DNA from: Sporosarcina oncorhynchi
GTDB taxonomy: Bacteria; Bacillota; Bacilli; Bacillales_A; Planococcaceae
Reading direction: 5' to 3'
Assembly: GCF_033304615.1 (NCBI RefSeq)
Contig: NZ_CP129118.1
Coordinates: 2,104,001-2,168,000 of the forward strand
DNA: 64,000 nt
Both the position numbers and the translations under genes were made by a program. Shown piece after piece: positions 1 through 64,000 of the stretch. The notes beneath the pieces are model-generated. The model did not search any database, was not told where the DNA came from, and saw only the letters and a list, made by a program, of their open reading frames with translations. Position 1 is the first letter of the stretch. Every line of letters starts with the position of its first letter.

Positions 1-768
1 AAGGTTGCTTCCGATTGCAATCCCTCTTCTTTCGACTGATTCGCTCTGTTGGTTTTTTTGCTTTTTACGGGCAATCTGCTTGAATCGGCCAGCCCATTCC
101 GCGATATCTCTCAGCTGCTTATCTGCGGCAAGTTTCTCGGCTAACGTAATTTGATCACGTAAAGGAACTTTTGTTAAATCCGCGTCACCTTTCCCCGCTC
201 TCAAACCGCCCAGTAAGGACTTTACATTAACGTAGATTTGTTTTGTTTCAAGCATGACTTCTGTCAAATTCTCTATGAAGTTTTCTTCATAATCCATAAT
301 GGATTGTTCAAACTCTATTCCGTCACTCAATCCTAAGCCACTAACTTCTTCCACAGATTTTATGAAATCATCTTGCGTTGATTTTACAACGTGTAATAAG
401 GGACACAAATCCAACCGCTGCTCCAATTGTGCAACAAAGTACTTGTTGATCAGCTCTCCAATCTTTATCGTACCAACGATGGCCGCTAAATCATTCAGCC
501 GAGTGATGCAGTGAAATTCACTATAGGATTCATGTTCAATAATGTTTCGTAAAAGCATACGATGCATTTGTAATGCTGCATGTGTATCGTCTGTCCTGAT
601 TTCCGGTTTCATTTTATATAGGCAAGCCCATACGTCACAAAGAAGTGCTTCCATTAATGGCAGCACCGCTTCATGTTCAATCTGCTGAAGCTTTTCCGAC
701 ATATCAAACAGTTCACCAAATCGCCTTCTGTCAAATAAATCCGTATTTAAAACCGAATGATTCTTCAT
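1..768 (-). CDS. VWA-domain protein, ViaA-like (N-terminal part, cut by window edge)
   Basis: The first 256 codons are visible; the gene runs off the left edge before any VWA metal-binding motif, so the family call rests on context. The start is an ATG preceded by AAGGAGA, 18 bases after the MoxR ATPase stop. The visible part is helical. Its stretch around residues 205-240 (RDQITLAEKLAADKQLRDIA...GR) recalls the region before the VWA domain of E. coli ViaA. In the RavA-ViaA pair a MoxR AAA+ ATPase works with a VWA protein in assembling or modulating respiratory and other metalloenzyme complexes. The equivalent role here is inference. Confidence 0.7.
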   Translation of the reverse strand, partial: MKNHSVLNTDLFDRRRFGELFDMSEKLQQIEHEAVLPLMEALLCDVWACLYKMKPEIRTDDTHAALQMHRMLLRNIIEHESYSEFHCITRLNDLAAIVGTIKIGELINKYFVAQLEQRLDLCPLLHVVKSTQDDFIKSVEEVSGLGLSDGIEFEQSIMDYEENFIENLTEVMLETKQIYVNVKSLLGGLRAGKGDADLTKVPLRDQITLAEKLAADKQLRDIAEWAGRFKQIARKKQKNQQSESVERRGIAIGSNL

Positions 769-786
769 TCGTCGGTCTCCTTAATC

Positions 787-1971
787 TTATGAATTGTAGT
801 AGAAGCTCGATGCTTCCTTCCTCATTTTCCGCAATTTTGCTGGCCCGTCAGAATACAATGGTTCCATTAGATACGTCAGCACTTCTTCTTGCATCGCTTT
901 CACTTTTACAAGCATTCGGTCGATTTCTGAAGCTCTATCTGGATTATTCTCACTGAACTTAGTCAAATCGGTGATTAACGATTTCATCTTCTGAGCGCCT
1001 TCCATCCCTGCTTCTTCGGACTGATCGCCAAGAACGATATTAAACACTTCAATTGCCTCCGATTGTATCGAATCGAGTTTGCGGATAACATAATCCATTG
1101 CATGTCTGCGAACAATGACCGACGTCGTACCTCTCTCATCTGTTAGTTCCCACAAAACATTTTCGAGAATGACGAGATCATCCACCTTCACAGCACCTCG
1201 CTTGTTAATCAATGCTCGCGCCTGTAAAATGCGTATCGACTGTTTAAATCGACGATCTGAAGGCCTTATCCCTTCATCACGGAGGTCTTTTCGAATTCTG
1301 GCTAGCGCTGTGTAAACTTCGTCAGAAACGATTACGTTGTCAGCCAACGCCTGAAGTTCAGTCAATTCATCAATTTTCAAGGAAAGTTGAGAGGAAATAG
1401 TACCCTCATTTTTTAACATCGAAAGAAAGTTGTTTTCATTCTCGATATAGTCCACTTCATACCTGAAAAGAAATCGGTCGAAGAGTGCTTCAAGCCCTTC
1501 TCCTTCTTCCGGGTATTCATTTGATGCTCCTATCACAGATATAAGAGGAACCTTTGTAGGTGTGCCGCCATTATAAAATAACCTTTCATTAATAATTGTT
1601 AGCAGACTATTTAAAATCGCGCTGTTCGCTTTGAAGATTTCATCGAGAAAGACAAGATGTGCTTCTGGCATTTTCGTTTCCGTATTTCGTTTGTAAATAC
1701 CATGTTCTAAGTCTTTTAACGATAATGGACCAAATACTTCTTCTGGGGTGCTAAACCTTGTAAGCAACCACTGAAAGTACTTTCCACCATCAATTATTTT
1801 CGCAAACTCAATCGCCAATGCGGATTTAGCTGTTCCCGCCGGACCGATAAGCAGTATATGTTGACGAGCAAGCAGCGCAATTAAAAGCGCCTCTACTTCT
1901 TTTTCACGTTCATAAAATTTCGCATTCACCGCATTTTTAATATCCATTAATTTTGAAAGACTTTCCTCCAT
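787..1971 (-). CDS. MoxR-family AAA+ ATPase (RavA-like)
   Basis: A 394-residue MoxR-type ATPase, a chaperone-like AAA+ protein that usually acts with a VWA partner. Walker A is GPAGTAKS near residues 43-50 and Walker B is LVFLDEIF near 106-113. The sensor region reads VIGASNEYPEEGEGLEALFDRF, split here as VIGASNEYPEEGEG then LEALFDRF, typical of the family. A longer frame opens at 2013, but GGAGG lies 8 bases before the ATG at 1971, so I use that start. It precedes the VWA gene by 18 bases and probably forms an operon with it. The C-terminal 100 residues are helical, as in RavA-type proteins. Confidence 0.9.
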   Translation of the reverse strand: MEESLSKLMDIKNAVNAKFYEREKEVEALLIALLARQHILLIGPAGTAKSALAIEFAKIIDGGKYFQWLLTRFSTPEEVFGPLSLKDLEHGIYKRNTETKMPEAHLVFLDEIFKANSAILNSLLTIINERLFYNGGTPTKVPLISVIGASNEYPEEGEGLEALFDRFLFRYEVDYIENENNFLSMLKNEGTISSQLSLKIDELTELQALADNVIVSDEVYTALARIRKDLRDEGIRPSDRRFKQSIRILQARALINKRGAVKVDDLVILENVLWELTDERGTTSVIVRRHAMDYVIRKLDSIQSEAIEVFNIVLGDQSEEAGMEGAQKMKSLITDLTKFSENNPDRASEIDRMLVKVKAMQEEVLTYLMEPLYSDGPAKLRKMRKEASSFYYNS

Positions 1972-2034
1972 CACTTTATCCTCCTTCATCTTACGTACAC
2001 AAAGCTTTTCCAATTTTGACGTGTGCTATTCTAA

Positions 2035-2086
2035 AAGAAAAAAGCCTGTATATCAATGAACGAATCGTTCATCGACACACAGGCTA
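2035..2086 (-). terminator. Rho-independent terminator of the NSS transporter gene
   Basis: On the minus strand AGCCTGT pairs with ACAGGCT around an inner TGAACG/CGTTCA stem, followed by a T-rich run (TTTTTTCTTTT). It lies between the transporter stop and the MoxR gene, so the two are separate units. Confidence 0.85.
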
Positions 2087-2106
2087 TCCTTTAGATATCT
2101 CATGAG

Positions 2107-3426
2107 TCAAGATAAAAATGAAGCGATAAATATAATAACAATCGCAATCGGCGCTATGAAACGGACGATAAATTTCCACAGTTTGTTCAAATAAGGGTGC
2201 ATTCGTAATTCATCATCGGTTTCGGCAGATGATAAAACATACCCAGCGAAGATCGAGATAAGTAAAGCCCCAATCGGTAACCCTATTCGGCTTGTGAGTA
2301 AGTCCGCAAAATCGAAAATTGTTCCGCCGGGCATTTCGACGTTTGCTAGTACACCGAATGACAAGGCGCTTGGTATGCCGACGATAAAGATAAGCGCCCC
2401 AAACATCCACGCAGCGCGTCTTCTACGATCATACTTTTTCCGTATGCCAGTCGATACAACGATTTCTAACATTGAAATCGATGACGTCAGAGTCGCAAAC
2501 AGCATGAGAATGAAAAACACGATGATAAAGAAACCACCAAAGGGAATTTCATTAAAAATCGCTGGTAACACAACAAAAATAAGACCCGGTCCTTCCGCAG
2601 GTGATTGCCCGAGTGCAAAGACTGCCGGAAAAATAACAATCCCCGCTAGTAGGGAAATGACAATATTAAGAATGGAGACGTTAAATGCCGATTGGCCGAG
2701 TTTTTCTTCTTTCTGCAAATAAGAAGCATACGTCATCATTGCCGTTACGCCTACGCTTAGTGAGAAAAACGCTTGTCCCAGTGCCATTAGAAGCGTCTTG
2801 CTCGTCAAATAAGACCAATCGGGGACAAATAGGAAACGAATACCTTCCATCGCGCCATCTAGCGTTAACGACCTAATTGCCAGCAAGATGAAAAAAATGA
2901 ACAACAGCGGCATCATTAATCGGCTCGCACGTTCAATTCCGCCCCTTATACCACTTTGTACAATCCAGATAGTCAACACCATAAAAATGGCCTGTCCAAC
3001 GAGTACTTCAACTGGATCCGCAATGATTGAATTGAACAATTCACTATGATCTGTTGTTTCCAATTTAAAAAATAGCGCTCTGGCCAAATAAGAAAGGATC
3101 CACCCACCAACTACGCTATAAAAAGACAAGAGTATGAATGATGATCCTAATCCCATCCATCCAATCCAATGCCATTTACGCCCAGGCGCAAGCTTCTTTA
3201 GAGAAGTGACTGCATCGCTCTTCCCTCTCCTACCGATTACAAATTCAGCTAACAAAACCGGTAAACCGATTACTAACGTACAAATAATAAATAATAGAAC
3301 GAAGACACTTCCGCCATTCGTACCTGCCATATAGGGAAATTTCCAAATTGCCCCAAGCCCTATTGCACTGCCTGCAGCCGCCAGTACAAAACCGATTTTT
3401 GAAGTCCATTGCTCACGTTGTTTCAC
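2107..3426 (-). CDS. Sodium-dependent transporter, NSS/SNF family
   Basis: A 439-residue multi-pass membrane protein of the neurotransmitter:sodium symporter family, which takes up amino acids or related solutes with Na+. The N-terminus contains the family's TM1 signature (WTSKIGFVLAAAGSAIGLGA then IWKFPY, residues 8-33). About 11 hydrophobic segments follow, at the usual bacterial length (MhsT/LeuT class). The substrate cannot be read from sequence. It is a single gene with its own terminator. Confidence 0.93.
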   Translation of the reverse strand: MKQREQWTSKIGFVLAAAGSAIGLGAIWKFPYMAGTNGGSVFVLLFIICTLVIGLPVLLAEFVIGRRGKSDAVTSLKKLAPGRKWHWIGWMGLGSSFILLSFYSVVGGWILSYLARALFFKLETTDHSELFNSIIADPVEVLVGQAIFMVLTIWIVQSGIRGGIERASRLMMPLLFIFFILLAIRSLTLDGAMEGIRFLFVPDWSYLTSKTLLMALGQAFFSLSVGVTAMMTYASYLQKEEKLGQSAFNVSILNIVISLLAGIVIFPAVFALGQSPAEGPGLIFVVLPAIFNEIPFGGFFIIVFFILMLFATLTSSISMLEIVVSTGIRKKYDRRRRAAWMFGALIFIVGIPSALSFGVLANVEMPGGTIFDFADLLTSRIGLPIGALLISIFAGYVLSSAETDDELRMHPYLNKLWKFIVRFIAPIAIVIIFIASFLS

Positions 3427-3576
3427 TCAATCACCCGTTTCAATTCTAGTGTCACTTCTAATTTTGTATTAGTATACCGTATGATGCATATGAACATGAA
3501 GTTATTTATTATTTCGTTAACTGTTTTATCTTTCGAATAAAGGGAATCATACGAGCAATGGACAGGAGGCAGGATA

Positions 3577-4074
3577 ATGGAACTACTAAAAGTGAATGGT
3601 CGACTAGATTCTAAACGCGTCGCTGTGGGAATTCTGTTACCGATTATCGGAGGATCGATTACAGGATGGATCGCCAATCGAAATACACAGGAGAAATATA
3701 AAAAGCTAAAAAAACCCTCTTTTTCTCCTCCACCTTCCGCATTCCCAATTGCATGGACAACGTTATATGGAATGATGGGCTTGGCAAAATATCGGGTTGA
3801 ACGAAAAAAAGAATTCGGATTTCGTGAACCTACCGCAATTCCCTCATACGAAATACAACTTGGTTTGAACTATTTGTGGTCTTTCCTTTATTTCAGATGG
3901 GGATTGCGGGGAACCGCACTAATCGAGATGACGATTCTTTTGGCCACAATTGCTTTAACGACATATGAATTTTATACTGTCGACAAAACCGCTGGCACAT
4001 TGATGATTCCGTATATCGGATGGGTTGCATTCGCGTTATGCTTGAATTACACTACTTGGCAATTGAATAAATGA
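3577..4074 (+). CDS. tspO: TspO/MBR family membrane protein
   Basis: A 165-residue small membrane protein of the TspO (translocator/peripheral benzodiazepine receptor) family, which binds porphyrins and is tied to tetrapyrrole and stress responses. The family loop is visible: YKKLKKPSFSPPP followed by FPIAWTTLYGMMGLA. Four to five hydrophobic segments follow and there is a WSFLYF motif near residue 107. The ATG follows AGGAGG with good spacing. It is monocistronic and converges on the PNPOx-like gene across a shared terminator. Confidence 0.9.
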   Translation: MELLKVNGRLDSKRVAVGILLPIIGGSITGWIANRNTQEKYKKLKKPSFSPPPSAFPIAWTTLYGMMGLAKYRVERKKEFGFREPTAIPSYEIQLGLNYLWSFLYFRWGLRGTALIEMTILLATIALTTYEFYTVDKTAGTLMIPYIGWVAFALCLNYTTWQLNK

Positions 4075-4092
4075 ATGCAAAATGAATGAAGA

Positions 4093-4126
4093 AATCCCTT
4101 GCAACTAAGATGCAAGGGATTTTATA
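4093..4126. terminator. Bidirectional terminator between tspO and the PNPOx-like gene
   Basis: A perfect AATCCCTTGCA/TGCAAGGGATT stem, followed by TTTTAT on the plus strand, sits between two convergent genes. Confidence 0.85.
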
Positions 4127-4132
4127 GTGCGT

Positions 4133-4549
4133 TTAACTGAAATTAATTTCTTGAGGTTCTTCGCCTTTTTTGTTCATGAGACGCATTGATTCGGGTGTTA
4201 TTTTGAGAATGACGAGGTTCGGATCTTCTGGGCCTGTGAACCATGACTTCATCTGATCGTTCCACACTTTCTCTTTAACAGCTTCATCATCTGAAATGTT
4301 CACTGTTCCCATCACTTCCAAGTAAGCGTCGCCAAATCCGTCACCGTCATAACCGATGAGGATATGTGTGTTCGGATTGTCTTCAAGTTCATCAACCTTA
4401 TCCGTCTGTTTCGATGTTGCAGTGTAAAGTGTAAACTCGTCATTAAAGAAAGTCATGTACCTGCTGAACGGTTTCCCGTTTTGCACGGTAGCCATTGTAC
4501 CAATGAAGCTTTCGTCTAAAATTTTACGTGCAGTTTTCTTTGTATCCAT
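4133..4549 (-). CDS. Pyridoxamine 5'-phosphate oxidase-like protein (general stress protein 26 type)
   Basis: A 138-residue split-barrel flavin-binding-type protein. The N-terminus (ARKILDESFIGTMATVQNGKP) and the middle (FTLYTATSKQTDKVDELEDN) match the PNPOx-like stress protein family; members bind FMN or F420 and few have a known substrate. An in-frame GTG lies 9 bases upstream but directly abuts the AAGGAG, so the ATG at 4549 (8 bases from the Shine-Dalgarno) is preferred. Confidence 0.88.
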   Translation of the reverse strand: MDTKKTARKILDESFIGTMATVQNGKPFSRYMTFFNDEFTLYTATSKQTDKVDELEDNPNTHILIGYDGDGFGDAYLEVMGTVNISDDEAVKEKVWNDQMKSWFTGPEDPNLVILKITPESMRLMNKKGEEPQEINFS

Positions 4550-4657
4550 TTCTACCACTCCTTATTAAAAGTCTCCCTTAACTCTTCCTATAAACGAGGG
4601 AAACTAAACATTTAACAGCACTCTTAGACCTATAATTCAATAAGGAAGATTTTCTCA

Positions 4658-4686
4658 TTGATATTTGAAAGAGGTACGCGTATTAT
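4658..4686 (+). promoter_or_regulatory. Sigma-A-type promoter of an orphan transcript
   Basis: TTGATA (4658-4663), a 17-base spacer and TATTAT (4681-4686): one mismatch in each hexamer. It points rightward into a region without a gene. Confidence 0.6.
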
Positions 4687-4692
4687 ATAAAT

Positions 4693-4945
4693 ATAAGCTG
4701 CATTGTTCGTATTCACATAAGTTTTAACCTTTAAGCTGTAAAAGGGAGTTTTATATAAAAACAGGAATGGCAAGCCCGGTTCACTTAGTCAATCGGGACA
4801 AACAGGAATGTTTTTGCGAACACCCACTTTGAGGAGTGGTGGTTTAAAACTTTCATGATTAACGATACGGCAAACGCGGCTTTTAATTTTAACTTCATGC
4901 TTTTTCATACATGACACCACTCAATTTAGAGTGGTGTTTTTTATT
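4693..4945 (+). ncRNA. Predicted orphan structured RNA of about 250 nt, class unknown
   Basis: The stretch from a good promoter to a strong terminator has no credible ORF; the longest start with any context gives only 21 residues. Visible structure: CCCGGTT/AATCGGG (4775-4797), CCACT/AGTGG (4824-4839), and ACACCACTC/GAGTGGTGT with a T run (terminator). The segment GAGTGGTG at 4834-4841 is also perfectly complementary to the terminator's 5' arm CACCACTC (4915-4922), so alternative folds are possible. The 3' part of one frame (NGKPGSLSQSGQTG...) together with the hairpins could also be a relic of an IS200/IS605 tnpB 3' end with its guide RNA. I could not decide between these. No match to 6S RNA, RNase P RNA or tmRNA was recognised. 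Confidence 0.45.
4914..4945 (+). terminator. Rho-independent terminator of the orphan RNA
   Basis: ACACCACTC, a 6-base loop, GAGTGGTGT, then TTTTTTATTT: a 9-bp perfect stem. Confidence 0.9.
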
Positions 4946-5299
4946 TACCTCATAAACCTGTCGATTCTTAGAGCAATGCATGCAAAACAATTTGTCAACT
5001 ATCCATGAATACTTTTACTATGCAAGGTACTTTAAGATCACGAATTGTGATTTTTTGACCGAAAGCAATTTGGGCATCAATCCACTGCTCTGCAAAAGTA
5101 ATAGAATGAAGTATAATAAGAAAACGGATAATAGCAAAGCAATAGTAGGAAGAACCTAATGCAAGCTTAAAATGCTACACAATCATTTATGTAAGACTGG
5201 GCAACAAATTTTCCTAAATTGGCAATCACTGATGAGATTTCCCCCCAGTTACTTACAACTACTAAACCATACAATTGAACAGAAAAAAGGATTGAGTAT

Positions 5300-5857
5300 A
5301 TGATTAAACGACTTGTCGTAACAGGCTATAAAAGCCATGAATTAGGTATTTTCGACGATAAACATGCAGGAATACCAATTATTAAGAAAGCACTTGAAAG
5401 CCGTCTAACTCCATTGCTTGAAGCCGGTCTCGAGTGGATTATTATGAGCGGTCAGCCAGGAGTCGAAACATGGGCTGCGGAAACGGCAATTGACCTACAG
5501 GAAGACTTTCCTGATTTACAAATCGCTATCATCACGCCATTTGAAGAACAGGACAAAAACTGGAATGACGCAAAGAAGCAGGCATATGAATTCATACTCT
5601 CGCATGCAGACTATACCGTCAGCTTAACAAAACGGCCTTATGAAGCACCATGGCAATTCATCGAGAAGGATAAGTTTCTGTTGCGTAATTCGGATGGAAT
5701 ATTAATAGTCTACGATGAAGAAAATGATGGTTCACCGAAATTCATGAAAAAGATGGCAATGAGCTATGCTGAGAAAAGTGATTATGAAGTATTGACGATT
5801 TCGGCTGATGATCTTCAATTGATAGCAGAAGATTTACAACGGAAAGATTGGGATTAA
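5300..5857 (+). CDS. ypsA: YpsA-like SLOG-domain protein (DUF1273)
   Basis: A 185-residue protein of the YpsA/UPF0398 family in the SLOG (Rossmann nucleotide-ligand) superfamily. In B. subtilis and Staphylococcus, YpsA influences cell division. The N-terminal VTGYKSHELGIF and the GQPGVETWAAETAIDL segment near residues 51-67 are typical, and the length matches. In many Bacillales it neighbours gpsB; gpsB is not next to it here. It is a single gene ending at a terminator shared with the convergent peptidase gene. Confidence 0.9.
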   Translation: MIKRLVVTGYKSHELGIFDDKHAGIPIIKKALESRLTPLLEAGLEWIIMSGQPGVETWAAETAIDLQEDFPDLQIAIITPFEEQDKNWNDAKKQAYEFILSHADYTVSLTKRPYEAPWQFIEKDKFLLRNSDGILIVYDEENDGSPKFMKKMAMSYAEKSDYEVLTISADDLQLIAEDLQRKDWD

Positions 5858-5864
5858 CGTATAA

Positions 5865-5910
5865 AAAACAGCTGTTACCAGTTACATTCACTCTGGTAAA
5901 CAGCTGTTTT
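5865..5910. terminator. Bidirectional terminator between ypsA and the S9 peptidase gene
   Basis: Long stem AAAACAGCTGTT(ACCAG)/(CTGGT)AAACAGCTGTTTT with T runs on both strands. Confidence 0.9.
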
Positions 5911-5915
5911 CATTT

Positions 5916-7706
5916 TCATTTCTGATGCTTTTCTAAAAAGTCCAGCATCATCTCATAGACTTTAATTTCGTTTTCCTTTTTGGAGAAGCCATGCCCTTCA
6001 TCATCTAATACAAGATATTCAACATCCCGGCCTTGTTCTTGCAATTTGGCTACGATTTGATCGGACTCTTCCTTCACGACACGTGGATCCTTCGCCCCTT
6101 GGATGACAAGCATCGGTTTAGTCATTCCATTCAAATAGGTGACAGGTGAATCGTTGATAAAGCGTTCCTTGTCACGCTCAGGATCACCAAGCCATCTTTC
6201 CATAATTGGCTTCCAGTGTAGTGGTACCGAATTGACAAATGTGAATAAATCAGATGGTCCGAAAATGTCTACAACAGCTTTGAAATACTCTGCATGCCTT
6301 CCATGAAGTAACAATGCCATATAGCCACCATAACTTCCCCCAACGAGGAATAAGCGATTACTGTCCGTTATTCCGTTTTCGATTAACCAATCGATTCCCG
6401 CAAGACAATCCAGACGAGGTCCCTCTCCCCAATCCTGTTCAACCAGTTTCGTAAACGCTGAACCGTAACCTGTACTCCCTCTAAAGTTCGGGGCAAAAAT
6501 TGTATAGCCACGATTCAGGAAGCATTGGAACATCGAACGGAACATTTTCCTTTCAGATGCTTGTGGTCCACCATGCGGCCAGAAAATTGTAAAGCCGTTA
6601 TCATTTTCGGGCTTTGCTTTGAATAATAATGCTTCAATTTCCATGCCATCAAATGATGTATAGGAAATGACTTCTGGGTCGACCATGTCATCCTTGCTAA
6701 CACCTAGCACTCGATTTTCTGTCAGGCGTTTCCACTCTTTCCCGTCTTTGGACAAATAAATATTTTGCGGATTTGTAGCGCTTCTTCCTAGGATGTACAC
6801 ATTTCCAGATTTGGTATAGTGGATTTGGTCGATGACATCGACTGGAAGATCGCAATCCGCTAAGTCCCCGCCGTCTACCGAATAACGGTATAATTTGTCC
6901 GTTACACCATTTATCGTTAGAACATACATATCCCCGTTCTCTTTATTCCATTTAATCGTCTGAATACTTTCACCTTCGACTTCCAACACTTTAGAAAAGG
7001 ACTTGGATGCGATTTCAAATTTAGCCAAATATGCATTGTCACTTTCATAATCCGTCACAAAAAAGATTGTTTCGTTGTCTGTGAATATCGGATCATAAGC
7101 GACATGTACTTTTTCAGGATCGGGTGTAAGATACAATGTTTCCTCACCAGTTTTGACGAAACTTATAGCATACGTATTTGCAAAAGCACGAGAATATACG
7201 AATGATTTCTCATCATCTGACACAGCTGCCAATTCAGTTGGTGAAGTTTCGCCGATATTTATAAGCGTATCCACACCACTTTCCAGATTGCGAATATGGG
7301 TGTTCAGGAAAGACGGGTTTTCTTTTGATGTTACATAATAGACACGCTTGCCATCTTCACTCAAATGGCTAAAGTAATATTTTTCATCCGGCTCACCAGT
7401 TATTAAAGGCTGCGGCAAACCGCCCTCAAATGGAATAGCATAAATCTGATAGTTTTCATCCCCATCTTTATCAAATCCAGCAAGGACCAGATTATTTCCC
7501 GGTGCAAATTTAATGAAATTACATGATTCGTCACGATGGGCAAATAAGTACGGAGATGTACTCGGCAAATCCATAGCCCATAAATTCATTTTGCCATTCA
7601 GATTCGTGTTAAACACGAGCTTTGTTTCATCACTGTTTACAGCGAAATTTGTAATTGCATATGTCCTGAAAAACTGTTCAACTGTAGGTTTTGCGAATGT
7701 TACCAC
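5916..7706 (-). CDS. S9-family prolyl oligopeptidase-type serine peptidase
   Basis: A 596-residue two-domain enzyme: an N-terminal beta-propeller (roughly residues 1-340, repeated strand motifs such as NETIFFVTDY) and a C-terminal alpha/beta hydrolase. The catalytic triad is readable as Ser458 in GGSYGGY, Asp540 in GAKDPRV and His572 in DEGHGF. It is probably a cytoplasmic dipeptidyl or acylaminoacyl peptidase; there is no signal peptide. The start is GTG, 7 bases after GGAGG. It is monocistronic. Confidence 0.93.
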   Translation of the reverse strand: MVTFAKPTVEQFFRTYAITNFAVNSDETKLVFNTNLNGKMNLWAMDLPSTSPYLFAHRDESCNFIKFAPGNNLVLAGFDKDGDENYQIYAIPFEGGLPQPLITGEPDEKYYFSHLSEDGKRVYYVTSKENPSFLNTHIRNLESGVDTLINIGETSPTELAAVSDDEKSFVYSRAFANTYAISFVKTGEETLYLTPDPEKVHVAYDPIFTDNETIFFVTDYESDNAYLAKFEIASKSFSKVLEVEGESIQTIKWNKENGDMYVLTINGVTDKLYRYSVDGGDLADCDLPVDVIDQIHYTKSGNVYILGRSATNPQNIYLSKDGKEWKRLTENRVLGVSKDDMVDPEVISYTSFDGMEIEALLFKAKPENDNGFTIFWPHGGPQASERKMFRSMFQCFLNRGYTIFAPNFRGSTGYGSAFTKLVEQDWGEGPRLDCLAGIDWLIENGITDSNRLFLVGGSYGGYMALLLHGRHAEYFKAVVDIFGPSDLFTFVNSVPLHWKPIMERWLGDPERDKERFINDSPVTYLNGMTKPMLVIQGAKDPRVVKEESDQIVAKLQEQGRDVEYLVLDDEGHGFSKKENEIKVYEMMLDFLEKHQK

Positions 7707-7800
7707 TCTTATTCCTCCCTAGATGAAACGTCTATTTGTCTATTAGTATATCATCTTTTAAATTCATTTTTCAATTTTGAATGAATAACCACACTTAACA

Positions 7801-7830
7801 AAAAACTACCCAAACATAGGGTAGTTTTTA
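7801..7830 (-). terminator. Terminator of the DUF4870 gene
   Basis: Minus strand: AAAACTACCC, a 7-base loop, GGGTAGTTTT, then TT. It lies directly after the stop codon. Confidence 0.85.
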
Positions 7831-7831
7831 C

Positions 7832-8236
7832 TCAAGCTTTTTCTAATTGTTTTTCCACCATATCACCGATGAAAGGCAGTTTAAAATACTTTCCTTGATA
7901 TGCTTGGTACATCATGAAGATCATCAATCCAAACACAACTGGACCCATTAGTAAGCTTAAAATGAAACCGATGATTGGGATAAAGCCCAATAAGATACTA
8001 ATTAATAAAACTGCTACCGCTGTAAATACAGCTTGTAATGCATGGAATCGGATAAAACGATTTTCCTTTTCCATGAATAGGAAGACTAGCCCAATAATAA
8101 AGATATAGCAAAGCATCCCGCCGACATTTTCAGTAAGTCCAATAGACGTTTTTCGCTGCTCTGTATTCATTGCTGCGGGTAAGGATGTACTTTCATTACT
8201 TGCATCCGTTTTATTTACATGTTCATTTTCGCTCAA
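7832..8236 (-). CDS. DUF4870 membrane protein
   Basis: A 134-residue protein with a polar N-terminal 30 residues followed by three hydrophobic segments (about 37-58, 68-98 and 101-115). The ENRFIRFHALQA motif, widespread in DUF4870/YggT-like small membrane proteins, sits at 63-74. Function is unknown for the family. It has its own terminator and lies between the S9 peptidase and an orphan response regulator without obvious co-transcription. Confidence 0.8.
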   Translation of the reverse strand: MSENEHVNKTDASNESTSLPAAMNTEQRKTSIGLTENVGGMLCYIFIIGLVFLFMEKENRFIRFHALQAVFTAVAVLLISILLGFIPIIGFILSLLMGPVVFGLMIFMMYQAYQGKYFKLPFIGDMVEKQLEKA

Positions 8237-8309
8237 CTTGATATCCCTCCTTTTCTACTACTATATTGATGTGTATAGAGAATGATACATCTTGAACGTT
8301 AAGGGACGG

Positions 8310-9002
8310 TTAAATAGCAAACTTATATCCGAATCCCCTTACCGTCTTGATAAAATCATTTCTACCTGAATGTTGATTCAACTTTTTCCTTAAATTGCTT
8401 ATATGCACTTTCACAGTTTCAGGTGTACCATCTGTATGGTATCCCCAAATATGATCGTATAGTTGCTCGGAGTTCCATACTCGTGAAGGATGTTGTGCGA
8501 GGACCAGAAGTAACTGAAACTCTTTATGGAGTAATTGGACAGGCTTTCCTTTATAAAAAACTTCACATCGTTCACTATCAATTTTCAACTCTCCCGCGCG
8601 AATGATTGATGACTGTCTTGTATTCTCTGTTATCCATTCATCCCTTCTTAACAGAGCCTGAATCCTCATTTCTAATTCCTGAAAGTTAAAGGGCTTTGTT
8701 ATATAATCATCTCCCCCGACGGTGAAACCTAACATTTTGTCTTCGGCATCTCTTTTGCAACTCACAAACAAAATTGGAACTAACGATGTTTGACGGATTC
8801 TTTTACAAGTTTCAAATCCATTCATTCCAGGCATTTCAATATCCAGCAAGATAACGTCAGGATGCTTTTCCTTAACGATTTCAATTGCGGACAAACCATC
8901 CTCGGCCTCGTACACACAGTACCCAATTTTTTTCAGAAATAAATGAAGAAGTTCACGAATGCCCAACTCATCTTCTACAATTAACACAGACTGCTTTGGC
9001 AC
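8310..9002 (-). CDS. OmpR/PhoB-family response regulator (orphan)
   Basis: A 230-residue regulator. The receiver domain (1-120) has acidic-pocket residues in VEDE, phosphoacceptor Asp54 in ILLDIEMPGMNG and conserved Lys103 in ITKPF. The C-terminal winged helix (about 135-230) ends with VRGFGYKF. It starts with GTG about 10 bases after AAAGGAG. No histidine kinase is adjacent on either side, so its partner must be elsewhere. Confidence 0.92.
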   Translation of the reverse strand: MPKQSVLIVEDELGIRELLHLFLKKIGYCVYEAEDGLSAIEIVKEKHPDVILLDIEMPGMNGFETCKRIRQTSLVPILFVSCKRDAEDKMLGFTVGGDDYITKPFNFQELEMRIQALLRRDEWITENTRQSSIIRAGELKIDSERCEVFYKGKPVQLLHKEFQLLLVLAQHPSRVWNSEQLYDHIWGYHTDGTPETVKVHISNLRKKLNQHSGRNDFIKTVRGFGYKFAI

Positions 9003-9664
9003 AACTACTACACTCCTTTCTCCATTCGGTTTACGTACATTGGCAGCTCATGCAAAACTGCGGACTTCCCCTAACTCACTCGTGTTGGACAACTCACCAT
9101 AATGCACTTGAACGATTTCATTGCTAAAAACAGAAAGATTTCTATTTCAATTAGTGGTGGATAAGTTATTTCAACTAGACGTTTTGTCAGGTCAGTCTGA
9201 TTAATTAGTTTGAAATTTACCCAATAAGTCGTAGTTCTATATCCGAAGTTTGTTACTGTTTGATATAAATTTACTAGCCAATAGAACTTCGTCAATTGGA
9301 AGTAGATTCGTTCGATCTTCAAAAAATGAAGTGCTTTTGTAAACGGTGTCTTTTCTACTGATGAAAGAAGTTCAATAGCATTTGAAGTTCCAGTGTTTCC
9401 AATTGTGGATTGAATACCATTTACTCCTATTGTGATATACAACAATCGTTAAACGAAGGAAAATAGATAATACTTTCGCTTTCGCAACTACTTGCAACTC
9501 TCCGAGACTTCTTTTGTAAAAAGTATAGAAATCAATTATTCAATCACACGTAAAATATTATGACTATTTAATTAATGATAGAACAACTGTTAGATTTTTA
9601 CAACTCTATTTATTTTTTTATACAAGAAAAACCGTCCCCTATTATCAAGGAACGGTCGATATGA
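9003..9664. other. 660-base stretch without a supported gene
   Basis: A 124-codon open frame exists on the minus strand (9071-9445), but it has no family resemblance. One short frame starting near 9422 (MVFNPQLETL) resembles the start of phenylacetate-CoA ligases but meets a stop after 21 codons. The 3' end holds the terminator of the next gene. Confidence 0.5.
9626..9656 (-). terminator. Terminator of the 330-residue membrane protein gene
   Basis: Minus strand: ACCGTTCC/GGGGACGGT stem with one mismatch, followed by TTTTCTT. Confidence 0.8.
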
Positions 9665-10657
9665 CTAAATAGCTGATTCCACAACTTCTGCTTTCCTTGC
9701 CGGCTCAGGCTCTTTACTTTTGTTTGCCAATGTTTTAAATTTAGAAGATACACCGAGTAATTTGTTGTGCAGGTCAACAGATGGCGTTTCGTTATAAATA
9801 CTTTTTTGGTACGTATTCACCATGGCAATTGTAACCAACGGATCAATTAATGCTCTTTTCATAGTCAGGGTCAGTATATAGGCACCAATAAGGGCTATGA
9901 ATCCAAAAAACATACCCATATCGGGATTGTTCAATGTCAACAATTTAGACAGGCCCATTAAGGGAAGAGCAAAAATCAGAAAGGTTACAATACCAAATGC
10001 GAAGATGAATATAACCGCTCCTGTTGCAGTTTTTAAAATACCCTTCCAGCTTTGTGCATATAATACGACCCCATCACATGCAGACTTCCACACATTTTCT
10101 TCCCTTTTCTCATTCTTTCTAAGAATGATATAGCTGACGACTGCTTCGTCAATATAATTCAAGCTGACAGACATGATTGCATTGACGATTCCAATGATGT
10201 TTTTTATGCCTGGAACAAAACTAAAAGAATCGCCTACCCGCAATACCCATCGTTGAATTTGCCGGACAGCTCCATGCACCGCTTTGTCGACGACAAAGGC
10301 AACGTTCGCTGTACCAAAGTTTTGCTTCACTTGTTCCTTCCCATATGCAATCTGCCCTTTTCCTTCTGGTATTTTCCCAGTCTTGATCAGTTCGACAACT
10401 ACGGAAATGTGGCCAACCTTTACTATATAGAGCACATATTGTTCAAGGAACCGTAGTCCACCACGTATGACCCCGAAAGTGATCACCATAAGAACAATGA
10501 AAGCCATCGAACTGTCACCGAACACTTTATGCAATAGAAAACCGATTCCAATCATTATGCCTAAGAAGACGAGTGCAACAACTGCAAAGACGCCATAAAT
10601 TAGCAAGCGCATAAGTAAAAAAGGGATTGTTTTGGTGATCAACTGGATTGTAGACAA
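9665..10657 (-). CDS. Multi-pass membrane protein of unknown function
   Basis: 330 residues. Hydrophobic pairs are visible at about 10-65 and 210-265, with a less hydrophobic middle that contains a conserved-looking YIDEAVVSYIILRKN segment near residue 170. A charged C-terminal tail (KSKEPEPARKAE) follows. There is no signal peptide. I do not recognise the family; distant likeness to choline-transporter-like (CTL) proteins is only an impression. It is the last of a leftward run of envelope and unknown genes and has its own terminator. Confidence 0.75.
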   Translation of the reverse strand: MSTIQLITKTIPFLLMRLLIYGVFAVVALVFLGIMIGIGFLLHKVFGDSSMAFIVLMVITFGVIRGGLRFLEQYVLYIVKVGHISVVVELIKTGKIPEGKGQIAYGKEQVKQNFGTANVAFVVDKAVHGAVRQIQRWVLRVGDSFSFVPGIKNIIGIVNAIMSVSLNYIDEAVVSYIILRKNEKREENVWKSACDGVVLYAQSWKGILKTATGAVIFIFAFGIVTFLIFALPLMGLSKLLTLNNPDMGMFFGFIALIGAYILTLTMKRALIDPLVTIAMVNTYQKSIYNETPSVDLHNKLLGVSSKFKTLANKSKEPEPARKAEVVESAI

Positions 10658-10752
10658 AATTCCTGCTCCTTCCTCAACGTAAAACGTTTTACTGTGTAAG
10701 TAGTTTGATACAGAGTTATCTAGACGTGATTCAATTCTGTTTACAAATTTAA

Positions 10753-11343
10753 TTATTCTGTCGTTTTCTCCGTTCGTTCATTCAACCATACTCTTGTCAC
10801 ACCATCGTTTCCTTCTTTAAATTCAATAATAAAAGTCTTCAACTCTTTCTCCCCATAGATTTTCCCACCACTTTCTGATTTACTCTGGGTTGTAATGGAA
10901 TATCTGTTGTTTTCCAAAAACTCTTTGTACAATGCATAAAGTTCTTTCCATGACTTTTCGACATTATATTCTCCATACTGTTCAGTGGCATGATCATAAA
11001 CTCTCGTGGATGTCGAAGTAACTGTAGCACAATCAGGCATAGCAAGATTTTCAGGCATTAGTTCATACAAATCTTCGTAATCTTCTTCGCAGTCTTGTTT
11101 ATTTGTTAATTTATCCGCCAAACTCGATTCTTCTGCATTAGAATCATCTGTTTCATCTTTCATTGCTTCGTCTGTTATTTCCACTTCAACTTCAATATCC
11201 TTTTTTTTCACATCTTTTTCGCTAGCGACTGTATGGACACCATCCTTGGAAATTTCAAGCGTTTCTCCATCTCCAAACGAGAAAGAACATCCAGCTAGAA
11301 CAACGGACATTAGTAGTAATATGAAAGGTAAACGAAAATTCAT
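10753..11343 (-). CDS. Putative lipoprotein, unknown function
   Basis: 196 residues. The signal sequence ends in the lipobox LAGC (Cys19), so it is probably lipid-anchored outside the membrane. The next 60 residues are rich in Glu, Asp and Lys (VEVEVEITDEAMKDE). Two cysteines (about 84 and 103) in the mature part could form a disulfide. No family is recognised. Its neighbours are a membrane protein and a coiled-coil protein, all leftward. Confidence 0.78.
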   Translation of the reverse strand: MNFRLPFILLLMSVVLAGCSFSFGDGETLEISKDGVHTVASEKDVKKKDIEVEVEITDEAMKDETDDSNAEESSLADKLTNKQDCEEDYEDLYELMPENLAMPDCATVTSTSTRVYDHATEQYGEYNVEKSWKELYALYKEFLENNRYSITTQSKSESGGKIYGEKELKTFIIEFKEGNDGVTRVWLNERTEKTTE

Positions 11344-11443
11344 CTTATCTCCCCCAACTATTTTCTATCTTTACTGTAAGAGATGAATGTTAAGCTAACG
11401 TTAAGTGGAAGAACAAACTTTCATTCTATAATTACCACTCAAA

Positions 11444-12142
11444 TTATTTCACTTTATCCTTCCATTTATTGAAATAAGTAGTTGTCATCTCATAACCATT
11501 ATCGATCTTTTCAGCAATGAAATGTGTCCGTTCAAAAAGGACAGATTTCAAGAAATTCAATTGATGAGAAAATTTCTCCAGCAAACCTTCATGCTGATTC
11601 AACTGCTCGGACATTTCATGTTGTAGAATCGTCTGTTCTTCCAATACTTTTGAGAAGTTTATCTGTTGTTCGATTTGCGTGTCCATTCTCGTTAGTAATT
11701 TCGCTTGATCGTTATCAACTTTTTCCAACCGTTCTGATATTTCGTTATTAGAATGGTTAAGGCTTTCTATTTTCAAAACGAGTTCTTCATTCAATCTTCG
11801 TTTATCTTCAATTTCATTTTGAAGTTTTTCATTTAACTGATCTAACCGTTGAATTGATTCGATGACATTTGTCTTGAATTCATTTTGCTGTAGTTGCTTT
11901 TCAATGATTTCTTCTAATTGCATTCCTGTCGATTGCCACCGGTCTGTTTGAATTCTGCTGTGTTTTCGCATTTGTTTTTGAAGTTCCTTGTGCTTCTCAT
12001 TCAATAACTCGAATGCTTGCCGCTGTTCTACTACCGCCTCAGTGAAAGAATCCGAGTGGAATGTTGCCTGATTGCTGACCGGTTTAGCTTCTTCGTCCTT
12101 ATATAAACCCAAATGGTCTTTTTTGTTTATGAATAACCCCAT
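11444..12142 (-). CDS. Coiled-coil protein, unknown function
   Basis: 232 residues, almost entirely predicted coiled coil from about residue 35 to 205 (heptad-like QLNEKLQNEIEDKRRLNEEL). There is no signal peptide or membrane segment; the short aromatic C-terminus ends in YFNKWKDKVK. It starts after a CAGGAGGATG context. No catalytic domain is visible; it might be a structural or scaffolding protein, and its role is unknown. Confidence 0.75.
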   Translation of the reverse strand: MGLFINKKDHLGLYKDEEAKPVSNQATFHSDSFTEAVVEQRQAFELLNEKHKELQKQMRKHSRIQTDRWQSTGMQLEEIIEKQLQQNEFKTNVIESIQRLDQLNEKLQNEIEDKRRLNEELVLKIESLNHSNNEISERLEKVDNDQAKLLTRMDTQIEQQINFSKVLEEQTILQHEMSEQLNQHEGLLEKFSHQLNFLKSVLFERTHFIAEKIDNGYEMTTTYFNKWKDKVK

Positions 12143-12226
12143 TGCTCATCCTCCTGTTATCTGCTTTTACTAGCATATGAAAAACAACCTACTTCGGTAC
12201 AGAACTCTTGCTTTAATCATCACGAC

Positions 12227-12252
12227 AAAAAACCGTCCCTCGAAAGGAACGG
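12227..12252 (-). terminator. Terminator of the VLRF1-type gene
   Basis: Minus strand: CCGTTCC/GGGACGG stem with loop TTTCGA and a T6 run. Confidence 0.8.
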
Positions 12253-12266
12253 CTTGAACACTTTAA

Positions 12267-13061
12267 TTACTTTTCAAAAACTTGGTGCAAAATTTTTCTT
12301 GCTTCTACATTATTCAAGTTTTTATTAATGGTATTATTCGGTTTCGTGCGGAGCGAATTAGCGAATGAATTAGCAGCTTCTGCTTCACCTACAACATAAA
12401 GCTCTTTCCAGTCCAACTCTTTTCTCATCTTTTCAACAATTGTCGCCATTTCTTTATAGAAACGCTCTAGATTCTCTCTCAATCGATCGTCTAGATCATC
12501 TACGTGGCTACCGCCCATTCCTCGTTGCTTCGCAGGGTTCATTCCTTTTTGTTCTCGCCAAACTTCGAGCCCCGCGTCAAAGTGATATGTTTTTTCGCCA
12601 TTAATAAAGCCCATCGCTGTATCGAGAACACGGACTTCCCCAAAGCTTGGTAATATGACACCTGCTTCAGGGTATGCTTTTAACATATATTCCATTTCTT
12701 CGACAATCGGATGGTCTTCCCAGTGGAAGCTGGTCTTCACTTGTACTTGTACGTAATGGACTGACCATAGTTCAGGGTCTTCCGCAGCAAAAATAACGAC
12801 TCCTTTATTCAAGTCGTTTTGATTATTCTCGATTTCTTTAACGATTTTATCCCTTAGTTTTTTATAGGACTTGAGTTCCTTTTCGTCTTGAGACGCTTCC
12901 AAATACTCCGTAATTCGCTTCAATCCATTTTTTAGATGAATTTTCCAGGCACCATTCTGTTGCTCCGGATCAGCGGGGTTGGTGTTCAAATAAACACTCA
13001 ACACACAACGTGAATCACACTTGAATTCTTTAAGGTCTTTCAACTCTTCACTTAGTGACAT
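12267..13061 (-). CDS. VLRF1-family aeRF1-type release factor
   Basis: A 264-residue protein of the bacterial aeRF1-like family (VLRF1/baeRF), related to the archaeal-eukaryotic peptide release factor fold and linked to rescue or release at ribosomes. The N-terminal CVLSVYLNTNPADPEQQNG is typical. The loop with AKQRGMGG near residue 179-186 occupies the place where the release-factor loop is expected. No GGQ triplet is visible, which is usual for several of these families. It is monocistronic with its own terminator. Confidence 0.8.
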   Translation of the reverse strand: MSLSEELKDLKEFKCDSRCVLSVYLNTNPADPEQQNGAWKIHLKNGLKRITEYLEASQDEKELKSYKKLRDKIVKEIENNQNDLNKGVVIFAAEDPELWSVHYVQVQVKTSFHWEDHPIVEEMEYMLKAYPEAGVILPSFGEVRVLDTAMGFINGEKTYHFDAGLEVWREQKGMNPAKQRGMGGSHVDDLDDRLRENLERFYKEMATIVEKMRKELDWKELYVVGEAEAANSFANSLRTKPNNTINKNLNNVEARKILHQVFEK

Positions 13062-13171
13062 GTATCCCGAACCTCCTTAAAAGTATGCTCTTTTGTAGCA
13101 TACCCTGACCAGTTCATTCTAAAACGAATTAGTGGTCGAATAGGAGTTTATTCATTCATGCCAGGTTTCTT

Positions 13172-13417
13172 TTAATCCTGCTTAACTTTTATGATTTGTC
13201 CAGATACTGCATCAACATGTACTTCATACTTCATTCCTTCATTTGTTCGAATATCAATTTCAAAAATCAATCCGCTATCTTTATATTCTAATTCAGCCTC
13301 TACAACTTCGCCTGGTACTCGCCCACGCGCTATTTCCATTGCCTGCTCCATCGATAAACGTCTGTATTTAGGGTGCTGCCAATGATTTTCCCAATGCTCA
13401 TTTTGCATTTGATTCAT
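13172..13417 (-). CDS. Small PepSY-domain protein
   Basis: 81 residues forming essentially one PepSY unit: helix LSMEQAMEIARGRVPGEVVE, then strands YKDSGLIFEIDI and KYEVHVDAVSGQIIKVK. PepSY modules often inhibit or modulate peptidases or sense envelope conditions. There is no signal peptide, so this copy is probably cytoplasmic. The ATG follows GAAGGAGGAAGATTAA. Confidence 0.88.
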   Translation of the reverse strand: MNQMQNEHWENHWQHPKYRRLSMEQAMEIARGRVPGEVVEAELEYKDSGLIFEIDIRTNEGMKYEVHVDAVSGQIIKVKQD

Positions 13418-13550
13418 TTAATCTTCCTCCTTCAATAGGCTTTTCGTTCCATTCTATTCTTTACCTATAAAAATGTGACTCATTACGAATAAAAACAACG
13501 CTTATAGCCATATTAATTAGGATACTGATATCGAAAGGAGCGGGATAAAT

Positions 13551-13712
13551 TTGGGAAGAGACGAACATAAAAAAGGCAGCAATAACGCAGCTTCACTACC
13601 TCAAACACCCAAAAACCAGAAGATTAAGCCTAAGGATATGCAGGCAGAAATAGCAGAAGAGTTTGCAGAGTTGCGTAAGAATAAGAAGAAAAAAGAATTT
13701 AGATGGCCTTAA
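13551..13712 (+). CDS. Small basic protein, YfhD-like
   Basis: A 53-residue gene with a TTG start, 10 bases after AAAGGAG. The sequence begins MGRDEHKKGSNNAASLPQTP, continues KNQKIKPKDMQAEIAEEFAE, and has a Lys-rich end. This resembles the YfhD family of small basic Bacillus proteins, often sporulation-associated. It is flanked by a hairpin terminator. The function is unknown. Confidence 0.7.
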   Translation: MGRDEHKKGSNNAASLPQTPKNQKIKPKDMQAEIAEEFAELRKNKKKKEFRWP

Positions 13713-13713
13713 C

Positions 13714-13746
13714 CATAGCCCTGCACTTTTCATAAGTGCAGAGCTA
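13714..13746. terminator. Hairpin terminator between yfhD-like gene and GNAT remnant
   Basis: ATAGCCCTGCACTT/AAGTGCAGAGCTAT stem with one mismatch. The T run is weak on the plus strand; it could serve both convergent genes. Confidence 0.65.
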
Positions 13747-13765
13747 TTGTTATCAGTATCTTCTA

Positions 13766-14023
13766 TCAATTATGAAAGTAATGTGACGTCCTATTTTTGG
13801 CACCTTGTTCCAACCCAATCGCTCCGACAATGACATCATGTTGATAAGCTACTGCAAAAGATTGTTCCAGTTTCAAATCGGAAAAATCATTTGAGAGCGT
13901 ATTGTATATTTCAGCTTTTGTATTTCCACAATAACCAACATGGTTTTCCATATCGGCGTTCATCTGTTGTAGAAAAGTCGCAAGTTCTTCAATAGACCGT
14001 GGTGGTTCAATTCGAGTATTCAT
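13766..14023 (-). pseudogene. Truncated GNAT N-acetyltransferase (N-terminal remnant)
   Basis: 85 codons. The product resembles the first part of larger GNAT proteins (VGYCGNTKAEIYNTL then FAVAYQHDVIVGAIGLE). It stops just after the first core strand, before the acetyl-CoA binding Q/RxxGxG/A motif, and is followed at once by the terminator hairpin. The rest of the domain is absent, so this is probably a deletion remnant. It lies 22 bases behind another GNAT-like gene. Confidence 0.6.
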
Positions 14024-14045
14024 CTTCTATCATCCTTTAAATTAT

Positions 14046-14903
14046 TTATTCATTCATATACGCAAAAAACGTTTCAGCTACTTCATACTCAACGGATTTA
14101 CAAATTTGAAGGGAGTATGGACAAGTTGAATCCACTTCTTTTTCGATGTATGAAATCCCTTGTTGTCTTGCATCATTGAGCTGTTGGGCTAGCAAAACAT
14201 CCAACAATGGTAGATTCTCTTGCCCATCAACCCCAGTCCAACCAAGCTCCCAGCTGTTATTGTCACCTTCATACATCAAACTGAAAGCAATTACCTCTTT
14301 TTCTTTCAGAACAACATAGCTATGACTTTCAAGCAATTCATCAAATGCGATTTCTCTCCATGATTCCAATGAATGATCGCCGACCGGATTACTCATATGT
14401 GTTTCTGTATATGTTCTTCTAAAGAGTTCCACTAAACTGTCCATGAGATCGATATCTTCACTAATTTGAGCTATCGTTGTCAGCGAGTTCATAATCTCTT
14501 TTTCGTGTTTGTTCGGTCTAATATGTACAACTTCCGTTTTCCGAATCATTTTGAATTGCTGTTTTTTTAGTACATCCCGTAAAGAACTGAAACGATCGTC
14601 CAGTAAAAAGAATAAGGGTTTACTGAATTCCTTGCTTAGAAACTCGGCAGCAGCTTGAAGCAACTTTAAATCAGGACTTGCTAAATCATATGCTAACCGG
14701 ATATAGACACAATGAGGATGCCAACCACTTTTATGTGCCGAAGCATAGACAGGACTACTATTTCCATCTAAAAATTCAAAAATTCCTTTATTATGATTTG
14801 AATTAGCGCTTGCTATGATTGCACCATGCAAATCAGTATGCTTTTTGAAAACATCTTCTATAAAAAGTAGATTACTATCGCTATAACTTTGTAACTTATT
14901 CAT
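14046..14903 (-). CDS. GNAT-superfamily N-acetyltransferase-like protein
   Basis: 285 residues. The C-terminal half (about 150-285) has a GNAT-like pattern: HSYVVLKEKEVIAFSLMYEG, then a WTGVDG strand and helix LDVLLAQQLNDARQQGI. The N-terminal half looks like a degenerate second GNAT repeat. The ATG at 14903 overlaps the DUF2087 stop by 8 bases (ATGAATAA), so it is translationally coupled; an upstream in-frame ATG at 14933 is less likely. The substrate is unknown. Confidence 0.75.
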   Translation of the reverse strand: MNKLQSYSDSNLLFIEDVFKKHTDLHGAIIASANSNHNKGIFEFLDGNSSPVYASAHKSGWHPHCVYIRLAYDLASPDLKLLQAAAEFLSKEFSKPLFFLLDDRFSSLRDVLKKQQFKMIRKTEVVHIRPNKHEKEIMNSLTTIAQISEDIDLMDSLVELFRRTYTETHMSNPVGDHSLESWREIAFDELLESHSYVVLKEKEVIAFSLMYEGDNNSWELGWTGVDGQENLPLLDVLLAQQLNDARQQGISYIEKEVDSTCPYSLQICKSVEYEVAETFFAYMNE

Positions 14904-15201
14904 TTTCAATCCAATACACCTTCCCATCATCACTGCGGTTCATGAAACGATAGTCAATGAAGTAGCGCCTAATCGTTGCAAAATCCAGATAAATCTCTTT
15001 TAAAATCATGTTCACATCTGATTCTTTATACTCTTTTCGGACTTCAAAACGCTTTATTATTTCTTGGGCAATAATATACTTCCGTTTTTCTTTGCTTGGG
15101 AAAATACCAAGTGGGCCGTCTATTCCATGTTTAAAATAGTTCTTCAATACTTTTTCTCTTTCACTTTCTGTTATATCAAAATGAATCTCCAAATAAATCA
15201 T
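14896..15201 (-). CDS. DUF2087 protein
   Basis: 101 residues. The core LGIFPSKEKRKYIIAQEIIK followed by DFATIRRYFIDYRFMNRSDDGKVYW (written in parts: DFATIRRYFIDYRFM, NRSDDGKVYW) is the DUF2087 signature, a small domain often fused to transcriptional regulators. Here it stands alone. It overlaps the downstream GNAT by 8 bases, so the two are an operon. Confidence 0.85.
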   Translation of the reverse strand: MIYLEIHFDITESEREKVLKNYFKHGIDGPLGIFPSKEKRKYIIAQEIIKRFEVRKEYKESDVNMILKEIYLDFATIRRYFIDYRFMNRSDDGKVYWIENE

Positions 15202-15235
15202 TCCTTTTTTCCGTCTACTTTTTCATTTAGATATG

Positions 15236-15988
15236 TTATCTTTTTATCATTTCTTCGACAATTTCATTAAACAATTGAGGATTCGCTATAGGAAAACCAT
15301 GTCCTATGTTCGGAATGATTTGCATTTCCGTTTTTTTATGACAATCGACTATCTTTTTGGCGGATTTCAGAAGCAATCCTTTCTCTTTACCTCCAACTGT
15401 CACTAAAATACGAGTGGTACTTTCCGAAAGATTGTCTGGAAGTGAATAGGACATATTTTCTTTCAGTATTTCTACAAGAGTTGCTGCTTTCATTTTCAAA
15501 CTTTCTTTATAATATCGTTCAAAGTATTCTCCATCCATATACAACTGCTTCGCTTGGAGTTTGGCAAAGGACTTATTTTTGATGAGTGGAAAAGTCGTTT
15601 TTATTGTGGGTGCTATTAAAGCGTTAACGAACTTCATCGGAATAACTGTCGCACTGTTTATAACTGCTGTGGTGATAAGTGTCGGTGCTAGATGAATCAT
15701 CTCCAGACAGATTTGTGCACCGATTGAAAAACCTACAATATGTATGTACTTTCCAGTTCCTTTTTCTTTAATCAAATCTATCAATTCAATCGCATTTTCC
15801 CGTATTGAAAAGGTATTTTCATCACTTCTGTCACCATGTCCTTGGAGAGTGGGTACGATACAGTGATATTTACTGAAGTATTCAATTTGCTTATCCCACA
15901 TCCAACCACCAACACCGCCCCCGTGTATAAAAACCAGGAGCGGTGCATGCTTGTCGCCATATTCTTCATAAATCAACTTTTCACTCAT
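15236..15988 (-). CDS. Alpha/beta hydrolase
   Basis: 250 residues. HGGGVGGWMWD near residues 22-32 forms the oxyanion region, the nucleophile elbow is GFSIGAQ (Ser near 94), and the catalytic His lies in NIGHGFP near the C-terminus. The ATG overlaps the upstream GNAT stop in ATGAGTGA (8-base overlap), which suggests translational coupling. A longer TTG frame is possible but unsupported. The substrate is unknown. Confidence 0.85.
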   Translation of the reverse strand: MSEKLIYEEYGDKHAPLLVFIHGGGVGGWMWDKQIEYFSKYHCIVPTLQGHGDRSDENTFSIRENAIELIDLIKEKGTGKYIHIVGFSIGAQICLEMIHLAPTLITTAVINSATVIPMKFVNALIAPTIKTTFPLIKNKSFAKLQAKQLYMDGEYFERYYKESLKMKAATLVEILKENMSYSLPDNLSESTTRILVTVGGKEKGLLLKSAKKIVDCHKKTEMQIIPNIGHGFPIANPQLFNEIVEEMIKR

Positions 15989-16442
15989 GCGTTTTATCAA
16001 ATTTCATAATATGCGTCGTTTCTGTATCGGAATCATCAAATGTAAAACCTGTTGCTCGATAGAAAGCATCTGATTTTGATGATTCTGTTCGGACAGTAAT
16101 CTCTTTAAAGTGATTTTTTGCATGATCAATAATTGCATTTTGAAGCAATGTGCCGACGCCCTGACGCCTAGCTTCTTCCAACACATAGAAGCGTTGCAAG
16201 CGCGCCACATCTTCATCATCAGTAAACGGCGAACGGTTAATGCCTCCTATGGCGACAATTTCACCAGATGGATTGTTAACTGCAAACAGCGCTTCCCCTT
16301 CTTCGCTAAACGTATTCGTTTGATCTTCAAAGTCATTCACCAAACGTGATACAAAACGATAGCCTTCTTCTTCACTCTCTTTCACAAGCTTTGAAACGTC
16401 TATAGTACTCAAGTCTTCCACTCGTTTAACTTCGTATTTCAT
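15981..16442 (-). CDS. GNAT N-acetyltransferase
   Basis: 153 residues with a complete GNAT core: strand GEALFAVNNPSGEIVAIGGI, then LQRFYVLEEARRQGVGTLLQ with the acetyl-CoA loop RRQGVG, and RATGFTFDDSDT. It starts at an ATG after GGAGGAGAC. It is the first gene of a two-gene unit with the hydrolase. The substrate is unknown. Confidence 0.9.
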   Translation of the reverse strand: MKYEVKRVEDLSTIDVSKLVKESEEEGYRFVSRLVNDFEDQTNTFSEEGEALFAVNNPSGEIVAIGGINRSPFTDDEDVARLQRFYVLEEARRQGVGTLLQNAIIDHAKNHFKEITVRTESSKSDAFYRATGFTFDDSDTETTHIMKFDKTHE

Positions 16443-16554
16443 GTAGTCTCCTCCTCAAAGTTGTTTATATCGTTATTATTCGACAAACGCGCACAAAAAA
16501 CCTGCGTATTCATAAAATAAACCCTATTCGTATTTTGTAAATAGAAATGATCAT

Positions 16555-17205
16555 TCAAAATGAATATTGCACACTCATCGTAGCCGTTATGATGATTTGC
16601 CCTTGCTCGATTGGCGTGGATGACATATCAGACATAGCAACCGACTTATAGAGGACAGGGTTGTTAGCAGCAGGTAGTTCCGTCACTTTGATTGGTTGTG
16701 GTTGGATAGACAATTTAAGAGATTGGGCAATCGTATTCGCTTTCAATTGGGCATCTTTCAATGCGTTTTCAATCGCTTGCTGCTTGTAGATAGATTCGTC
16801 TTCCACGCTAAATTGTATATTCGATACCCGGTTCACTCCGTTTGCAACAGCTGTATCGATGACAGTGCCGACTTGCTGCATGTCAGTGAGCTTGACGGAA
16901 ATCGAATTGTTCACTTCATATCCTCTGAAAATCTGCTTGCCATCGATATAATCGTATTGTGGAGATACGGTATAGGATACTGTACGTATATTTTCTCTAG
17001 GTACCCCCAGTTGCAAGATAGACTGAATGACTCGGTTCATAATTTCAGCATTTTGTTCTTGAGCAACACTAACTTGTGCATTCACAGTACTAACTTCAAT
17101 CTGCACCGTTGCAACATCTGGTTCAACCGCAACTTGACCGTTACCGGTTACTGTTATCTTTCGTGTAGAATGCTCATAACGTTGAGAGATATATGGGTAA
17201 TACAT
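16555..17205 (-). CDS. SIMPL-domain protein (DUF541)
   Basis: 216 residues. It opens with ITVTGNGQVAVEPDVATVQI, the hallmark of the SIMPL/DUF541 family (BP26-like oligomers). The family tail also matches. There is no classical signal peptide, so it may be cytoplasmic as in some Bacillus homologues. Function is poorly known (oxidative stress or signalling roles proposed in the family). Confidence 0.88.
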   Translation of the reverse strand: MYYPYISQRYEHSTRKITVTGNGQVAVEPDVATVQIEVSTVNAQVSVAQEQNAEIMNRVIQSILQLGVPRENIRTVSYTVSPQYDYIDGKQIFRGYEVNNSISVKLTDMQQVGTVIDTAVANGVNRVSNIQFSVEDESIYKQQAIENALKDAQLKANTIAQSLKLSIQPQPIKVTELPAANNPVLYKSVAMSDMSSTPIEQGQIIITATMSVQYSF

Positions 17206-17264
17206 ATCAACACACTCCTAGTTTTTGTAGTACTCGAGTCTATGCTAAATTCGCATTGAAAATT

Positions 17265-17296
17265 AGAAAGAGCCAGTGACTTTTTCTCCACTGGCT
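17265..17296 (-). terminator. Terminator of the amino-acid ABC operon
   Basis: Minus strand: AGCCAGTG, a 10-base loop, CACTGGCT, then CTTTCT. It lies 12 bases after the ATPase stop codon. Confidence 0.85.
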
Positions 17297-17308
17297 TCTG
17301 AATGAAAA

Positions 17309-18031
17309 CTATAAAATTTTACTAAAAAACGCTTTTGTCCGCTCATTTTTTGGATTACTAAAGATTTCATTCGGCTCTCCTTCTTCTACAAGCAAACCTT
17401 GATCTAAAAACAATACTCGATCACCCATCTCTTTTGCAAATCCCATTTCATGCGTCACAACGACCATGGTCATCCCTTCTAAGGCGAGCTGCTTCATGAC
17501 GTCAAGAACTTCTTTTACCATTTCAGGGTCAAGTGCTGATGTCGGTTCATCGAACAGCATGATTTTTGGTTTCATGGCGAGAGCCCTGGCGATGGCTACC
17601 CGTTGCATCTGTCCGCCCGACAATTGTTCAGGATACGCATGTGCTTTATCTGATAAGCCAACCTTTTTAAGAAGTTGATAAGCCAAATCTTCCGCATGTT
17701 TCTGTTTCATTTTACGGATCTGGATTGGGGAAACAGTTATATTATCCAATACGCGCATATGAGGGAACAGATTAAACTGCTGAAAGACCATGCCGACTTC
17801 CCTCCGGATTTCATTGATATCCGTTTTAGGGTCGTTGATTTTCACGCCATCAATGATCACTTCGCCTTCAGAAATTTCTTCAAGTAGGTTCATGCATCTC
17901 AAAAAAGTACTCTTGCCCGAACCACTTGGACCAATGACACATATCACTTCTTTTTCTCTAATTTCATAATCAATGCCTTTTAACACATGCAGATCACCAA
18001 AGGACTTATGAAGATTCCTCACACTGATCAT
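17309..18031 (-). CDS. Polar amino-acid ABC transporter ATPase
   Basis: 240 residues. Walker A is GPSGSGKST (32-40), the signature is [16 protein letters not shown], Walker B is [14 protein letters not shown], and the switch His is in [10 protein letters not shown]. It belongs to the GlnQ/ArtP/TcyN class that energises uptake of glutamine, arginine, cystine or similar. The start overlaps the permease stop by 4 bases. Confidence 0.95.
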
Positions 18032-18780
18032 TGATTATCCCCTCCTATTCTTGAACGTCTATTTGAAGAAATTGACCTTCTAGAGGATGGAACATAACTA
18101 TTGCTAAATCGGTTCTCAATATACGTAATAAATTTTCCGAATATAAACGTCAGTATCAAATAGAGGATTGCAACTGTTAAATACGGCTCCCAGAATCTTG
18201 AATAAGCACCTGCCACCACTTTTCCTGCATATAATAAATCGCTAGCCGCGATGACAGTAACAAGTGAAGAGTCCTTCAATAGAGCAATTAATTCATTGCC
18301 AAGTGGCGGGATCATTCTCCTGAAAGCTTGAGGAAGTATGATTAGTTTCATAGCCGTATTATGTGGCATGCCGAGCGAACGGGCAGCTTCCATCTGGCCT
18401 TTATCAATGGATTGAATTCCTGCACGGATGATTTCTGCGTTATAAGCGGCACTGTTTAACATTAAGGCTACTGATCCCGAGACAAAAAATCCTAATGAAT
18501 GGCCAAACATACTCGGGATTAATGCAGTATGGATTAATAAGATTTGCACGAGTAAAGGCGTCCCGCGGAAAAAATCGACATAATACTTTGCTGGATAGTA
18601 AATCCATTTTCTCTTTGACAATTTCCCTAACCCAACAAATAAACCTAAAATGAATCCTCCGACATAACCTACTGCGGTCAGCGCTAACGTAACCCAAATA
18701 CCTCTGATGAAAAGCTCACGGTAACTCCAAATATTTTCGAACATCTCAATACGTAGACCTAAGAACTCCATAACGCTCAC
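18028..18780 (-). CDS. Polar amino-acid ABC transporter permease
   Basis: 250 residues with five or so membrane segments and the His/Glu/Phe permease signature around [10 protein letters not shown] (70-79). The EAA loop is [20 protein letters not shown]. The C-terminus is Arg/Ser-rich ([12 protein letters not shown]), an odd tail. It is the middle gene of a three-gene operon; the specificity cannot be told from the permease. Confidence 0.93.
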
Positions 18781-18818
18781 CTCCCCGATGTGAATAATTG
18801 TTGCTTACAATTCAACAA

Positions 18819-19616
18819 TCACTCCACATCAAAACCGGTGATTTCTTTCAGCTTTCCGTTTTCCTTGATCTTTTTAATCCCGTCATTCAACAAGTCAACA
18901 ATCTCCTGGTTCCCTTTCTTAACCATTAAACCGTAGTATTCTTTTTCAAAGCTATCATCTTCGACTGTTTTCAACTTTACTTTCGGATTATTCACTTTGT
19001 ATTCTATGACTACTGCGTTATCTCCAACAGCTGCATCTGCATTTCCATTAATCATTTCACTGATTGCTAGCGGCATCGTTTCAGCTGCGACGATATTTTT
19101 ATTCGTTTTACCTAGCAGTTTTTTTACGGCTTTATGTCCTGTCGTATTAATTTGAACGGAAACCTTTTTGTCTTTCAAATCATTGAAAGACGCTACATCC
19201 GAACTCTCTTGAACTAAAATTAATTGATTAGCAATAAAATAAGGATCAGAGAAATCGAACGATTGCTTACGTTCTTCGTCTATCGTTATTGAAGAAACGG
19301 CAAAATCAATTTCTTCGTTATCTAATGCTGGGAATAACGGCTCCCATCCATAGTTTTTATACTCCACTTCAAATCCTGCAGCTTCTGCAATGGCATTGAC
19401 GATGTCAATATCAATACCGACAATATTCCCTTTCGCATCCATATACTCCATCGGTGCATATGTTGCATCCGTTCCAACAATCAATTTCTTTTTACCATCT
19501 GTATTTGTCTGACTCGCTCCGTTCGTATTATCAGTTTTTGTGCCACATGCGACAAGGACAATAGATGTACATAGCACTGCGGCCAGTAACAATAGACGTT
19601 TGAATGTTCTCCCCAT
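18819..19616 (-). CDS. Amino-acid ABC transporter substrate-binding lipoprotein
   Basis: 265 residues. The signal peptide ends in the lipobox VACG (Cys24). The periplasmic-binding fold type 2 (SBP_bac_3) shows in KLIVGTDATYAPMEYMD and in DFAVSSITIDEERKQSFDFS. It delivers a polar amino acid to the permease and ATPase encoded downstream. It is first in the operon, behind a sigma-A-type promoter. Confidence 0.93.
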   Translation of the reverse strand: MGRTFKRLLLLAAVLCTSIVLVACGTKTDNTNGASQTNTDGKKKLIVGTDATYAPMEYMDAKGNIVGIDIDIVNAIAEAAGFEVEYKNYGWEPLFPALDNEEIDFAVSSITIDEERKQSFDFSDPYFIANQLILVQESSDVASFNDLKDKKVSVQINTTGHKAVKKLLGKTNKNIVAAETMPLAISEMINGNADAAVGDNAVVIEYKVNNPKVKLKTVEDDSFEKEYYGLMVKKGNQEIVDLLNDGIKKIKENGKLKEITGFDVE

Positions 19617-19668
19617 AAAACAGTCCCCCTCAATTTGTAGTAAAAAAGATAAATCGATACTTTACTAG

Positions 19669-19697
19669 ATTATAGTCGAGATAAAAGAAATCCACAA
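19669..19697 (-). promoter_or_regulatory. Promoter of the amino-acid ABC operon
   Basis: Minus strand: TTGTGG (19692-19697), 17-base spacer, TATAAT (19669-19674), about 50 bases before the lipoprotein start. Confidence 0.65.
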
Positions 19698-19762
19698 CCG
19701 AATATTTTCAATTTACGCCATTTTATAAAAACTAATTGAATTTCTCTTGATTGCTACTAACA

Positions 19763-19805
19763 GAAAAAAAAGATCCGCATCTCGATTTAGAGATACGGAT
19801 CTTTT
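19763..19805 (-). terminator. Terminator of ctaB
   Basis: AAAAGATCCGTATCTC/GAGATGCGGATCTTTT stem (one mismatch) with a long T run on the minus strand. Confidence 0.9.
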
Positions 19806-19847
19806 ATGTGTTGCTGAAATAAGAAAATAAAGGTTTAATCGTTCAAT

Positions 19848-20783
19848 TTAAAAGATTGGTGGTAATGTGACAGCAACCATTAATAGGAACAAAATCGCAA
19901 TATAATTGACGGAATACATGAACATGACATATGCCCATTTATCGTCGTCTTTTGCAAAGAAACCGCGAATTGAGACGGCTAGGAAGCCAACATTCAAAAT
20001 CGTTGCCAGAACGACGAAGACCATTCCGAGTGCCCCCAAATAGAAAGGTAATGGTAATAGACAGGCTGTGTAGACAAACATTTGGCGTTTTGTCATCTTA
20101 AAACCTCTTACTACCGGTAACATTGCAACATTTGCAACCTTATACTCGTTATACTTACGCATTGCAATCGCGAATGTATGTGGCATTTGCCAGATGAACA
20201 AAATAATAAACAGCATGATTGGAACCATATGATAGGATGGTGCAATCGCTGCCCAACCAATCATCGGCGTGACAGCACCTGAGATGCTTCCGATTACCGT
20301 ATTCAATGTGTACTTCCGCTTTGTCCACATCGTGTACATTATGACATAGGTGAACCAGCCAACAAATCCGTAGATAGCTGCTTCCATCGTCGTAAACATC
20401 AGCATGATTAAACCTGCAGCAGACAAACCGATTCCGATGCCAAGAACGGTATTTAACGATATATTACCAGTCACTGTTGGACGTTTCTGAGTCCGCTTCA
20501 TAACCGTGTCAATATCAACATCGTACCAATTGTTCAATACAAGTGCACCAGCCATAAGAATCGTGCTACCAATGATGGTCAACCAGAATAGCCTGCTGTT
20601 TGCTAATAACGAATCGCCAGTAAAATGAAGTGCTAGCCAAAATCCGACAAATACAGGTAAAGCATTAGCTATCAGTACAGGTGCTTTAAACAATGATTTG
20701 AAATCACTAATTAAAGTGCTCGCGCGTTCTTTTTCAATTGTAGTTTTAGTTTCAGTAAAAGTAATATCCATTTCTTTCGTCAT
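19848..20783 (-). CDS. ctaB: Protoheme IX farnesyltransferase (heme o synthase)
   Basis: 311 residues, a UbiA-family membrane prenyltransferase that adds farnesyl to heme b to make heme o for cytochrome oxidases. The prenyl-diphosphate site NNWYDVDIDTVMKRTQKRP (about residues 86-104) is intact. Eight or nine membrane segments are visible. The usual partner ctaA and the ctaCDEF genes are not next to it here. It has its own terminator. Confidence 0.94.
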   Translation of the reverse strand: MTKEMDITFTETKTTIEKERASTLISDFKSLFKAPVLIANALPVFVGFWLALHFTGDSLLANSRLFWLTIIGSTILMAGALVLNNWYDVDIDTVMKRTQKRPTVTGNISLNTVLGIGIGLSAAGLIMLMFTTMEAAIYGFVGWFTYVIMYTMWTKRKYTLNTVIGSISGAVTPMIGWAAIAPSYHMVPIMLFIILFIWQMPHTFAIAMRKYNEYKVANVAMLPVVRGFKMTKRQMFVYTACLLPLPFYLGALGMVFVVLATILNVGFLAVSIRGFFAKDDDKWAYVMFMYSVNYIAILFLLMVAVTLPPIF

Positions 20784-20959
20784 CTATATACGCTCCTTAG
20801 AAGCATTCTTAACTATCATCCCTTTCATCATATCATTTCATTCCTATTTATTTAAAGGTTTATCGCTTTTTATTCAGAAATTCACATACTAGTCTCTCGG
20901 ACCGTCACAAATTATTCAAAATCGCCTTAGACAGGCAAAATCAAACAACCCATTTCTAA

Positions 20960-20990
20960 TAAAAAAGAGAGCCTCCGAAGAAGCCCTCTG
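20960..20990 (-). terminator. Terminator of the 86-residue membrane protein gene
   Basis: Minus strand: AGAGGGCTTC, TTCG loop, GAGGCTCTCT, T run; 8 of 10 pairs. Confidence 0.75.
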
Positions 20991-20993
20991 TTT

Positions 20994-21254
20994 TCACTGT
21001 ACAATAATCCCTATAAATAGAATAAAAATAACCATCAGAATATAAAAAGCAATGACTAGCGCAAACATACCAGCAGTCACAATTAGATAGGCTTTCGAAA
21101 AATTGTTTCTCGGATCCTTTTTATCAGTAGCCCAAATAATAAGCATGACAATATTCACAATCGGCAACGCTGTCAGAATAATTGTGATGATCCAATCTTT
21201 TAAAGACATCATTTGGTTGGTCTGTTGTAATTCATTTATTTCCAATTTATCCAC
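20994..21254 (-). CDS. Small two-TM membrane protein, unknown function
   Basis: 86 residues. A polar N-terminus is followed by two hydrophobic helices (about 21-43 and 56-86) separated by the charged ATDKKDPRNNFSKAYL loop, a pattern common in small Bacillales membrane proteins. It has its own terminator. The function is unknown. Confidence 0.75.
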   Translation of the reverse strand: MDKLEINELQQTNQMMSLKDWIITIILTALPIVNIVMLIIWATDKKDPRNNFSKAYLIVTAGMFALVIAFYILMVIFILFIGIIVQ

Positions 21255-21371
21255 CCCTTCTATTCTTTACGTTCGTTCCTGAAATAAGTTTCAAATTTCT
21301 GTAGATATGTATAGTTGGTCATGTTGTCGGTCATGTTAAATGGAAACAGTAAGAAAGGATGACCTGTTAAA

Positions 21372-21797
21372 ATGAAAAAATCGACTTCCTTCATAAATAT
21401 CGTCCTAAGTATCATTTTATTAACAGCCTGTAGCAATCAAAACCTGATTCCTGTAAAAGAAGCTAAAGATATTGTCGATACATATGGGATTACTGCATTC
21501 TCTGTCATTATTGATACGAAAGAACAAAGTGAAGCGTTATCTGCAAGCTTTTCCGAAAAGAAAGAACGGTCAGAAGCAGAGTATTTACATAAAAAAGATG
21601 AAGTCCAACTTCATGGTAAGAAAGCGCTGACAAAAATTTCAGGTATCTTAGAGGAGATGGATATCGATCCGGAGACGGACGAAACAACTCTCATCAAAAA
21701 AACTGCCGACGCCTTTGAATTTTCAGATTTTAAAACAATAAAAATTGACATCACTTTCAAAGGACACGACGGAAAAAAAATATCCATGTCAAAATAA
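21372..21797 (+). CDS. YusW-family lipoprotein
   Basis: 141 residues. The lipobox is LTAC (Cys20). The mature part carries the YusW-like domain: ITAFSVIIDTKEQSEAL, then LHGKKALTKISGILEEMDID and IKIDITFKGHDG. The family is made of Bacillales lipoproteins of unknown role. The start lies after AAAGGATGACCTGTTAAA. It is a single gene. Confidence 0.78.
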   Translation: MKKSTSFINIVLSIILLTACSNQNLIPVKEAKDIVDTYGITAFSVIIDTKEQSEALSASFSEKKERSEAEYLHKKDEVQLHGKKALTKISGILEEMDIDPETDETTLIKKTADAFEFSDFKTIKIDITFKGHDGKKISMSK

Positions 21798-21923
21798 ATG
21801 AGATATCGATTGCAACAAAAGCAATTGATATCTTTTTCCTATCGGGCTTCCATTTGCGAAAAAAAGGGTATTGGATAGACAAATCGTTTTTTGCAACTAG
21901 ATAACCGACGAGGAGGAAATTCA

Positions 21924-22760
21924 ATGGAGTGGAAAGGCAGAAGAGGGAGTCAGAATGTCGAAGATCGTAGAGGATTGAGTGGTAAGGCTGTCGTTGGAGG
22001 TGGAATAGGGAGCATTATACTCGTTCTCGTTGTGTTATTTATGGGTGGCGATCCATCAGATATACTTTCTAACGTGACATCAACACCGTCCAATACAGAA
22101 TATGTGGAAACTGAGCAGGATAAAGAACTGGCGGAATTTGTATCCGTCGTCTTAGCGGAAACGGAAGATGTGTGGTCAACTATTTTTGAAAAAGAAGGGA
22201 TGGTCTATAGAGAACCGACACTTGTTCTGTTTTCCGGTAGCGTTCAATCCGCTTGTGGAATGGCCGGTGCTGCGGTAGGCCCTTTCTATTGTCCAGCCGA
22301 TGAGAAATTATATATTGACTTAAGTTTCTATGATGAACTTCAGAACAAGTTTCAAGCCCCTGGAGATTTTGCGATGGCCTATGTTATCGCACACGAAGTC
22401 GGACACCATGTCCAAAAGCTTCTCGGTACTAGCGATGAGATGGCGAAGATTCGCAATCAGGTAAGTGAAGAAGAGTATAACAAATATTCGGTACGTCTAG
22501 AGTTGCAGGCGGACTATCTAGCAGGGGTCTGGGCACATCACGCACAAAGCATAGGAATTCTAGAAGAAGGCGACTATGAAGAGGCTTTGAAAGCAGCCAG
22601 CGCTGTTGGAGATGATACGATTCAAAAAAGAGCACGAGGATATGTTGTACCTGAAAGCTTTACCCACGGAACATCAGATCAACGTAAACGATGGTTTTCA
22701 AAAGGGTTTAAAGCGGGCAATCTACGTGAAGGCGACACTTTTAATGCTGTGAATCTTTAA
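21924..22760 (+). CDS. Neutral zinc metallopeptidase (YpfJ family)
   Basis: 278 residues. The N-terminus is Arg/Gly-rich and is followed by one membrane anchor (about 28-45). The extracytoplasmic zinc peptidase domain contains the zinc site HEVGHH and the later ELQADYLAGVWAHH third-ligand region. The family is YpfJ (DUF2342-like putative neutral zinc peptidase). A frame opens at 21891, but GAGGAGG lies directly before the ATG at 21924. Confidence 0.9.
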   Translation: MEWKGRRGSQNVEDRRGLSGKAVVGGGIGSIILVLVVLFMGGDPSDILSNVTSTPSNTEYVETEQDKELAEFVSVVLAETEDVWSTIFEKEGMVYREPTLVLFSGSVQSACGMAGAAVGPFYCPADEKLYIDLSFYDELQNKFQAPGDFAMAYVIAHEVGHHVQKLLGTSDEMAKIRNQVSEEEYNKYSVRLELQADYLAGVWAHHAQSIGILEEGDYEEALKAASAVGDDTIQKRARGYVVPESFTHGTSDQRKRWFSKGFKAGNLREGDTFNAVNL

Positions 22761-22761
22761 A

Positions 22762-22797
22762 TAAAAATCGACCGAAAATTGTTCGGTCGATTTTTGT
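22762..22797. terminator. Bidirectional terminator (zinc peptidase / chemoreceptor)
   Basis: AAAAATCGACCGAA/TTCGGTCGATTTTT perfect stem between convergent genes. Confidence 0.92.
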
Positions 22798-22799
22798 AT

Positions 22800-23708
22800 T
22801 CAGACGATGTCTGAGACTTTTTTTGATTGACTATCGAGTTCTGATGCAGATGAAGCGATAGACTGAAAATCCTCCATCGCAACTTCAATATGTTGCTGAC
22901 AACGTTCAATATACTCTTTTGCTAGTGCAGTACCACTTGAGATATTCAGAACATCTGTCGAGATCGCTTCAACACCTTGTCTAACTTCAACAATTGATTT
23001 TTCAACATTTGCGGACAGTTTTCTCACTTCTTTTGCGACAACATCAAATCCTCTGCCATGCTCCCCTGCACGTGCCGCTTCTATTGCGGCATTGAGTGCG
23101 AGCAAGTTTGTCTGCGCAGCGATTTCTCGAATTGTTTTGACGATGAGTTGAATACTTTCGGCATGAACGCGTAAATGGGCTAGAATTTCCTCATTTTCAC
23201 TGGACGTTTTAGCGATATATTCGATGATTGTTAAAAGTTCTTTGCTGCGGTCAATACCGACATCCGCACGCTCAGTCAATCCTTCGGACATATTGCGAAG
23301 CTCCTGTACAACAGAGGTGATGGACGTCTGCCGTTTCGTAATGTTCGTCGCTACTTTGGAAATACCGATTACTTTCCTGCTTCCTTCACTGAATATCGGC
23401 ATATATGTTGCTTCAAGCCAGACGGGATGGCCATTTTTATCAATTCTTTCAACTTTGCCTTGCTGACTAATACCTCTTAATAGTTCACTCCAAAACTTTT
23501 CGTAAGCTCCACTTTTCACGTACTCAGTGGGGCAAAACCTCTCATGTGAAGTACCAACCATTTCTTCAACTGTATAGCCCATTGCTGTTGCGAAATTCTC
23601 ATTAACGTAAGCCACTTTATGATTCGTATCAAAACGGATGATTGCCAGATTCTCTTCAATGGCCCTAACAACATGATCGTCTGTTACCATTTCCACTGTT
23701 GTATTCAC
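22800..23708 (-). CDS. PAS domain plus methyl-accepting signalling domain, soluble receptor
   Basis: 302 residues. An N-terminal PAS domain (about 15-125, with [19 protein letters not shown]) is followed by a shortened MCP signalling region. The hairpin tip, highly conserved in chemoreceptors, is [20 protein letters not shown] then [18 protein letters not shown] (about 192-230). No membrane segment is present, so it is a cytoplasmic sensor of the Aer-like or soluble-MCP type. The ligand or cofactor is unknown; no chemotaxis genes are adjacent. Confidence 0.9.
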
Positions 23709-23872
23709 ACTTCCACTCCCTCAATATACCTAAGCAGTGCAAAAGAAAAGACAAGCTTCAGTAGAAAGCGAGCCTATTTCATTACGCATATAAGTCTATT
23801 AAATCATAAAATGTGTAGAATTGGAATACCTTGGGCATAACAAATCTGAATTTATTTTATGTTTTAATTACT

Positions 23873-24673
23873 TCAGGAACCGACTATGATGTTGTTCTCA
23901 AGATTATTCAATGTGGATAATATGCTCAATGCAGTTAAGTAACTTGTTTTCGGATTATCGGGCGAGGGATTATTTTTAATGGTCATTTCAAATTCACCAA
24001 AGCCACCAAACGCTTTTATATGATGTATATTTTTTGTAACGTGGGGATCTGCGATGATTTTTACGTTTGTCTTATCCACTCCGAGCCCCGCTAGCGACAA
24101 CGCGATTGCGACATTTGCATTTTTAGGGAATCTATTAATCGCCTCAAATGCCGATCCTTCAAAAACTACTTTTTCCTGTACAAGTGAAGCATCAGTCAGT
24201 GCCGTAGCTGGTTTGCGGGATGTCAATGTGACAGCCTCTAACTCCCCTGCTAGCTTAGTAGCTTTAATCACATCAAGTCCCCCGATTGCTCCTGACGGCA
24301 AGTAGACTTTTTGTTCCGAAACAGCTGCTGCTATTTGAAGTTTTTCAGTAAATTGTGAGTCTGCCATAGCTCCAATGCTTATTAATAGAAGATCTTTCTG
24401 ATGGACTATTTTAGTTGCATACTTTTTGGCAACCTCGATATTTGCGCATTCAATAATTAAATCGATATCTTTCTGCAAAAACGCGTCTATTTCATAAAAT
24501 GGTTCACAGCTATATTTTTCAGCTAATCGATTCAAATCTAATTGGGACTTTTTTCGTTCGTCAAAGATGGCAGTGATTTTAGTATTAGCAATGACATGTT
24601 CTTCATTTATTTTCTTTAAGAGGAATGTACCGATTGAGCCTTTTCCAATTAAACCAATATTGATAGGAATCAA
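23873..24673 (-). CDS. nadX: Aspartate dehydrogenase (NadX/DUF108 family)
   Basis: 266 residues. The Rossmann motif GLIGKGSIGTFLL is followed by a C-terminal domain with LPSGAIGGLDVIKATKLAGE and VTLTSRKP, typical of L-aspartate dehydrogenase, which supplies iminoaspartate for NAD synthesis or deaminates aspartate. No nadA or nadC is adjacent. The start is unusual: the TTG follows AAAGGG with almost no spacing, so the real initiation codon may lie a few codons downstream or be a rare one. Confidence 0.82.
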   Translation of the reverse strand: MIPINIGLIGKGSIGTFLLKKINEEHVIANTKITAIFDERKKSQLDLNRLAEKYSCEPFYEIDAFLQKDIDLIIECANIEVAKKYATKIVHQKDLLLISIGAMADSQFTEKLQIAAAVSEQKVYLPSGAIGGLDVIKATKLAGELEAVTLTSRKPATALTDASLVQEKVVFEGSAFEAINRFPKNANVAIALSLAGLGVDKTNVKIIADPHVTKNIHHIKAFGGFGEFEMTIKNNPSPDNPKTSYLTALSILSTLNNLENNIIVGS

Positions 24674-24701
24674 CCCTTTCTATTTTAAATTCAGTATATA
24701 T

Positions 24702-24735
24702 GAAAACCCCCTTCGGATGAACCGAAGGGGGTTTC
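24702..24735 (-). terminator. Terminator of the S-layer protein gene
   Basis: AAACCCCCTTCGG/CCGAAGGGGGTTT, a 13-bp GC-rich stem followed by TC on the minus strand. It is a strong terminator, fitting a highly expressed gene. Confidence 0.9.
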
Positions 24736-24749
24736 ATGTTGCCAATTAA

Positions 24750-27608
24750 TTATTGAGTAATTGTAATTGGCGTTGCAGTAGACAATTTGTTTCCTACCGC
24801 ATCCATTATAGAAATAGTGTTTAGCGCTTTAAATACTAAGCCACTATTAATATCAGCTGTAGATACGTTGTCTTGTAGTGTGAAAGTGACAGATTCCATT
24901 CCTGGAGTAGCCGTTGTTGGACTTGTTACAGTAGTTTTACCTGCAACAGTTGCTCCACCAATCACCAATTCAAAATCTTGCGTTCCATTAGTTGTTGTTA
25001 CTGCTTCGGAAAATGTAACTTTAACTTGGTTAGTCCCTACTAATACTGCAGACTTTACAGTCGGAGCAATATTTTCATTTAATGAAACTATGCTCGTAGT
25101 GTACATTTCCATAACTTTAGTAGAACCAGCTGCTTTTACGTTTTGAACGCTGATATTGCGAACACCTGTGAATGTGTTTGAACCTTTTTGAAGATTCAAT
25201 ACAGCCACCTGCTTACCATCTATAGCAGGCTTAAGTGTTACTGATTCAATAACTGCGCCAGAAATTGTATAGTTTGCTACATTACTTGCAGAAGCACCAT
25301 CAACCTCTTTATTAAATGTTACATTTACTTTATTATTGTCTGAAGTATCCTGTTCGATAGCTTCAACGCCTACTACAGCAGTGTTTGCTGGCGTACCGTC
25401 AGTACCTCGTACGAATGATACTGCAGCTTTTGGAGCGACAACTCCGAATTCACTTGCAACGTTATTAAATGTCAAATCAAGTGTGTATGCAGCACCTTCT
25501 ACATCAAAAGTAGTGCCGAGGAATGTATCCAATTCTACACGGATTACTTTTTTGTTTAGAGGATTTTTATAGGCTACTGAAGTAGCTGTAAGATCAGTTT
25601 CACCAATCGTTGTAGTAACATAATTTTTAACGAACGAACCAGTTGCATCAACTGTTGGAGTTGAACCAAGATCAACATTCTTATCGAATGTAAGTTCCAA
25701 GTACTGTTTCATATTCGTTTCGTCTGTAACTACCGCGCTTGATTGTACTTTCGGTGCATTAATATCTGAAACGAAAGTGACAACTTTAGTTGTTGTTTCG
25801 CCCGCTTCACCGCTTAGGTCGACAGCGTTGCTTACCACAACTGTTTTAGCATTATCTAATACAGATGTTGTTGTAACGTTGTAAACAGTCGGGTCAGTTG
25901 AATCTTTAACAACAGTTATTCCAGTCATTCCAGAAACCGTTACCGTTGGTGCTGCTTGTAATTCTTCTGAGAATTTAACTGCAAATGATTTCGCGCCAGT
26001 TTGTGTAATTGTTGAAACAACAGGTTTCACACCGTCTTTGTCACCTTTTTGGAAAGTAACAGTCGTAGGATTAGGTGAAATCAGGTTTTCTGCCATATCT
26101 CTAGTTCCTACAAATGATGCAACGACATCTTGGTTAGCTGCAACATCAGAACCAATTGTGAAAGTAACTTCTTTCGCGCCGGCAGTAAAGTCATTCGTTA
26201 CGCCATTGCCTGATCCGCTTACTACTGTACCGTTTGCAAGCTTGTACGTTACCGTTCCTAATTCCTTAATAGGTTCAGAGAAAGTAACTTTAAATTTGCT
26301 AGCTGACAATCTATCAGTCTTCACAACTGTAGGAGCAGTTTTATCTGCAGTTAGAGTTACCATTCCAGTGTACTTAACGATATTTTTACCGTTATATGAT
26401 TTTACATTGTCTACGACTACATCATAACGCTTAGATAGTACATTTTGTGCAGTAATAGTCAATGTTTTACCGTCTGCTGAAAGCGTACCTGTCAAGTTGC
26501 CTGGCGTAATGCCGTCAAGTGATGTCATTGAAAGTACGTCTGTTTTGAATGTACCGTCAGCGTTCAACAATGTCGCTTTATCTACAGGAAGATTAAAGTG
26601 TACTTGTACTTGAGTAGCACTCAAACCTTCTACTGAAGACACTTCCAAGCTGTTCGGTTCTGCCACTTTCACAGTAACGACTACATCTTCTGCATTGTTT
26701 CCAGCAGCATCTACAGCGCTATACGTGATTTTATAAGTGCCGTAGACTTTAGTGTCAATAGCAGTAAGTCTTTCGCCAGCTTCGTTTGTGATAACTGAAG
26801 TGACTTCAACGTTCTCATCAACGTTGTCAGTTGCAGTTACAACTGGAGCTGTGAACTCTTTACCGTATTCCACGTTAAGTGTTTTTTCACCAGTGTATAC
26901 TAGTTTTGGTGCTTCTGTATCTACTTCTTCTCCTACTTCTACGTTAGAAGTTTTGTAGAGGAATGAAGCGAATTGACCGCGCGTTGTTGTGTTTTTAGGG
27001 TTGAATTGCGGTGCAACCGGGTTTGTGATATCGAAATAGTCTAGTACGTCGATGTATGGACGAGCTTCCGCTTTTGCTTTCGCAAGGTCCGTTACGTCTT
27101 TATCGAACTCTGTTTCTTTGACTACAGTAACTAGATCTGTTTTATGAATAGCGTCATATGCTCTGACAAGAACGATTGCCATGTTTTCACGTGTAATATC
27201 GAGTCCTGCTCCGAGTGTACCATCCGCATAACCATTAAATACGCCATTGTCTTTTACCAATGCTGCGTATTTAAGAAGTTCGTCGTTTGATTTAGATGTA
27301 AGATCCTTGAAACGTGGGTTTGTCTTGTAATCTGCTGGGATTTCATAGTCTAGTGATACTAGCCATTTACCCATCATTTTGACAACATCAGAACGAGTCA
27401 ATGTTTTATTTGGTTGGAATGTACCGTCGGGATATCCGCTAATAACACCTGCTTCTACTAGTGCTTTGATAGCTGGTTCGTGCGTATTCCCTTTCACGTC
27501 GGAAAACTCCGCTGCGCTAACTACTGGCGCGACTGCCGATGCTACCAATGCTGCTGATGCTGCACCGATCATGAAATTACGATATTTCTTTGGTTGGTTG
27601 TTACCCAT
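24750..27608 (-). CDS. S-layer protein with SLH anchor
   Basis: 952 residues, secreted. The signal peptide covers about 1-31 (ends VVSAAEF). Three SLH domains follow at about 33-78, 95-150 and 165-218; their TRSD, ITREN and TTRGQ segments are the conserved cell-wall-polymer-binding spots. Residues 228-318 form an Ig-like DUF5011-type domain (DNVDENVEV, KVYGTYKITYSAVDAAGN). The rest is a string of SbsA-type Ig-like domains (repeated DKTAPTVV, SEPIKEL, VTFSEAV). It is probably the surface-layer array subunit. It has a strong AGAGGAGG ribosome site and a strong terminator. Confidence 0.92.
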   Translation of the reverse strand: MGNNQPKKYRNFMIGAASAALVASAVAPVVSAAEFSDVKGNTHEPAIKALVEAGVISGYPDGTFQPNKTLTRSDVVKMMGKWLVSLDYEIPADYKTNPRFKDLTSKSNDELLKYAALVKDNGVFNGYADGTLGAGLDITRENMAIVLVRAYDAIHKTDLVTVVKETEFDKDVTDLAKAKAEARPYIDVLDYFDITNPVAPQFNPKNTTTRGQFASFLYKTSNVEVGEEVDTEAPKLVYTGEKTLNVEYGKEFTAPVVTATDNVDENVEVTSVITNEAGERLTAIDTKVYGTYKITYSAVDAAGNNAEDVVVTVKVAEPNSLEVSSVEGLSATQVQVHFNLPVDKATLLNADGTFKTDVLSMTSLDGITPGNLTGTLSADGKTLTITAQNVLSKRYDVVVDNVKSYNGKNIVKYTGMVTLTADKTAPTVVKTDRLSASKFKVTFSEPIKELGTVTYKLANGTVVSGSGNGVTNDFTAGAKEVTFTIGSDVAANQDVVASFVGTRDMAENLISPNPTTVTFQKGDKDGVKPVVSTITQTGAKSFAVKFSEELQAAPTVTVSGMTGITVVKDSTDPTVYNVTTTSVLDNAKTVVVSNAVDLSGEAGETTTKVVTFVSDINAPKVQSSAVVTDETNMKQYLELTFDKNVDLGSTPTVDATGSFVKNYVTTTIGETDLTATSVAYKNPLNKKVIRVELDTFLGTTFDVEGAAYTLDLTFNNVASEFGVVAPKAAVSFVRGTDGTPANTAVVGVEAIEQDTSDNNKVNVTFNKEVDGASASNVANYTISGAVIESVTLKPAIDGKQVAVLNLQKGSNTFTGVRNISVQNVKAAGSTKVMEMYTTSIVSLNENIAPTVKSAVLVGTNQVKVTFSEAVTTTNGTQDFELVIGGATVAGKTTVTSPTTATPGMESVTFTLQDNVSTADINSGLVFKALNTISIMDAVGNKLSTATPITITQ

Positions 27609-27888
27609 AAATAATTTCCTCCTCTGAGATGTACTAATACTTGAAAGCTATGCATCCCATATACATATACCCTCACCAACTATTATTAATCATATTTTAT
27701 GAAATTGATAGAGGTATTAACTGGTTATAGTTCCAGTCTATTAGCCTTTTGGCGTAAAATATAATACTAGTTTGCTAACAGATTTGAATCGTTAAAAACA
27801 ATTATTCATTATTTTTTTATTCAGGATAAAGACTTAGCCAAATTGCTCTTATTTTAAACACTTACAAATTGAAAATATCCCACACATC

Positions 27889-28884
27889 TTATGGCCTCTT
27901 TTTCAAGAACTTCTTATAGATAGGTTGTAAAGCTTTTGGAGTCAGTTCAATATTGTTTTCATGTGCGTATTTTACGGCATGTCCGAGTGCAACTGTCATA
28001 CCACCTGCCACGCTTGCACCGACGACCATACCCGCACCGGGTACTACTTTAACAACTTGACGGAATATCGTTTTTCCAATATTCCCGACGATTGTTGCGA
28101 TGATCAGTTCTTTTGCATTGTCTTTAGATATTGGCTTTCCGTAGAGCGTGGACAATTTCAACATGAGGCTCACTTGAAGAGCAGTAAGCGGAACAAAATC
28201 GGAACCAGGGATTGGAACGGCTCCGATAGCCGCGGCAGAAGCACCTGCTCCTAAAATCCACCGTGTCGCGATTGCCGATTTATCGGCCATATTACTGGCC
28301 ATTAAGATGTCCTTTTTTTTTGACTCTAATATATCGAGGACTTCTTTTTGAAGCATTTGAATGTTTTGTCCCGTACGCGATGAGATGGGTGTGACTGGAT
28401 ATGCATAATTGGTATGGTCCTGGACATATTTCACAAGGCTCGGTATATCGTCTGCAGCATCGATTTTATTTAGAACAAGAATCATGTCTTTATTGACGCT
28501 TGCTATTTTCTTCAATGAAATCAATTCCGCTTCGGATAAAACTGTGCCTGCTGCATTTAAGAAGAAAAGAATTACGTCTGCCTCTTTGTAGAATTTCATT
28601 GTTTCCGCGGAATGCTCGCTGTAAATGTCGTCCAGGCCGGGAGTGTCTACGAAAATGATATTTTCTTTGTAGATGAATTTATTAATTGTTTGCGTTTCTC
28701 CAGGTTTTGCCCCGACTTCCGCGACGTCTGATCCCATCAAACGATTGATTGTCGAGGATTTACCTGCATTGACGTCTCCAATCATCGCTATTAGGATTTC
28801 GCTTTCCAATTGCTCATTTATTTCCGTAGATTTCTCATCGAATATCCGGTCAAACTCCTCGTCTGACATCCAATCTTTGTTCAT
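27889..28884 (-). CDS. GTPase with C-terminal DUF697-like membrane domain
   Basis: 331 residues. The Era/TrmE-like G domain has G1 GDVNAGKS (36-43), G3 DTPG and G4 NKID. The C-terminal part has two small hydrophobic helices (about 200-225 and 255-285) typical of YcjF/DUF697 proteins. It probably works at the membrane; its role is unknown. ATG at 28884 follows GAGGTGC; the longer frame from 28893 is less likely. Confidence 0.87.
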   Translation of the reverse strand: MNKDWMSDEEFDRIFDEKSTEINEQLESEILIAMIGDVNAGKSSTINRLMGSDVAEVGAKPGETQTINKFIYKENIIFVDTPGLDDIYSEHSAETMKFYKEADVILFFLNAAGTVLSEAELISLKKIASVNKDMILVLNKIDAADDIPSLVKYVQDHTNYAYPVTPISSRTGQNIQMLQKEVLDILESKKKDILMASNMADKSAIATRWILGAGASAAAIGAVPIPGSDFVPLTALQVSLMLKLSTLYGKPISKDNAKELIIATIVGNIGKTIFRQVVKVVPGAGMVVGASVAGGMTVALGHAVKYAHENNIELTPKALQPIYKKFLKKRP

Positions 28885-29047
28885 AAGTAGCACCTCTTTA
28901 CTGTTATGGTGAAATTCGCTTATCTTATATACGCTTTATTAGTGGAATAAGATTCAGTTAGTTAATCATTACCCTATAATCCGAATAGTTAAAGCTGTTG
29001 TTTTTAGAGATTTAGGGGGATGCTTAAAAAGTATTATTCTGTATAGG

Positions 29048-29477
29048 TTGACCGGATTTTCGAGATGTTGAGCGGTTTTGAAGCCATGTTGAGCGGATTT
29101 CCAAGATGTTGAGCGGTTTCGTGGCCATGTTGAGCGGATTTCCGAGATGTTGAGCGGTTTTGAAGCCAACTTGAGCGGATTTTCAAGATCTTGAGCGGTT
29201 TCGTGGCCATGTTGAGAGCATTTTCGAGATGTTGAGCGGTTTCGTGGCCAAGTTGAGCGGATTTCCAAGATGTTGAGCGGTTTCGTGGCCAAGTTGAGCG
29301 GATTTCCAAGATGTTGAGCGGTTCTGTGGCCAACTTGAGCGGATTTCCAAGATGTTGAGCGGTTCTGTGGCCAACTTGAGCGGATTTTCCAGATGTTGAG
29401 CGGTTTCGTAGCCATGTTGAGCGGATATTCCAGTTGTCGAGCGGTTCTGTGGCCAACTTGAGCGGATATTCGGGATT
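29048..29477. repeat. 21-unit tandem array of alternating 20- and 21-bp repeats (41-bp period)
   Basis: Every unit begins TTGAGCGG (variants TTGACCGG, TTGAGAGC, TCGAGCGG once each). Unit A (20 bp) continues roughly ATTTCCAAGATG; unit B (21 bp) continues roughly TTTCGTGGCCAAG. A and B alternate without exception: 11 A and 10 B units, exactly 430 bases with no insertion or deletion. The core thus recurs every 20.5 bp on average, about two DNA helical turns. The array causes several open frames on the minus strand, but 41 is not a multiple of 3, so they are not credible genes. Confidence 0.95.
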
Positions 29478-29555
29478 TTGCGAACTGACTACTTTACTGC
29501 AGCCAACAATAAAGATCCTTTCATTAAAAGGCACAATACTTGAATCTAAACCCAT

Positions 29556-29590
29556 ATAAAAAACCATATCTTTTTTGCTAGATATGGTTA
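29556..29590 (-). terminator. Terminator of the GNAT/hydrolase operon
   Basis: Minus strand: AACCATATCT, A-rich loop, GATATGGTT, then TTTTTATAT. Confidence 0.85.
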
Positions 29591-29617
29591 ATTGCTAAGG
29601 ATTCAATCATCAAATGC

Positions 29618-30346
29618 CTATAAGCTACTCTCTTCTACTTTTCTTATAAACAAATTAAGATGACTTGTGTAAACTTCTGGTTGTTCACTGTGCACTAAAT
29701 GTCCTGCAAATGGCACAATTGCAACATGTATTTGTTCATTTTGAATAGGGTATTGGATAGCGCCTACTACTTCATGCTTCTTTTCTTCTCCAACAATAAA
29801 GAGTGTTGGGCAACTCAAAGTCGAGACATCCCGCGTTTCATTGAAAGGATACCAGTCTTCCACCATCGATTGCTTCAGAAACTCTCGCCAATCAGATTCG
29901 TGAATGGAGTCAAAATAAATTCCTGCTTCTTTATTCTCCAATACAGCTTTTTGCATGCGGACATCCAGTTGTCTCATCTCTTCCCAATTGCTTGGTTTCT
30001 CAGGAGTAATTCCTGATAGCGTTAAACTAATGAGACGATCCGGGAACATTTTTGCAAATCGTAATCCGACTAATCCTCCAAGTGAACAGCCGACTATATG
30101 AGCTTTTCCCAATCCTAAATCATTCATCGTTTCCCACACATCAATAGCCGCTTCATCGAAATATTTGTGAATATCCAGCTGATCCACACGCGATTTACCA
30201 TGCCCTCTTAAATCTACAACGACGATTTTATACTGTCCTTTGAAGTAATTCTGTTGAAAACTAAAATCAGTTTCGCCAGTTTGAAGTCCAGTATGTAAGA
30301 ATATAATGGGACTACCCTCTCCTAGAACCTTCGAATGAAGAATCAT
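29618..30346 (-). CDS. Alpha/beta hydrolase
   Basis: 242 residues. The nucleophile is in GCSLGGLVG (Ser near 89), the acid residue region is SCPTLFIVGEEKKHE, and the catalytic His is in FAGHLVHSE. VVDLRGHGKS near 45 is typical for the RsbQ/esterase-like group. It overlaps the GNAT stop by 4 bases and is second in a two-gene operon. The substrate is unknown. Confidence 0.88.
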   Translation of the reverse strand: MILHSKVLGEGSPIIFLHTGLQTGETDFSFQQNYFKGQYKIVVVDLRGHGKSRVDQLDIHKYFDEAAIDVWETMNDLGLGKAHIVGCSLGGLVGLRFAKMFPDRLISLTLSGITPEKPSNWEEMRQLDVRMQKAVLENKEAGIYFDSIHESDWREFLKQSMVEDWYPFNETRDVSTLSCPTLFIVGEEKKHEVVGAIQYPIQNEQIHVAIVPFAGHLVHSEQPEVYTSHLNLFIRKVEESSL

Positions 30347-30864
30347 TTTATTGTCCCCGCGTTCATAAGCAACTTCAAATCATCCCAATGATACGCAACT
30401 TCTTTAAATTGTTCTCCCGCTATATCAATCATTGTTTCATCAATCCTTTTTCCGCCCAATGACTCATAGAACTTCTTAGATGGATTCTGGTCAAGTACCC
30501 AAACTAGTAATGAACTAAAGTTAAGTCTTTTCATCTCTTCTGCTAGTTTTCGGACTAATTGTTTTCCGACTCCCTGGCCTTGTACGGATTGAAGAAGGTA
30601 GATTGCATAGAGTTCTGCATCCGCATCGTAGTTTCCTGTGCGCTCTTTGCCGCCCGTTGCAAAACCGACAATTTGGCCGTTCTCTTCAGCAACGTATAAG
30701 GCGCTCTTGCCGATCCCGCGTCTCCAATTTTCTGCTCGTTGCTCATAGGATAACGTTCTTAAATAGTCATTCGATACAATCCCTTTATAAGTTGTCCGCC
30801 AACTATCGACATGAACGCGTGCAATTCCATCTTCATCGCCCATAATCGCTTCTCTAATAATCAT
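30343..30864 (-). CDS. GNAT N-acetyltransferase
   Basis: 173 residues. The GNAT core is ALYVAEENGQIVGFATGG, then the acetyl-CoA loop SVQGQGVGKQLV and NPSKKFYESLGGKRID. The ATG at 30864 has GGGGG just upstream; an in-frame GTG 15 bases further out is less likely. It is first in the operon with the hydrolase. The acceptor substrate is unknown. Confidence 0.9.
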   Translation of the reverse strand: MIIREAIMGDEDGIARVHVDSWRTTYKGIVSNDYLRTLSYEQRAENWRRGIGKSALYVAEENGQIVGFATGGKERTGNYDADAELYAIYLLQSVQGQGVGKQLVRKLAEEMKRLNFSSLLVWVLDQNPSKKFYESLGGKRIDETMIDIAGEQFKEVAYHWDDLKLLMNAGTIK

Positions 30865-30949
30865 CGTATTCCCCCTCACTCGTATGCGCTAAGTACTTAT
30901 CAGTTTACTATATACGTTGAAAGAATGAAAATGCCTACGTGTAACCCCA

Positions 30950-30989
30950 AAAAGAAAGCCGCTACATCGAAACTTCCGATGTAACGGTT
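30950..30989 (-). terminator. Terminator of the prkA-yhbH-spoVR operon
   Basis: GTTACATCGG/CCGATGTAAC-like stem (GCCGCTACATCG with CGATGTAACGGT) and TTTCTTTTT on the minus strand. Confidence 0.8.
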
Positions 30990-30999
30990 CGAGAATCGC

Positions 31000-32406
31000 T
31001 TATGCAAATCGCTTATGCACTTTTTTCCCATCATACGAAAATACGACGAGTTTTTTATCGACGTATGTCTCTAAGTGGACGATCCGCCCCCATAGTTGAT
31101 GAACATAGGGCAATACACTTTCCAAATAAGGCACATCAAGCTCTGTCTCTTCAAACTTATGGACTAAGTACAGTTCGCCATTGCGAATATAGTCCCCGTC
31201 TTCCACAACAATATAAGGGAAGCCCCCGTTTACACGTTGTGCAATGAGTTGATTTTGCACGCTGCGGAATTCTTTATCCGAAACTTTATATTGACTGCCT
31301 TTTTTTTCAAACACATACAAATCTTCTTTTTGTACCAGTTCTTTCGTTAAGTAGTTTCTAACGAAAGATATATCAGAATCCATTTCTCTCACCTCAAACA
31401 TTTTTTTCCTGCCCGAACCAGGCATTGCTCCGAACCGTTTCATCTCGTCTGTCGGATGATCATATCGCAGCTCAATATCTTCAAAAATTTTCAGTCCAAG
31501 ATAATAGGGATTGATGGATGTTTTCGATGGTTGAATAACATTTGCATTCAATGTTGCGAATTCTATCGTTTCACTCGTTGTGAGGTCCAATTCCCTCATA
31601 ATTCGTTGATGCCAATACGTTGCCCATCCTTCGTTCATGATTTTCGTTTCCATCTGTGGCCAAAAATAGAGCATTTCCTCACGAATCATCGTTAGAATAT
31701 CGCGTTGCCATTCTTCTAATTCCCGGCTATGTTCCAAGATGAAAAGAAGTAAATCTTTTTCAGGCTTGGCCGGAACTTTTTTCCGTTTTGTTTCATGCGT
31801 AGTAGATTCGATTTTCTTATGATCCAATTCCCATAGATCATCATAGGCTGTTTTTCTCATAATCGGTTTTGTATCTTCAGGTTCTACTTCCTCATTTCCA
31901 TAGCGCCATCTGACGAGCGAAGGGTCGATATGTTCCTGTATGGCAAGCACGGCATCCAAAAAGTGTTCGACTTCGTCTTTTCCATAAATCATTTCATAGT
32001 TCGCTATACGTTCGGCTGTAGCTGTCATGCTTTCAACCATATCCCCACGCGTGTTGGCAAATCGCGCATTGTTTTTGAAGAAATCACAGTGCGCAAGTAC
32101 ATGGGCTACGATTAGTTTATTTTGTATGAGACTATTACTTTCCAGCAGAAATGCGTAACACGGATTGGAATTAATGACGAGTTCATATATCTGGCTTAAA
32201 CCTAAATCATATTGCAGTTTCATCTTATGGAACTGTTTTCCGAAACTCCAATGGCTGAACCTTGTCGGCATACCGTAGGCGCCAAATGTATAAATAATAT
32301 GTGCAGGACAAATTTCATAACGCATCGGATAAAAATCTAATCCGAATCCTTTGGCGATTTCCGTAATTTCGGCAACGGCCTTCTGAAGGTCCTTATGTTG
32401 CGTCAT
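31000..32406 (-). CDS. spoVR: SpoVR-family sporulation protein
   Basis: 468 residues, the full SpoVR length. The N-terminal [20 protein letters not shown] and the [15 protein letters not shown] motif are conserved. SpoVR is needed for proper spore cortex formation in B. subtilis; E. coli YcgB is the homologue in the yeaGH-ycgB set. The start overlaps the yhbH stop by 4 bases, so the two are co-translated. Confidence 0.95.
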
Positions 32407-33560
32407 CGGGATTCCTCCAAGCTTTTATAGAAAAACTTTTTCAAGGCGTGGTAAACATCTGCATTCTCTTTCAGGACATAATGGCGGAATTTTGGATCCT
32501 CAATTTTAGAATACGTTGTCATTAAAGTCGAATATCTGCTATGTGCATTCACTTCCCCATAGCCGAACATATTACAGACTTCCATTAACTGTTCAACTAA
32601 CAACACGCATTTGGCATTATCAGACGACATATTCTCTCCATCTGAAAAATGGAAAGGATATATATTATAGCGTGAAGGATTATATTTTTTATGAATCAAT
32701 TCAAGCGCCTTTTCATAAGCTGTCGAGCATATTGTCCCGCCACTTTCACCTTTAGAAAAGAAATCCTCTTCCGATACAACTTTTGCAAGTGTGTGATGGG
32801 CAATAAATTCAATATCGACTTTCTCATACTTCGTCCTCAAGAATTTCACCATCCAAAAATAAAAGCTTCTAGCCATATACTTTTCAAAATTCCCCATTGA
32901 TGCACTTGTATCCATCATCATAAGAACGACGGCACTCGATTGTGGCTTAACGATTGGATCCCATGTTTTAAATCGCAAATCATCATTATAGATTGGCATG
33001 ATACCCGTTTTGCCTTCCATCGAATTACGCTTAAATGCCGCGATGATCGTCCTTTTTTTATCAATATTCCCGATGAGGCCTTTTTTCCGGATATCATTGA
33101 ATGCGATATCTTCTTCTGTAATTTCGGCTTGTTCCCGCTGTTCCAGATTAGGCAATTCCAATTCCTTGAAAAGCGTCTCTTCGATTTCCGCAATCGATAC
33201 TTCTGCCTCATAATAGTCGCTGCCTGCCTGATCACCAGCCTGTTTGCCTTTGCCAGCGTCTTTACTACCATCGTTCGCTACCACATCACCGACTTGGCTT
33301 TTCCCTTTGCCTTGCCCGACGTGTTTAGATTTATCATGATTATAACGAATCTTATATTCATCAAGTGATCGTATCGGAATTTTAATGATATCCTTGCCGT
33401 CGGACATGACAATACTTTCCTCACTAATCAGTTCAGGTAAATTATTTTCTATCGCTTTTTTGACTTTATCCACATGTCGTTTCTGATCCTGATATCCTTT
33501 TCGATGCAACGTCCAGTTTTCCTGGGAAACGATAAAAGATTCACCTGTTTCATCTGTCAT
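32403..33560 (-). CDS. yhbH: YhbH/YeaH-family protein (DUF444)
   Basis: 385 residues. A low-complexity Gly/Lys stretch lies around 85-120. The VWA-like fold has [20 protein letters not shown] with the DxSxS metal site, and the Gly-rich GESGGTICS loop follows. In B. subtilis yhbH is an early sporulation gene; the E. coli YeaH-YeaG pair works in stress survival. It sits between prkA and spoVR in the conserved order. Confidence 0.94.
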
Positions 33561-33626
33561 TTCTAGTCACCTACCCCAGTCCACTCATTTTTTTAGTATA
33601 TGCAACGACTGGCGGGTTATTGAAAT

Positions 33627-35522
33627 TCATCGGTTCAACAGACTTCCTACATAACGTAATAAATCGTTTGCGGAAACCGAATTATAGCCATGCTCATCTA
33701 TAAGCCTCACAACGACTTCATTAATTTTTTTCAAATGGGTTTCATCTGGTGTACTAGTAGAAGTCGTGATTTTAACAACATCTTTCAAATCGGCGAATAG
33801 TTTTTTCTGTATTGCTTCGCGCAGTCGTTCATGTGATTGATAGTCGAACCGTTTGCCCTTTCTTGCATAAGCAGAAATTCGAATAAGAATTTCTTCGCGG
33901 AATGCACGTTTCGCATTTTCAGAAATGCCAATTTGTTCTTCGATTGAGCGCATCAACTTCTCATCAGGACTCATTTCCTCACCAGTAAGCGGATCTTTCA
34001 TTTTATGTTTGTTGCAATAAGCTTCAACATTATCCAAGTAATTGTCCATCAGCGTTTTTGCAGACTCTTCATAGGAATAGACAAATGCTTTTTGGACTTC
34101 CTTTTTGGCGATGTCATCATATTCCTTTCTTGCAATGGAAATGTAATTCAAATACTCTTCCTTGTCATCTTTTGATATGGAGGCATGTTGATCGAGCCCT
34201 TCTTTTAACGAACGTAAAACATCCAACGCATTAATTGCATTCACTTCTTTTCGAATCATAGCCGAGGAAATCCGATTGATGACATAACGTGGATCGATGC
34301 CATCCATACCTTCTGTCTGAAATTCTTTCTTCAATTCTTCCAAATCTGCCGAGTTAAAACCTTCAACATTCTCCCCATCATACAGGCGCATTTTCTTTAA
34401 AACATCGATACCTTGTTTTTTTGATACTTTCAATCTTGTCAGGACAGAAAAGATTGCTGCGACGCGAAGGGCGTGAGGAGCTATATGCACATGCGACAAA
34501 TCACTTTCACGAATCATCTTTTCATAGATTTTCTCTTCTTGGCTCACTTTCAAATTATACGGAATCGGCATAACGATAATTCTTGAATGCAATGCTTCGT
34601 TCTTTTTATTAGATATGAATGATCGATATTCCGTTTCGTTCGTATGCGCTACAATCAGTTCATCCGCACTGATTAACGCAAAACGCCCTGCTTTGAAGTT
34701 CCCTTCCTGTGTTAAGGAGAGGAGATGCCATAAAAACTTTTCATCGAGCTTCAACATTTCCTGGAATTCCATCATTCCTCGATTTGCCTTATTCAATTCT
34801 CCGTCAAATCGATAGGCACGCGGGTCGGATTCAGAGCCATATTGAGCGATTGTGGAAAAATCAATGCTCCCTGTCAAATCGGCAATATCTTGTGATTTCG
34901 GATCTGAAGGAGTGAAAGTTCCAATTCCTACACGTTTGTCTTCTGAGAAAAACATTCTTTCTATTAATACATCTTCGATTCGGCCGTCATATTCTGTTTC
35001 AAGCCGCATCGTGTTTAAAGGTGATAGACTCCCTTCGATCCGAATCCCAAACTCCTCGAAAAAGTCATCTCGTAAATACTCAGGGATTAAGTGCAATGGG
35101 TCTTCATGCATCGGACAGCCTTTAATCGAATAGACAGCGCCTTTGTCAGTCTTCGCATATTGCTCGAGTCCACGTTTCAACAACGTGACAATCGTCGACT
35201 TACCGCCGCTGACAGGGCCCATTAATAACAAAATTCTTTTTCGGACATCTAATCGCTTTGCTGCAGGATGAAAATATTCATTCACTAGGCGTTCTATTGT
35301 ATCTTCGAGACCATATATTTCCTTTTCGAAGAAATGATAAATGGTGTTGTCATTTTTCTTTGTTTCACCGTGACTTTTAATCATTTCGTAAACTCGTGAG
35401 TGAGCAGTTTGTGCAACCTCTTTACGTTCACGAAGAATCTCCAAATACTGTGCAAAAGTGCCTTCCCATTTCAATTTGTTCTCTTCATCTCGATACTGTT
35501 CAACCTTCTGTAAGATATCCAT
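33627..35522 (-). CDS. prkA: PrkA protein (AAA-fold, kinase/protease-like), sporulation
   Basis: 631 residues. PrkA AAA core with Walker A-like GPVSGGKST near 101-109; the C-terminal half is the PrkA kinase-like domain. It is described in B. subtilis as a Ser protein kinase and more recently as an AAA+ protease acting in sporulation; both readings exist. ATG follows GGAGG with 7 bases. It is first in the prkA-yhbH-spoVR operon and has a sigma-E-like promoter. Confidence 0.95.
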   Translation of the reverse strand: MDILQKVEQYRDEENKLKWEGTFAQYLEILRERKEVAQTAHSRVYEMIKSHGETKKNDNTIYHFFEKEIYGLEDTIERLVNEYFHPAAKRLDVRKRILLLMGPVSGGKSTIVTLLKRGLEQYAKTDKGAVYSIKGCPMHEDPLHLIPEYLRDDFFEEFGIRIEGSLSPLNTMRLETEYDGRIEDVLIERMFFSEDKRVGIGTFTPSDPKSQDIADLTGSIDFSTIAQYGSESDPRAYRFDGELNKANRGMMEFQEMLKLDEKFLWHLLSLTQEGNFKAGRFALISADELIVAHTNETEYRSFISNKKNEALHSRIIVMPIPYNLKVSQEEKIYEKMIRESDLSHVHIAPHALRVAAIFSVLTRLKVSKKQGIDVLKKMRLYDGENVEGFNSADLEELKKEFQTEGMDGIDPRYVINRISSAMIRKEVNAINALDVLRSLKEGLDQHASISKDDKEEYLNYISIARKEYDDIAKKEVQKAFVYSYEESAKTLMDNYLDNVEAYCNKHKMKDPLTGEEMSPDEKLMRSIEEQIGISENAKRAFREEILIRISAYARKGKRFDYQSHERLREAIQKKLFADLKDVVKITTSTSTPDETHLKKINEVVVRLIDEHGYNSVSANDLLRYVGSLLNR

Positions 35523-35556
35523 TCATGTCCCTCCATTCAGGAGCTTGGTTTGAATT

Positions 35557-35585
35557 AGTGTATGCATGAATGCTCAGTAAAATGA
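35557..35585 (-). promoter_or_regulatory. Sigma-E-like promoter of prkA
   Basis: Minus strand: TCATTTT (35579-35585), 14-base spacer, CATACACT (35557-35564). The mother-cell sigma-E consensus is close to TCATATT and CATACAAT with this spacing, so one mismatch in each element. It lies 35 bases before the prkA ATG. Confidence 0.7.
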
Positions 35586-35590
35586 AGCAA

Positions 35591-35632
35591 ATAAAACAAG
35601 CTGGGAAACGAATAGACTCGTTTCCCAGCTTG
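35591..35632 (-). terminator. Terminator of the DUF1801 gene
   Basis: CAAGCTGGGAAACGA/CGTTTCCCAGCTTG long perfect stem followed by TTTTATTT on the minus strand. Confidence 0.92.
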
Positions 35633-35634
35633 CA

Positions 35635-36057
35635 TTAGATTTCTGGATAGGTTCTTTTAAGAAAATCGATTGATTGGTGAATTAATTGTTTTAGTACTTC
35701 TCTATCGATATCATCGACCTTGTTAATATATACACAAGCTTTTCCCGATGTATGCTTTCCAAATTTCTTCAAAGTTTCCTCTCTATCAGTATCTCCAGGT
35801 GCAAAGTATAAACTGATTTTTGCTTTTCTTGGCGAAAATCCAACGAGTGGAGCATCTCCCTCATGACCCGATTTATATATATAGTGATATGAGCCGAATC
35901 CAATAATGCTAGGACCCCACATTTTCGCTTCATGACCAGTAACCTCTGTAAATATATCCAGTAGTTTATAGGCATCCTCACGCTTCTTCGGGCTATCAAC
36001 TGATTCGATGAAGTCTTTCACACTTTGATCTGTCTCTTTTGTTTTTTGCACGTACAT
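35635..36057 (-). CDS. DUF1801 (YdhG-like) protein
   Basis: 140 residues. MWGPSIIGFGSYHYIYKSG and VGFSPRKAKISLYFAPGD are the DUF1801 core, a small YdhG/YjbR-like fold with no firm biochemical function. It is monocistronic, ending at a strong terminator that also separates it from prkA. Confidence 0.88.
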   Translation of the reverse strand: MYVQKTKETDQSVKDFIESVDSPKKREDAYKLLDIFTEVTGHEAKMWGPSIIGFGSYHYIYKSGHEGDAPLVGFSPRKAKISLYFAPGDTDREETLKKFGKHTSGKACVYINKVDDIDREVLKQLIHQSIDFLKRTYPEI

Positions 36058-36278
36058 TAACTTCCCCCCTTTCTAGTGACTGAATAATTGTTTCACTTGA
36101 AAACTTCGTGTATTTATTATAATCTTAATAGCTACGAAAACTATATTGCGAATTTTTCGAACGCAACTCGCATGACCACTTTTATTTTTTAAGAATGAAC
36201 TATTACTACTATTTTATCTCTTTCCTTGAACCTTGTCCTTAGTAATATCCCTTTTTTATTTTCATCATTTAAATTGTA

Positions 36279-36306
36279 TTGACTCACCATTTTTTTACTT
36301 TATAAT
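36279..36306 (+). promoter_or_regulatory. Sigma-A promoter of the polyamine operon
   Basis: TTGACT (36279-36284), 16-base spacer, TATAAT (36301-36306), about 38 bases before the speD start codon. It is strong by consensus. Confidence 0.8.
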
Positions 36307-36343
36307 TAGATTGATTTTAACAAATTAAGGAGTGATAGTCGGG

Positions 36344-37156
36344 TTGGAAAATAAGCTGAAGTTGTACGGCTTTAACAACCTCACCAAAACACTTAGCTTC
36401 AACATCTATGATGTGAGCTATGCAAAAAGTGAGCGGGAACAAAAAGATTACATTGCCTATGTCGACGAGCAGTACAATTCTGAACGTTTGACAAATATTC
36501 TTTACGACGTAACCGAAATTATCGGTGCGACCGTTTTGAATGTGAGTAAACAAGACTACGATCCTCAAGGTGCCAGCGTGACAATCCTCATCACAGAGGA
36601 ATCACTGCCAGTCGCATTGATCGATGAATCTTGTAATCTTGGGGCAATCGATATTTTAAAGACCCGGGATTCGGTTGTTAGTCATTTAGACAAAAGCCAT
36701 GTTACCGTCCATACGTACCCTGAGTACCATCCGGATAACTCGATCGCCACATTCCGTGTCGATATCGAAGTGTCCACTTGTGGAGAGATTTCTCCATTGA
36801 ATGCACTCGACTATCTAATTGGGAGCTTCGATTCGGATATCATTACGACTGATTACCGAGTCCGTGGGTTCACACGGGATGACCGAGGGAAGAAGTTATT
36901 CATGGACCATAAGATGACTTCAATCCAAGACTATATAGACAGTGAAACGTTGCAGAAGTATGATGCTATCGATGTCAATGTCTATCAGTCGAATATCTTT
37001 CATACAAAACTGCTTGTAAAGGACATCAATCTTCAAAACTACTTGTTCAATACGGATGTTTATGAAATACCGCCGAAAGAACGGCTGTATATTACAAACA
37101 ATTTACGTAAAGAGATGATTGAAATTTTCAGCGGTTCTAATATATATGAAGAGTGA
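36344..37156 (+). CDS. speD: S-adenosylmethionine decarboxylase proenzyme (E. coli SpeD type)
   Basis: 270 residues. Self-cleaving enzyme giving a pyruvoyl cofactor; it makes decarboxylated AdoMet for aminopropyl transfer. It matches the long E. coli-type SpeD, not the short B. subtilis SpeH: KLHGFNNLTK-like start, cleavage site LDKSH (Ser118 becomes pyruvoyl) and essential Cys146 in EVSTCG. The TTG at 36344 is 11 bases after AAGGAG; the GTG at 36332 abuts the ribosome site. It is first in the polyamine operon, 10 bases before the next gene. Confidence 0.94.
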   Translation: MENKLKLYGFNNLTKTLSFNIYDVSYAKSEREQKDYIAYVDEQYNSERLTNILYDVTEIIGATVLNVSKQDYDPQGASVTILITEESLPVALIDESCNLGAIDILKTRDSVVSHLDKSHVTVHTYPEYHPDNSIATFRVDIEVSTCGEISPLNALDYLIGSFDSDIITTDYRVRGFTRDDRGKKLFMDHKMTSIQDYIDSETLQKYDAIDVNVYQSNIFHTKLLVKDINLQNYLFNTDVYEIPPKERLYITNNLRKEMIEIFSGSNIYEE

Positions 37157-37166
37157 GAGGAAAGTG

Positions 37167-38624
37167 ATGAACATTCTTTCTCAGGACAAAGCCCCGATTA
37201 TGGAGGCTCTAAACAAGTACAAAAAAATGAGGGTCGTTCCGTTTGACGTTCCAGGCCATAAACGCGGCCGTGGAAATGCGGAATTGACCGCTTTTTTAGG
37301 CGAGAATTGCATGACTGTGGATGTCAATTCCATGAAGCCACTTGATAATCTTATCCATCCGGTCTCTGTCATCCGTGAAGCCGAAGATCTTGCTGCAGAA
37401 GCCTTTGGAGCAAAACATGCATTTTTCATGGTCAACGGAACGACTTCTGCTGTTCAGGCGATGGTCATGACCGCTTGTAAAGCTGGCGAAAAAATCATCA
37501 TGCCAAGGAACGTCCACCGGAGTGCCATTAATGCATTAATATTGAGCGGAGCGATTCCGGTCTACGTAAACCCGGGTGTGAATAAGGAGCTCGGTATTCC
37601 CCTCGGTATGGCTGTCAGTGAAGTGCAACAGGCAATTCTCGAACACCCTGATGCAAAAGCAATTCTCATTAATAACCCGACCTATTACGGAATCTGTTCC
37701 AACATGCAAGCAATCACAGATTTAGCTCATGAGCATGGAATGCTCGTCCTAGTCGACGAAGCGCACGGCACGCATTTCTATTTCAATGAAGACCTTCCTG
37801 CTTCGGCAATGTCTGTAGGTGCAGATATGGCAGCTGTCAGCATGCATAAATCAGGCGGCTCGCTAACACAGAGCTCAATCCTATTGATCAATAATGAAGT
37901 AAGTGAAGGATACGTACGGCAAATCATTAATTTAACCCAGACGACAAGTGGCTCCTACCTGCTCATGTCATCACTTGATATTTCCCGAAAAAACTTGGCA
38001 CTGAATGGGCAGGAGATATTTAGTAAAGTTGCAGGAATGGCCCAGTACACGCGAGATGAAATTAATAAAATCGGTGGATACTACGCATTTTCTGAGGAAC
38101 TTAAAAATGGCGATACGATTTTCGATTTTGATACGACTAAGTTGTCCGTACATACACTCGAAATAGGCCTTCCGGGTATTGAAGTTTACGATATCCTTCG
38201 AGATGAATATGATATACAAATTGAATTCGGTGATATCGGCAATATCCTTGCTTACATTTCTGTAGGCGACCGTCATTTCGATTTGGAACGGCTTGTTGCC
38301 GCTCTTGCGGAGATTAAAAGACGTTACAGTACGGATAAGAGCGGATTGTTCGACCATGAATATATTAAACCTCACGTCGCTTATACTCCGCAGGAAGCAT
38401 TTTATGCACCTAAGGAAAAGTTGCCGATGGAAAGAAGTGCCGGAAGAATTTCAAGTGAATTTGTCATGGCCTATCCACCGGGTATACCGATTCTCGCTCC
38501 CGGAGAACGAATTACAGAAGAGATTCTAAATTATATTCAGTATTGTAAAGACAAAGGCAGTTTCATGACCGGAACGGAAGATCTGAACATCGAAAACATT
38601 AACGTAGTAAAGGAGTCAGAGTGA
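37167..38624 (+). CDS. speA: Arginine decarboxylase (Orn/Lys/Arg decarboxylase, fold type I)
   Basis: 485 residues. PLP-lysine is Lys228 in SMHKSGGS; the cofactor region also has VNGTTSAVQAM (89-99) and DEAHGTHF (197-204). The fold and length match Bacillus SpeA-type arginine decarboxylase (arginine to agmatine), and the agmatinase gene downstream supports arginine as substrate. ATG at 37167 follows GAGAGGAAAG; a frame extending into speD is a shadow. It shares a 1-base overlap with speE. Confidence 0.92.
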   Translation: MNILSQDKAPIMEALNKYKKMRVVPFDVPGHKRGRGNAELTAFLGENCMTVDVNSMKPLDNLIHPVSVIREAEDLAAEAFGAKHAFFMVNGTTSAVQAMVMTACKAGEKIIMPRNVHRSAINALILSGAIPVYVNPGVNKELGIPLGMAVSEVQQAILEHPDAKAILINNPTYYGICSNMQAITDLAHEHGMLVLVDEAHGTHFYFNEDLPASAMSVGADMAAVSMHKSGGSLTQSSILLINNEVSEGYVRQIINLTQTTSGSYLLMSSLDISRKNLALNGQEIFSKVAGMAQYTRDEINKIGGYYAFSEELKNGDTIFDFDTTKLSVHTLEIGLPGIEVYDILRDEYDIQIEFGDIGNILAYISVGDRHFDLERLVAALAEIKRRYSTDKSGLFDHEYIKPHVAYTPQEAFYAPKEKLPMERSAGRISSEFVMAYPPGIPILAPGERITEEILNYIQYCKDKGSFMTGTEDLNIENINVVKESE

Positions 38625-39475
38625 TGAACTTATGGTTTACAGAAAATCATTCAGCTAATGCACGTTTTTCGATGAAAGTGACCGAACATCTCTATACGGG
38701 AAAAAGTGAATTCCAGAAAATCGATGTTCTACAAACTGCAGAATTCGGGAAGATTCTCACACTTGACGGGTTAGTCATGGTGACAGAAAAGGATGAATTC
38801 ATCTACCATGAAATGATTACCCATGTAGCAATGGCTACTAATCCACATATCAAGAAAGTGCTCGTCATCGGTGCAGGAGACGGCGGAACAGTTCGTGAAC
38901 TTACGAAATATGATTCCATCGAACATATCGATATGGTTGAAATCGATGAGATGGTTGTGGATGTATGTAGGGAATTCCTACCGCAGACCGCTTCTAAATT
39001 AGATGACCCAAGAGTTCATCTCCACTTTGAAGATGGCTTGAAATTCGTTCGCTCAAAAGAAGATGCGTATGATTTGATCATCGTTGATTCGACGGATCCA
39101 TTCGGACCTGGTGAAGGTCTCTTCACAAAAGAGTTTTACGGAAATTGCTATAAGGCGCTTAATGAAGACGGAATATTGGTTAATCAGCATGAAAGTCCGT
39201 TTTATGAGGAGGATGCGCTCGGCATGCAGCGTGCACATCAGCGAATCATCGGGTTCTTCCCTGTATGCAAAGTGTATCAAGTGCATATCCCAACGTATCC
39301 ATCAGGTCATTGGCTATTCGGTTTCGCTTCCAAAAAGTTTGATCCTGTAAGCGACTTGAACGCCGAACAATGGAATAATCTCGGACTGCAGACGAAGTAT
39401 TACAATACCGATATCCACGTCGGCTCGTTTGCTTTGCCGAATTACGTAAAGGAGCAATTGGAAGATGTTGAATAG
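38624..39475 (+). CDS. speE: Spermidine synthase (aminopropyltransferase)
   Basis: 283 residues. The AdoMet-type fold has GAGDGGTVRE (83-92), and the catalytic Asp pair sits in VDSTDPFGPGEG (155-158). Transfers the aminopropyl group from decarboxylated AdoMet to putrescine, or to agmatine in some bacteria. The start is the ATG in GTGATGA, 8 bases after AAGGAG. It overlaps the speA stop by 1 base and speB by 11 bases. Confidence 0.94.
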   Translation: MNLWFTENHSANARFSMKVTEHLYTGKSEFQKIDVLQTAEFGKILTLDGLVMVTEKDEFIYHEMITHVAMATNPHIKKVLVIGAGDGGTVRELTKYDSIEHIDMVEIDEMVVDVCREFLPQTASKLDDPRVHLHFEDGLKFVRSKEDAYDLIIVDSTDPFGPGEGLFTKEFYGNCYKALNEDGILVNQHESPFYEEDALGMQRAHQRIIGFFPVCKVYQVHIPTYPSGHWLFGFASKKFDPVSDLNAEQWNNLGLQTKYYNTDIHVGSFALPNYVKEQLEDVE

Positions 39476-40322
39476 GAATATCGAAACTTTCATTGGCTGT
39501 GATAATGAATACGAAGAATCGGACATTGTCATTTTTGGCGCACCATTCGATTCGACGACGTCTTTCCGTCCTGGAACACGTTTCGCAAGCAAAGCGATGC
39601 GGAGTGAATCATTCGGAATTGAAACGTACAGCCCTTATCAAGATAAAGATCTAGAAGACAAGCTAATTTTTGACGGCGGCGACCTTGAACTAAGTTTCGG
39701 CAATACGGAAAGAGCACTCGGTCAAATTGAAGAGTTCACTGGCAAGATCATTCGTGACGGTAAAATTCCGTGCATGATTGGCGGAGAACATCTCGTTACA
39801 CTTGGTGCTGTACGTGCTGTCGCTGAACAATACCCTGACCTTCATGTTATTCAATTCGATGCTCATGCCGATTTGCGCGATGACTACCTAGAGGAAAAAC
39901 TGTCTCACGCAACAGTTATTCATAGAGTATGGGATATACTCGGCGACGGTCGGATATTCCAATTTGGCATCCGTTCCGGTGACCGAAGTGAGATTGAATG
40001 GGGCAAAGACCATGTGTATACGAATAAATTTAATTTCGATACATTGGATGAAATTACACAAAAATTAAACGGCAAGCCAATTTATCTGACAATCGATTTG
40101 GATGTGTTAGATCCATCTGTCTTCCCTGGCACAGGAACGCCTGAAGCTGGAGGAGTAAGCTTTATGGATCTATTACAAGCGATCCTGACAGTAAGCGGAC
40201 TTAACATCGTAGCATGTGACGTCAATGAATTGTCACCTGTCTACGATCAAAGTGGGGTATCGACGGCAGTTGCATGTAAAGTGCTGCGCGAATTACTTTT
40301 AGCAGTAAACGAACAAAAATAA
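39465..40322 (+). CDS. speB: Agmatinase (ureohydrolase)
   Basis: 285 residues. The manganese ligands are visible: His109 in GGEHLVT, DAHAD (132-136) and Asp211/Asp213 in TIDLDVLDPS. Hydrolyses agmatine to putrescine and urea, and could also act on N1-aminopropylagmatine. It overlaps speE by 11 bases. Confidence 0.94.
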   Translation: MLNRNIETFIGCDNEYEESDIVIFGAPFDSTTSFRPGTRFASKAMRSESFGIETYSPYQDKDLEDKLIFDGGDLELSFGNTERALGQIEEFTGKIIRDGKIPCMIGGEHLVTLGAVRAVAEQYPDLHVIQFDAHADLRDDYLEEKLSHATVIHRVWDILGDGRIFQFGIRSGDRSEIEWGKDHVYTNKFNFDTLDEITQKLNGKPIYLTIDLDVLDPSVFPGTGTPEAGGVSFMDLLQAILTVSGLNIVACDVNELSPVYDQSGVSTAVACKVLRELLLAVNEQK

Positions 40323-40340
40323 GTATAGGCGGTGTTTTAA

Positions 40341-41540
40341 TTGGGTAAAGCGTTAATTATTGGTGCAGGTGGAGTCGCAAGTGTTGTCGCTCATAAATGT
40401 TGTGAAGTTCCAGACGTTTTCGAAGAAATTTGCATTGCAAGCCGGACAAAATCAAAATGTGACGCGTTAAAAGAAAAACTTGACGGTGGCCGCACTAAAA
40501 TTCAAACGGCACAAGTCGATGCAGATAACGTGGACGAGCTCGTTGAATTAATCAATTCATTCAAACCAGACATCGTTATTAACGTTGCACTTCCTTATCA
40601 GGATTTGACGATCATGGACGCTTGTCTCGCTACAGGTGTCGATTATTTGGACACAGCAAACTACGAACCACTTGATACAGCTAAATTCGAGTACAAATGG
40701 CAATGGGCTTACAAAGAGAAGTTTGAACAAGCTGGCATCACGGCACTTCTAGGAAGCGGCTTTGACCCTGGTGTGACAGGTGTTTTCTCTGCTTATGCAC
40801 AAAAGCATTATTTCGACGAAATCCACACAATCGATATCGTCGACGCCAATGCTGGGGATCATGGCTATCCGTTTGCAACGAACTTCAATCCGGAGATCAA
40901 TATCCGTGAAATCACTGCTAATGGTCGCTACTGGGAAAATGGCGAGTTCATCGAAACGCCGCCACTATCAGAAAAACGCGTATATGATCTGCCTGAAATC
41001 GGTCCGAAAGATGTGTATCTTCTTTACCACGAAGAACTGGAATCTCTTGCCGTCAATATTCATGGCATTAAGAAAATCCGTTTCTGGATGACATTCTCAC
41101 AAAACTACTTGACTCACTTGAAAGTACTTGAAAACGTCGGTATGACTTCCATTGAACCAATTATGTTCGAAGGCAAAGAAATCGTTCCTTTGCAATTCCT
41201 AAAAGAAATTTTGCCTGACCCAGCTTCTCTTGGGCCACGTACAAAAGGGAAAACAAACATTGGCTGTATCTTCCAAGGTGTTAAAGATGGCGAAGAAAAA
41301 ACCTATTATGTATATAATGTATCCGATCACGAAGAGTGCTATAAAGAAGTTGGATCTCAAGCAATCTCTTACACGACGGGTGTACCTGCAATGATTGGCG
41401 CAATGCTTATGCTTACTGGCAAGTGGAAAAAACCGGGTGTCTATAATGTTGAAGAGTTCGATCCAGATCCATTCATGGACGCACTGAACACATACGGCCT
41501 ACCATGGCAAGAAAACTTTAACCCAAAACTAATCGATTGA
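40341..41540 (+). CDS. Carboxynorspermidine/carboxyspermidine synthase (saccharopine dehydrogenase family)
   Basis: 399 residues. NAD(P)-binding GAGGVAS is at residues 8-14, with the saccharopine-reductase-like core (LLGSGFDPGVTGVF). Reductively condenses aspartate semialdehyde with putrescine or diaminopropane to carboxyspermidine or carboxynorspermidine. It starts with TTG, 6 bases after AGGCGGTG. It is paired directly with the decarboxylase downstream, and sits 18 bases after speB. Confidence 0.92.
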   Translation: MGKALIIGAGGVASVVAHKCCEVPDVFEEICIASRTKSKCDALKEKLDGGRTKIQTAQVDADNVDELVELINSFKPDIVINVALPYQDLTIMDACLATGVDYLDTANYEPLDTAKFEYKWQWAYKEKFEQAGITALLGSGFDPGVTGVFSAYAQKHYFDEIHTIDIVDANAGDHGYPFATNFNPEINIREITANGRYWENGEFIETPPLSEKRVYDLPEIGPKDVYLLYHEELESLAVNIHGIKKIRFWMTFSQNYLTHLKVLENVGMTSIEPIMFEGKEIVPLQFLKEILPDPASLGPRTKGKTNIGCIFQGVKDGEEKTYYVYNVSDHEECYKEVGSQAISYTTGVPAMIGAMLMLTGKWKKPGVYNVEEFDPDPFMDALNTYGLPWQENFNPKLID

Positions 41541-41555
41541 TAGGAGGACTGAATC

Positions 41556-42698
41556 ATGCAATTGAATTTTGATCCAAAGACTGTGCCCTCCCCTTCCTAC
41601 GTAGTCGATGAAAAGCTATTAATTAAAAATCTGGAGTTGCTCAAGTCGGTCATTGACAGAACTGGTTGCAAAATCCTACTTGCGCAAAAAGGGTTTTCCA
41701 TGTACTCTGTCTACCCCCTCATCGGACAGTATTTGAATGGTGTTACTTCAAGCGGCGTGTTTGAAGCGAAGCTCGGATACGAAGAAATGGGGAAAGAAGT
41801 GCATACGTATGCACCTGCATTTTCAGAAACGGATTTCGATGAAATTCTTACGTATTCTGACCATATTGTCTTCAATACATTCGACCAATGGAGACTATTC
41901 AAAGACAAAGTAAAAAATCATCCAAAACCAATTGAATGTGGAATCCGCATCAATCCTGAATACTCGGAAATTGAAGTGGACATGTATAATCCATGTTTCA
42001 CACATTCTCGGTTCGGTGTAACGCTTGAAAACTTTGAGCCTGATGAGCTGGAAGGTATAACCGGTCTGCACTTCCACACAATGTGTGAGCAAAACTCAGA
42101 CACTCTAGCTCGCACGATCCAAGTCGTCGATGAAAAGTTCGGCACGTATTTAAAAGGTTTGAAATGGATCAATTTCGGTGGCGGACATCATATTACAAGA
42201 CCTGATTATGACATTGAATCGCTAATCGAATCCATTCTATTCATGAAGAACAAATATGGGCTTGATGTCTATTTGGAACCTGGCGAAGCAATTGCACTAA
42301 ACACAGGATTTCTCGTCACAACTGTCCTTGATACAATGCAGAATGAAATGCCGATTGCCATTGTAGATACATCAGCTTCATGTCATATGCCCGATGTACT
42401 GGAAATGCCGTACCGTCCTGAAATTGTCGGTGCTGGGGCAGCTAATGAAAAAGCAATTACCTATCGTTTAGGTGGCCCAACATGTTTAGCTGGGGATGTT
42501 ATCGGTGATTATTCATTTGATAAACCATTACAACCAGGTGATACATTAGTCTTCACAGACATGGCCCATTATACGATGGTGAAAAACAATACATTCAATG
42601 GCATGAACTTGCCTGCTATCGTTCTAAACACTGCAGAAGACGGTCCTAAGGTCATCAAAGAATTTGGCTACACAGATTTTAAAGAACGCTTGTCTTAA
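41556..42698 (+). CDS. nspC: Carboxynorspermidine/carboxyspermidine decarboxylase
   Basis: 380 residues, an alanine-racemase-fold PLP decarboxylase. PLP-lysine is Lys45 in LLAQKGFSMY, and the phosphate-binding Gly-rich stretch is INFGGGHH. The catalytic Cys region is HMPDVLEMPYRP with GPTCLAGDV. Decarboxylates carboxyspermidine to spermidine. ATG follows TAGGAGGACTGAATC. It is last in the operon and is followed by a terminator. Confidence 0.94.
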   Translation: MQLNFDPKTVPSPSYVVDEKLLIKNLELLKSVIDRTGCKILLAQKGFSMYSVYPLIGQYLNGVTSSGVFEAKLGYEEMGKEVHTYAPAFSETDFDEILTYSDHIVFNTFDQWRLFKDKVKNHPKPIECGIRINPEYSEIEVDMYNPCFTHSRFGVTLENFEPDELEGITGLHFHTMCEQNSDTLARTIQVVDEKFGTYLKGLKWINFGGGHHITRPDYDIESLIESILFMKNKYGLDVYLEPGEAIALNTGFLVTTVLDTMQNEMPIAIVDTSASCHMPDVLEMPYRPEIVGAGAANEKAITYRLGGPTCLAGDVIGDYSFDKPLQPGDTLVFTDMAHYTMVKNNTFNGMNLPAIVLNTAEDGPKVIKEFGYTDFKERLS

Positions 42699-42707
42699 CC
42701 ACATTGA

Positions 42708-42741
42708 GACTACAGGCCTTCCCGGAGGCTTGTAGTTTTTA
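42708..42741 (+). terminator. Terminator of the polyamine operon
   Basis: ACTACAGGCCT/AGGCTTGTAGT stem (one mismatch) followed by TTTTTAT. It overlaps the 3' end of the convergent small gene. Confidence 0.88.
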
Positions 42742-42858
42742 TATGCTTGAAAATTCGTCTAGGCTAGTCGTTCCGTAAACGAGTAACAGCACAAACAACA
42801 CTAAGATCACCGCATGAATAAATGCACTCGCATTAAATTCCGTCTTGCCGAACAACAT
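42739..42858 (-). CDS. 39-residue single-TM peptide, unknown function
   Basis: The sequence is MLFGKTEFNASAFIHAV then a hydrophobic helix (about 15-29) and TSLDEFSSI. ATG follows an AGGGGG ribosome site. It lies 9 bases downstream of the 96-residue gene with the same direction, so probably an operon. Too short for usual gene finders; the function is unknown. Confidence 0.65.
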   Translation of the reverse strand: MLFGKTEFNASAFIHAVILVLFVLLLVYGTTSLDEFSSI

Positions 42859-42867
42859 ACGAACCCC

Positions 42868-43158
42868 CTATCTACCATTCATCGTTTGCCTTAACCGCTC
42901 AATCATGTCCTCCACTTCGAAATCGCCGCTGCGTTCAAGAATGTCAGCGAGAGTATCTTTTTGCGTTTCTTCCGTCGGCCCAAATGATCCTACTAAGGAT
43001 ATGAAAATAACGGGCTGGCTTCTAAAGATTTGGACCGCATCCACTTTTAACTTTCCTGCAAGTAAAAGCGCAGCTGCGATTATTTCAAGATCCTTCCCTT
43101 TTAAGAGATCACTGATTGTAAATGGTGTCTTGCCATGTTGTTGAGAATGGTCATACAT
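42868..43158 (-). CDS. 96-residue protein, unknown function
   Basis: Helix-rich, with a hydrophobic LEIIAAALLLAGKLKVDAVQ stretch (about 25-44) that is more likely a buried helix than a membrane anchor. The ATG at 43158 is 9 bases after AAAGGTG. No family is recognised. It is followed by the 39-residue membrane peptide. Confidence 0.7.
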   Translation of the reverse strand: MYDHSQQHGKTPFTISDLLKGKDLEIIAAALLLAGKLKVDAVQIFRSQPVIFISLVGSFGPTEETQKDTLADILERSGDFEVEDMIERLRQTMNGR

Positions 43159-43311
43159 CAGCTTACACACCTTTGGTTTGCTTTCTATACTATATGGGTA
43201 TTTAAATTGTTATGTTCACTTATTGAGAATAGATGGGCACAAATTATCGCAGGACATAACGATTCATTTTTCACGTAAAAAGGTAAACATCTAGAGAAAA
43301 GGAGTGTCATC

Positions 43312-43725
43312 ATGAAAAAATATTTATTTATACTACTTGGGCTTTTAGTGTTCGCAGGATGTTCTGATAATAACGCAAACGATTCAGTCGATGTAGACGT
43401 CGATAATACGCCAGAAGTCGAAGTTGAAGATCCGGCAGTTGACTTAGAAACTGAGGAAGATACTACGGAAGCAGATGATGAGACAACTGACGGTACGGGA
43501 GACGATCTGACAATGCTTGAAGAATACGCGATCATTGATGACAATATTGAGTTGTCAGCACTTTCTGCAAAAGTAGAAGAAGATAATCCGGGTACAAGGG
43601 TAATCCTGTTTGAAGATGAATCGGGTAAACAAGTATATAAAAGTGTATTCGTTAAAAATGACCAGCATTTGAAAATCATCAAAATGGATGATGAAGGCCT
43701 TCTTTATAACGACTTCATTAAATAA
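43312..43725 (+). CDS. Acidic putative lipoprotein
   Basis: 137 residues. The lipobox FAGC gives Cys18. Residues 22-65 are extremely rich in Asp, Glu and Val (VDVDVDNTPEVEVEDPAV), probably a flexible acidic linker. The C-terminal 60 residues form a small domain (LFEDESGKQVYKSVFVKN). No family is recognised. It has a good AAAGGAG ribosome site. Confidence 0.78.
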   Translation: MKKYLFILLGLLVFAGCSDNNANDSVDVDVDNTPEVEVEDPAVDLETEEDTTEADDETTDGTGDDLTMLEEYAIIDDNIELSALSAKVEEDNPGTRVILFEDESGKQVYKSVFVKNDQHLKIIKMDDEGLLYNDFIK

Positions 43726-43741
43726 AATAAAATTGTTATAG

Positions 43742-43793
43742 AAAAAGCCATGATGGCGACAGCGGCAATCCGCAGTCCATCATGGCTTTTTAT
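43742..43793. terminator. Bidirectional terminator (lipoprotein / MFS transporter)
   Basis: AAAAGCCATGATGG/CCATCATGGCTTTTT, a perfect 14-bp stem between convergent genes. Confidence 0.93.
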
Positions 43794-43795
43794 AA

Positions 43796-45004
43796 TTAAA
43801 CGATGACTTTCTCATTTTTCCCAGCTTTCATTCCACAAATAAGCATTATTACTGAAACGACGAGGAATATCACCATCGGACTCGTCCAAGAATCCGTCAG
43901 ATCATGCAAGAAGCCAAACAGTACAGGTCCAACGGCTGCCAAAAGATACCCGTAGGATTGCGCCATACCAGATAATTGTGCAGCTTCCATATGCGTTTCA
44001 GTACGCAATGTGAAAAACATCATGGAAAGACCGAAAGCCGAACCACCTGCTATACCTATCGCAATCATCCACAGTGGTGTAAAAGCAAAACTGCCGAGCA
44101 ATACGCCACCATAACCTAGCAGGAATAATGCAACGGTACCGAGCACGAGCATTCTTTGGTCTTTTACTTTACCTGCAATAATCGGGATAATGAATGTCAT
44201 CGGAAGTTGAGAAAACTGGAGCAGTGACAACATCCACCCCGCTTGTGAAGGCTCCATCCCTTTGTGTGTCAACATTTCAGGCATCCATGCTGACGTTGAA
44301 TAGAATAATAAAGACTGTAAGCCCATAAAGAATGTGACGGCCCAAGCAGTCGGAGATCGCCAAAGCGAATTTTTCTTTTCCGTTTCTGTCTGTTTCGCTT
44401 TTGCAGGCAGCTTCTCCCTGCCTTTTAATTGTGGTAACCATAAAAACAATGCGATTACGGACAATATAGCCCATATGCCCAAAGCACCTTGCCATCCAAA
44501 AGTCGTCTTCTCAACAATCGGAACACTAATCCCCGCAGCAATCGTTGCTGAGATATTCATAGCAACAGAATAAATTCCAGTCATTAAACCGATATGTAAT
44601 GGAAAACTAAGTTTTAATAAGCCTGGCAATAACACATTTCCAAATGCAATTGCGACACCTATCAAAAATGTTCCGACTACTAATAATGGAACGGATCCGA
44701 TGGACCTAATGACAATTCCTAATGTAAGGAGACATAATGATAAAAACAACGTTATTTCCATACCGAAACGATTAGCAAGTTTCGGGGCAAATGGCGATAT
44801 AAGCGCAAACGCCAACAATGGAATGGTTGTCAAAAATCCTGCTAACACATTCGACATGCCCAGGTTATCCCGAATCGGCGCAATGATTGGACCGACAGAG
44901 GTTAACGGAGATCGAAGCGTGGAAGCGATAAAGATAATGCCGATAATCAGCAAGAATGTTTTTTTATTCATAAGTAGTTTCTTTGAACGGTACTCACGTT
45001 CCAC
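43796..45004 (-). CDS. MFS transporter, CynX/NimT family
   Basis: 402 residues, 12 hydrophobic segments. The CynX-type signature RSPLTSVGPIIAPIRDNLGM follows TM1 and MTGIYSVAMNISATIAAGIS lies in the middle. Family members export or import cyanate, nitroimidazoles or other small anions; the substrate here is unknown. It starts with GTG, 7 bases after AGGAGG. Confidence 0.9.
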   Translation of the reverse strand: MEREYRSKKLLMNKKTFLLIIGIIFIASTLRSPLTSVGPIIAPIRDNLGMSNVLAGFLTTIPLLAFALISPFAPKLANRFGMEITLFLSLCLLTLGIVIRSIGSVPLLVVGTFLIGVAIAFGNVLLPGLLKLSFPLHIGLMTGIYSVAMNISATIAAGISVPIVEKTTFGWQGALGIWAILSVIALFLWLPQLKGREKLPAKAKQTETEKKNSLWRSPTAWAVTFFMGLQSLLFYSTSAWMPEMLTHKGMEPSQAGWMLSLLQFSQLPMTFIIPIIAGKVKDQRMLVLGTVALFLLGYGGVLLGSFAFTPLWMIAIGIAGGSAFGLSMMFFTLRTETHMEAAQLSGMAQSYGYLLAAVGPVLFGFLHDLTDSWTSPMVIFLVVSVIMLICGMKAGKNEKVIV

Positions 45005-45117
45005 TTGATCGCCTCCTTATTTAAACGCTATATGAGCATATCATATCCATTATTTATGTGAAAGGCGTCTAGCAGCTTCCATTACAAAACATATAATTCA
45101 GAAGATAATTGCTCATA

Positions 45118-45153
45118 CAAAAACGGATCTCTTCTATCTATGAGATCCGTTTT
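45118..45153 (-). terminator. Terminator of the argCJBD operon
   Basis: AAAACGGATCTC/GAGATCCGTTTT stem followed by TTG on the minus strand, about 70 bases after the argD stop. Confidence 0.8.
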
Positions 45154-45220
45154 CATATGGGGAACTTCCATTTCAATTGAATCGTGTTTCACTGAACACC
45201 TTAATTCAATTACCTGCCAT

Positions 45221-46363
45221 TCACTCGCTAGGCACTAGCATGACCGTTGTGAGCAACTCCACCGCTTCATCGATTTCCTTTTCTGTCACGGTTAAAGGGG
45301 GTAATAAGCGAATAACATTCGGACCAGCCTGAACGATCAGCAATCCTTGGTCTTCTGCAAGCTTTATAATTGAAGTGACATCATCTTTGCACTTAATACC
45401 AATAAGTAAACCTTCACCTAAAATCTCAAAAAGATTCGCAGGCAATGAAAATTTGAGTCTCTCAATCAAATACCTCGATTTCTGTTGAACACTAAGAAGA
45501 AACGTCTCATCAAATACATGTTCAACAATTGTTTGTGCAACTGCAACTGCAAGGGGATTCCCACCGAACGTCGTACCATGAGCACCTGGACCAAATGATT
45601 CAGCCAATTTCTCGCTACCCAACATCGCCCCAATCGGAAAACCGCCACCGAGTCCTTTTGCCAAAGTGATAATATCCGGTTGCAATACGGTATGCTCATA
45701 GGCATACTTGGTGCCTGTTCTGCCAATTCCCGTCTGCACTTCATCGACGATACAAAGTATGTCCTTCGCCTGGCATAGTTCCTGGATTTTTGAAGCGAAC
45801 GCCGGCGTCACCGTATTCACTCCACCTTCTCCTTGGATCACTTCAAGCATAATTGCAGCTACGTCTTCATCAATTGCAGCTTCGAGTGCATTGACATCAT
45901 TAAAGGGAATCGTCCTAAACGTATCTAGCATCGGTCCGAATCCAAGTTTCACTTTTTCTTGACCGGTCGCTGCCATCGCACCAAAAGTCCGGCCGTGGAA
46001 AGATTGCTCGAAAGTGATGATGACATGTTTGGCTGTATGTTTACGGGCAAGCTTGATGGCTGCTTCATTTGCTTCCGCGCCACTGTTGCAGAAGAATGCA
46101 CGCGATAAGGGCGTATTCTTCAGTAGAGATTGTGCAAGTTGCTCCTGTTCTGGACTTTCAAACAGATTGGATATATGCCACAACTTTTCGCTTTGCTCTT
46201 TGAGCGCATTGACGATTGCCGGGTGGGCATGCCCCAGACTGACAACAGCAATACCACTTGTAAAATCGAGATATGGCTTCCCCTGTTCATCGTATACATA
46301 TGTCCCTTTTCCCTTTACAAGATGGACGGATCGCCGTGCGTAATTATTGAATAACGCACTCAT
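45221..46363 (-). CDS. argD: Acetylornithine aminotransferase
   Basis: 380 residues, class III PLP aminotransferase. The PLP lysine is in ITLAKGLGGGFPIGA, and VIQGEGGVN and FCNSGAEANEAAIK are conserved. Makes N-acetylornithine in arginine synthesis. ATG at 46363 follows AAGGAGG; it overlaps argB by 4 bases (ATGA). The longer frame from 46447 lies within argB and is not used. It is last in the operon. Confidence 0.94.
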   Translation of the reverse strand: MSALFNNYARRSVHLVKGKGTYVYDEQGKPYLDFTSGIAVVSLGHAHPAIVNALKEQSEKLWHISNLFESPEQEQLAQSLLKNTPLSRAFFCNSGAEANEAAIKLARKHTAKHVIITFEQSFHGRTFGAMAATGQEKVKLGFGPMLDTFRTIPFNDVNALEAAIDEDVAAIMLEVIQGEGGVNTVTPAFASKIQELCQAKDILCIVDEVQTGIGRTGTKYAYEHTVLQPDIITLAKGLGGGFPIGAMLGSEKLAESFGPGAHGTTFGGNPLAVAVAQTIVEHVFDETFLLSVQQKSRYLIERLKFSLPANLFEILGEGLLIGIKCKDDVTSIIKLAEDQGLLIVQAGPNVIRLLPPLTVTEKEIDEAVELLTTVMLVPSE

Positions 46364-47139
46364 ATGAAAACCTCCTTGAACCCGATAATCGTTCCATTTA
46401 AATGTTGGTCGGCAATATGAACCTCCGGAATACCGTGTTCTAAGCAAGCAATCGCCGCAGTCACTTTAGGTATCATTCCCCCGTAGATTTCTCCTTCTTC
46501 TATCCACTGTGCAACCAGAGACGGTGTCGCATTCCGCTGCATTTCATTGCTGACTTGAATGCCTGGAGTATCTGTAACGAGTAACAGACGATCAGCACCA
46601 AGAGCCAACGCGATTTCACTAGCGACAGTATCCGCGTTAATATTGAGAGCTGTTCCACTAGTAGTTGAACCAATGCACGATACAACGGGCACAAACCCTG
46701 ATGCCAGCAGTTTAACAAGCACATCTTCATGTACTTTATTGATTTTCCCTACTAAGCCATACCGCTCTAAATCCAATACCGTACACCGCAATAAATGCCC
46801 GTCAAAGCCGCTCAGTCCGATAGCTTCAATCCCTTTATCATTTAGTTGATGCACAAGAGCTGTATTCACTTCGCTTATCAATATATGTTTGACAATTTCC
46901 ATCGATTTTTCACATGTAACACGGATGCCTTCGTCAACGCGCGATTCAATGCCATTCGCCAGTAGTGAACGATTAATGAATGGACCACCACCGTGAACGA
47001 TGACCAGTTCATGTCCTTCCTTTTGCAATTCGATGAATTTCTCGAAAAAGATGTCGCTCAAACCGGAGAGCATGCTGCCACCCAATTTAATGACAATCCG
47101 TTTACGATCGATAAGATGCATTGATTTGGACGTAGTCAT
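46360..47139 (-). CDS. argB: Acetylglutamate kinase
   Basis: 259 residues, amino-acid kinase fold. RIVIKLGGSML opens the domain, VIVHGGGPFINRSL is the substrate loop and NINADTVASEIALAL is conserved. Phosphorylates N-acetylglutamate. The start is uncertain: ATG at 47139 (GGGGGTG about 12 bases before, overlap with argJ of 38 bases) or ATG at 47121 with no ribosome site; either is coupled to argJ. Confidence 0.92.
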   Translation of the reverse strand: MTTSKSMHLIDRKRIVIKLGGSMLSGLSDIFFEKFIELQKEGHELVIVHGGGPFINRSLLANGIESRVDEGIRVTCEKSMEIVKHILISEVNTALVHQLNDKGIEAIGLSGFDGHLLRCTVLDLERYGLVGKINKVHEDVLVKLLASGFVPVVSCIGSTTSGTALNINADTVASEIALALGADRLLLVTDTPGIQVSNEMQRNATPSLVAQWIEEGEIYGGMIPKVTAAIACLEHGIPEVHIADQHLNGTIIGFKEVFI

Positions 47140-48328
47140 ACGTTAAATCACACCCCCATGCGAGTCCTTTGCCCGTACCTTTGTTCAAATGTACTTGTAT
47201 TTTCACTTCAGGCTGCTTTAAATACTGCGTAAGGAGCCCTTCGGAAAAGTGAGCAGGTTCTCCATTAGTCACGACAACAGTCTCACCGATTGCAATAATA
47301 ATGCCGTTTGGATCGATTGATGCCCCACTATAGCCAACTGCGGCGATGACCCGCCCCCAGTTAGCATCACAACCAAATACGGCTGTCTTCACTAGCGGAG
47401 ACCCGACAACTGACTTGGCAATTTTACGTGCTTCACAGTCGGATAAAGCGCCATGTACTTCTACTTCGATCAGTTTTGTGGCCCCCTCCCCGTCTTTCGC
47501 AATCATTTTCGCCAAATCTTGCGCAACTGTATGAAGCGCATGAACAAAATTTTCCCAATCAGGATGTGAAGGATTAAGTGATTGGTTTCCTGCTAGGCCG
47601 TTTGCCAGGACGAGTACCATATCATTTGTCGACGTATCCCCGTCAACTGTAATGGAATTGAACGTGACATCTGTCACCTCTTTTAACGCTTGTTGCAATT
47701 GGACAGATTCGATATTTGCATCTGTCGTGATGAAACCGAGCATCGTAGCCATATTCGGCTCAATCATACCTGACCCCTTAGCCGTACCTGCAATAATCAC
47801 TTCTTTGCCATCCACTTCCGTTTTATATGCGGTGTTTTTCGTAACGGTATCCGTCGTAAGAATCGCTTGTGAAAATTGAATCGATCCTTCAAGACTATCC
47901 ATCGGATTTAATTTTTCAATTCCGCTCAGCACAGGTTTCATATTCAACTTCTCACCGATGACACCTGTCGAAGCGACACCTACCAAGTTTTGAGAGATAC
48001 TGAACTTCTCTGCTGTCTTCTGTTGCATCAGTAGTGCATCTGCCATGCCTTGAGCACCCGTGCAAGCATTTGCATTTCCAGAATTGATAATAACGGCCTG
48101 CATTTTACCGTTTTCTTTAACAACCTCTTTTGTTACAAGAAGTGGAGCCGCCTGTATGGCATTCGTCGTAAAGACTCCAGCGACACTTGCAGGTACTTCG
48201 CTTATCAATACCGCGAGATCATACTTTTTATGTTTCAGCCCGCAATGGATGCCGACTGCTTTATAGCCTTTTGGTGTAACAATATTTTTTCCTGACACTT
48301 TTTTTAATTGCTGAACAGCTACTGTCAT
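47102..48328 (-). CDS. argJ: Bifunctional ornithine acetyltransferase / N-acetylglutamate synthase
   Basis: 408 residues, autoprocessed in KGSGMIEPNMATML with Thr195 as the new N-terminal nucleophile. Recycles the acetyl group from acetylornithine to glutamate and closes the arginine acetyl cycle. ATG follows AAAGGAGG. It is second in the operon, 17 bases after argC. Confidence 0.95.
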   Translation of the reverse strand: MTVAVQQLKKVSGKNIVTPKGYKAVGIHCGLKHKKYDLAVLISEVPASVAGVFTTNAIQAAPLLVTKEVVKENGKMQAVIINSGNANACTGAQGMADALLMQQKTAEKFSISQNLVGVASTGVIGEKLNMKPVLSGIEKLNPMDSLEGSIQFSQAILTTDTVTKNTAYKTEVDGKEVIIAGTAKGSGMIEPNMATMLGFITTDANIESVQLQQALKEVTDVTFNSITVDGDTSTNDMVLVLANGLAGNQSLNPSHPDWENFVHALHTVAQDLAKMIAKDGEGATKLIEVEVHGALSDCEARKIAKSVVGSPLVKTAVFGCDANWGRVIAAVGYSGASIDPNGIIIAIGETVVVTNGEPAHFSEGLLTQYLKQPEVKIQVHLNKGTGKGLAWGCDLTYDYVQINASYRS

Positions 48329-48345
48329 TCCATTTCCTCCTTTTG

Positions 48346-49380
48346 TTAAATGAATAAAGGGACTTGCGTAAGACCGGTTGTTTCGTCCAAACCAAATTGC
48401 ACATTCATATTTTGGATTGCTTGACCCGCAGCCCCTTTTACAACATTGTCAATGACTGCAACAATCGTTGCGCGATTGGTCCGCGAATCGACTTTCACAT
48501 GAATATCGCAATAATTGGAGCCATACACTTGTTTTGTGCAAAATTTCCCAACGTCTGTCATCACGCGTATGAATGGACTAAGTTCGTAGGTCTGTCTCAG
48601 GCAATCGACAAGATCCTGTTCAGTGACATTTGCATGTACGGGTGCATAACTCGTCGTCATAATTCCCCTCGTCATAGGGATGAGATGTGTTGTGAAAGTC
48701 ACAGTCACTTTCTCATTCCCAAAGAGACGAATACCCTGCTCGATTTCCGGTATATGTTGGTGCTCGTGAAGTTTATAGATTGTAAGATTTTCATTCGTTT
48801 CGCTGAAATGCGTCATCCGGCCCGGCGTATTACCAGCTCCAGAAACACCACTTTTCGCGTCAATGATAATTTGCGTTGCATCGATTAGACGGGCTTTTAC
48901 GAGTGGCACTAAAGACAGAAGTGTCGCCGTCGGATAACATCCGGGATTAGCAATGAGCTGTGCATTCCTAATTTCGTCTCGATTCCATTCTGTTAACCCA
49001 TAGGCACCCTTCTCAATAGAGTCAATAGAAGGAGGACTTTTTCCGTACCAATGCGCATATAGTTTAGGATCTTTCAGCCTGAAATCACCAGCCAAATCAA
49101 TTAACCGAGGCCCCTTATCGAGAAGCGGAGGAAATAGTTCTGTCGTGACACCTGCAGGCGTACTAGCGAAAACGACATCACAATTAACCAATTGATCATA
49201 ATCGATCTTTTCGAGTGGTCGATCATATAATTTTGTCAGAAAGGGATATTTACTAGAAAACTTTTTTCCTTCTTCTGACGAACTGTATAAATCGATCTTC
49301 GCCACTTGTGGATGATTGTGTAACAATCGGATTAATTCAAGTCCTCCATATCCTGAAGCACCAATGATTCCTACTTTCAT
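48346..49380 (-). CDS. argC: N-acetyl-gamma-glutamyl-phosphate reductase
   Basis: 344 residues. The NADP motif is GIIGASGYGG at the N-terminus, the catalytic Cys is in ANPGCYPTA near 148, and GVSGAGNTPGR follows. The ATG at 49380 is preferred over a GTG 9 bases upstream. It is first in argC-argJ-argB-argD, with a consensus promoter and an ARG-box-like site upstream. Confidence 0.95.
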   Translation of the reverse strand: MKVGIIGASGYGGLELIRLLHNHPQVAKIDLYSSSEEGKKFSSKYPFLTKLYDRPLEKIDYDQLVNCDVVFASTPAGVTTELFPPLLDKGPRLIDLAGDFRLKDPKLYAHWYGKSPPSIDSIEKGAYGLTEWNRDEIRNAQLIANPGCYPTATLLSLVPLVKARLIDATQIIIDAKSGVSGAGNTPGRMTHFSETNENLTIYKLHEHQHIPEIEQGIRLFGNEKVTVTFTTHLIPMTRGIMTTSYAPVHANVTEQDLVDCLRQTYELSPFIRVMTDVGKFCTKQVYGSNYCDIHVKVDSRTNRATIVAVIDNVVKGAAGQAIQNMNVQFGLDETTGLTQVPLFI

Positions 49381-49408
49381 AACCGCCACCCCTTTTATCG
49401 TTAGAATT

Positions 49409-49437
49409 AGTATACGTATGCATAATTATAAAGTCAA
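49409..49437 (-). promoter_or_regulatory. Sigma-A promoter of argCJBD
   Basis: Minus strand: TTGACT (49432-49437), 17-base spacer, TATACT (49409-49414); near consensus. It lies about 30 bases before the argC ATG. Confidence 0.8.
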
Positions 49438-49438
49438 C

Positions 49439-49453
49439 TGCATTTTTATTAAT
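49439..49453 (-). promoter_or_regulatory. ARG-box-like operator (AhrC/ArgR) at argC
   Basis: Minus strand ATTAATAAAAATGCA, 13 of 15 matches to the ARG box half ATGAATAAAAATTCA, directly upstream of the -35 hexamer. Arginine-dependent repression of argCJBD is inferred. Confidence 0.6.
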
Positions 49454-49519
49454 TAACAGAACTTTTTCAATGGGGTTATACTCTTTTCTTTGATGGTTTT
49501 GTAAACATGATTAGTATGG

Positions 49520-49525
49520 TATAAT
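49520..49525 (+). promoter_or_regulatory. -10 element of the fabI promoter
   Basis: TATAAT, with a weak -35 (TTTTGT at 17 bases or TTGTAA at 15). Transcription would begin within the FapR operator. Confidence 0.55.
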
Positions 49526-49529
49526 TCAT

Positions 49530-49546
49530 TTATCATCTGGTACTAA
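49530..49546 (+). promoter_or_regulatory. FapR operator upstream of fabI
   Basis: On the minus strand TTAGTACCAGATGATAA; FapR consensus TTAGTACCTGATACTAA (14 of 17). FapR represses fatty-acid genes until malonyl-CoA binds. It lies downstream of the -10, ideal for blocking initiation. Confidence 0.7.
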
Positions 49547-49585
49547 TATTAGGTAATAGGATTGTTACCGGCTCAGGAGGTTACT

Positions 49586-50365
49586 ATGGAGGATTTATTG
49601 AAACTAAAAGGAAAAAATATTGTAGTTATGGGTGTGGCAAATGAACGAAGCATCGCTTGGGGTATTGCAAAATCCCTTTTCGATATCGGTGCCAATGTCA
49701 TCTTCACGTATCGCAAAGAACGCTCGCTTGCTAAACTTGAAACAGCACTTGAGAAAAATGGACTGGAAGCAAAAATGATTGTTCAATGTGATGTCAATGA
49801 AGACGAAAGCATTCAACAAGCATTTACACAGATTGGCGAAGCGGTCGGTTCGATTCATGGTCTCGTCCACTCTGTCGCGTTTGCACATGCTGAAGATTTG
49901 AAAAATGATTTCGTCGAAACGTCTCGCAGCGGTTATGCATTTGCCCAAGATACAAGTGCATATTCTCTAATTGCTACAGCGAGGGAAGCCCGTCGCTATA
50001 TGACAGAAGGCGCTTCAATCATCACAATGAGCTATCTCGGTGCTGAACGGGTTCTTGACGGCTACAATGTGATGGGTGTGGCAAAAGCTGCACTGGAAGC
50101 TTCTATGCGCTACTTGGCGAACGATCTTGGCAAAGACGGAATCCGAGTCAATGCATTGTCTGCGGGCGCCGTTCGTACGTTATCTGCAAAAGGTGTACCT
50201 TCTTTCAATACAATTCTAGGACAAATTAAAGAAAAAGCGCCTTTAAAGCGCAATATTACAAATGAGGAAGTCGCCAAAATGTCCATCGTCATGTTGAGCG
50301 ATCTTTCAAGCGGCGTAACCGGGGAATTGATTTATGTCGATGCGGGCTATAATATAATGGGATGA
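49586..50365 (+). CDS. fabI: Enoyl-[acyl-carrier-protein] reductase (NADH)
   Basis: 259 residues. The SDR-type enzyme of the last elongation step in fatty acid synthesis. NAD motif GVANERSIAWGIA (16-28). The catalytic residues are Tyr150, Tyr160 and Lys167 in SYLG... and YNVMGVAKA. It is the triclosan target family. ATG at 49586 follows CAGGAGG; a longer frame exists upstream but is unlikely. Confidence 0.95.
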   Translation: MEDLLKLKGKNIVVMGVANERSIAWGIAKSLFDIGANVIFTYRKERSLAKLETALEKNGLEAKMIVQCDVNEDESIQQAFTQIGEAVGSIHGLVHSVAFAHAEDLKNDFVETSRSGYAFAQDTSAYSLIATAREARRYMTEGASIITMSYLGAERVLDGYNVMGVAKAALEASMRYLANDLGKDGIRVNALSAGAVRTLSAKGVPSFNTILGQIKEKAPLKRNITNEEVAKMSIVMLSDLSSGVTGELIYVDAGYNIMG

Positions 50366-50396
50366 AAAAAGGAGCCTAACTAGCTCCTTTTTTTCT
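50365..50396 (+). terminator. Terminator of fabI
   Basis: AAAAGGAGC/GCTCCTTTT stem with a 7-base loop and a T run. Confidence 0.9.
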
Positions 50397-50540
50397 TTGG
50401 TTGCTACAAATAACACTTTACTAGTTCGGTAAATGAGTACGTCACCTATAGATCATTATTTGAGATAGAGAGTAGAATTCGTCTATTTCCGATCGGAACT
50501 TTCCAAATCTCCTAGCGTCGTAAGTTAGAGGTGAATTTCA

Positions 50541-51437
50541 ATGAAAACAAAACCAATTTACGTCGAAATAGATATGGAATGTGAAATGGAGGAAGTCTGG
50601 AACGCTTCCCAGCAACCTGATTTACATTCCCAATGGGATGTACGATTTTCATCGATTACCTATTTGCCAAAAAAAGAGGGCGAGCCGCAAACATTTACAT
50701 ATAAGCGTAAAGTTGCTCCTTTTATAACGGTCAAAGGATGGGGTAAAAGTGTCGCATCAAGAAGTGTTGCTAACGGCTCCCATTCTTCCTCACTTCATTT
50801 TGGAACGGATCAATGGTTTTCACCGATTAAAGAAGGCAAAGGTTATTGGAAGTATATCCCTAAAGAGGGTGGTGTTACATTTCTAACACAATATGATTAT
50901 GAGCCAAATTTTTCGGGGGTCGGTAAACTGGCCGATGCGATTGCTTTCAGGCCGCTCATTGGGTGGGCCACTGCGTTAAGTTTTGACGTCTTAAAAAGAT
51001 GGCTTGAAAAAGGCGAGGTGCCTAGAACACAATATTTACGGTTTTTCATTACGTATGGACTTACTTTGCTATTTTCATTAATCTGGTTATATCAAGGGCT
51101 AGTCCCGAAAATTATTGCCATACATCCTGAAGAACTCGCAATGGTCCAAAGTGCTATTCCTGTTAGCCATTCAACTGCAATCGTCATCGGAATCGGTGTA
51201 GCTGAAATAGCGTTCAGTATACTCTGGTTATTTTACAAACGGAAAAAACACCTATTTGCTTTCCAATTAGTAGTCTTTCCGTTGCTAACGCTTGCAGCCA
51301 TTGTCTCTGTTCCTGAAACGGCTTTGCATCCCTTCAATCCGGTCATGTTCAATCTCGCTCTAATTGCCCTGTCACTAATCGGGTATTTTAGCAGTGAAGA
51401 TGTGCCTACAGCAACAAGTTGTAAAAGAAAAAGGTGA
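50541..51437 (+). CDS. yndG: YndG-like protein: SRPBCC domain plus DoxX-like membrane domain
   Basis: 298 residues. The N-terminal SRPBCC/START-like domain covers about 1-155 (lipid-binding-type fold) and the C-terminal DoxX-like part (about 165-285) has four hydrophobic segments. It is first in the yndG-yndH-yndJ set known from B. subtilis, where the operon is of unknown function. It is followed by yndH after 9 bases. Confidence 0.78.
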   Translation: MKTKPIYVEIDMECEMEEVWNASQQPDLHSQWDVRFSSITYLPKKEGEPQTFTYKRKVAPFITVKGWGKSVASRSVANGSHSSSLHFGTDQWFSPIKEGKGYWKYIPKEGGVTFLTQYDYEPNFSGVGKLADAIAFRPLIGWATALSFDVLKRWLEKGEVPRTQYLRFFITYGLTLLFSLIWLYQGLVPKIIAIHPEELAMVQSAIPVSHSTAIVIGIGVAEIAFSILWLFYKRKKHLFAFQLVVFPLLTLAAIVSVPETALHPFNPVMFNLALIALSLIGYFSSEDVPTATSCKRKR

Positions 51438-51446
51438 GGTATACTA

Positions 51447-52055
51447 ATGTCTATTTATGAGAAAGTGCTTGGTGATGACTTCTTTCGATTGCACCCGATG
51501 CTTCAGAAACGGTATTCATTTGAAGAGAGTAAATCGTTTAAGGCATCAGGTACTATGAAGTCCATCAAAGGCGGACCCAAATGGCTATACCCGATTTTCA
51601 AGCTTGGCGTCCATTGGAAATTGCTATTTCCTGAAAGGGGTACGGCAATTCCTTTTACGATAAAGAACGAAGTGTTAAAGGGAGAAAATAATGAAGAACA
51701 AGTGCACTGGGAACGAATCTTTCATTTCGATACTAAAAAGCGCTATTTCAATGCGTTAATGAGTCTCGATTCCAACCGGTCAGTGATCAAAGATTATCTC
51801 GGAGAACCTGCTTTAGTTTATTCCGATTTGGCATTTGACGTGTCCAGTGACGGCGCACTTACAATCCGTTCGTTAAATCAACGTCTTATTCTCGGTAAAA
51901 TTGAACTTCCTCTTCCGAAGATTTTTCACGGACTTGCGACAGTTACTGAACGCTATGATGAAATGAAAGACGTTTTTCAAATACAAGTTAGTGTCAGAAA
52001 TCCGCTAGTTGGTCATATCTTTTCGTATGAAGGGGAGTTTGTCCAAGATGCGTAA
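51447..52055 (+). CDS. yndH: YndH-like protein (DUF4166)
   Basis: 202 residues. FFRLHPMLQKRYSFEESKSF and KLLFPERGTAIPFTIKNE are the DUF4166 core. No membrane segment. It is often found as a partner or fusion of SRPBCC and YndJ-type proteins. It overlaps the downstream yndJ start by 8 bases. Function is unknown. Confidence 0.8.
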   Translation: MSIYEKVLGDDFFRLHPMLQKRYSFEESKSFKASGTMKSIKGGPKWLYPIFKLGVHWKLLFPERGTAIPFTIKNEVLKGENNEEQVHWERIFHFDTKKRYFNALMSLDSNRSVIKDYLGEPALVYSDLAFDVSSDGALTIRSLNQRLILGKIELPLPKIFHGLATVTERYDEMKDVFQIQVSVRNPLVGHIFSYEGEFVQDA

Positions 52056-53604
52056 GTTTGCCTGTATTCATTTGCTGCTATTTTTAATCATTGCCCTATT
52101 TTCTAAAGATCCATGGCCTTATCTTTTATTGACAGCCGCCCAAATCCTATATGTGCCCATCGCGCTCAAAATGGTGATGGACACGACTGAATGGTTATCC
52201 AGAAACTATTATTTCTATGCAACACCTGCCTATTTGGCTATCGCTATGTTACAAATCACAGATCTGTTTCCCGCCTTCTATGCATTCATCTATTTGGCAT
52301 TTACGGTCTGTATTGCTTTGCTCGGATTAGCGCGTTTCATAAAAAGAGGATTTACGAATATCGAAGAATTCGCTATCGATTTGGCCATGATGTACATTGC
52401 ACTCGGGGGCGCTTGGTATTTCGCATATGTCGCTAATATTGATACCGGCTTTACACCTTTGCTGACGTGGCTGACCGCGATACACTTCCATTACTCAGCA
52501 TTCCTGTTACCTTTATTCATCGGATTTTTAGGTAGGCTATCCAAACCGCGTTCTTATCATTTTTACAGTAGTTTGCTGTTGATTGCACCAATGGTTGTTG
52601 CTATCGGAATCACGTTTTCCAGATGGATCGAGTTATTTTCAGTTCTCTTGTACATCATCGGATTGGCGGGAATTATCGTAACCGCCTGGCGCTCAACTTT
52701 TGCAAACCGGTTACAGAAATGGCTTGTCTGCCTTTCCTTCACTTCGCTAGCTGTGACGATTGCATTCTCGCTTTTTTATGTACTCGGCAATGGATTTGGT
52801 CTCACGTCCATTACGATTGATTTCATGCTGCGTTTCCACGGGCTGTTGAACTGTGTCCTATTTGCTCTGTTCGGCATTGTAGGATGGTCGCTCTTTGTCC
52901 CTGCATCTCATTATCGACCACCGGTTTTCCCTATCAGTCAGATAAGAGGAAAGCTAACTGTTTCGGGGATTGGTCAGTCTAATTCACACCGCGGCCTCGT
53001 CGATGATATGGACATTTACATGATTGAACAAGTAGCCCCTGCCGTTTCTGATTTCTATGAAAACACGATGGACTATCGCCTGCATGCGTCAGTCCGATGG
53101 CATCGGTGGTTTTTACCGTTCGCTTTCGTGTACGCATTGATTAGCCGGAAAACAGAACAAATCAACTTGCCACTTCATTCAAGAGAAGTTGAAATGACGG
53201 GGGATGTTTTATTGCTCGATCGACAGGACGGCCGTGAGCATACACGGGCTTGGATACGCAAAATCGGAGAGCGGCTAACCTTTCTAGCGCTTTATTCACA
53301 TCATCAGAATGCGTTTGGCAGGACCTTCATGAATATCGCTTTGCCACTCCCGTTCTCGACAATGACAGGCGTGTTGGAATTGAATAAAGTGGGCGAGGAC
53401 TTGCAACTAACAAGTAGAAAGAGTGATCCGACATCTGACGCAGGCACTTATTTATCATTCCGGTGGAGCACATATTTCAAGCTACCAATCGAAGAGAACT
53501 TTCTCGTTCGAGAAGAAACAGATGGTAGACTATCGGCAATCCATACGATGCGGATTTTCACAATACCATTTTTGACAATAAACTATACGATACGAAAAAA
53601 GTAA
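52048..53604 (+). CDS. yndJ: YndJ-like multi-pass membrane protein
   Basis: 518 residues. The N-terminal 290 residues have about nine hydrophobic segments, followed by a soluble domain (about 330-518) that resembles the DUF4166-type fold again (EMTGDVLLLDRQDGREHT). The start is ATG at 52048 within GATGCGTAA (8-base overlap with yndH), preceded by GGGGAG. A longer frame from 52009 lies inside yndH. It is last in the operon. Confidence 0.8.
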   Translation: MRKFACIHLLLFLIIALFSKDPWPYLLLTAAQILYVPIALKMVMDTTEWLSRNYYFYATPAYLAIAMLQITDLFPAFYAFIYLAFTVCIALLGLARFIKRGFTNIEEFAIDLAMMYIALGGAWYFAYVANIDTGFTPLLTWLTAIHFHYSAFLLPLFIGFLGRLSKPRSYHFYSSLLLIAPMVVAIGITFSRWIELFSVLLYIIGLAGIIVTAWRSTFANRLQKWLVCLSFTSLAVTIAFSLFYVLGNGFGLTSITIDFMLRFHGLLNCVLFALFGIVGWSLFVPASHYRPPVFPISQIRGKLTVSGIGQSNSHRGLVDDMDIYMIEQVAPAVSDFYENTMDYRLHASVRWHRWFLPFAFVYALISRKTEQINLPLHSREVEMTGDVLLLDRQDGREHTRAWIRKIGERLTFLALYSHHQNAFGRTFMNIALPLPFSTMTGVLELNKVGEDLQLTSRKSDPTSDAGTYLSFRWSTYFKLPIEENFLVREETDGRLSAIHTMRIFTIPFLTINYTIRKK

Positions 53605-53639
53605 AAACAGCCAAAGGATCCCTTCGGCTGTTTTTACTT
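53603..53639. terminator. Bidirectional terminator between yndJ and argH
   Basis: AAAAACAGCC(A)AAGG/CCTT(C)GGCTGTTTTT stem with T runs on both strands; convergent genes. Confidence 0.9.
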
Positions 53640-54962
53640 TTAGATTTCCTTCATCAATCCCTTGTTGCCTTTCGTCAAAATGTTTTCATAATCGATATAC
53701 GCATAAATGTCATCCGCAATGTCCGGACTGAATGTTGCAAGCTCTTGTATGGTCAAATCTTCAATTGCTTTTTTCTCTTTTTCACAATGAATAATGATCT
53801 TTCCAACAATCTCATGTGCATTACGGAATGCGGTTCCTTTACTAACTAAGTAGTCCGCAACTTCAGTGGCATTCAGGAAGCCGGCTTTAATGGCCGCTTT
53901 CATATTATCGGCATTCACTGTTAGTGTGTCGATCATTTTCGACATAATTTCCATGCAATCGAGCACGGTGTCAAGTGCGTCAAAGAACTGCTCTTTGTCT
54001 TCTTGCATGTCTTTATTATACGTTAATGGAAGACCTTTCAATGTTGTCAATAAAGCGAAGAGCGAACCGTATACTCTGCCAGTCTTCCCTCTGATTAACT
54101 CTGCAGCATCTGGGTTTTTCTTTTGCGGCATAATACTACTGCCTGTCGAATAGGCATCCGCCATTGTGATGAATTTGAATTCCTGGCTGCTCCAAAGAAT
54201 GAGTTCTTCACTTAAACGGCTTAAATGCATCATGATAATGGAGAAATTCGACATAAGCTCAAGCATATAATCCCGGTCACTTACACCATCTAAAAAGTTG
54301 TCTACGGGTTTAGCAAAACGAAGAAGTTCTGTCGTCACATTCCGGTCAATAGTATGCGTCGTCCCCGCTAGCGCACCACAGCCCAATGGATTTTCATCCA
54401 ACAACTCAAGTGCATTGCCAACACGTTTTTGATCACGCATAAACATTTGTACATAGGCGCCTAAATGATGACCAAATGTAACCACTTGTGCGCGCTGCAA
54501 ATGCGTGTAACCTGGCATGATGACATTATTTGTTTTCGCTTTCGCTAGTAATGAATCGATAAGAGCTTGGAGACTGTCCATCACTTCGACTGCTTTGTTT
54601 TTTGCATACAAACGCATATCGACAGCGACCTGGTCGTTTCGGCTTCTTGCCGTATGTAACTTTTTGCCAGTTTCTCCGACTCTTTCTGTCAAATGCATCT
54701 CGACGAATGAATGGATATCCTCGTAGTCTCCTTCGATGAGCAGATCACCAGTTTCAATATCCCGTAAAATCGATTCCAATCCTTCTACAAGTACTTCACC
54801 TTCCTCGGGTGTCAGTAAATCACTGTAGACAAGCATTGTCACATGCGCAAGGCTACCTGCAATATCCTCTTGATACAAGCGGTAGTCAACGGGCAATGAT
54901 GTATTGAACTGTTCCATGATTTCATCTGCGCGGCTAGAAAAACGTCCTCCCCAAAGCTTCAT
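53640..54962 (-). CDS. argH: Argininosuccinate lyase
   Basis: 440 residues (family usually 455-470). The fumarase-superfamily signature GSSIMPQKKNPD near 275 is intact, with HTARSRNDQVAVDMRLY at 103-119. Splits argininosuccinate to arginine and fumarate. No argG is adjacent; normally argG sits next to argH, so it must be elsewhere. It stands apart from argCJBD. Confidence 0.94.
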   Translation of the reverse strand: MKLWGGRFSSRADEIMEQFNTSLPVDYRLYQEDIAGSLAHVTMLVYSDLLTPEEGEVLVEGLESILRDIETGDLLIEGDYEDIHSFVEMHLTERVGETGKKLHTARSRNDQVAVDMRLYAKNKAVEVMDSLQALIDSLLAKAKTNNVIMPGYTHLQRAQVVTFGHHLGAYVQMFMRDQKRVGNALELLDENPLGCGALAGTTHTIDRNVTTELLRFAKPVDNFLDGVSDRDYMLELMSNFSIIMMHLSRLSEELILWSSQEFKFITMADAYSTGSSIMPQKKNPDAAELIRGKTGRVYGSLFALLTTLKGLPLTYNKDMQEDKEQFFDALDTVLDCMEIMSKMIDTLTVNADNMKAAIKAGFLNATEVADYLVSKGTAFRNAHEIVGKIIIHCEKEKKAIEDLTIQELATFSPDIADDIYAYIDYENILTKGNKGLMKEI

Positions 54963-55083
54963 GTATAATCAACCTCTCTTATGTATTTTTATTCATTTCA
55001 TTGTATTATAATGATTAAACTGGTTGTTTGCAATGGAATCATTACACCATTATACGTTTCAACTGTACTGCTTTGTCAATTTG

Positions 55084-55112
55084 TTGCTTCAGGTTCATTG
55101 TAGTGCTATGAT
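55084..55112 (+). promoter_or_regulatory. Sigma-A promoter with extended -10, upstream of the CDF gene
   Basis: TTGCTT (55084-55089), 17-base spacer, TATGAT (55107-55112) preceded by TG at the extended -10 position. It produces a leader of about 140 nt before the transporter gene. Confidence 0.6.
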
Positions 55113-55147
55113 TAACTGTACGCTTTCAAATACGAGTAAAAAGAGTG

Positions 55148-55207
55148 ATGACAATGCTATCTTTCATTGACAAAACTACATATACATTATCGCCCACAAA
55201 CCCCTGA
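55148..55207 (+). CDS. Possible 19-residue leader peptide of the CDF transporter gene
   Basis: ATG to TGA, 20 codons (MTMLSFIDKTTYTLSPTNP). Its stop codon is inside the 5' arm of the downstream terminator hairpin, as in leader-peptide attenuation. The ribosome site is weak, so this is tentative. Confidence 0.3.
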   Translation: MTMLSFIDKTTYTLSPTNP

Positions 55208-55232
55208 CATACACTGTCAGGGGTTTTTCTTT
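55198..55232 (+). terminator. Leader terminator upstream of the CDF transporter gene
   Basis: AACCCCTGACA/TGTCAGGGGTT stem, 5-base loop, then TTTTTCTTT. It lies between the promoter and the start codon; an attenuator or the end of a short independent RNA. Confidence 0.85.
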
Positions 55233-55260
55233 CCCTAGGAAAACAAATGGAGGTTATCTT

Positions 55261-56163
55261 ATGACTACTAAACACGCTCATTCTTTTGCTTCTGTTGTAG
55301 CGATCTGGATCAGCTTAATAAGTAATATTCTTCTTACTGTCCTTAAAATTACTGTCGGGGCCCTTTTTAACAGTCCCGTTCTCTTGGCGGACGGTTTCCA
55401 TAACGCAGGAGATGTAGTTGCTTCCGCAGCCGCCTTGACATCTATGCGATTCTCCCAACGTCCTGCTGATGATGATCACCCGTATGGACATGGTAAGGCC
55501 GAAGTCATCGGATCAGGGCTTGTCGCAATTATTTTAGTCATAGCCGCTTTATATATCGGATTTGAAGCCATATCCACTTTCTTTGAAGAACCGGCTAAGG
55601 CGAGTTTCATCGCATTGTTCACTGCTATCATTTCGCTCGTTTGGAAACAGACATTATACGTTTACACGATGCGTGTCGGGAAGAAAGCAAATAGTAAAGG
55701 TTTGATTGCTACTGCGTATGATCATTTGGCGGATGTGTATGCATCACTCGCTGCTGTAATCGGAATCGGGTTGGCGTTGGTTGGAGATGCCTATGACATC
55801 CCCCTTCTTGCGTACGGAGATCCGTTTGCCGGTGTCATCGTATCCATTCTCGTCCTTCGTCTCGCGATAACAATCGGTAAAGAGGCTATGGATATACTAA
55901 TGGAGAAGACTGTTTCAGAAGAGCGGCTTGGAGAGTTCGAGTTATTAATCTTAACAGTGCCTGAAGTGAAGCGCATTGACCGTCTGCGCGCACGTGAACA
56001 TGGACATTATGTACTTGTTGACTTGCGTATTGCAATACCTGCCACGCTGACTGTGCAAGATGGTCATGACATATCCAGCAAAATACGAAATCTAATTATT
56101 ACTGAACACGCAGATGTGGATGAGGTTCTCATCCATCTAAACCCTTGGTATCCAGGGGAATAA
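55261..56163 (+). CDS. Cation diffusion facilitator (CDF) metal transporter
   Basis: 300 residues. Six membrane segments. TM2 HxxxD-type metal site LLADGFHNAGDV, TM5 ATAYDHLADVYAS, and the HPYGHGKAE motif in between. The C-terminal cytoplasmic domain (about 210-300) has conserved His residues. It exports divalent metals (Zn, Mn, Fe or Co); the specificity is not determined. GGAGG before the ATG. Confidence 0.92.
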   Translation: MTTKHAHSFASVVAIWISLISNILLTVLKITVGALFNSPVLLADGFHNAGDVVASAAALTSMRFSQRPADDDHPYGHGKAEVIGSGLVAIILVIAALYIGFEAISTFFEEPAKASFIALFTAIISLVWKQTLYVYTMRVGKKANSKGLIATAYDHLADVYASLAAVIGIGLALVGDAYDIPLLAYGDPFAGVIVSILVLRLAITIGKEAMDILMEKTVSEERLGEFELLILTVPEVKRIDRLRAREHGHYVLVDLRIAIPATLTVQDGHDISSKIRNLIITEHADVDEVLIHLNPWYPGE

Positions 56164-56218
56164 CAATACTGTATCCCGCAATTTAAGGTATACTGTACAT
56201 TGTAAAGGAGTGTCTTTA

Positions 56219-56785
56219 ATGTTAAAAGATAAAATCATGCAGATTATTGAGAATGAAAACAATATCGAACTGTTTCCAATTGAAAAGCTATACGCAGAAA
56301 AACTTGGATTGATTGATGAGAATTCTTCAATTGGAGAGAAAAAATGGATGTTTCCCGTTATTGAGAGGTGCCTAAAAGAGACTGAGGAAGTCATTAAGGA
56401 AGAAGATGCATCTTTCATGGATACGCCTATCACGTATTTTACGAATCAGATTGAAGAATTTGTCTTTTTGGATTCCCCTGCCCTCGAAACTGTTCGCGTC
56501 GATGGCATGGCGTTTGAAACAGATGATGTATTCCATACGTTCACTGTTTTATTCGGATTGAAGATCCAGAAGAAATGGGGTCCTTTCCTCAAAGACTATT
56601 TGAAAGAGCATGTCGGTCTACAGACATCAAGTGCCATGTTTTCAGATCAGGACGGACTTTGGGATGTTAACGTACCGCTTGATGCATTAGATGGTTTTCA
56701 ACGTGACATGCCCCTCGCAGAAGCAGTCGATCTAGCTTACCGTTTCATCTTCACGATGCTAGAAACACTTGAGGTATCCAATTGA
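56219..56785 (+). CDS. 188-residue protein, unknown function
   Basis: Soluble, acidic, helix-rich. The ATG at 56219 is 7 bases after AAAGGAG; an in-frame GTG abuts the ribosome site. No catalytic motif recognised. It overlaps the downstream methyltransferase gene by 4 bases, so it is co-translated with it. Confidence 0.75.
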   Translation: MLKDKIMQIIENENNIELFPIEKLYAEKLGLIDENSSIGEKKWMFPVIERCLKETEEVIKEEDASFMDTPITYFTNQIEEFVFLDSPALETVRVDGMAFETDDVFHTFTVLFGLKIQKKWGPFLKDYLKEHVGLQTSSAMFSDQDGLWDVNVPLDALDGFQRDMPLAEAVDLAYRFIFTMLETLEVSN

Positions 56786-57738
56786 AACACGCATTTGAAA
56801 CCAAAAAGAGTGAATTCATCTACACGTATGTACGACAAGTAGATGAACATGATCTTTGCCGTTTAGAAATGCGGGCTTTTTTCGGTTTCGATCGTCCTGC
56901 CAATATTCTTAAAAGCACGATTGACATTGATCCGAGCAGAAGTCCGTTCATGAAAGAGCGGCTCGAAATTTTATTTTCTAGCACCGATTGGAATGATTTT
57001 CTTCAAGAGGCAGAGCGTTTTGTCAGCCACCAGACATTTAAAGTGACTTGTATGAATTCCATCGCACTCGACAAGACAGAGAAAATCCCTCATCCAGAAA
57101 GAAGAGTGTTGGAGCGGTCGATTGGGGAGCTAATTCAAGGGGAAGCCGATTTGAATAATCCGGCCGTTGACTATGGTTTTGTTTTGCACGAAAATAGATG
57201 GTATTTTGGCATTGTGCGTGAGAGCGAACCTTTTTGGCGATATCATTTGAAAAAACCGCATATGTATTCCACTGCTTTAAGTACACGAGTTGCCCGTGCA
57301 GTCGCCAATATCGCGGTACCTCATCCAGCGGGAGTCCGCGCGATCGATCCATGTTGCGGAATCGGTACTGTCCTCGTTGAAGCTCGTTCCATGGGTATCG
57401 ATATGGTTGGCAGAGACATTAACCCCCTTGTAGTACTCGGATCCAGGAAGAATCTTGCTCATTTCGGTTTGGAAGGTGAAGTCGACATCGGTCCAATTGC
57501 GGAAGTGGAAGATACATATGACGTAGCCATTATCGATATGCCGTATAATCTGTTCACTCATATTACTGCAGAAGGTCAACAGGATATCTTAACCGCAGCT
57601 AGACGTATTACATCCAAACTCGTTGTCGTGACGATTGAACCGATGGACCATATGATCAAGGAAGCTGGTTTTGAAATCATCGATCGCTGCGTTGCGAAAA
57701 AATCGAACTTCAAAAGACAGATTGTTGTTTGTGTATAA
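56782..57738 (+). CDS. TRM11-like/UPF0020 RNA methyltransferase
   Basis: 318 residues. A THUMP-like N-terminal half and an AdoMet methyltransferase domain: motif I DPCCGIGTVLVEA near 192-204, acidic loop GRDINP near 213 and the catalytic motif DMPYNL near 252, a variant of N/DPPY. It probably methylates guanine N2 in tRNA. It starts with TTG or ATG-equivalent at the 4-base overlap. Its last 10 codons are duplicated at 60815-60844 (see repeat). Confidence 0.88.
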   Translation: MKHAFETKKSEFIYTYVRQVDEHDLCRLEMRAFFGFDRPANILKSTIDIDPSRSPFMKERLEILFSSTDWNDFLQEAERFVSHQTFKVTCMNSIALDKTEKIPHPERRVLERSIGELIQGEADLNNPAVDYGFVLHENRWYFGIVRESEPFWRYHLKKPHMYSTALSTRVARAVANIAVPHPAGVRAIDPCCGIGTVLVEARSMGIDMVGRDINPLVVLGSRKNLAHFGLEGEVDIGPIAEVEDTYDVAIIDMPYNLFTHITAEGQQDILTAARRITSKLVVVTIEPMDHMIKEAGFEIIDRCVAKKSNFKRQIVVCV

Positions 57739-57750
57739 AGGAAAAGAGTG
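57709..57750 (+). repeat. 42-bp direct repeat, copy 1 (3' end of the methyltransferase gene)
   Basis: Covers the last 10 codons, the stop and 12 bases beyond. Matches copy 2 (60815-60856) at 40 of 42 positions; both differences are third-codon positions and synonymous (AGA/AGG Arg; GTT/GTA Val). Confidence 0.92.
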
Positions 57751-57795
57751 GTTCGGATTCCGTTTAGTTCACTCGTTATTAAATTAGTTATGAGG

Positions 57796-57834
57796 AAGAG
57801 TCCTAATTCGCACGTGGATTAGGGCTCTTCTTTA
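57796..57834 (+). terminator. Terminator after the methyltransferase gene
   Basis: AAGAGTCCTAAT/ATTAGGGCTCTT stem (one mismatch) followed by CTTTATATTT. Confidence 0.85.
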
Positions 57835-57868
57835 TATTTCATCTATGTTAATAAAATAAAGTGAAACC

Positions 57869-58000
57869 GTTGATTTGCGTTCCCGCCGGACGATTTCCTG
57901 GGGGCCGTGCGGTGAGCCTCCTCGGTCCGCTACGCTACCCTGCGGGGTCTCACCTGTCACGCTAATCCCCAAGGAGTCGCCGGCCTCTACTCCAATCAAC
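57869..58000. repeat. 132-bp GC-rich palindromic dispersed repeat, copy 1
   Basis: Begins GTTGATT and ends AATCAAC (perfect inverted ends), with imperfect pairing inward (CGCCGGACGA versus TCGCCGGCC) and an inner GTGAG/CTCAC. It is far more GC-rich than its surroundings. It has the look of a repeat family spread through Bacillales intergenic regions; no coding capacity. Confidence 0.75.
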
Positions 58001-58059
58001 TTAGAGTGTAGTACCAAGCAATCGTGACCGTTTGTAGAAGTTCAAATTCAATTTAGATA

Positions 58060-58251
58060 TTAAGAAGTCATTTCTACATTACGTTTATTTGATTTTATAG
58101 TGAAAAAAGCAGCAACAAAAAACAATACGGCTCCACCTATCCAACCGATTGATGGTGAGAAAGTAACAATATTTTTCAACATCATACCAGTCGCAATTAG
58201 AAATGCTCCTAAAAACCCACTTATCATTGCATAACCACGATATTTATTCAT
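58060..58251 (-). CDS. 63-residue two-TM membrane protein
   Basis: Two hydrophobic helices (about 8-25 and 34-52) with a short polar turn and a basic tail (TIKSNKRNVEM). AAAGGAGGGATTAATT precedes the ATG, a good ribosome site. It is the first gene inside the direct-repeat-bounded island. Function is unknown. Confidence 0.75.
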   Translation of the reverse strand: MNKYRGYAMISGFLGAFLIATGMMLKNIVTFSPSIGWIGGAVLFFVAAFFTIKSNKRNVEMTS

Positions 58252-58593
58252 AATTAATCCCTCCTTTAAAAATTCACTACTTCGAGAGTTAGTTCTAAAG
58301 AAAATGGCCCTTTTACGTGATCTGGACGCAATCGTCTATACTGCAATAGCGTCCGATAACGGGATAGCGGTTCTAAGCCGTTGATCTGCGCTGCAGCCGG
58401 ACGCTTTCCGCGGACACGGTCTCAGCCGCTTCCCTCGCTATGCTCAGTCTAGGGTCTTCGGCTCGTGCTGTTCCCGCAGGAGTCGCCGGCTTCCGCTCCG
58501 ATCAACTAAGTATCCTGAAAGAACTGTTGTTTAGCTCTCGCGCCCGATTACGGAAGAATCTAACTGTATATCATACAAATAATGTGCTTTATT
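58252..58593. other. 340-base gap holding the second palindromic repeat
   Basis: Holds the GC-rich repeat at 58380-58506. The rest shows nothing recognisable; an 87-codon frame across it is a repeat shadow. Confidence 0.75.
58380..58506. repeat. 127-bp GC-rich palindromic dispersed repeat, copy 2
   Basis: Begins GTTGATC and ends GATCAAC; shares with copy 1 the ccGTTGAT[T/C]tGCG start, an internal AGGAGTCGCCGGC block and the terminal layout, but the interior differs. A related family or subfamily of the same repeat. Confidence 0.75.
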
Positions 58594-59004
58594 TCATAAT
58601 CTCTTTAAAAAGAAATGTTCAGAAAAACCATCTTCTTTATTCTCGTAAAATCCAACTTCCTCATATCCCAGTGAGCGATAGAAATCTCGCCCTTGCCAAT
58701 TAAATGTATCTAATCTAATCATATTAGCTCCAAATAATTCCGCTCGCTCTTCAATCTCTTTAATTAATATTGTACCAATTTTATTATTTCTATAATCTTC
58801 ATCAACAAATACAGTAGAAACATACAAAATCTTAAATGCAGTCATACATGCATCTGCTCCAGCAATTAATTTATCTTCGTTCATCACACCAATTTTTATA
58901 CTACCTGGAATTTCATAAGTAATATGATTTTTGTCATACTGTTCAAGTCTATTTTCAATATCTTCAAGCTGTAAATCATTAAGTTCAATAACCTTGAAAT
59001 TCAT
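58594..59004 (-). CDS. GNAT N-acetyltransferase
   Basis: 136 residues. ILYVSTVFVDEDYRNNKIGT holds the acetyl-CoA loop (RNNKIG), and DTFNWQGRDFYRSLGYEEVG is the C-terminal core. ATG at 59004 is preceded by GGAAGGTG. It lies in the island. Base composition is visibly richer in A+T than the flanking genes (one 60-base line at 58681 has 19 G/C; a flanking line at 57601 has 26). Confidence 0.88.
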   Translation of the reverse strand: MNFKVIELNDLQLEDIENRLEQYDKNHITYEIPGSIKIGVMNEDKLIAGADACMTAFKILYVSTVFVDEDYRNNKIGTILIKEIEERAELFGANMIRLDTFNWQGRDFYRSLGYEEVGFYENKEDGFSEHFFLKRL

Positions 59005-59142
59005 AAATTCACCTTCCAAAAGAAATTATTATCTACTTCACTTTATCCTACACACCTACAACTACACTAAAGTTCTTCTCCTTAATCGGGCCCGATTGTT
59101 GAACGAGTGAAAATTTATAATCCAGAATCGCTTCCAATTGCT

Positions 59143-59568
59143 TTATAACCGTTCAAGTTGTTCTAATAAAAATATTAAGTCCTCTGGATAGGTGTGTCTA
59201 ATAGCTTTTATTTCTGATATAGATTTCCAATCGGCTTCGGCTATAATTCTATCTGGATTATTTATTCCGGAACTTTCTCCAATCTTTTCAACTTTAAAAT
59301 AATAAGTTTTTACTTGTATTCCTTTAATAGTCGTTTCTTTAAGTTTTAACTGTTCAATGACCTTCACATCATATCCTGTTTCCTCTTTAACTTCCCTAAC
59401 ACAACATTCCTCTGGACTTTCGCCTTTTTCAATACCACCAGAAGGTACTGCCCATCCCTCCGAATCGAAGCCCTTAATCATTAAAATCTCTTTGTGTTCA
59501 TTGATACAAATCCCCGCTGAACCTGACCAACTATCCAAACTAATACCCCCATTTTGTACAACTCTCAT
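59143..59568 (-). CDS. Nudix hydrolase
   Basis: 141 residues. The Nudix box GGIEKGESPEECCVREVKEE-TG starts near residue 43 with the canonical Glu residues. It hydrolyses a nucleoside diphosphate linked to some moiety; the substrate is unknown. It lies inside the island. Confidence 0.92.
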   Translation of the reverse strand: MRVVQNGGISLDSWSGSAGICINEHKEILMIKGFDSEGWAVPSGGIEKGESPEECCVREVKEETGYDVKVIEQLKLKETTIKGIQVKTYYFKVEKIGESSGINNPDRIIAEADWKSISEIKAIRHTYPEDLIFLLEQLERL

Positions 59569-59609
59569 TAAGCTTAATAGCCCGAATACTGTACTACGAA
59601 TTAAATATA

Positions 59610-60014
59610 TTAAGAATCTACTCTTTGATTATTAGGGCTCTTAAACATATATCTAATTCCTCTACCTGCAAGTGGTTCATCTTCATATCTTGGTAACACG
59701 TGAAAATGCGAGTGGAATATATGCTGCCCTCCAACTTCACCACAATTCCAACCAAGGTTATATCCCTGCGGTTGGTATTTTTCGTCTAAGTATCTTTTCA
59801 CATCTTGAAGAAGTGTGTATGTAGCATTCCATTCCTCAGGTGTTAAATCAAAGGCTGTCTCCCTATGTTTTCTTGGTACAATTATTCCTGCACCTTCAAG
59901 TTGAATACCCTCTTGTTTAGCTTGATCTAACTGTAAAAACATACAAAACTCATTGCTCATAATTACGTTTTGAGTAGGTTCTAACTCTGGATAGCAAAAC
60001 AAACACTCTTTCAT
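59610..60014 (-). CDS. HIT-family protein
   Basis: 134 residues. The histidine triad HIFHSHFHVLP near 103-113 is intact, with a CysxxCys-type start (CLFCYPELEP). Nucleotide-hydrolase or transferase family. It lies upstream of the Nudix gene in the same direction and could be co-transcribed with it. Confidence 0.9.
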   Translation of the reverse strand: MKECLFCYPELEPTQNVIMSNEFCMFLQLDQAKQEGIQLEGAGIIVPRKHRETAFDLTPEEWNATYTLLQDVKRYLDEKYQPQGYNLGWNCGEVGGQHIFHSHFHVLPRYEDEPLAGRGIRYMFKSPNNQRVDS

Positions 60015-60386
60015 TCCTTATCTCCCCGTACTACTATTTGTAACACTCTCTTATTTCGCAATCTGGCCGGTTTGTAGAATAAGCCGACCTCTTATCATCT
60101 CTTTTAGCACGATACCCGATTGTTCTCTTCAATGATTTCAATTATCTTTAAATTTTCCACAAATAAATTATTCCAACTTCCAATTCACAAGCTAATTAGC
60201 AAGGGCACATAAATTTATGTTATGTTGTTAATCCGTTTACCGATCGGAACGCTAATTTCTATCGATAATCGCCATAAATATTTATATACAAACAAAAGTG
60301 TGAATCTCTTTATGTCACTCGTAAAAACTTATAACTATACTAATCTAAATTCATTCTTAACGGAAACTCAAACATGTGTATCTTCA

Positions 60387-60415
60387 GTCTAATTGTGGTA
60401 AACTAAGTATATACT
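60387..60415 (+). promoter_or_regulatory. Possible promoter of the antisense RNA
   Basis: Good -10 TATACT (60410-60415); the -35 (GTCTAA at 17 bases) is poor. Tentative. Confidence 0.35.
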
Positions 60416-60445
60416 AAAAAAGACCAGGTGCGCTAACACCTGGTC
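60415..60445 (-). terminator. Terminator of the toxin mRNA
   Basis: Minus strand: GACCAGGTG, 6-base loop, CACCTGGTC, T6. It ends a 3' UTR of about 125 nt. Confidence 0.88.
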
Positions 60446-60556
60446 AATGCAGCTGACATCCGCATGAAGTGCGGTTGGCCAGTAATAAAAACATAAGGTG
60501 TTACAAAGAGTAACCACTCAGCTTCCTAGCAGTAGCGGAGGGTGGTTACTTTTTTC
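60420..60556 (+). ncRNA. Candidate antisense RNA antitoxin (about 135 nt)
   Basis: From the TATACT -10 to the terminator at 60509-60556. It overlaps the toxin mRNA's 3' region and the last codons in antisense. Internal hairpins: CCAGGTG/CACCTGG at the 5' end and CCGCA/TGCGG near 60470-60484. No ORF. This convergent, 3'-overlapping layout is the one used by B. subtilis txpA/RatA and bsrG/SR4. Confidence 0.5.
60509..60556 (+). terminator. Terminator of the antisense RNA
   Basis: AGTAACCAC (60509-60517) pairs with GTGGTTACT (60542-60550), followed by TTTTTT. Confidence 0.85.
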
Positions 60557-60656
60557 TGTTGATGAATAGAGCAATTATCGCTACAACCATTGTTGCCGTT
60601 GCTACGAGGAACATTCCAAATTGGAATAACATGTTCATTGCATCGTATGTCACCAT
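60546..60656 (-). CDS. 36-residue Hol_Tox-like hydrophobic peptide (probable type I toxin)
   Basis: The peptide is MVTYDAMNMLFQFGMFL then VATATMVVAIIALFINRKK: a short start, one membrane helix (about 15-32) and a basic tail. That is the layout of the putative holin-like toxin family (TxpA/BsrH-like). ATG 6 bases after AAGGGGGT. It is too short for usual gene finders. It lies at the right edge of the repeat-bounded island. Confidence 0.75.
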   Translation of the reverse strand: MVTYDAMNMLFQFGMFLVATATMVVAIIALFINRKK

Positions 60657-60662
60657 ATAAAC

Positions 60663-60682
60663 ACCCCCTTCCTCAAGGGAGT
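60663..60682 (-). promoter_or_regulatory. Hairpin hiding the toxin Shine-Dalgarno
   Basis: In the mRNA ACTCCCTT pairs with the Shine-Dalgarno AAGGGGGT across a GAGG loop (8 pairs, one G-U). Such structures keep type I toxin mRNAs poorly translated. Confidence 0.7.
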
Positions 60683-60730
60683 GCCAAACCGCCCATCCGC
60701 TAATGTAGCTGCATACTTAATTCTACCATT

Positions 60731-60758
60731 ATTATAGATTAATAACATCGAATTCAAA
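60731..60758 (-). promoter_or_regulatory. Toxin mRNA promoter
   Basis: Minus strand: TTTGAA (60753-60758), 16-base spacer, TATAAT (60731-60736). The mRNA would run to about 60420 with a 68-nt leader. Confidence 0.55.
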
Positions 60759-60814
60759 CAAATCAACTTCAGCTCTAAATAGTATTAGTGCCAGTCATTT
60801 ATGCAATTATTATT

Positions 60815-60856
60815 TTCAAAAGGCAGATTGTAGTTTGTGTATAAAGGAAAAGAGTG
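60815..60856 (+). repeat. 42-bp direct repeat, copy 2
   Basis: Reads as the last codons FKRQIVVCV and stop of the methyltransferase gene, but nothing upstream matches the gene. Its last bases (GAGTG) form the 5' arm of the following terminator, as expected of the original end of the gene facing pepA. Confidence 0.92.
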
Positions 60857-60886
60857 CCCCGCATAAATGGGGACACTCTCTTTTTT
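60847..60886. terminator. Terminator of pepA (bidirectional)
   Basis: GAGTGCCCC/GGGGACACTC stem (one mismatch) with a T run on each side. Confidence 0.85.
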
Positions 60887-62261
60887 ATTCTGAAATTTTA
60901 ACAGTGTAATCAGCGAGCAAACGCGCGCCGTAGCCTGTTGCTGACTTCGCATAATAGCCGGAGTTGCTTGACTTGCTCATCATGCCTGCCATATCGACAT
61001 GCAGCCATTTGCTGTTTTCTGGAACGAATCTCTTAAGGAATAGACCAGCTGTAATGGAGCCAGCAAAGCCCATTGAGCTAATATTGTTCATATCTGCGTA
61101 ATCGCTTGCCAATGATTTATCGTATGCTTCTACTAACGGCATCGGCCAAACGAAATCACCGTTTTCATCGCCGACTTTTTTCATCACTTGAGAAAGCTCT
61201 TCGTCACCGAATACGCCACCAAGTTCAGTTCCTAATGCTGCAACAACAGCACCAGTAAGTGTTGCGATATCCACGATGTATTCAGCGTTCAATTCTCCTG
61301 CGCGGATCAGTCCGTCAGCAAGGATCAGACGCCCTTCTGCATCCGTGTTGCCTACTTGTACTGTTTTGCCGTTCTTATACGTGATGACTTCACCAGGGAA
61401 GACAGACGTATTATCCGGTGTATTTTCGACCATCGGAATAAGTGCAACGACGTTTACTTTTGCATTTGTTTTCGCAAGTAATTGCATCGCTCCTGCAACA
61501 GCAGCCGATCCACCCATATCCATGCGCATATCGCTCAAGTCTTTACCGCTTTTCAAGCTAATCCCGCCTGTATCGAATGTAACCCCTTTACCGACCAGTG
61601 CAACTAGCGGCTTGGAAGCGTCTCCTTGGTAGACTAGCTCTACGAATGAAGGCTTATATTTACTGCCTCGGCAAACTGTAAGTACACCGTGCATCTCCAT
61701 TTTTTCAAGATCTTCTTTATTGTGTACAGTCACTTGAATTCCAGTGCCTTCATATTGTTTTTTCAATACTTCAGGATATGTTTCAGGATTCAGAACGTCC
61801 GATACTTCATTCATCAAATCACGTGAAAAAGCAGTTGCAGCCGCGCGAATTTTACCAAGTTCAACAGCGTTTTCTGCACTTGCATCTTCTACAGCTAATG
61901 CAGTTTGGAATGGTTTTTCTTCTGATTTGTATGTCAGGAACTGATAAGAACCGAGGTCCCATCCTTCAGCAAATGCAGTGAAGACTGCCTTCTCATCTAA
62001 GTCTTTAAACAGCTTTCCAAGAGTGCCTTCTACAACAGTTGCCTTGTCCACTTTTTGGCTGGCTAAGTCGCGGGCGATATTGCCTGCTGTTGAACGCACT
62101 TTTTCAAGTGTTGCTTCTTTCACTGATTTAATAACGACATACTGTGTATCTTCAAGTACGACTGAACAATGCCCCGCTTTTTGATTTTCTACAAAACTTT
62201 TCAATGTTGCGTTTCCATCAATTAATTCGTTGCATACACAGATGATTTTCACTTCAGTCAT
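60885..62261 (-). CDS. pepA: Leucyl aminopeptidase (M17)
   Basis: 458 residues. M17 signature NTDAEGRL near 325-332 and metal-binding stretch LVGKGVTFDTGGISLK near 230-245. Cytoplasmic hexameric two-zinc aminopeptidase. The ATG at 62261 follows GGGGGAAATAAA; the longer frame from 62309 has no ribosome site. Confidence 0.94.
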   Translation of the reverse strand: MTEVKIICVCNELIDGNATLKSFVENQKAGHCSVVLEDTQYVVIKSVKEATLEKVRSTAGNIARDLASQKVDKATVVEGTLGKLFKDLDEKAVFTAFAEGWDLGSYQFLTYKSEEKPFQTALAVEDASAENAVELGKIRAAATAFSRDLMNEVSDVLNPETYPEVLKKQYEGTGIQVTVHNKEDLEKMEMHGVLTVCRGSKYKPSFVELVYQGDASKPLVALVGKGVTFDTGGISLKSGKDLSDMRMDMGGSAAVAGAMQLLAKTNAKVNVVALIPMVENTPDNTSVFPGEVITYKNGKTVQVGNTDAEGRLILADGLIRAGELNAEYIVDIATLTGAVVAALGTELGGVFGDEELSQVMKKVGDENGDFVWPMPLVEAYDKSLASDYADMNNISSMGFAGSITAGLFLKRFVPENSKWLHVDMAGMMSKSSNSGYYAKSATGYGARLLADYTVKISE

Positions 62262-62330
62262 TTTATTTCCCCCTAAATATCTATTTCGACTATAGAAATA
62301 GTTTACCACAAGTTTGATTGATTGAAAGAA

Positions 62331-62486
62331 TTATCTCTTTTCGCTGATAACGAGGAAAAAGGTCGCAACAGGTCCAAGCAATAAGGACAATAAAAACCAA
62401 TTGAGCCCACTTCTATTCTTGCCTTGCGCGATGCCAGCATTGATTAATGACAGCGTTCCCCATCCGACGACATAACCAGTATCCAT
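62331..62486 (-). CDS. 51-residue single-TM membrane protein
   Basis: MDTGYVVGWGTLSLINAGI, then AQGKNRSGLNWFLLSLLLG, PVATFFLVISEKR; a hydrophobic helix from about 30 to 47 and a weaker one at 6-20. GGAGGTGTAGAGT directly precedes the ATG. Overlooked by length cut-offs. It lies 70 bases upstream of pepA, same direction. Function is unknown. Confidence 0.65.
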   Translation of the reverse strand: MDTGYVVGWGTLSLINAGIAQGKNRSGLNWFLLSLLLGPVATFFLVISEKR

Positions 62487-62625
62487 ACTCTACACCTCCA
62501 AAGACAGTACATATTAATACGAATGAACGTTTTTAAAGTTTCATTTTCACTAAAATGGAATTATTCGGCAATGAAGCGCATCAAATCAAACTGAAATCTT
62601 CAAACGGAAAGATAACAGTACGGTA

Positions 62626-62673
62626 AAACAAGAAAAGCGATTGAGGGAATCATTTGACTCCCCCATCGCTTTT
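62626..62673 (-). terminator. Terminator of the 76-residue gene
   Basis: Minus strand: AAAAGCGATGGGGGA/TCCCTCAATCGCTTTT stem with mismatches, then CTTGTTTT. Confidence 0.8.
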
Positions 62674-62902
62674 AGCTGTTCACCGAATTTAATCCGTCAT
62701 TTTTATGGACATTCGTATAATTCCCTTCCCCGACACGCTTTTTGATTTGTTCTTCACTTAGTGGAGGTGGAATCTGATCGACTAGCGTCACTTCATCGTC
62801 TTCATGCACTTCAACGTTTTCTAGTGCCGCATTCCGTGCATCTGTTTTACGTCCGTACTCTTCAGATTCCTCGATTGACATAGCTTCTTTTTTTTCAAAC
62901 AT
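62672..62902 (-). CDS. Small acidic hydrophilic protein, unknown function
   Basis: 76 residues, charged throughout (MSIEESEEYGRKTDARNAAL then VEVHEDDEVTLVDQ), ending in a Gly-rich KNDGLNSVNS. No membrane segment. A ribosome site AGGAGC precedes the ATG. It resembles small SASP-like or stress proteins only in composition. Confidence 0.65.
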   Translation of the reverse strand: MFEKKEAMSIEESEEYGRKTDARNAALENVEVHEDDEVTLVDQIPPPLSEEQIKKRVGEGNYTNVHKNDGLNSVNS

Positions 62903-63027
62903 ATCGTCACGCTCCTATTCACGTATTTTTAGTACTATTCCCCTTTCAGAATGAAAAGAAAACCTGTGAATATGATATAGTGAGACACAATCCGATTTTT
63001 TATTCGAAAGTGAAAAGGGGTCTTCTT

Positions 63028-63480
63028 ATGTTGAACATATTCGTCGATGCAGATGGTTGTCCTGTTGTAAATGAAACGATTAAAATCGCCACACAGTTCA
63101 AGCTGCCTTGCACGCTAATCTGTGACACAGCTCACGAAATGCATCGTGAAGGAGCAGATACGATTATTGTCTCTAAAGGAGCGGATGCCGTGGATTTCGT
63201 GTTAGTAAACAAGGTACAAAAAGACGACATTGTCGTGACTCAAGATTATGGTCTCGCTGCAATGGTACTCGCGAAACAAGGACACCCAATCGACCAAAAT
63301 GGCCGTCGCTACACAAACGACAATATCGACCAACTATTATATGCCAGACATAATGCTCAGAAAATCCGCATGGCAGGCGGGCGACTCAAGGGACCGAAGA
63401 AACGTTCCAAAGAAAGTAATGATCTCTTCATAACCAAGCTACGTGAACTATGCAACTCCCTTCTATCCAGTACGGATTGA
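63028..63480 (+). CDS. yqxD: YaiI/YqxD-family protein (UPF0178, DUF188)
   Basis: 150 residues, PIN-like fold. The N-terminal FVDADGCPVVNETIKIA and VVTQDYGLAAMVLAKQG and the C-terminal RMAGGRLKGPKKRSKE are diagnostic of UPF0178. In B. subtilis yqxD sits near dnaG-sigA; here it does not. ATG at 63028 follows AAAAGGGGTC. The longer frame from 62980 has no start context. Confidence 0.93.
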   Translation: MLNIFVDADGCPVVNETIKIATQFKLPCTLICDTAHEMHREGADTIIVSKGADAVDFVLVNKVQKDDIVVTQDYGLAAMVLAKQGHPIDQNGRRYTNDNIDQLLYARHNAQKIRMAGGRLKGPKKRSKESNDLFITKLRELCNSLLSSTD

Positions 63481-63508
63481 AACCTTCCGTTTGCGTGGAG
63501 GGTTTCAT
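63478..63508. terminator. Hairpin terminator after yqxD
   Basis: GAAACCTTCC/GGAGGGTTTC stem (one mismatch); a weak T run. Confidence 0.55.
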
Positions 63509-63718
63509 ATTCAACTTAAACCATTCATATAATAAAACATGTTTTGAGGTATAGATTTTATTCATACCTACACAGATAATGATTTACATTAAAGAAGGAC
63601 ATGTTTTTTCTCTCCTATATCAACCCTACTAATCCTCATCTTAGAAACTATTTCAACGTTTATGTTTAACTACTAACTAACTCGGCTAAAGATTGTTAAA
63701 TTCATCGGAGGTTATCCA

Positions 63719-64000
63719 ATGCCAAAAATCCTTTCCGTCAGTAATGTGCTTCCACCCTATGAAGTAAAACAGAAAGAAGCTGTTGAACTTACACGCTCTC
63801 TTTTTAGTGAGAAATACAAAGATATCGAACGTTTGTTGAAAGTCTTTCAGAATGGGGATATCGAAAAGCGAGATGTCTGCATGCCGCTTGAATGGTATGG
63901 AAAGAAACATGACTTTGAAGAACGCAACGAATTGTATATTCAACACGCAGTTACTTTAGGAGTAGATGCAGTGCAAAGATGTCTTTCCGAGACTTCGTTT
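63719..64000 (+). CDS. Type III polyketide synthase, N-terminal part (runs off window)
   Basis: 94 codons visible. ILSVSNVLPPYEVKQKEAVE, RLLKVFQNGDIEKRDVCMPL and EERNELYIQHAV match the chalcone-synthase-like BcsA of Bacillus. It makes alkylpyrones or related lipids. ATG follows CGGAGGTTATCCA. The catalytic Cys lies beyond the window. In Bacillus it is followed by an isoprenylcysteine methyltransferase-like gene, which cannot be seen here. Confidence 0.88.
   Translation, partial: MPKILSVSNVLPPYEVKQKEAVELTRSLFSEKYKDIERLLKVFQNGDIEKRDVCMPLEWYGKKHDFEERNELYIQHAVTLGVDAVQRCLSETSF

Follow-up and report, generated by a model that had tools for sequence, protein, structure and literature searches.

Dispersed 20-21-bp repeat arrays between genes of Sporosarcina oncorhynchi and other Planococcaceae: candidate phased binding sites whose orientation follows replication

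Among described bacterial repeats, the closest known kind to the arrays considered here is the STAR element of Staphylococcus aureus, for which the passages available give a 14-bp core, T(G/A/T)TGTTG(G/T)GGCCC(C/A), spacers of 40 bp or more, and a unit length of about 50 bp (PMC3532100). For STAR-like bacterial repeat arrays there is no agreed function and no agreed mechanism of spreading. The REP/BIME sequences are dispersed intergenic repeats that, according to the sections of the source drawn on here, are targets of IS1397, ISKpn1, and ISPsy8, IS3-family elements included, and are broken by them at one fixed point (PMC1525189). Tandem copies, array-specific dimers, and changes in copy number between related genomes are the marks of VNTRs or minisatellites. 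Two further systems combine short words with polarity or phase. Chi and KOPS/SRS are polar chromosome words that are single, unphased, and found on the leading strand, and the plasmid centromere iterons bound by ParR (pSK41-type) are 20-bp repeats that occur at a single locus on each plasmid, next to par genes.

The array described here lies in a window of 64,000 nucleotides of the Sporosarcina oncorhynchi chromosome and is placed among the interspersed intergenic direct repeats, to which its orientation relative to replication and its multi-core ruler are the new additions; searches of open-licence literature yielded no description of the class. Like STAR elements, as far as the passages on them go, these are direct repeats dispersed between genes, in which a GC-rich core, short and conserved, alternates with locus-specific spacers; they expand and contract at fixed loci in species-specific places (PMC3532100). 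They differ in having an 8-bp core, TTGAGCGG, with a 12-13-bp spacer, a 20-21-bp phase, and several cores per genus, as well as a replication orientation and a terminus gap, the passages on STAR giving no orientation (PMC3532100). With REP/BIME sequences they share specific targeting by an IS, seen for all three IS copies of this genome; REPs, however, are palindromic and alternate in BIMEs in the sections available, whereas TTGAGCGG is non-palindromic and the units here are direct, phased, and point one way within an array (PMC1525189). All three marks of VNTRs are present, the change in copy number being judged from arrays of two genomes, G124 and G125, matched by spacer only, but here the core is common to unlinked arrays and the 20-21-bp ruler is fixed across sequences. 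The orientation tracks the replication fork as in Chi and KOPS/SRS, but in clustered tandem arrays that are mostly on the lagging strand; the direct repeats stand about two turns apart as in ParR iterons, but at about 29 chromosomal loci. Three countable regularities, namely a ruler that outlasts the sequence, an orientation linked to replication rather than to transcription, and a terminus gap, separate models of protein binding from models of pure slippage. The array also offers a defined bait for a putative reader protein, and the targeted IS an independent second way of getting at the word that is recognised.

Direct reading, TRF, and a script agree on 21 units on the plus strand of the window at 29048..29478, with core starts at 29048, 29068, 29089, and so on to 29458, steps that alternate between 20 and 21 bp, and no indels; TRF reports 29047-29467 with a period of 41, 10.3 copies, and 0% indels. 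A sequence-only reading of the window had the core recurring 21 times, which holds for the 21 positions, the strict 20/21 alternation, and the lack of indels, but not for the word itself: 18 of the 21 cores are exact TTGAGCGG, and three have decayed to TTGACCGG (29048), TTGAGAGC (29212), and TCGAGCGG (29437). The units are of two types, A (TTGAGCGGATTT...) and B (TTGAGCGGTTT...). As had been proposed, the array is intergenic, bounded by genes that end or start at 28893 and 29618. A GTPase gene (MMR_HSR1/DUF697-like, 27889..28893, minus strand) has its 5' side towards the array, from which it is separated by its leader or promoter region (28894..29047, minus strand); a stretch similar to this leader separates, as judged by eye, another array from the gene in S. 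quadrami (L265) and in G004 (L271). Upstream, on the same strand as the GTPase gene, is an alpha/beta hydrolase gene (29618..30346, minus strand), to which a PHROGs scan added nothing; a hairpin found by eye outside the array and 3' of this gene, AACCATATCT...AGATATGGTT (29562..29589, minus strand), is its probable terminator. In addition, a gene for an S-layer-homology surface protein lies at 24750-27608 of the window, and a homologue stands beside the GTPase gene in 10 of 29 relatives' loci (tblastn).

Two open reading frames run across the array on the minus strand, one at 29034..29567, in which CCGCTCAA repeats without a stop, and one in a different frame at 28969..29415. Neither of their products (177 and 148 aa) has a match in Pfam or NCBIfam, and the 20/21 alternation breaks the frame; a protein-coding repeat is consequently rejected, in agreement with the earlier claim, and the frames are stop-free by accident and are not genes. 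An RNA element is rejected because a search of the array against Rfam gave no match at E up to 1 and because the arrays keep no constant direction relative to flanking genes. CRISPR also fails as an identification, given an 8-bp core, 12-13-bp spacers that recur within the array, the lack of an Rfam match at the same threshold, and neighbours that are a GTPase and a hydrolase gene.

The window array belongs to a class of non-coding 20-21-bp repeats that are dispersed over the chromosome. The S. oncorhynchi chromosome (3.48 Mb) holds 277 pairs of TTGAGCGG at 20 or 21 bp (118 plus, 159 minus), and a reversed-pattern control gives 0 over the whole genome; the pattern of the window array is therefore far beyond chance. 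All 159 minus pairs and 104 of the 118 plus pairs were located and form about 29 arrays after the merging of split ones, the 14 plus pairs without a position being expected beyond 2.571 Mb or inside a masked stretch. Arrays with random indels and no phase, for which the sequence-only reading had proposed to look in relatives, were not seen, and the steps between adjacent exact cores (up to 100 bp apart) at the loci of this genome are 21 bp in 227 cases, 20 in 36, 22 in 3, and 19 in 1, with 41, 42, and 63 together accounting for 24. Spacers are array-specific, and the consensus across 332 units of this genome is A-n-G-TTGAGCGG-W-T-t. The clusters counted add up to about 6.6 kb of array sequence, roughly 0.2% of the genome; TRF found zero 20-21-bp arrays in 107 kb of the genome away from them, and no neighbouring gene common to the roughly 29 loci was noticed. 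A second core in the same genome, GCGCYCGTAAA, has a period of 21/42 and mostly adjoins TTGAGCGG arrays, with which it is co-oriented in all eight neighbouring pairs read. Its arrays are at L183 4225-4386, L186 3494-3896, L189 4053-4296, L190 4256-4477, L191 3792-4178, L192 12747-13327, L195 5663-6165, L196 4070-4282, and L201 3696-3967.

Comparison of units within arrays indicates which part of the unit is held constant. Each unit was paired with the unit of the same array that had the most similar spacer, and among 21-mers 38 of 1928 core positions (2.0%) and 238 of 3133 spacer positions (7.6%) differed; among 20-mers, the corresponding figures are 5/320 and 32/480. The p value of about 6e-20 is a guide only, since the pairs are non-independent, and the result is conservative because the choice of partner minimised spacer differences. 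The core is thus under stronger constraint than the spacers, with variation inside arrays that is about four-fold lower. Furthermore, three spacer positions also show little variation, a T two after the core and an A three and a base one before the next core, and the recognised word is therefore probably longer than eight bases. The earlier suggestion that the array is not a product of simple slippage alone draws support from this contrast and from the return of the 20-21-bp spacing in arrays with differing cores, in which the claimed phase is likewise kept; such a pattern would be expected if the DNA were read by something like a protein or a structure.

The statement that the units stand at exactly two helical turns, on the same face of the DNA, is in contrast only approximate. 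The mean spacing of 20.5 bp in the window array corresponds to 10.26 bp per turn, and if 10.5 bp per turn is assumed, the cores drift by about -16 degrees per unit, or almost one full turn across the array; arrays with mean spacings of 20.0, 20.5, and 21.0 bp are all present. Two alternating contacts, which the A and B units had suggested, do not extend to a rule, as the A/B alternation is local and the arrays at 121 kb and 2.57 Mb have a plain 21-bp step.

Within the genus, at least one exact TTGAGCGG pair occurs in 23 of 68 genomes, several of them with a single pair that may be due to chance (the control gives 1 in each of two genomes); S. ureae has TTGAGCGG triplets. Across the family, 81 of 261 genomes, from 10 of 19 genera, contain triplets of TGAGCG at 20-21 bp; with the pattern reversed, 28 of the 261 genomes still give matches, few in most of them. 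Six genomes were chosen for a high reversed control, 22 more with a non-zero control (e.g., G014 with 13 and G087 with 10) lying outside this sample, and 21-bp arrays with the core CGCGAGTATT are present in G124, G125, G148, G235, G258, and G268 (L240-L263), which are genomes without TGAGCG triplets. Copy number differs between spacer-matched arrays of related genomes, one such array having 14 units in G124 but 28 in G125. An unselected sample of 800 kb consisted of 40 stretches of 20 kb, drawn at set positions from seven other Sporosarcina genomes, of which three have many TGAGCG triplets and four have none. TRF detected 41 arrays in it, 30 of which have a period of 20-21 or 40-42; without two that look coding, this leaves 28 presumably non-coding ones, half of which come from one genome (G084 14, G070 5, G073 3, G075 2, G005 2, G085 2, G069 0). 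In a comparison sample of 400 kb from three genomes of other Bacilli families, a 20-bp row accounts for one of nine TRF arrays. The cores of the sampled arrays include GAGAACTC, GAGTTCTC, AAAGGTCCATT, TGATACGAGCGG, TATGATCGG, CCGATCATAA, AAACGACCAAAG, and others; several can be aligned by eye to a shared theme, TTAYGAKCGG, so that some of them may share an origin instead of having arisen separately. Two side observations concern other repeats. In G038, of another Bacilli family, arrays with a 19/38-bp period (GTGTTCTACTTTGCTGAGG, L345 10643-13722) possibly represent a similar class outside the family, and G075 and G073 contain extended tandem repeats (about 219/235 and 400 bp; L297 10721-13099, L308 2136-3713, L312 11306-12485), which differ from the 21-bp arrays.

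The GTPase gene served as the anchor for locating the orthologous site in relatives. An orthologue was found in 30 of the 68 genomes, giving 30 loci including that of S. oncorhynchi itself. In S. quadrami, the region upstream of the orthologue contains a 21-bp GCGCTCGTAAAC array of 8.5 units and one CCGCTCAA unit; G004 has a 21-bp array with the core GCGTCCAAAGCG there, and one further locus has a weak 2.4-copy stretch; a 21-bp array is absent at 26 of the 29 other orthologous loci, some of them truncated by contig ends. This site can thus be occupied by an array in more than one species, with the core replaced, and in most cases it is empty.

The orientation of the arrays follows replication more than transcription. 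In S. oncorhynchi the origin is placed near 0 because the start of the contig holds dnaN, recF, and gyrB, and skew brackets the terminus at 1.42-1.73 Mb. With IS-split and adjacent segments merged and a sub-threshold array at 50 kb added, 23 of 29 arrays have TTGAGCGG on the lagging strand (p 0.002) and six have it on the other; the unmerged count is 24:8 (24/32). In G072, whose GC skew places the origin at 950-1012 kb and the terminus at 2.5-2.7 Mb, all 16 array loci fetched are lagging, a cluster at 1,011.7 kb being left out of this count since it falls in the interval that must contain the origin. The genes flanking 17 segments of G072 are co-oriented in 3 cases, anti-oriented in 5, convergent in 4, and divergent in 3, with 2 at an edge (crude ORF caller). 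In G018, with dnaN at 1.9565 Mb, 76 of 164 matches are listed (46 of 49 plus at 0.68-1.79 Mb, 30 of 115 minus at 1.97-2.45 Mb), and all 14 loci among those listed are lagging if arm lengths are usual, an assumption that the outer loci need because skew was checked only at 0.92, 1.35, and 1.79-1.97 Mb. A local GC-skew proxy, which is right for 21 of 25 loci of S. oncorhynchi (2 wrong, 2 unclear), scores loci of other genomes as 27 lagging, 9 leading, and 5 unclear; an exception is Sporosarcina sp. NCCP-2716, in which all 4 scorable arrays are leading. The lagging orientation is not an effect of composition, because TGAGCG outside arrays leans to the leading strand (97 leading vs 69 lagging at the loci of S. 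oncorhynchi); the arrays are G-rich on the core strand (mean skew 0.36), whereas in the chromosome as a whole the excess of G is on the leading strand. Finally, no array turned up around the terminus. Within limits that were chosen after seeing the data, no array was found at 1.18-2.13 Mb in S. oncorhynchi (full lists of 45 and 68 rows included, 14 plus pairs unplaced), and in G072 none of all 71 rows falls at 1.75-3.07 Mb.

An insertion sequence provides another view of the core. Three near-identical IS3-family copies are present in S. oncorhynchi, at 90295-91655, 121364-122724, and 191092-192452 (L181, L182, L183), and no further full copies were found in this genome. Each splits an array directly 3' of a core (TTGAGCGG twice, TCGAGCGG once), the three arrays having different spacers and the insertions one orientation. 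The triplet after the insertion point, TTT or TTC, recurs on the far side of the IS, so the copies are probably flanked by a 3-bp target duplication directly after the core. At both ends the element has the motif GTGGACA-N8-TGAGCG. In genus g32, a relative with 53% identity, at L222 (G132:C54) 266-1600, lies inside a short CGCTCAG array in the opposite orientation and without a clear target duplication; its left end is ATGGACA-N8-TGAGCG and its right end has -CGAGCG, and the array that holds it is the only TGAGCG triplet reported in that genome. The ends of three relatives on plasmids, located outside arrays, resemble GTGGACA but lack TGAGCG, and a search of plasmids with the IS DNA gave no close match. 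The exact triple pattern has four matches in viral contigs; as read, L409, L410, and L411 look coding, with an open frame running through the repeat, and L412 is a 10-bp simple repeat. Viral or plasmid carriage of the arrays is rejected on these results.

Taken together, these results have led to a tentative model, held with a little less than even confidence, in which the arrays would be phased sites for a putative host DNA-binding protein and their polarity would be set or maintained by replication. We infer binding only from the core constraint and the spacing. In this model, each unit is a candidate binding site with the core TTGAGCGG, the whole conserved unit being about A-n-G-TTGAGCGG-W-T, and the protein would occupy neighbouring units about two helical turns apart. 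Replication slippage or unequal exchange would lengthen and shorten arrays locally, which would explain the array-specific spacers, the A/B dimers, and the changes in copy number. Arrays would persist mainly at a distance from the terminus and where the G-rich core strand is the newly made lagging strand, giving a polarity relative to the fork; most likely, they would act as polar binding arrays that organise the chromosome or are related to the fork or a translocase. The core constraint, the identity of the core across arrays, and the shared ruler speak for a host protein that binds them. The differences in core between species count against it, as do mean spacings of 20.0, 20.5, and 21.0 bp, with which phase is inexact. 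So do the six opposite arrays of S. oncorhynchi and the 9 leading ones among 36 scorable arrays elsewhere, the non-zero reversed controls in the family, and the lack of 20-21-bp arrays in the 107 kb of this genome sampled away from the known ones. Furthermore, because arrays are absent from most relatives, the GTPase site included, their function would have to be dispensable or replaceable. A broader proposal, speculative and on balance unlikely, is that of a polar organising system of Planococcaceae chromosomes, in which phased sites, nearly all oriented alike to the fork and absent from the terminus, would serve a putative, fast-evolving DNA-binding reader, with the word turning over between species, the two-turn spacing kept, and mobile elements landing there.

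The chief rival to binding by a host protein, which we consider somewhat unlikely, is that the arrays are functionless minisatellites in which slippage amplifies short intergenic words and nothing binds. Structure in the nascent lagging strand favours expansion, as in the orientation rule of trinucleotide repeats; a foldable G-rich strand would expand when it is nascent lagging strand and contract when it is lagging template, and slippage alone could therefore produce the strand bias. The core strand does fold more stably in 28/28 arrays of S. oncorhynchi, 14/16 of G072, 4/4 of G070, and 7/10 of S. quadrami, and the differing copy numbers of spacer-matched arrays, the lack of conservation of array sites, and the many different cores are what such a process would leave. 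However, slippage does not explain why substitution is four-fold lower in the core, why an identical core is found in about 29 arrays with different spacers, why the 20-21-bp ruler holds across different cores, or why there is a gap at the terminus. An alternative that also ties the arrays to recognition takes the core as the word of an IS3-family transposase, or of a tamed relative, and the arrays as its landing pads or products. The position of all three copies inside arrays, in one orientation and with the probable duplication right after the core, the TGAGCG at the IS ends, and the same association in another genus speak for it. Nevertheless, it is improbable: there are just three near-identical copies genome-wide, one distant (34%) relative was met in the 800 kb of the seven other Sporosarcina genomes, the plasmid relatives imply that the transposase need not read TGAGCG, and the replication orientation is left unexplained. 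The placement of the IS and its TGAGCG ends are also expected if the IS borrows the site of a host protein, and the simplest reading of these few cases is that the IS may have acquired a word that the host reads.

Two further explanations were considered. If the arrays were intrinsically curved DNA, the units would put bends in phase, and shape rather than sequence would matter. With wedge tables, the end-to-end distance is under the mean of column-shuffled copies in 6/6 arrays of S. oncorhynchi, and under 95% of shuffles in 4/6, and the bend per unit exceeds that of shuffled copies on average over 26 arrays. Yet no such signal is present in G072 (15 arrays) or with several other cores, and mean spacing is not constant among arrays; curvature is thus suggestive in S. 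oncorhynchi, is not general, and is rejected as a common denominator, its probability as an explanation being very low. The remaining possibility, arrays of Chi sites for AddAB, appears scarcely credible. It has in its favour that TTGAGCGG includes AGCGG, the Chi word of B. subtilis, and that AGCGG outside arrays is leading-biased (425:273). This bias, however, ranks only tenth among 20 5-mers of the same composition, the arrays are mostly on the lagging strand, opposite to Chi (23/29 in S. oncorhynchi), and many cores of relatives (TGAGCGC, TGAGCGA, GATCGG, GCGAGT) lack AGCGG; Chi arrays are disfavoured by both the orientation and these cores. Apart from the arrays, GAAGCGG, the Chi word of S. 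aureus, is leading-biased 76:27 outside arrays in 391 kb of S. oncorhynchi loci, more so than AGCGG, and is a possible Chi candidate for the genus.
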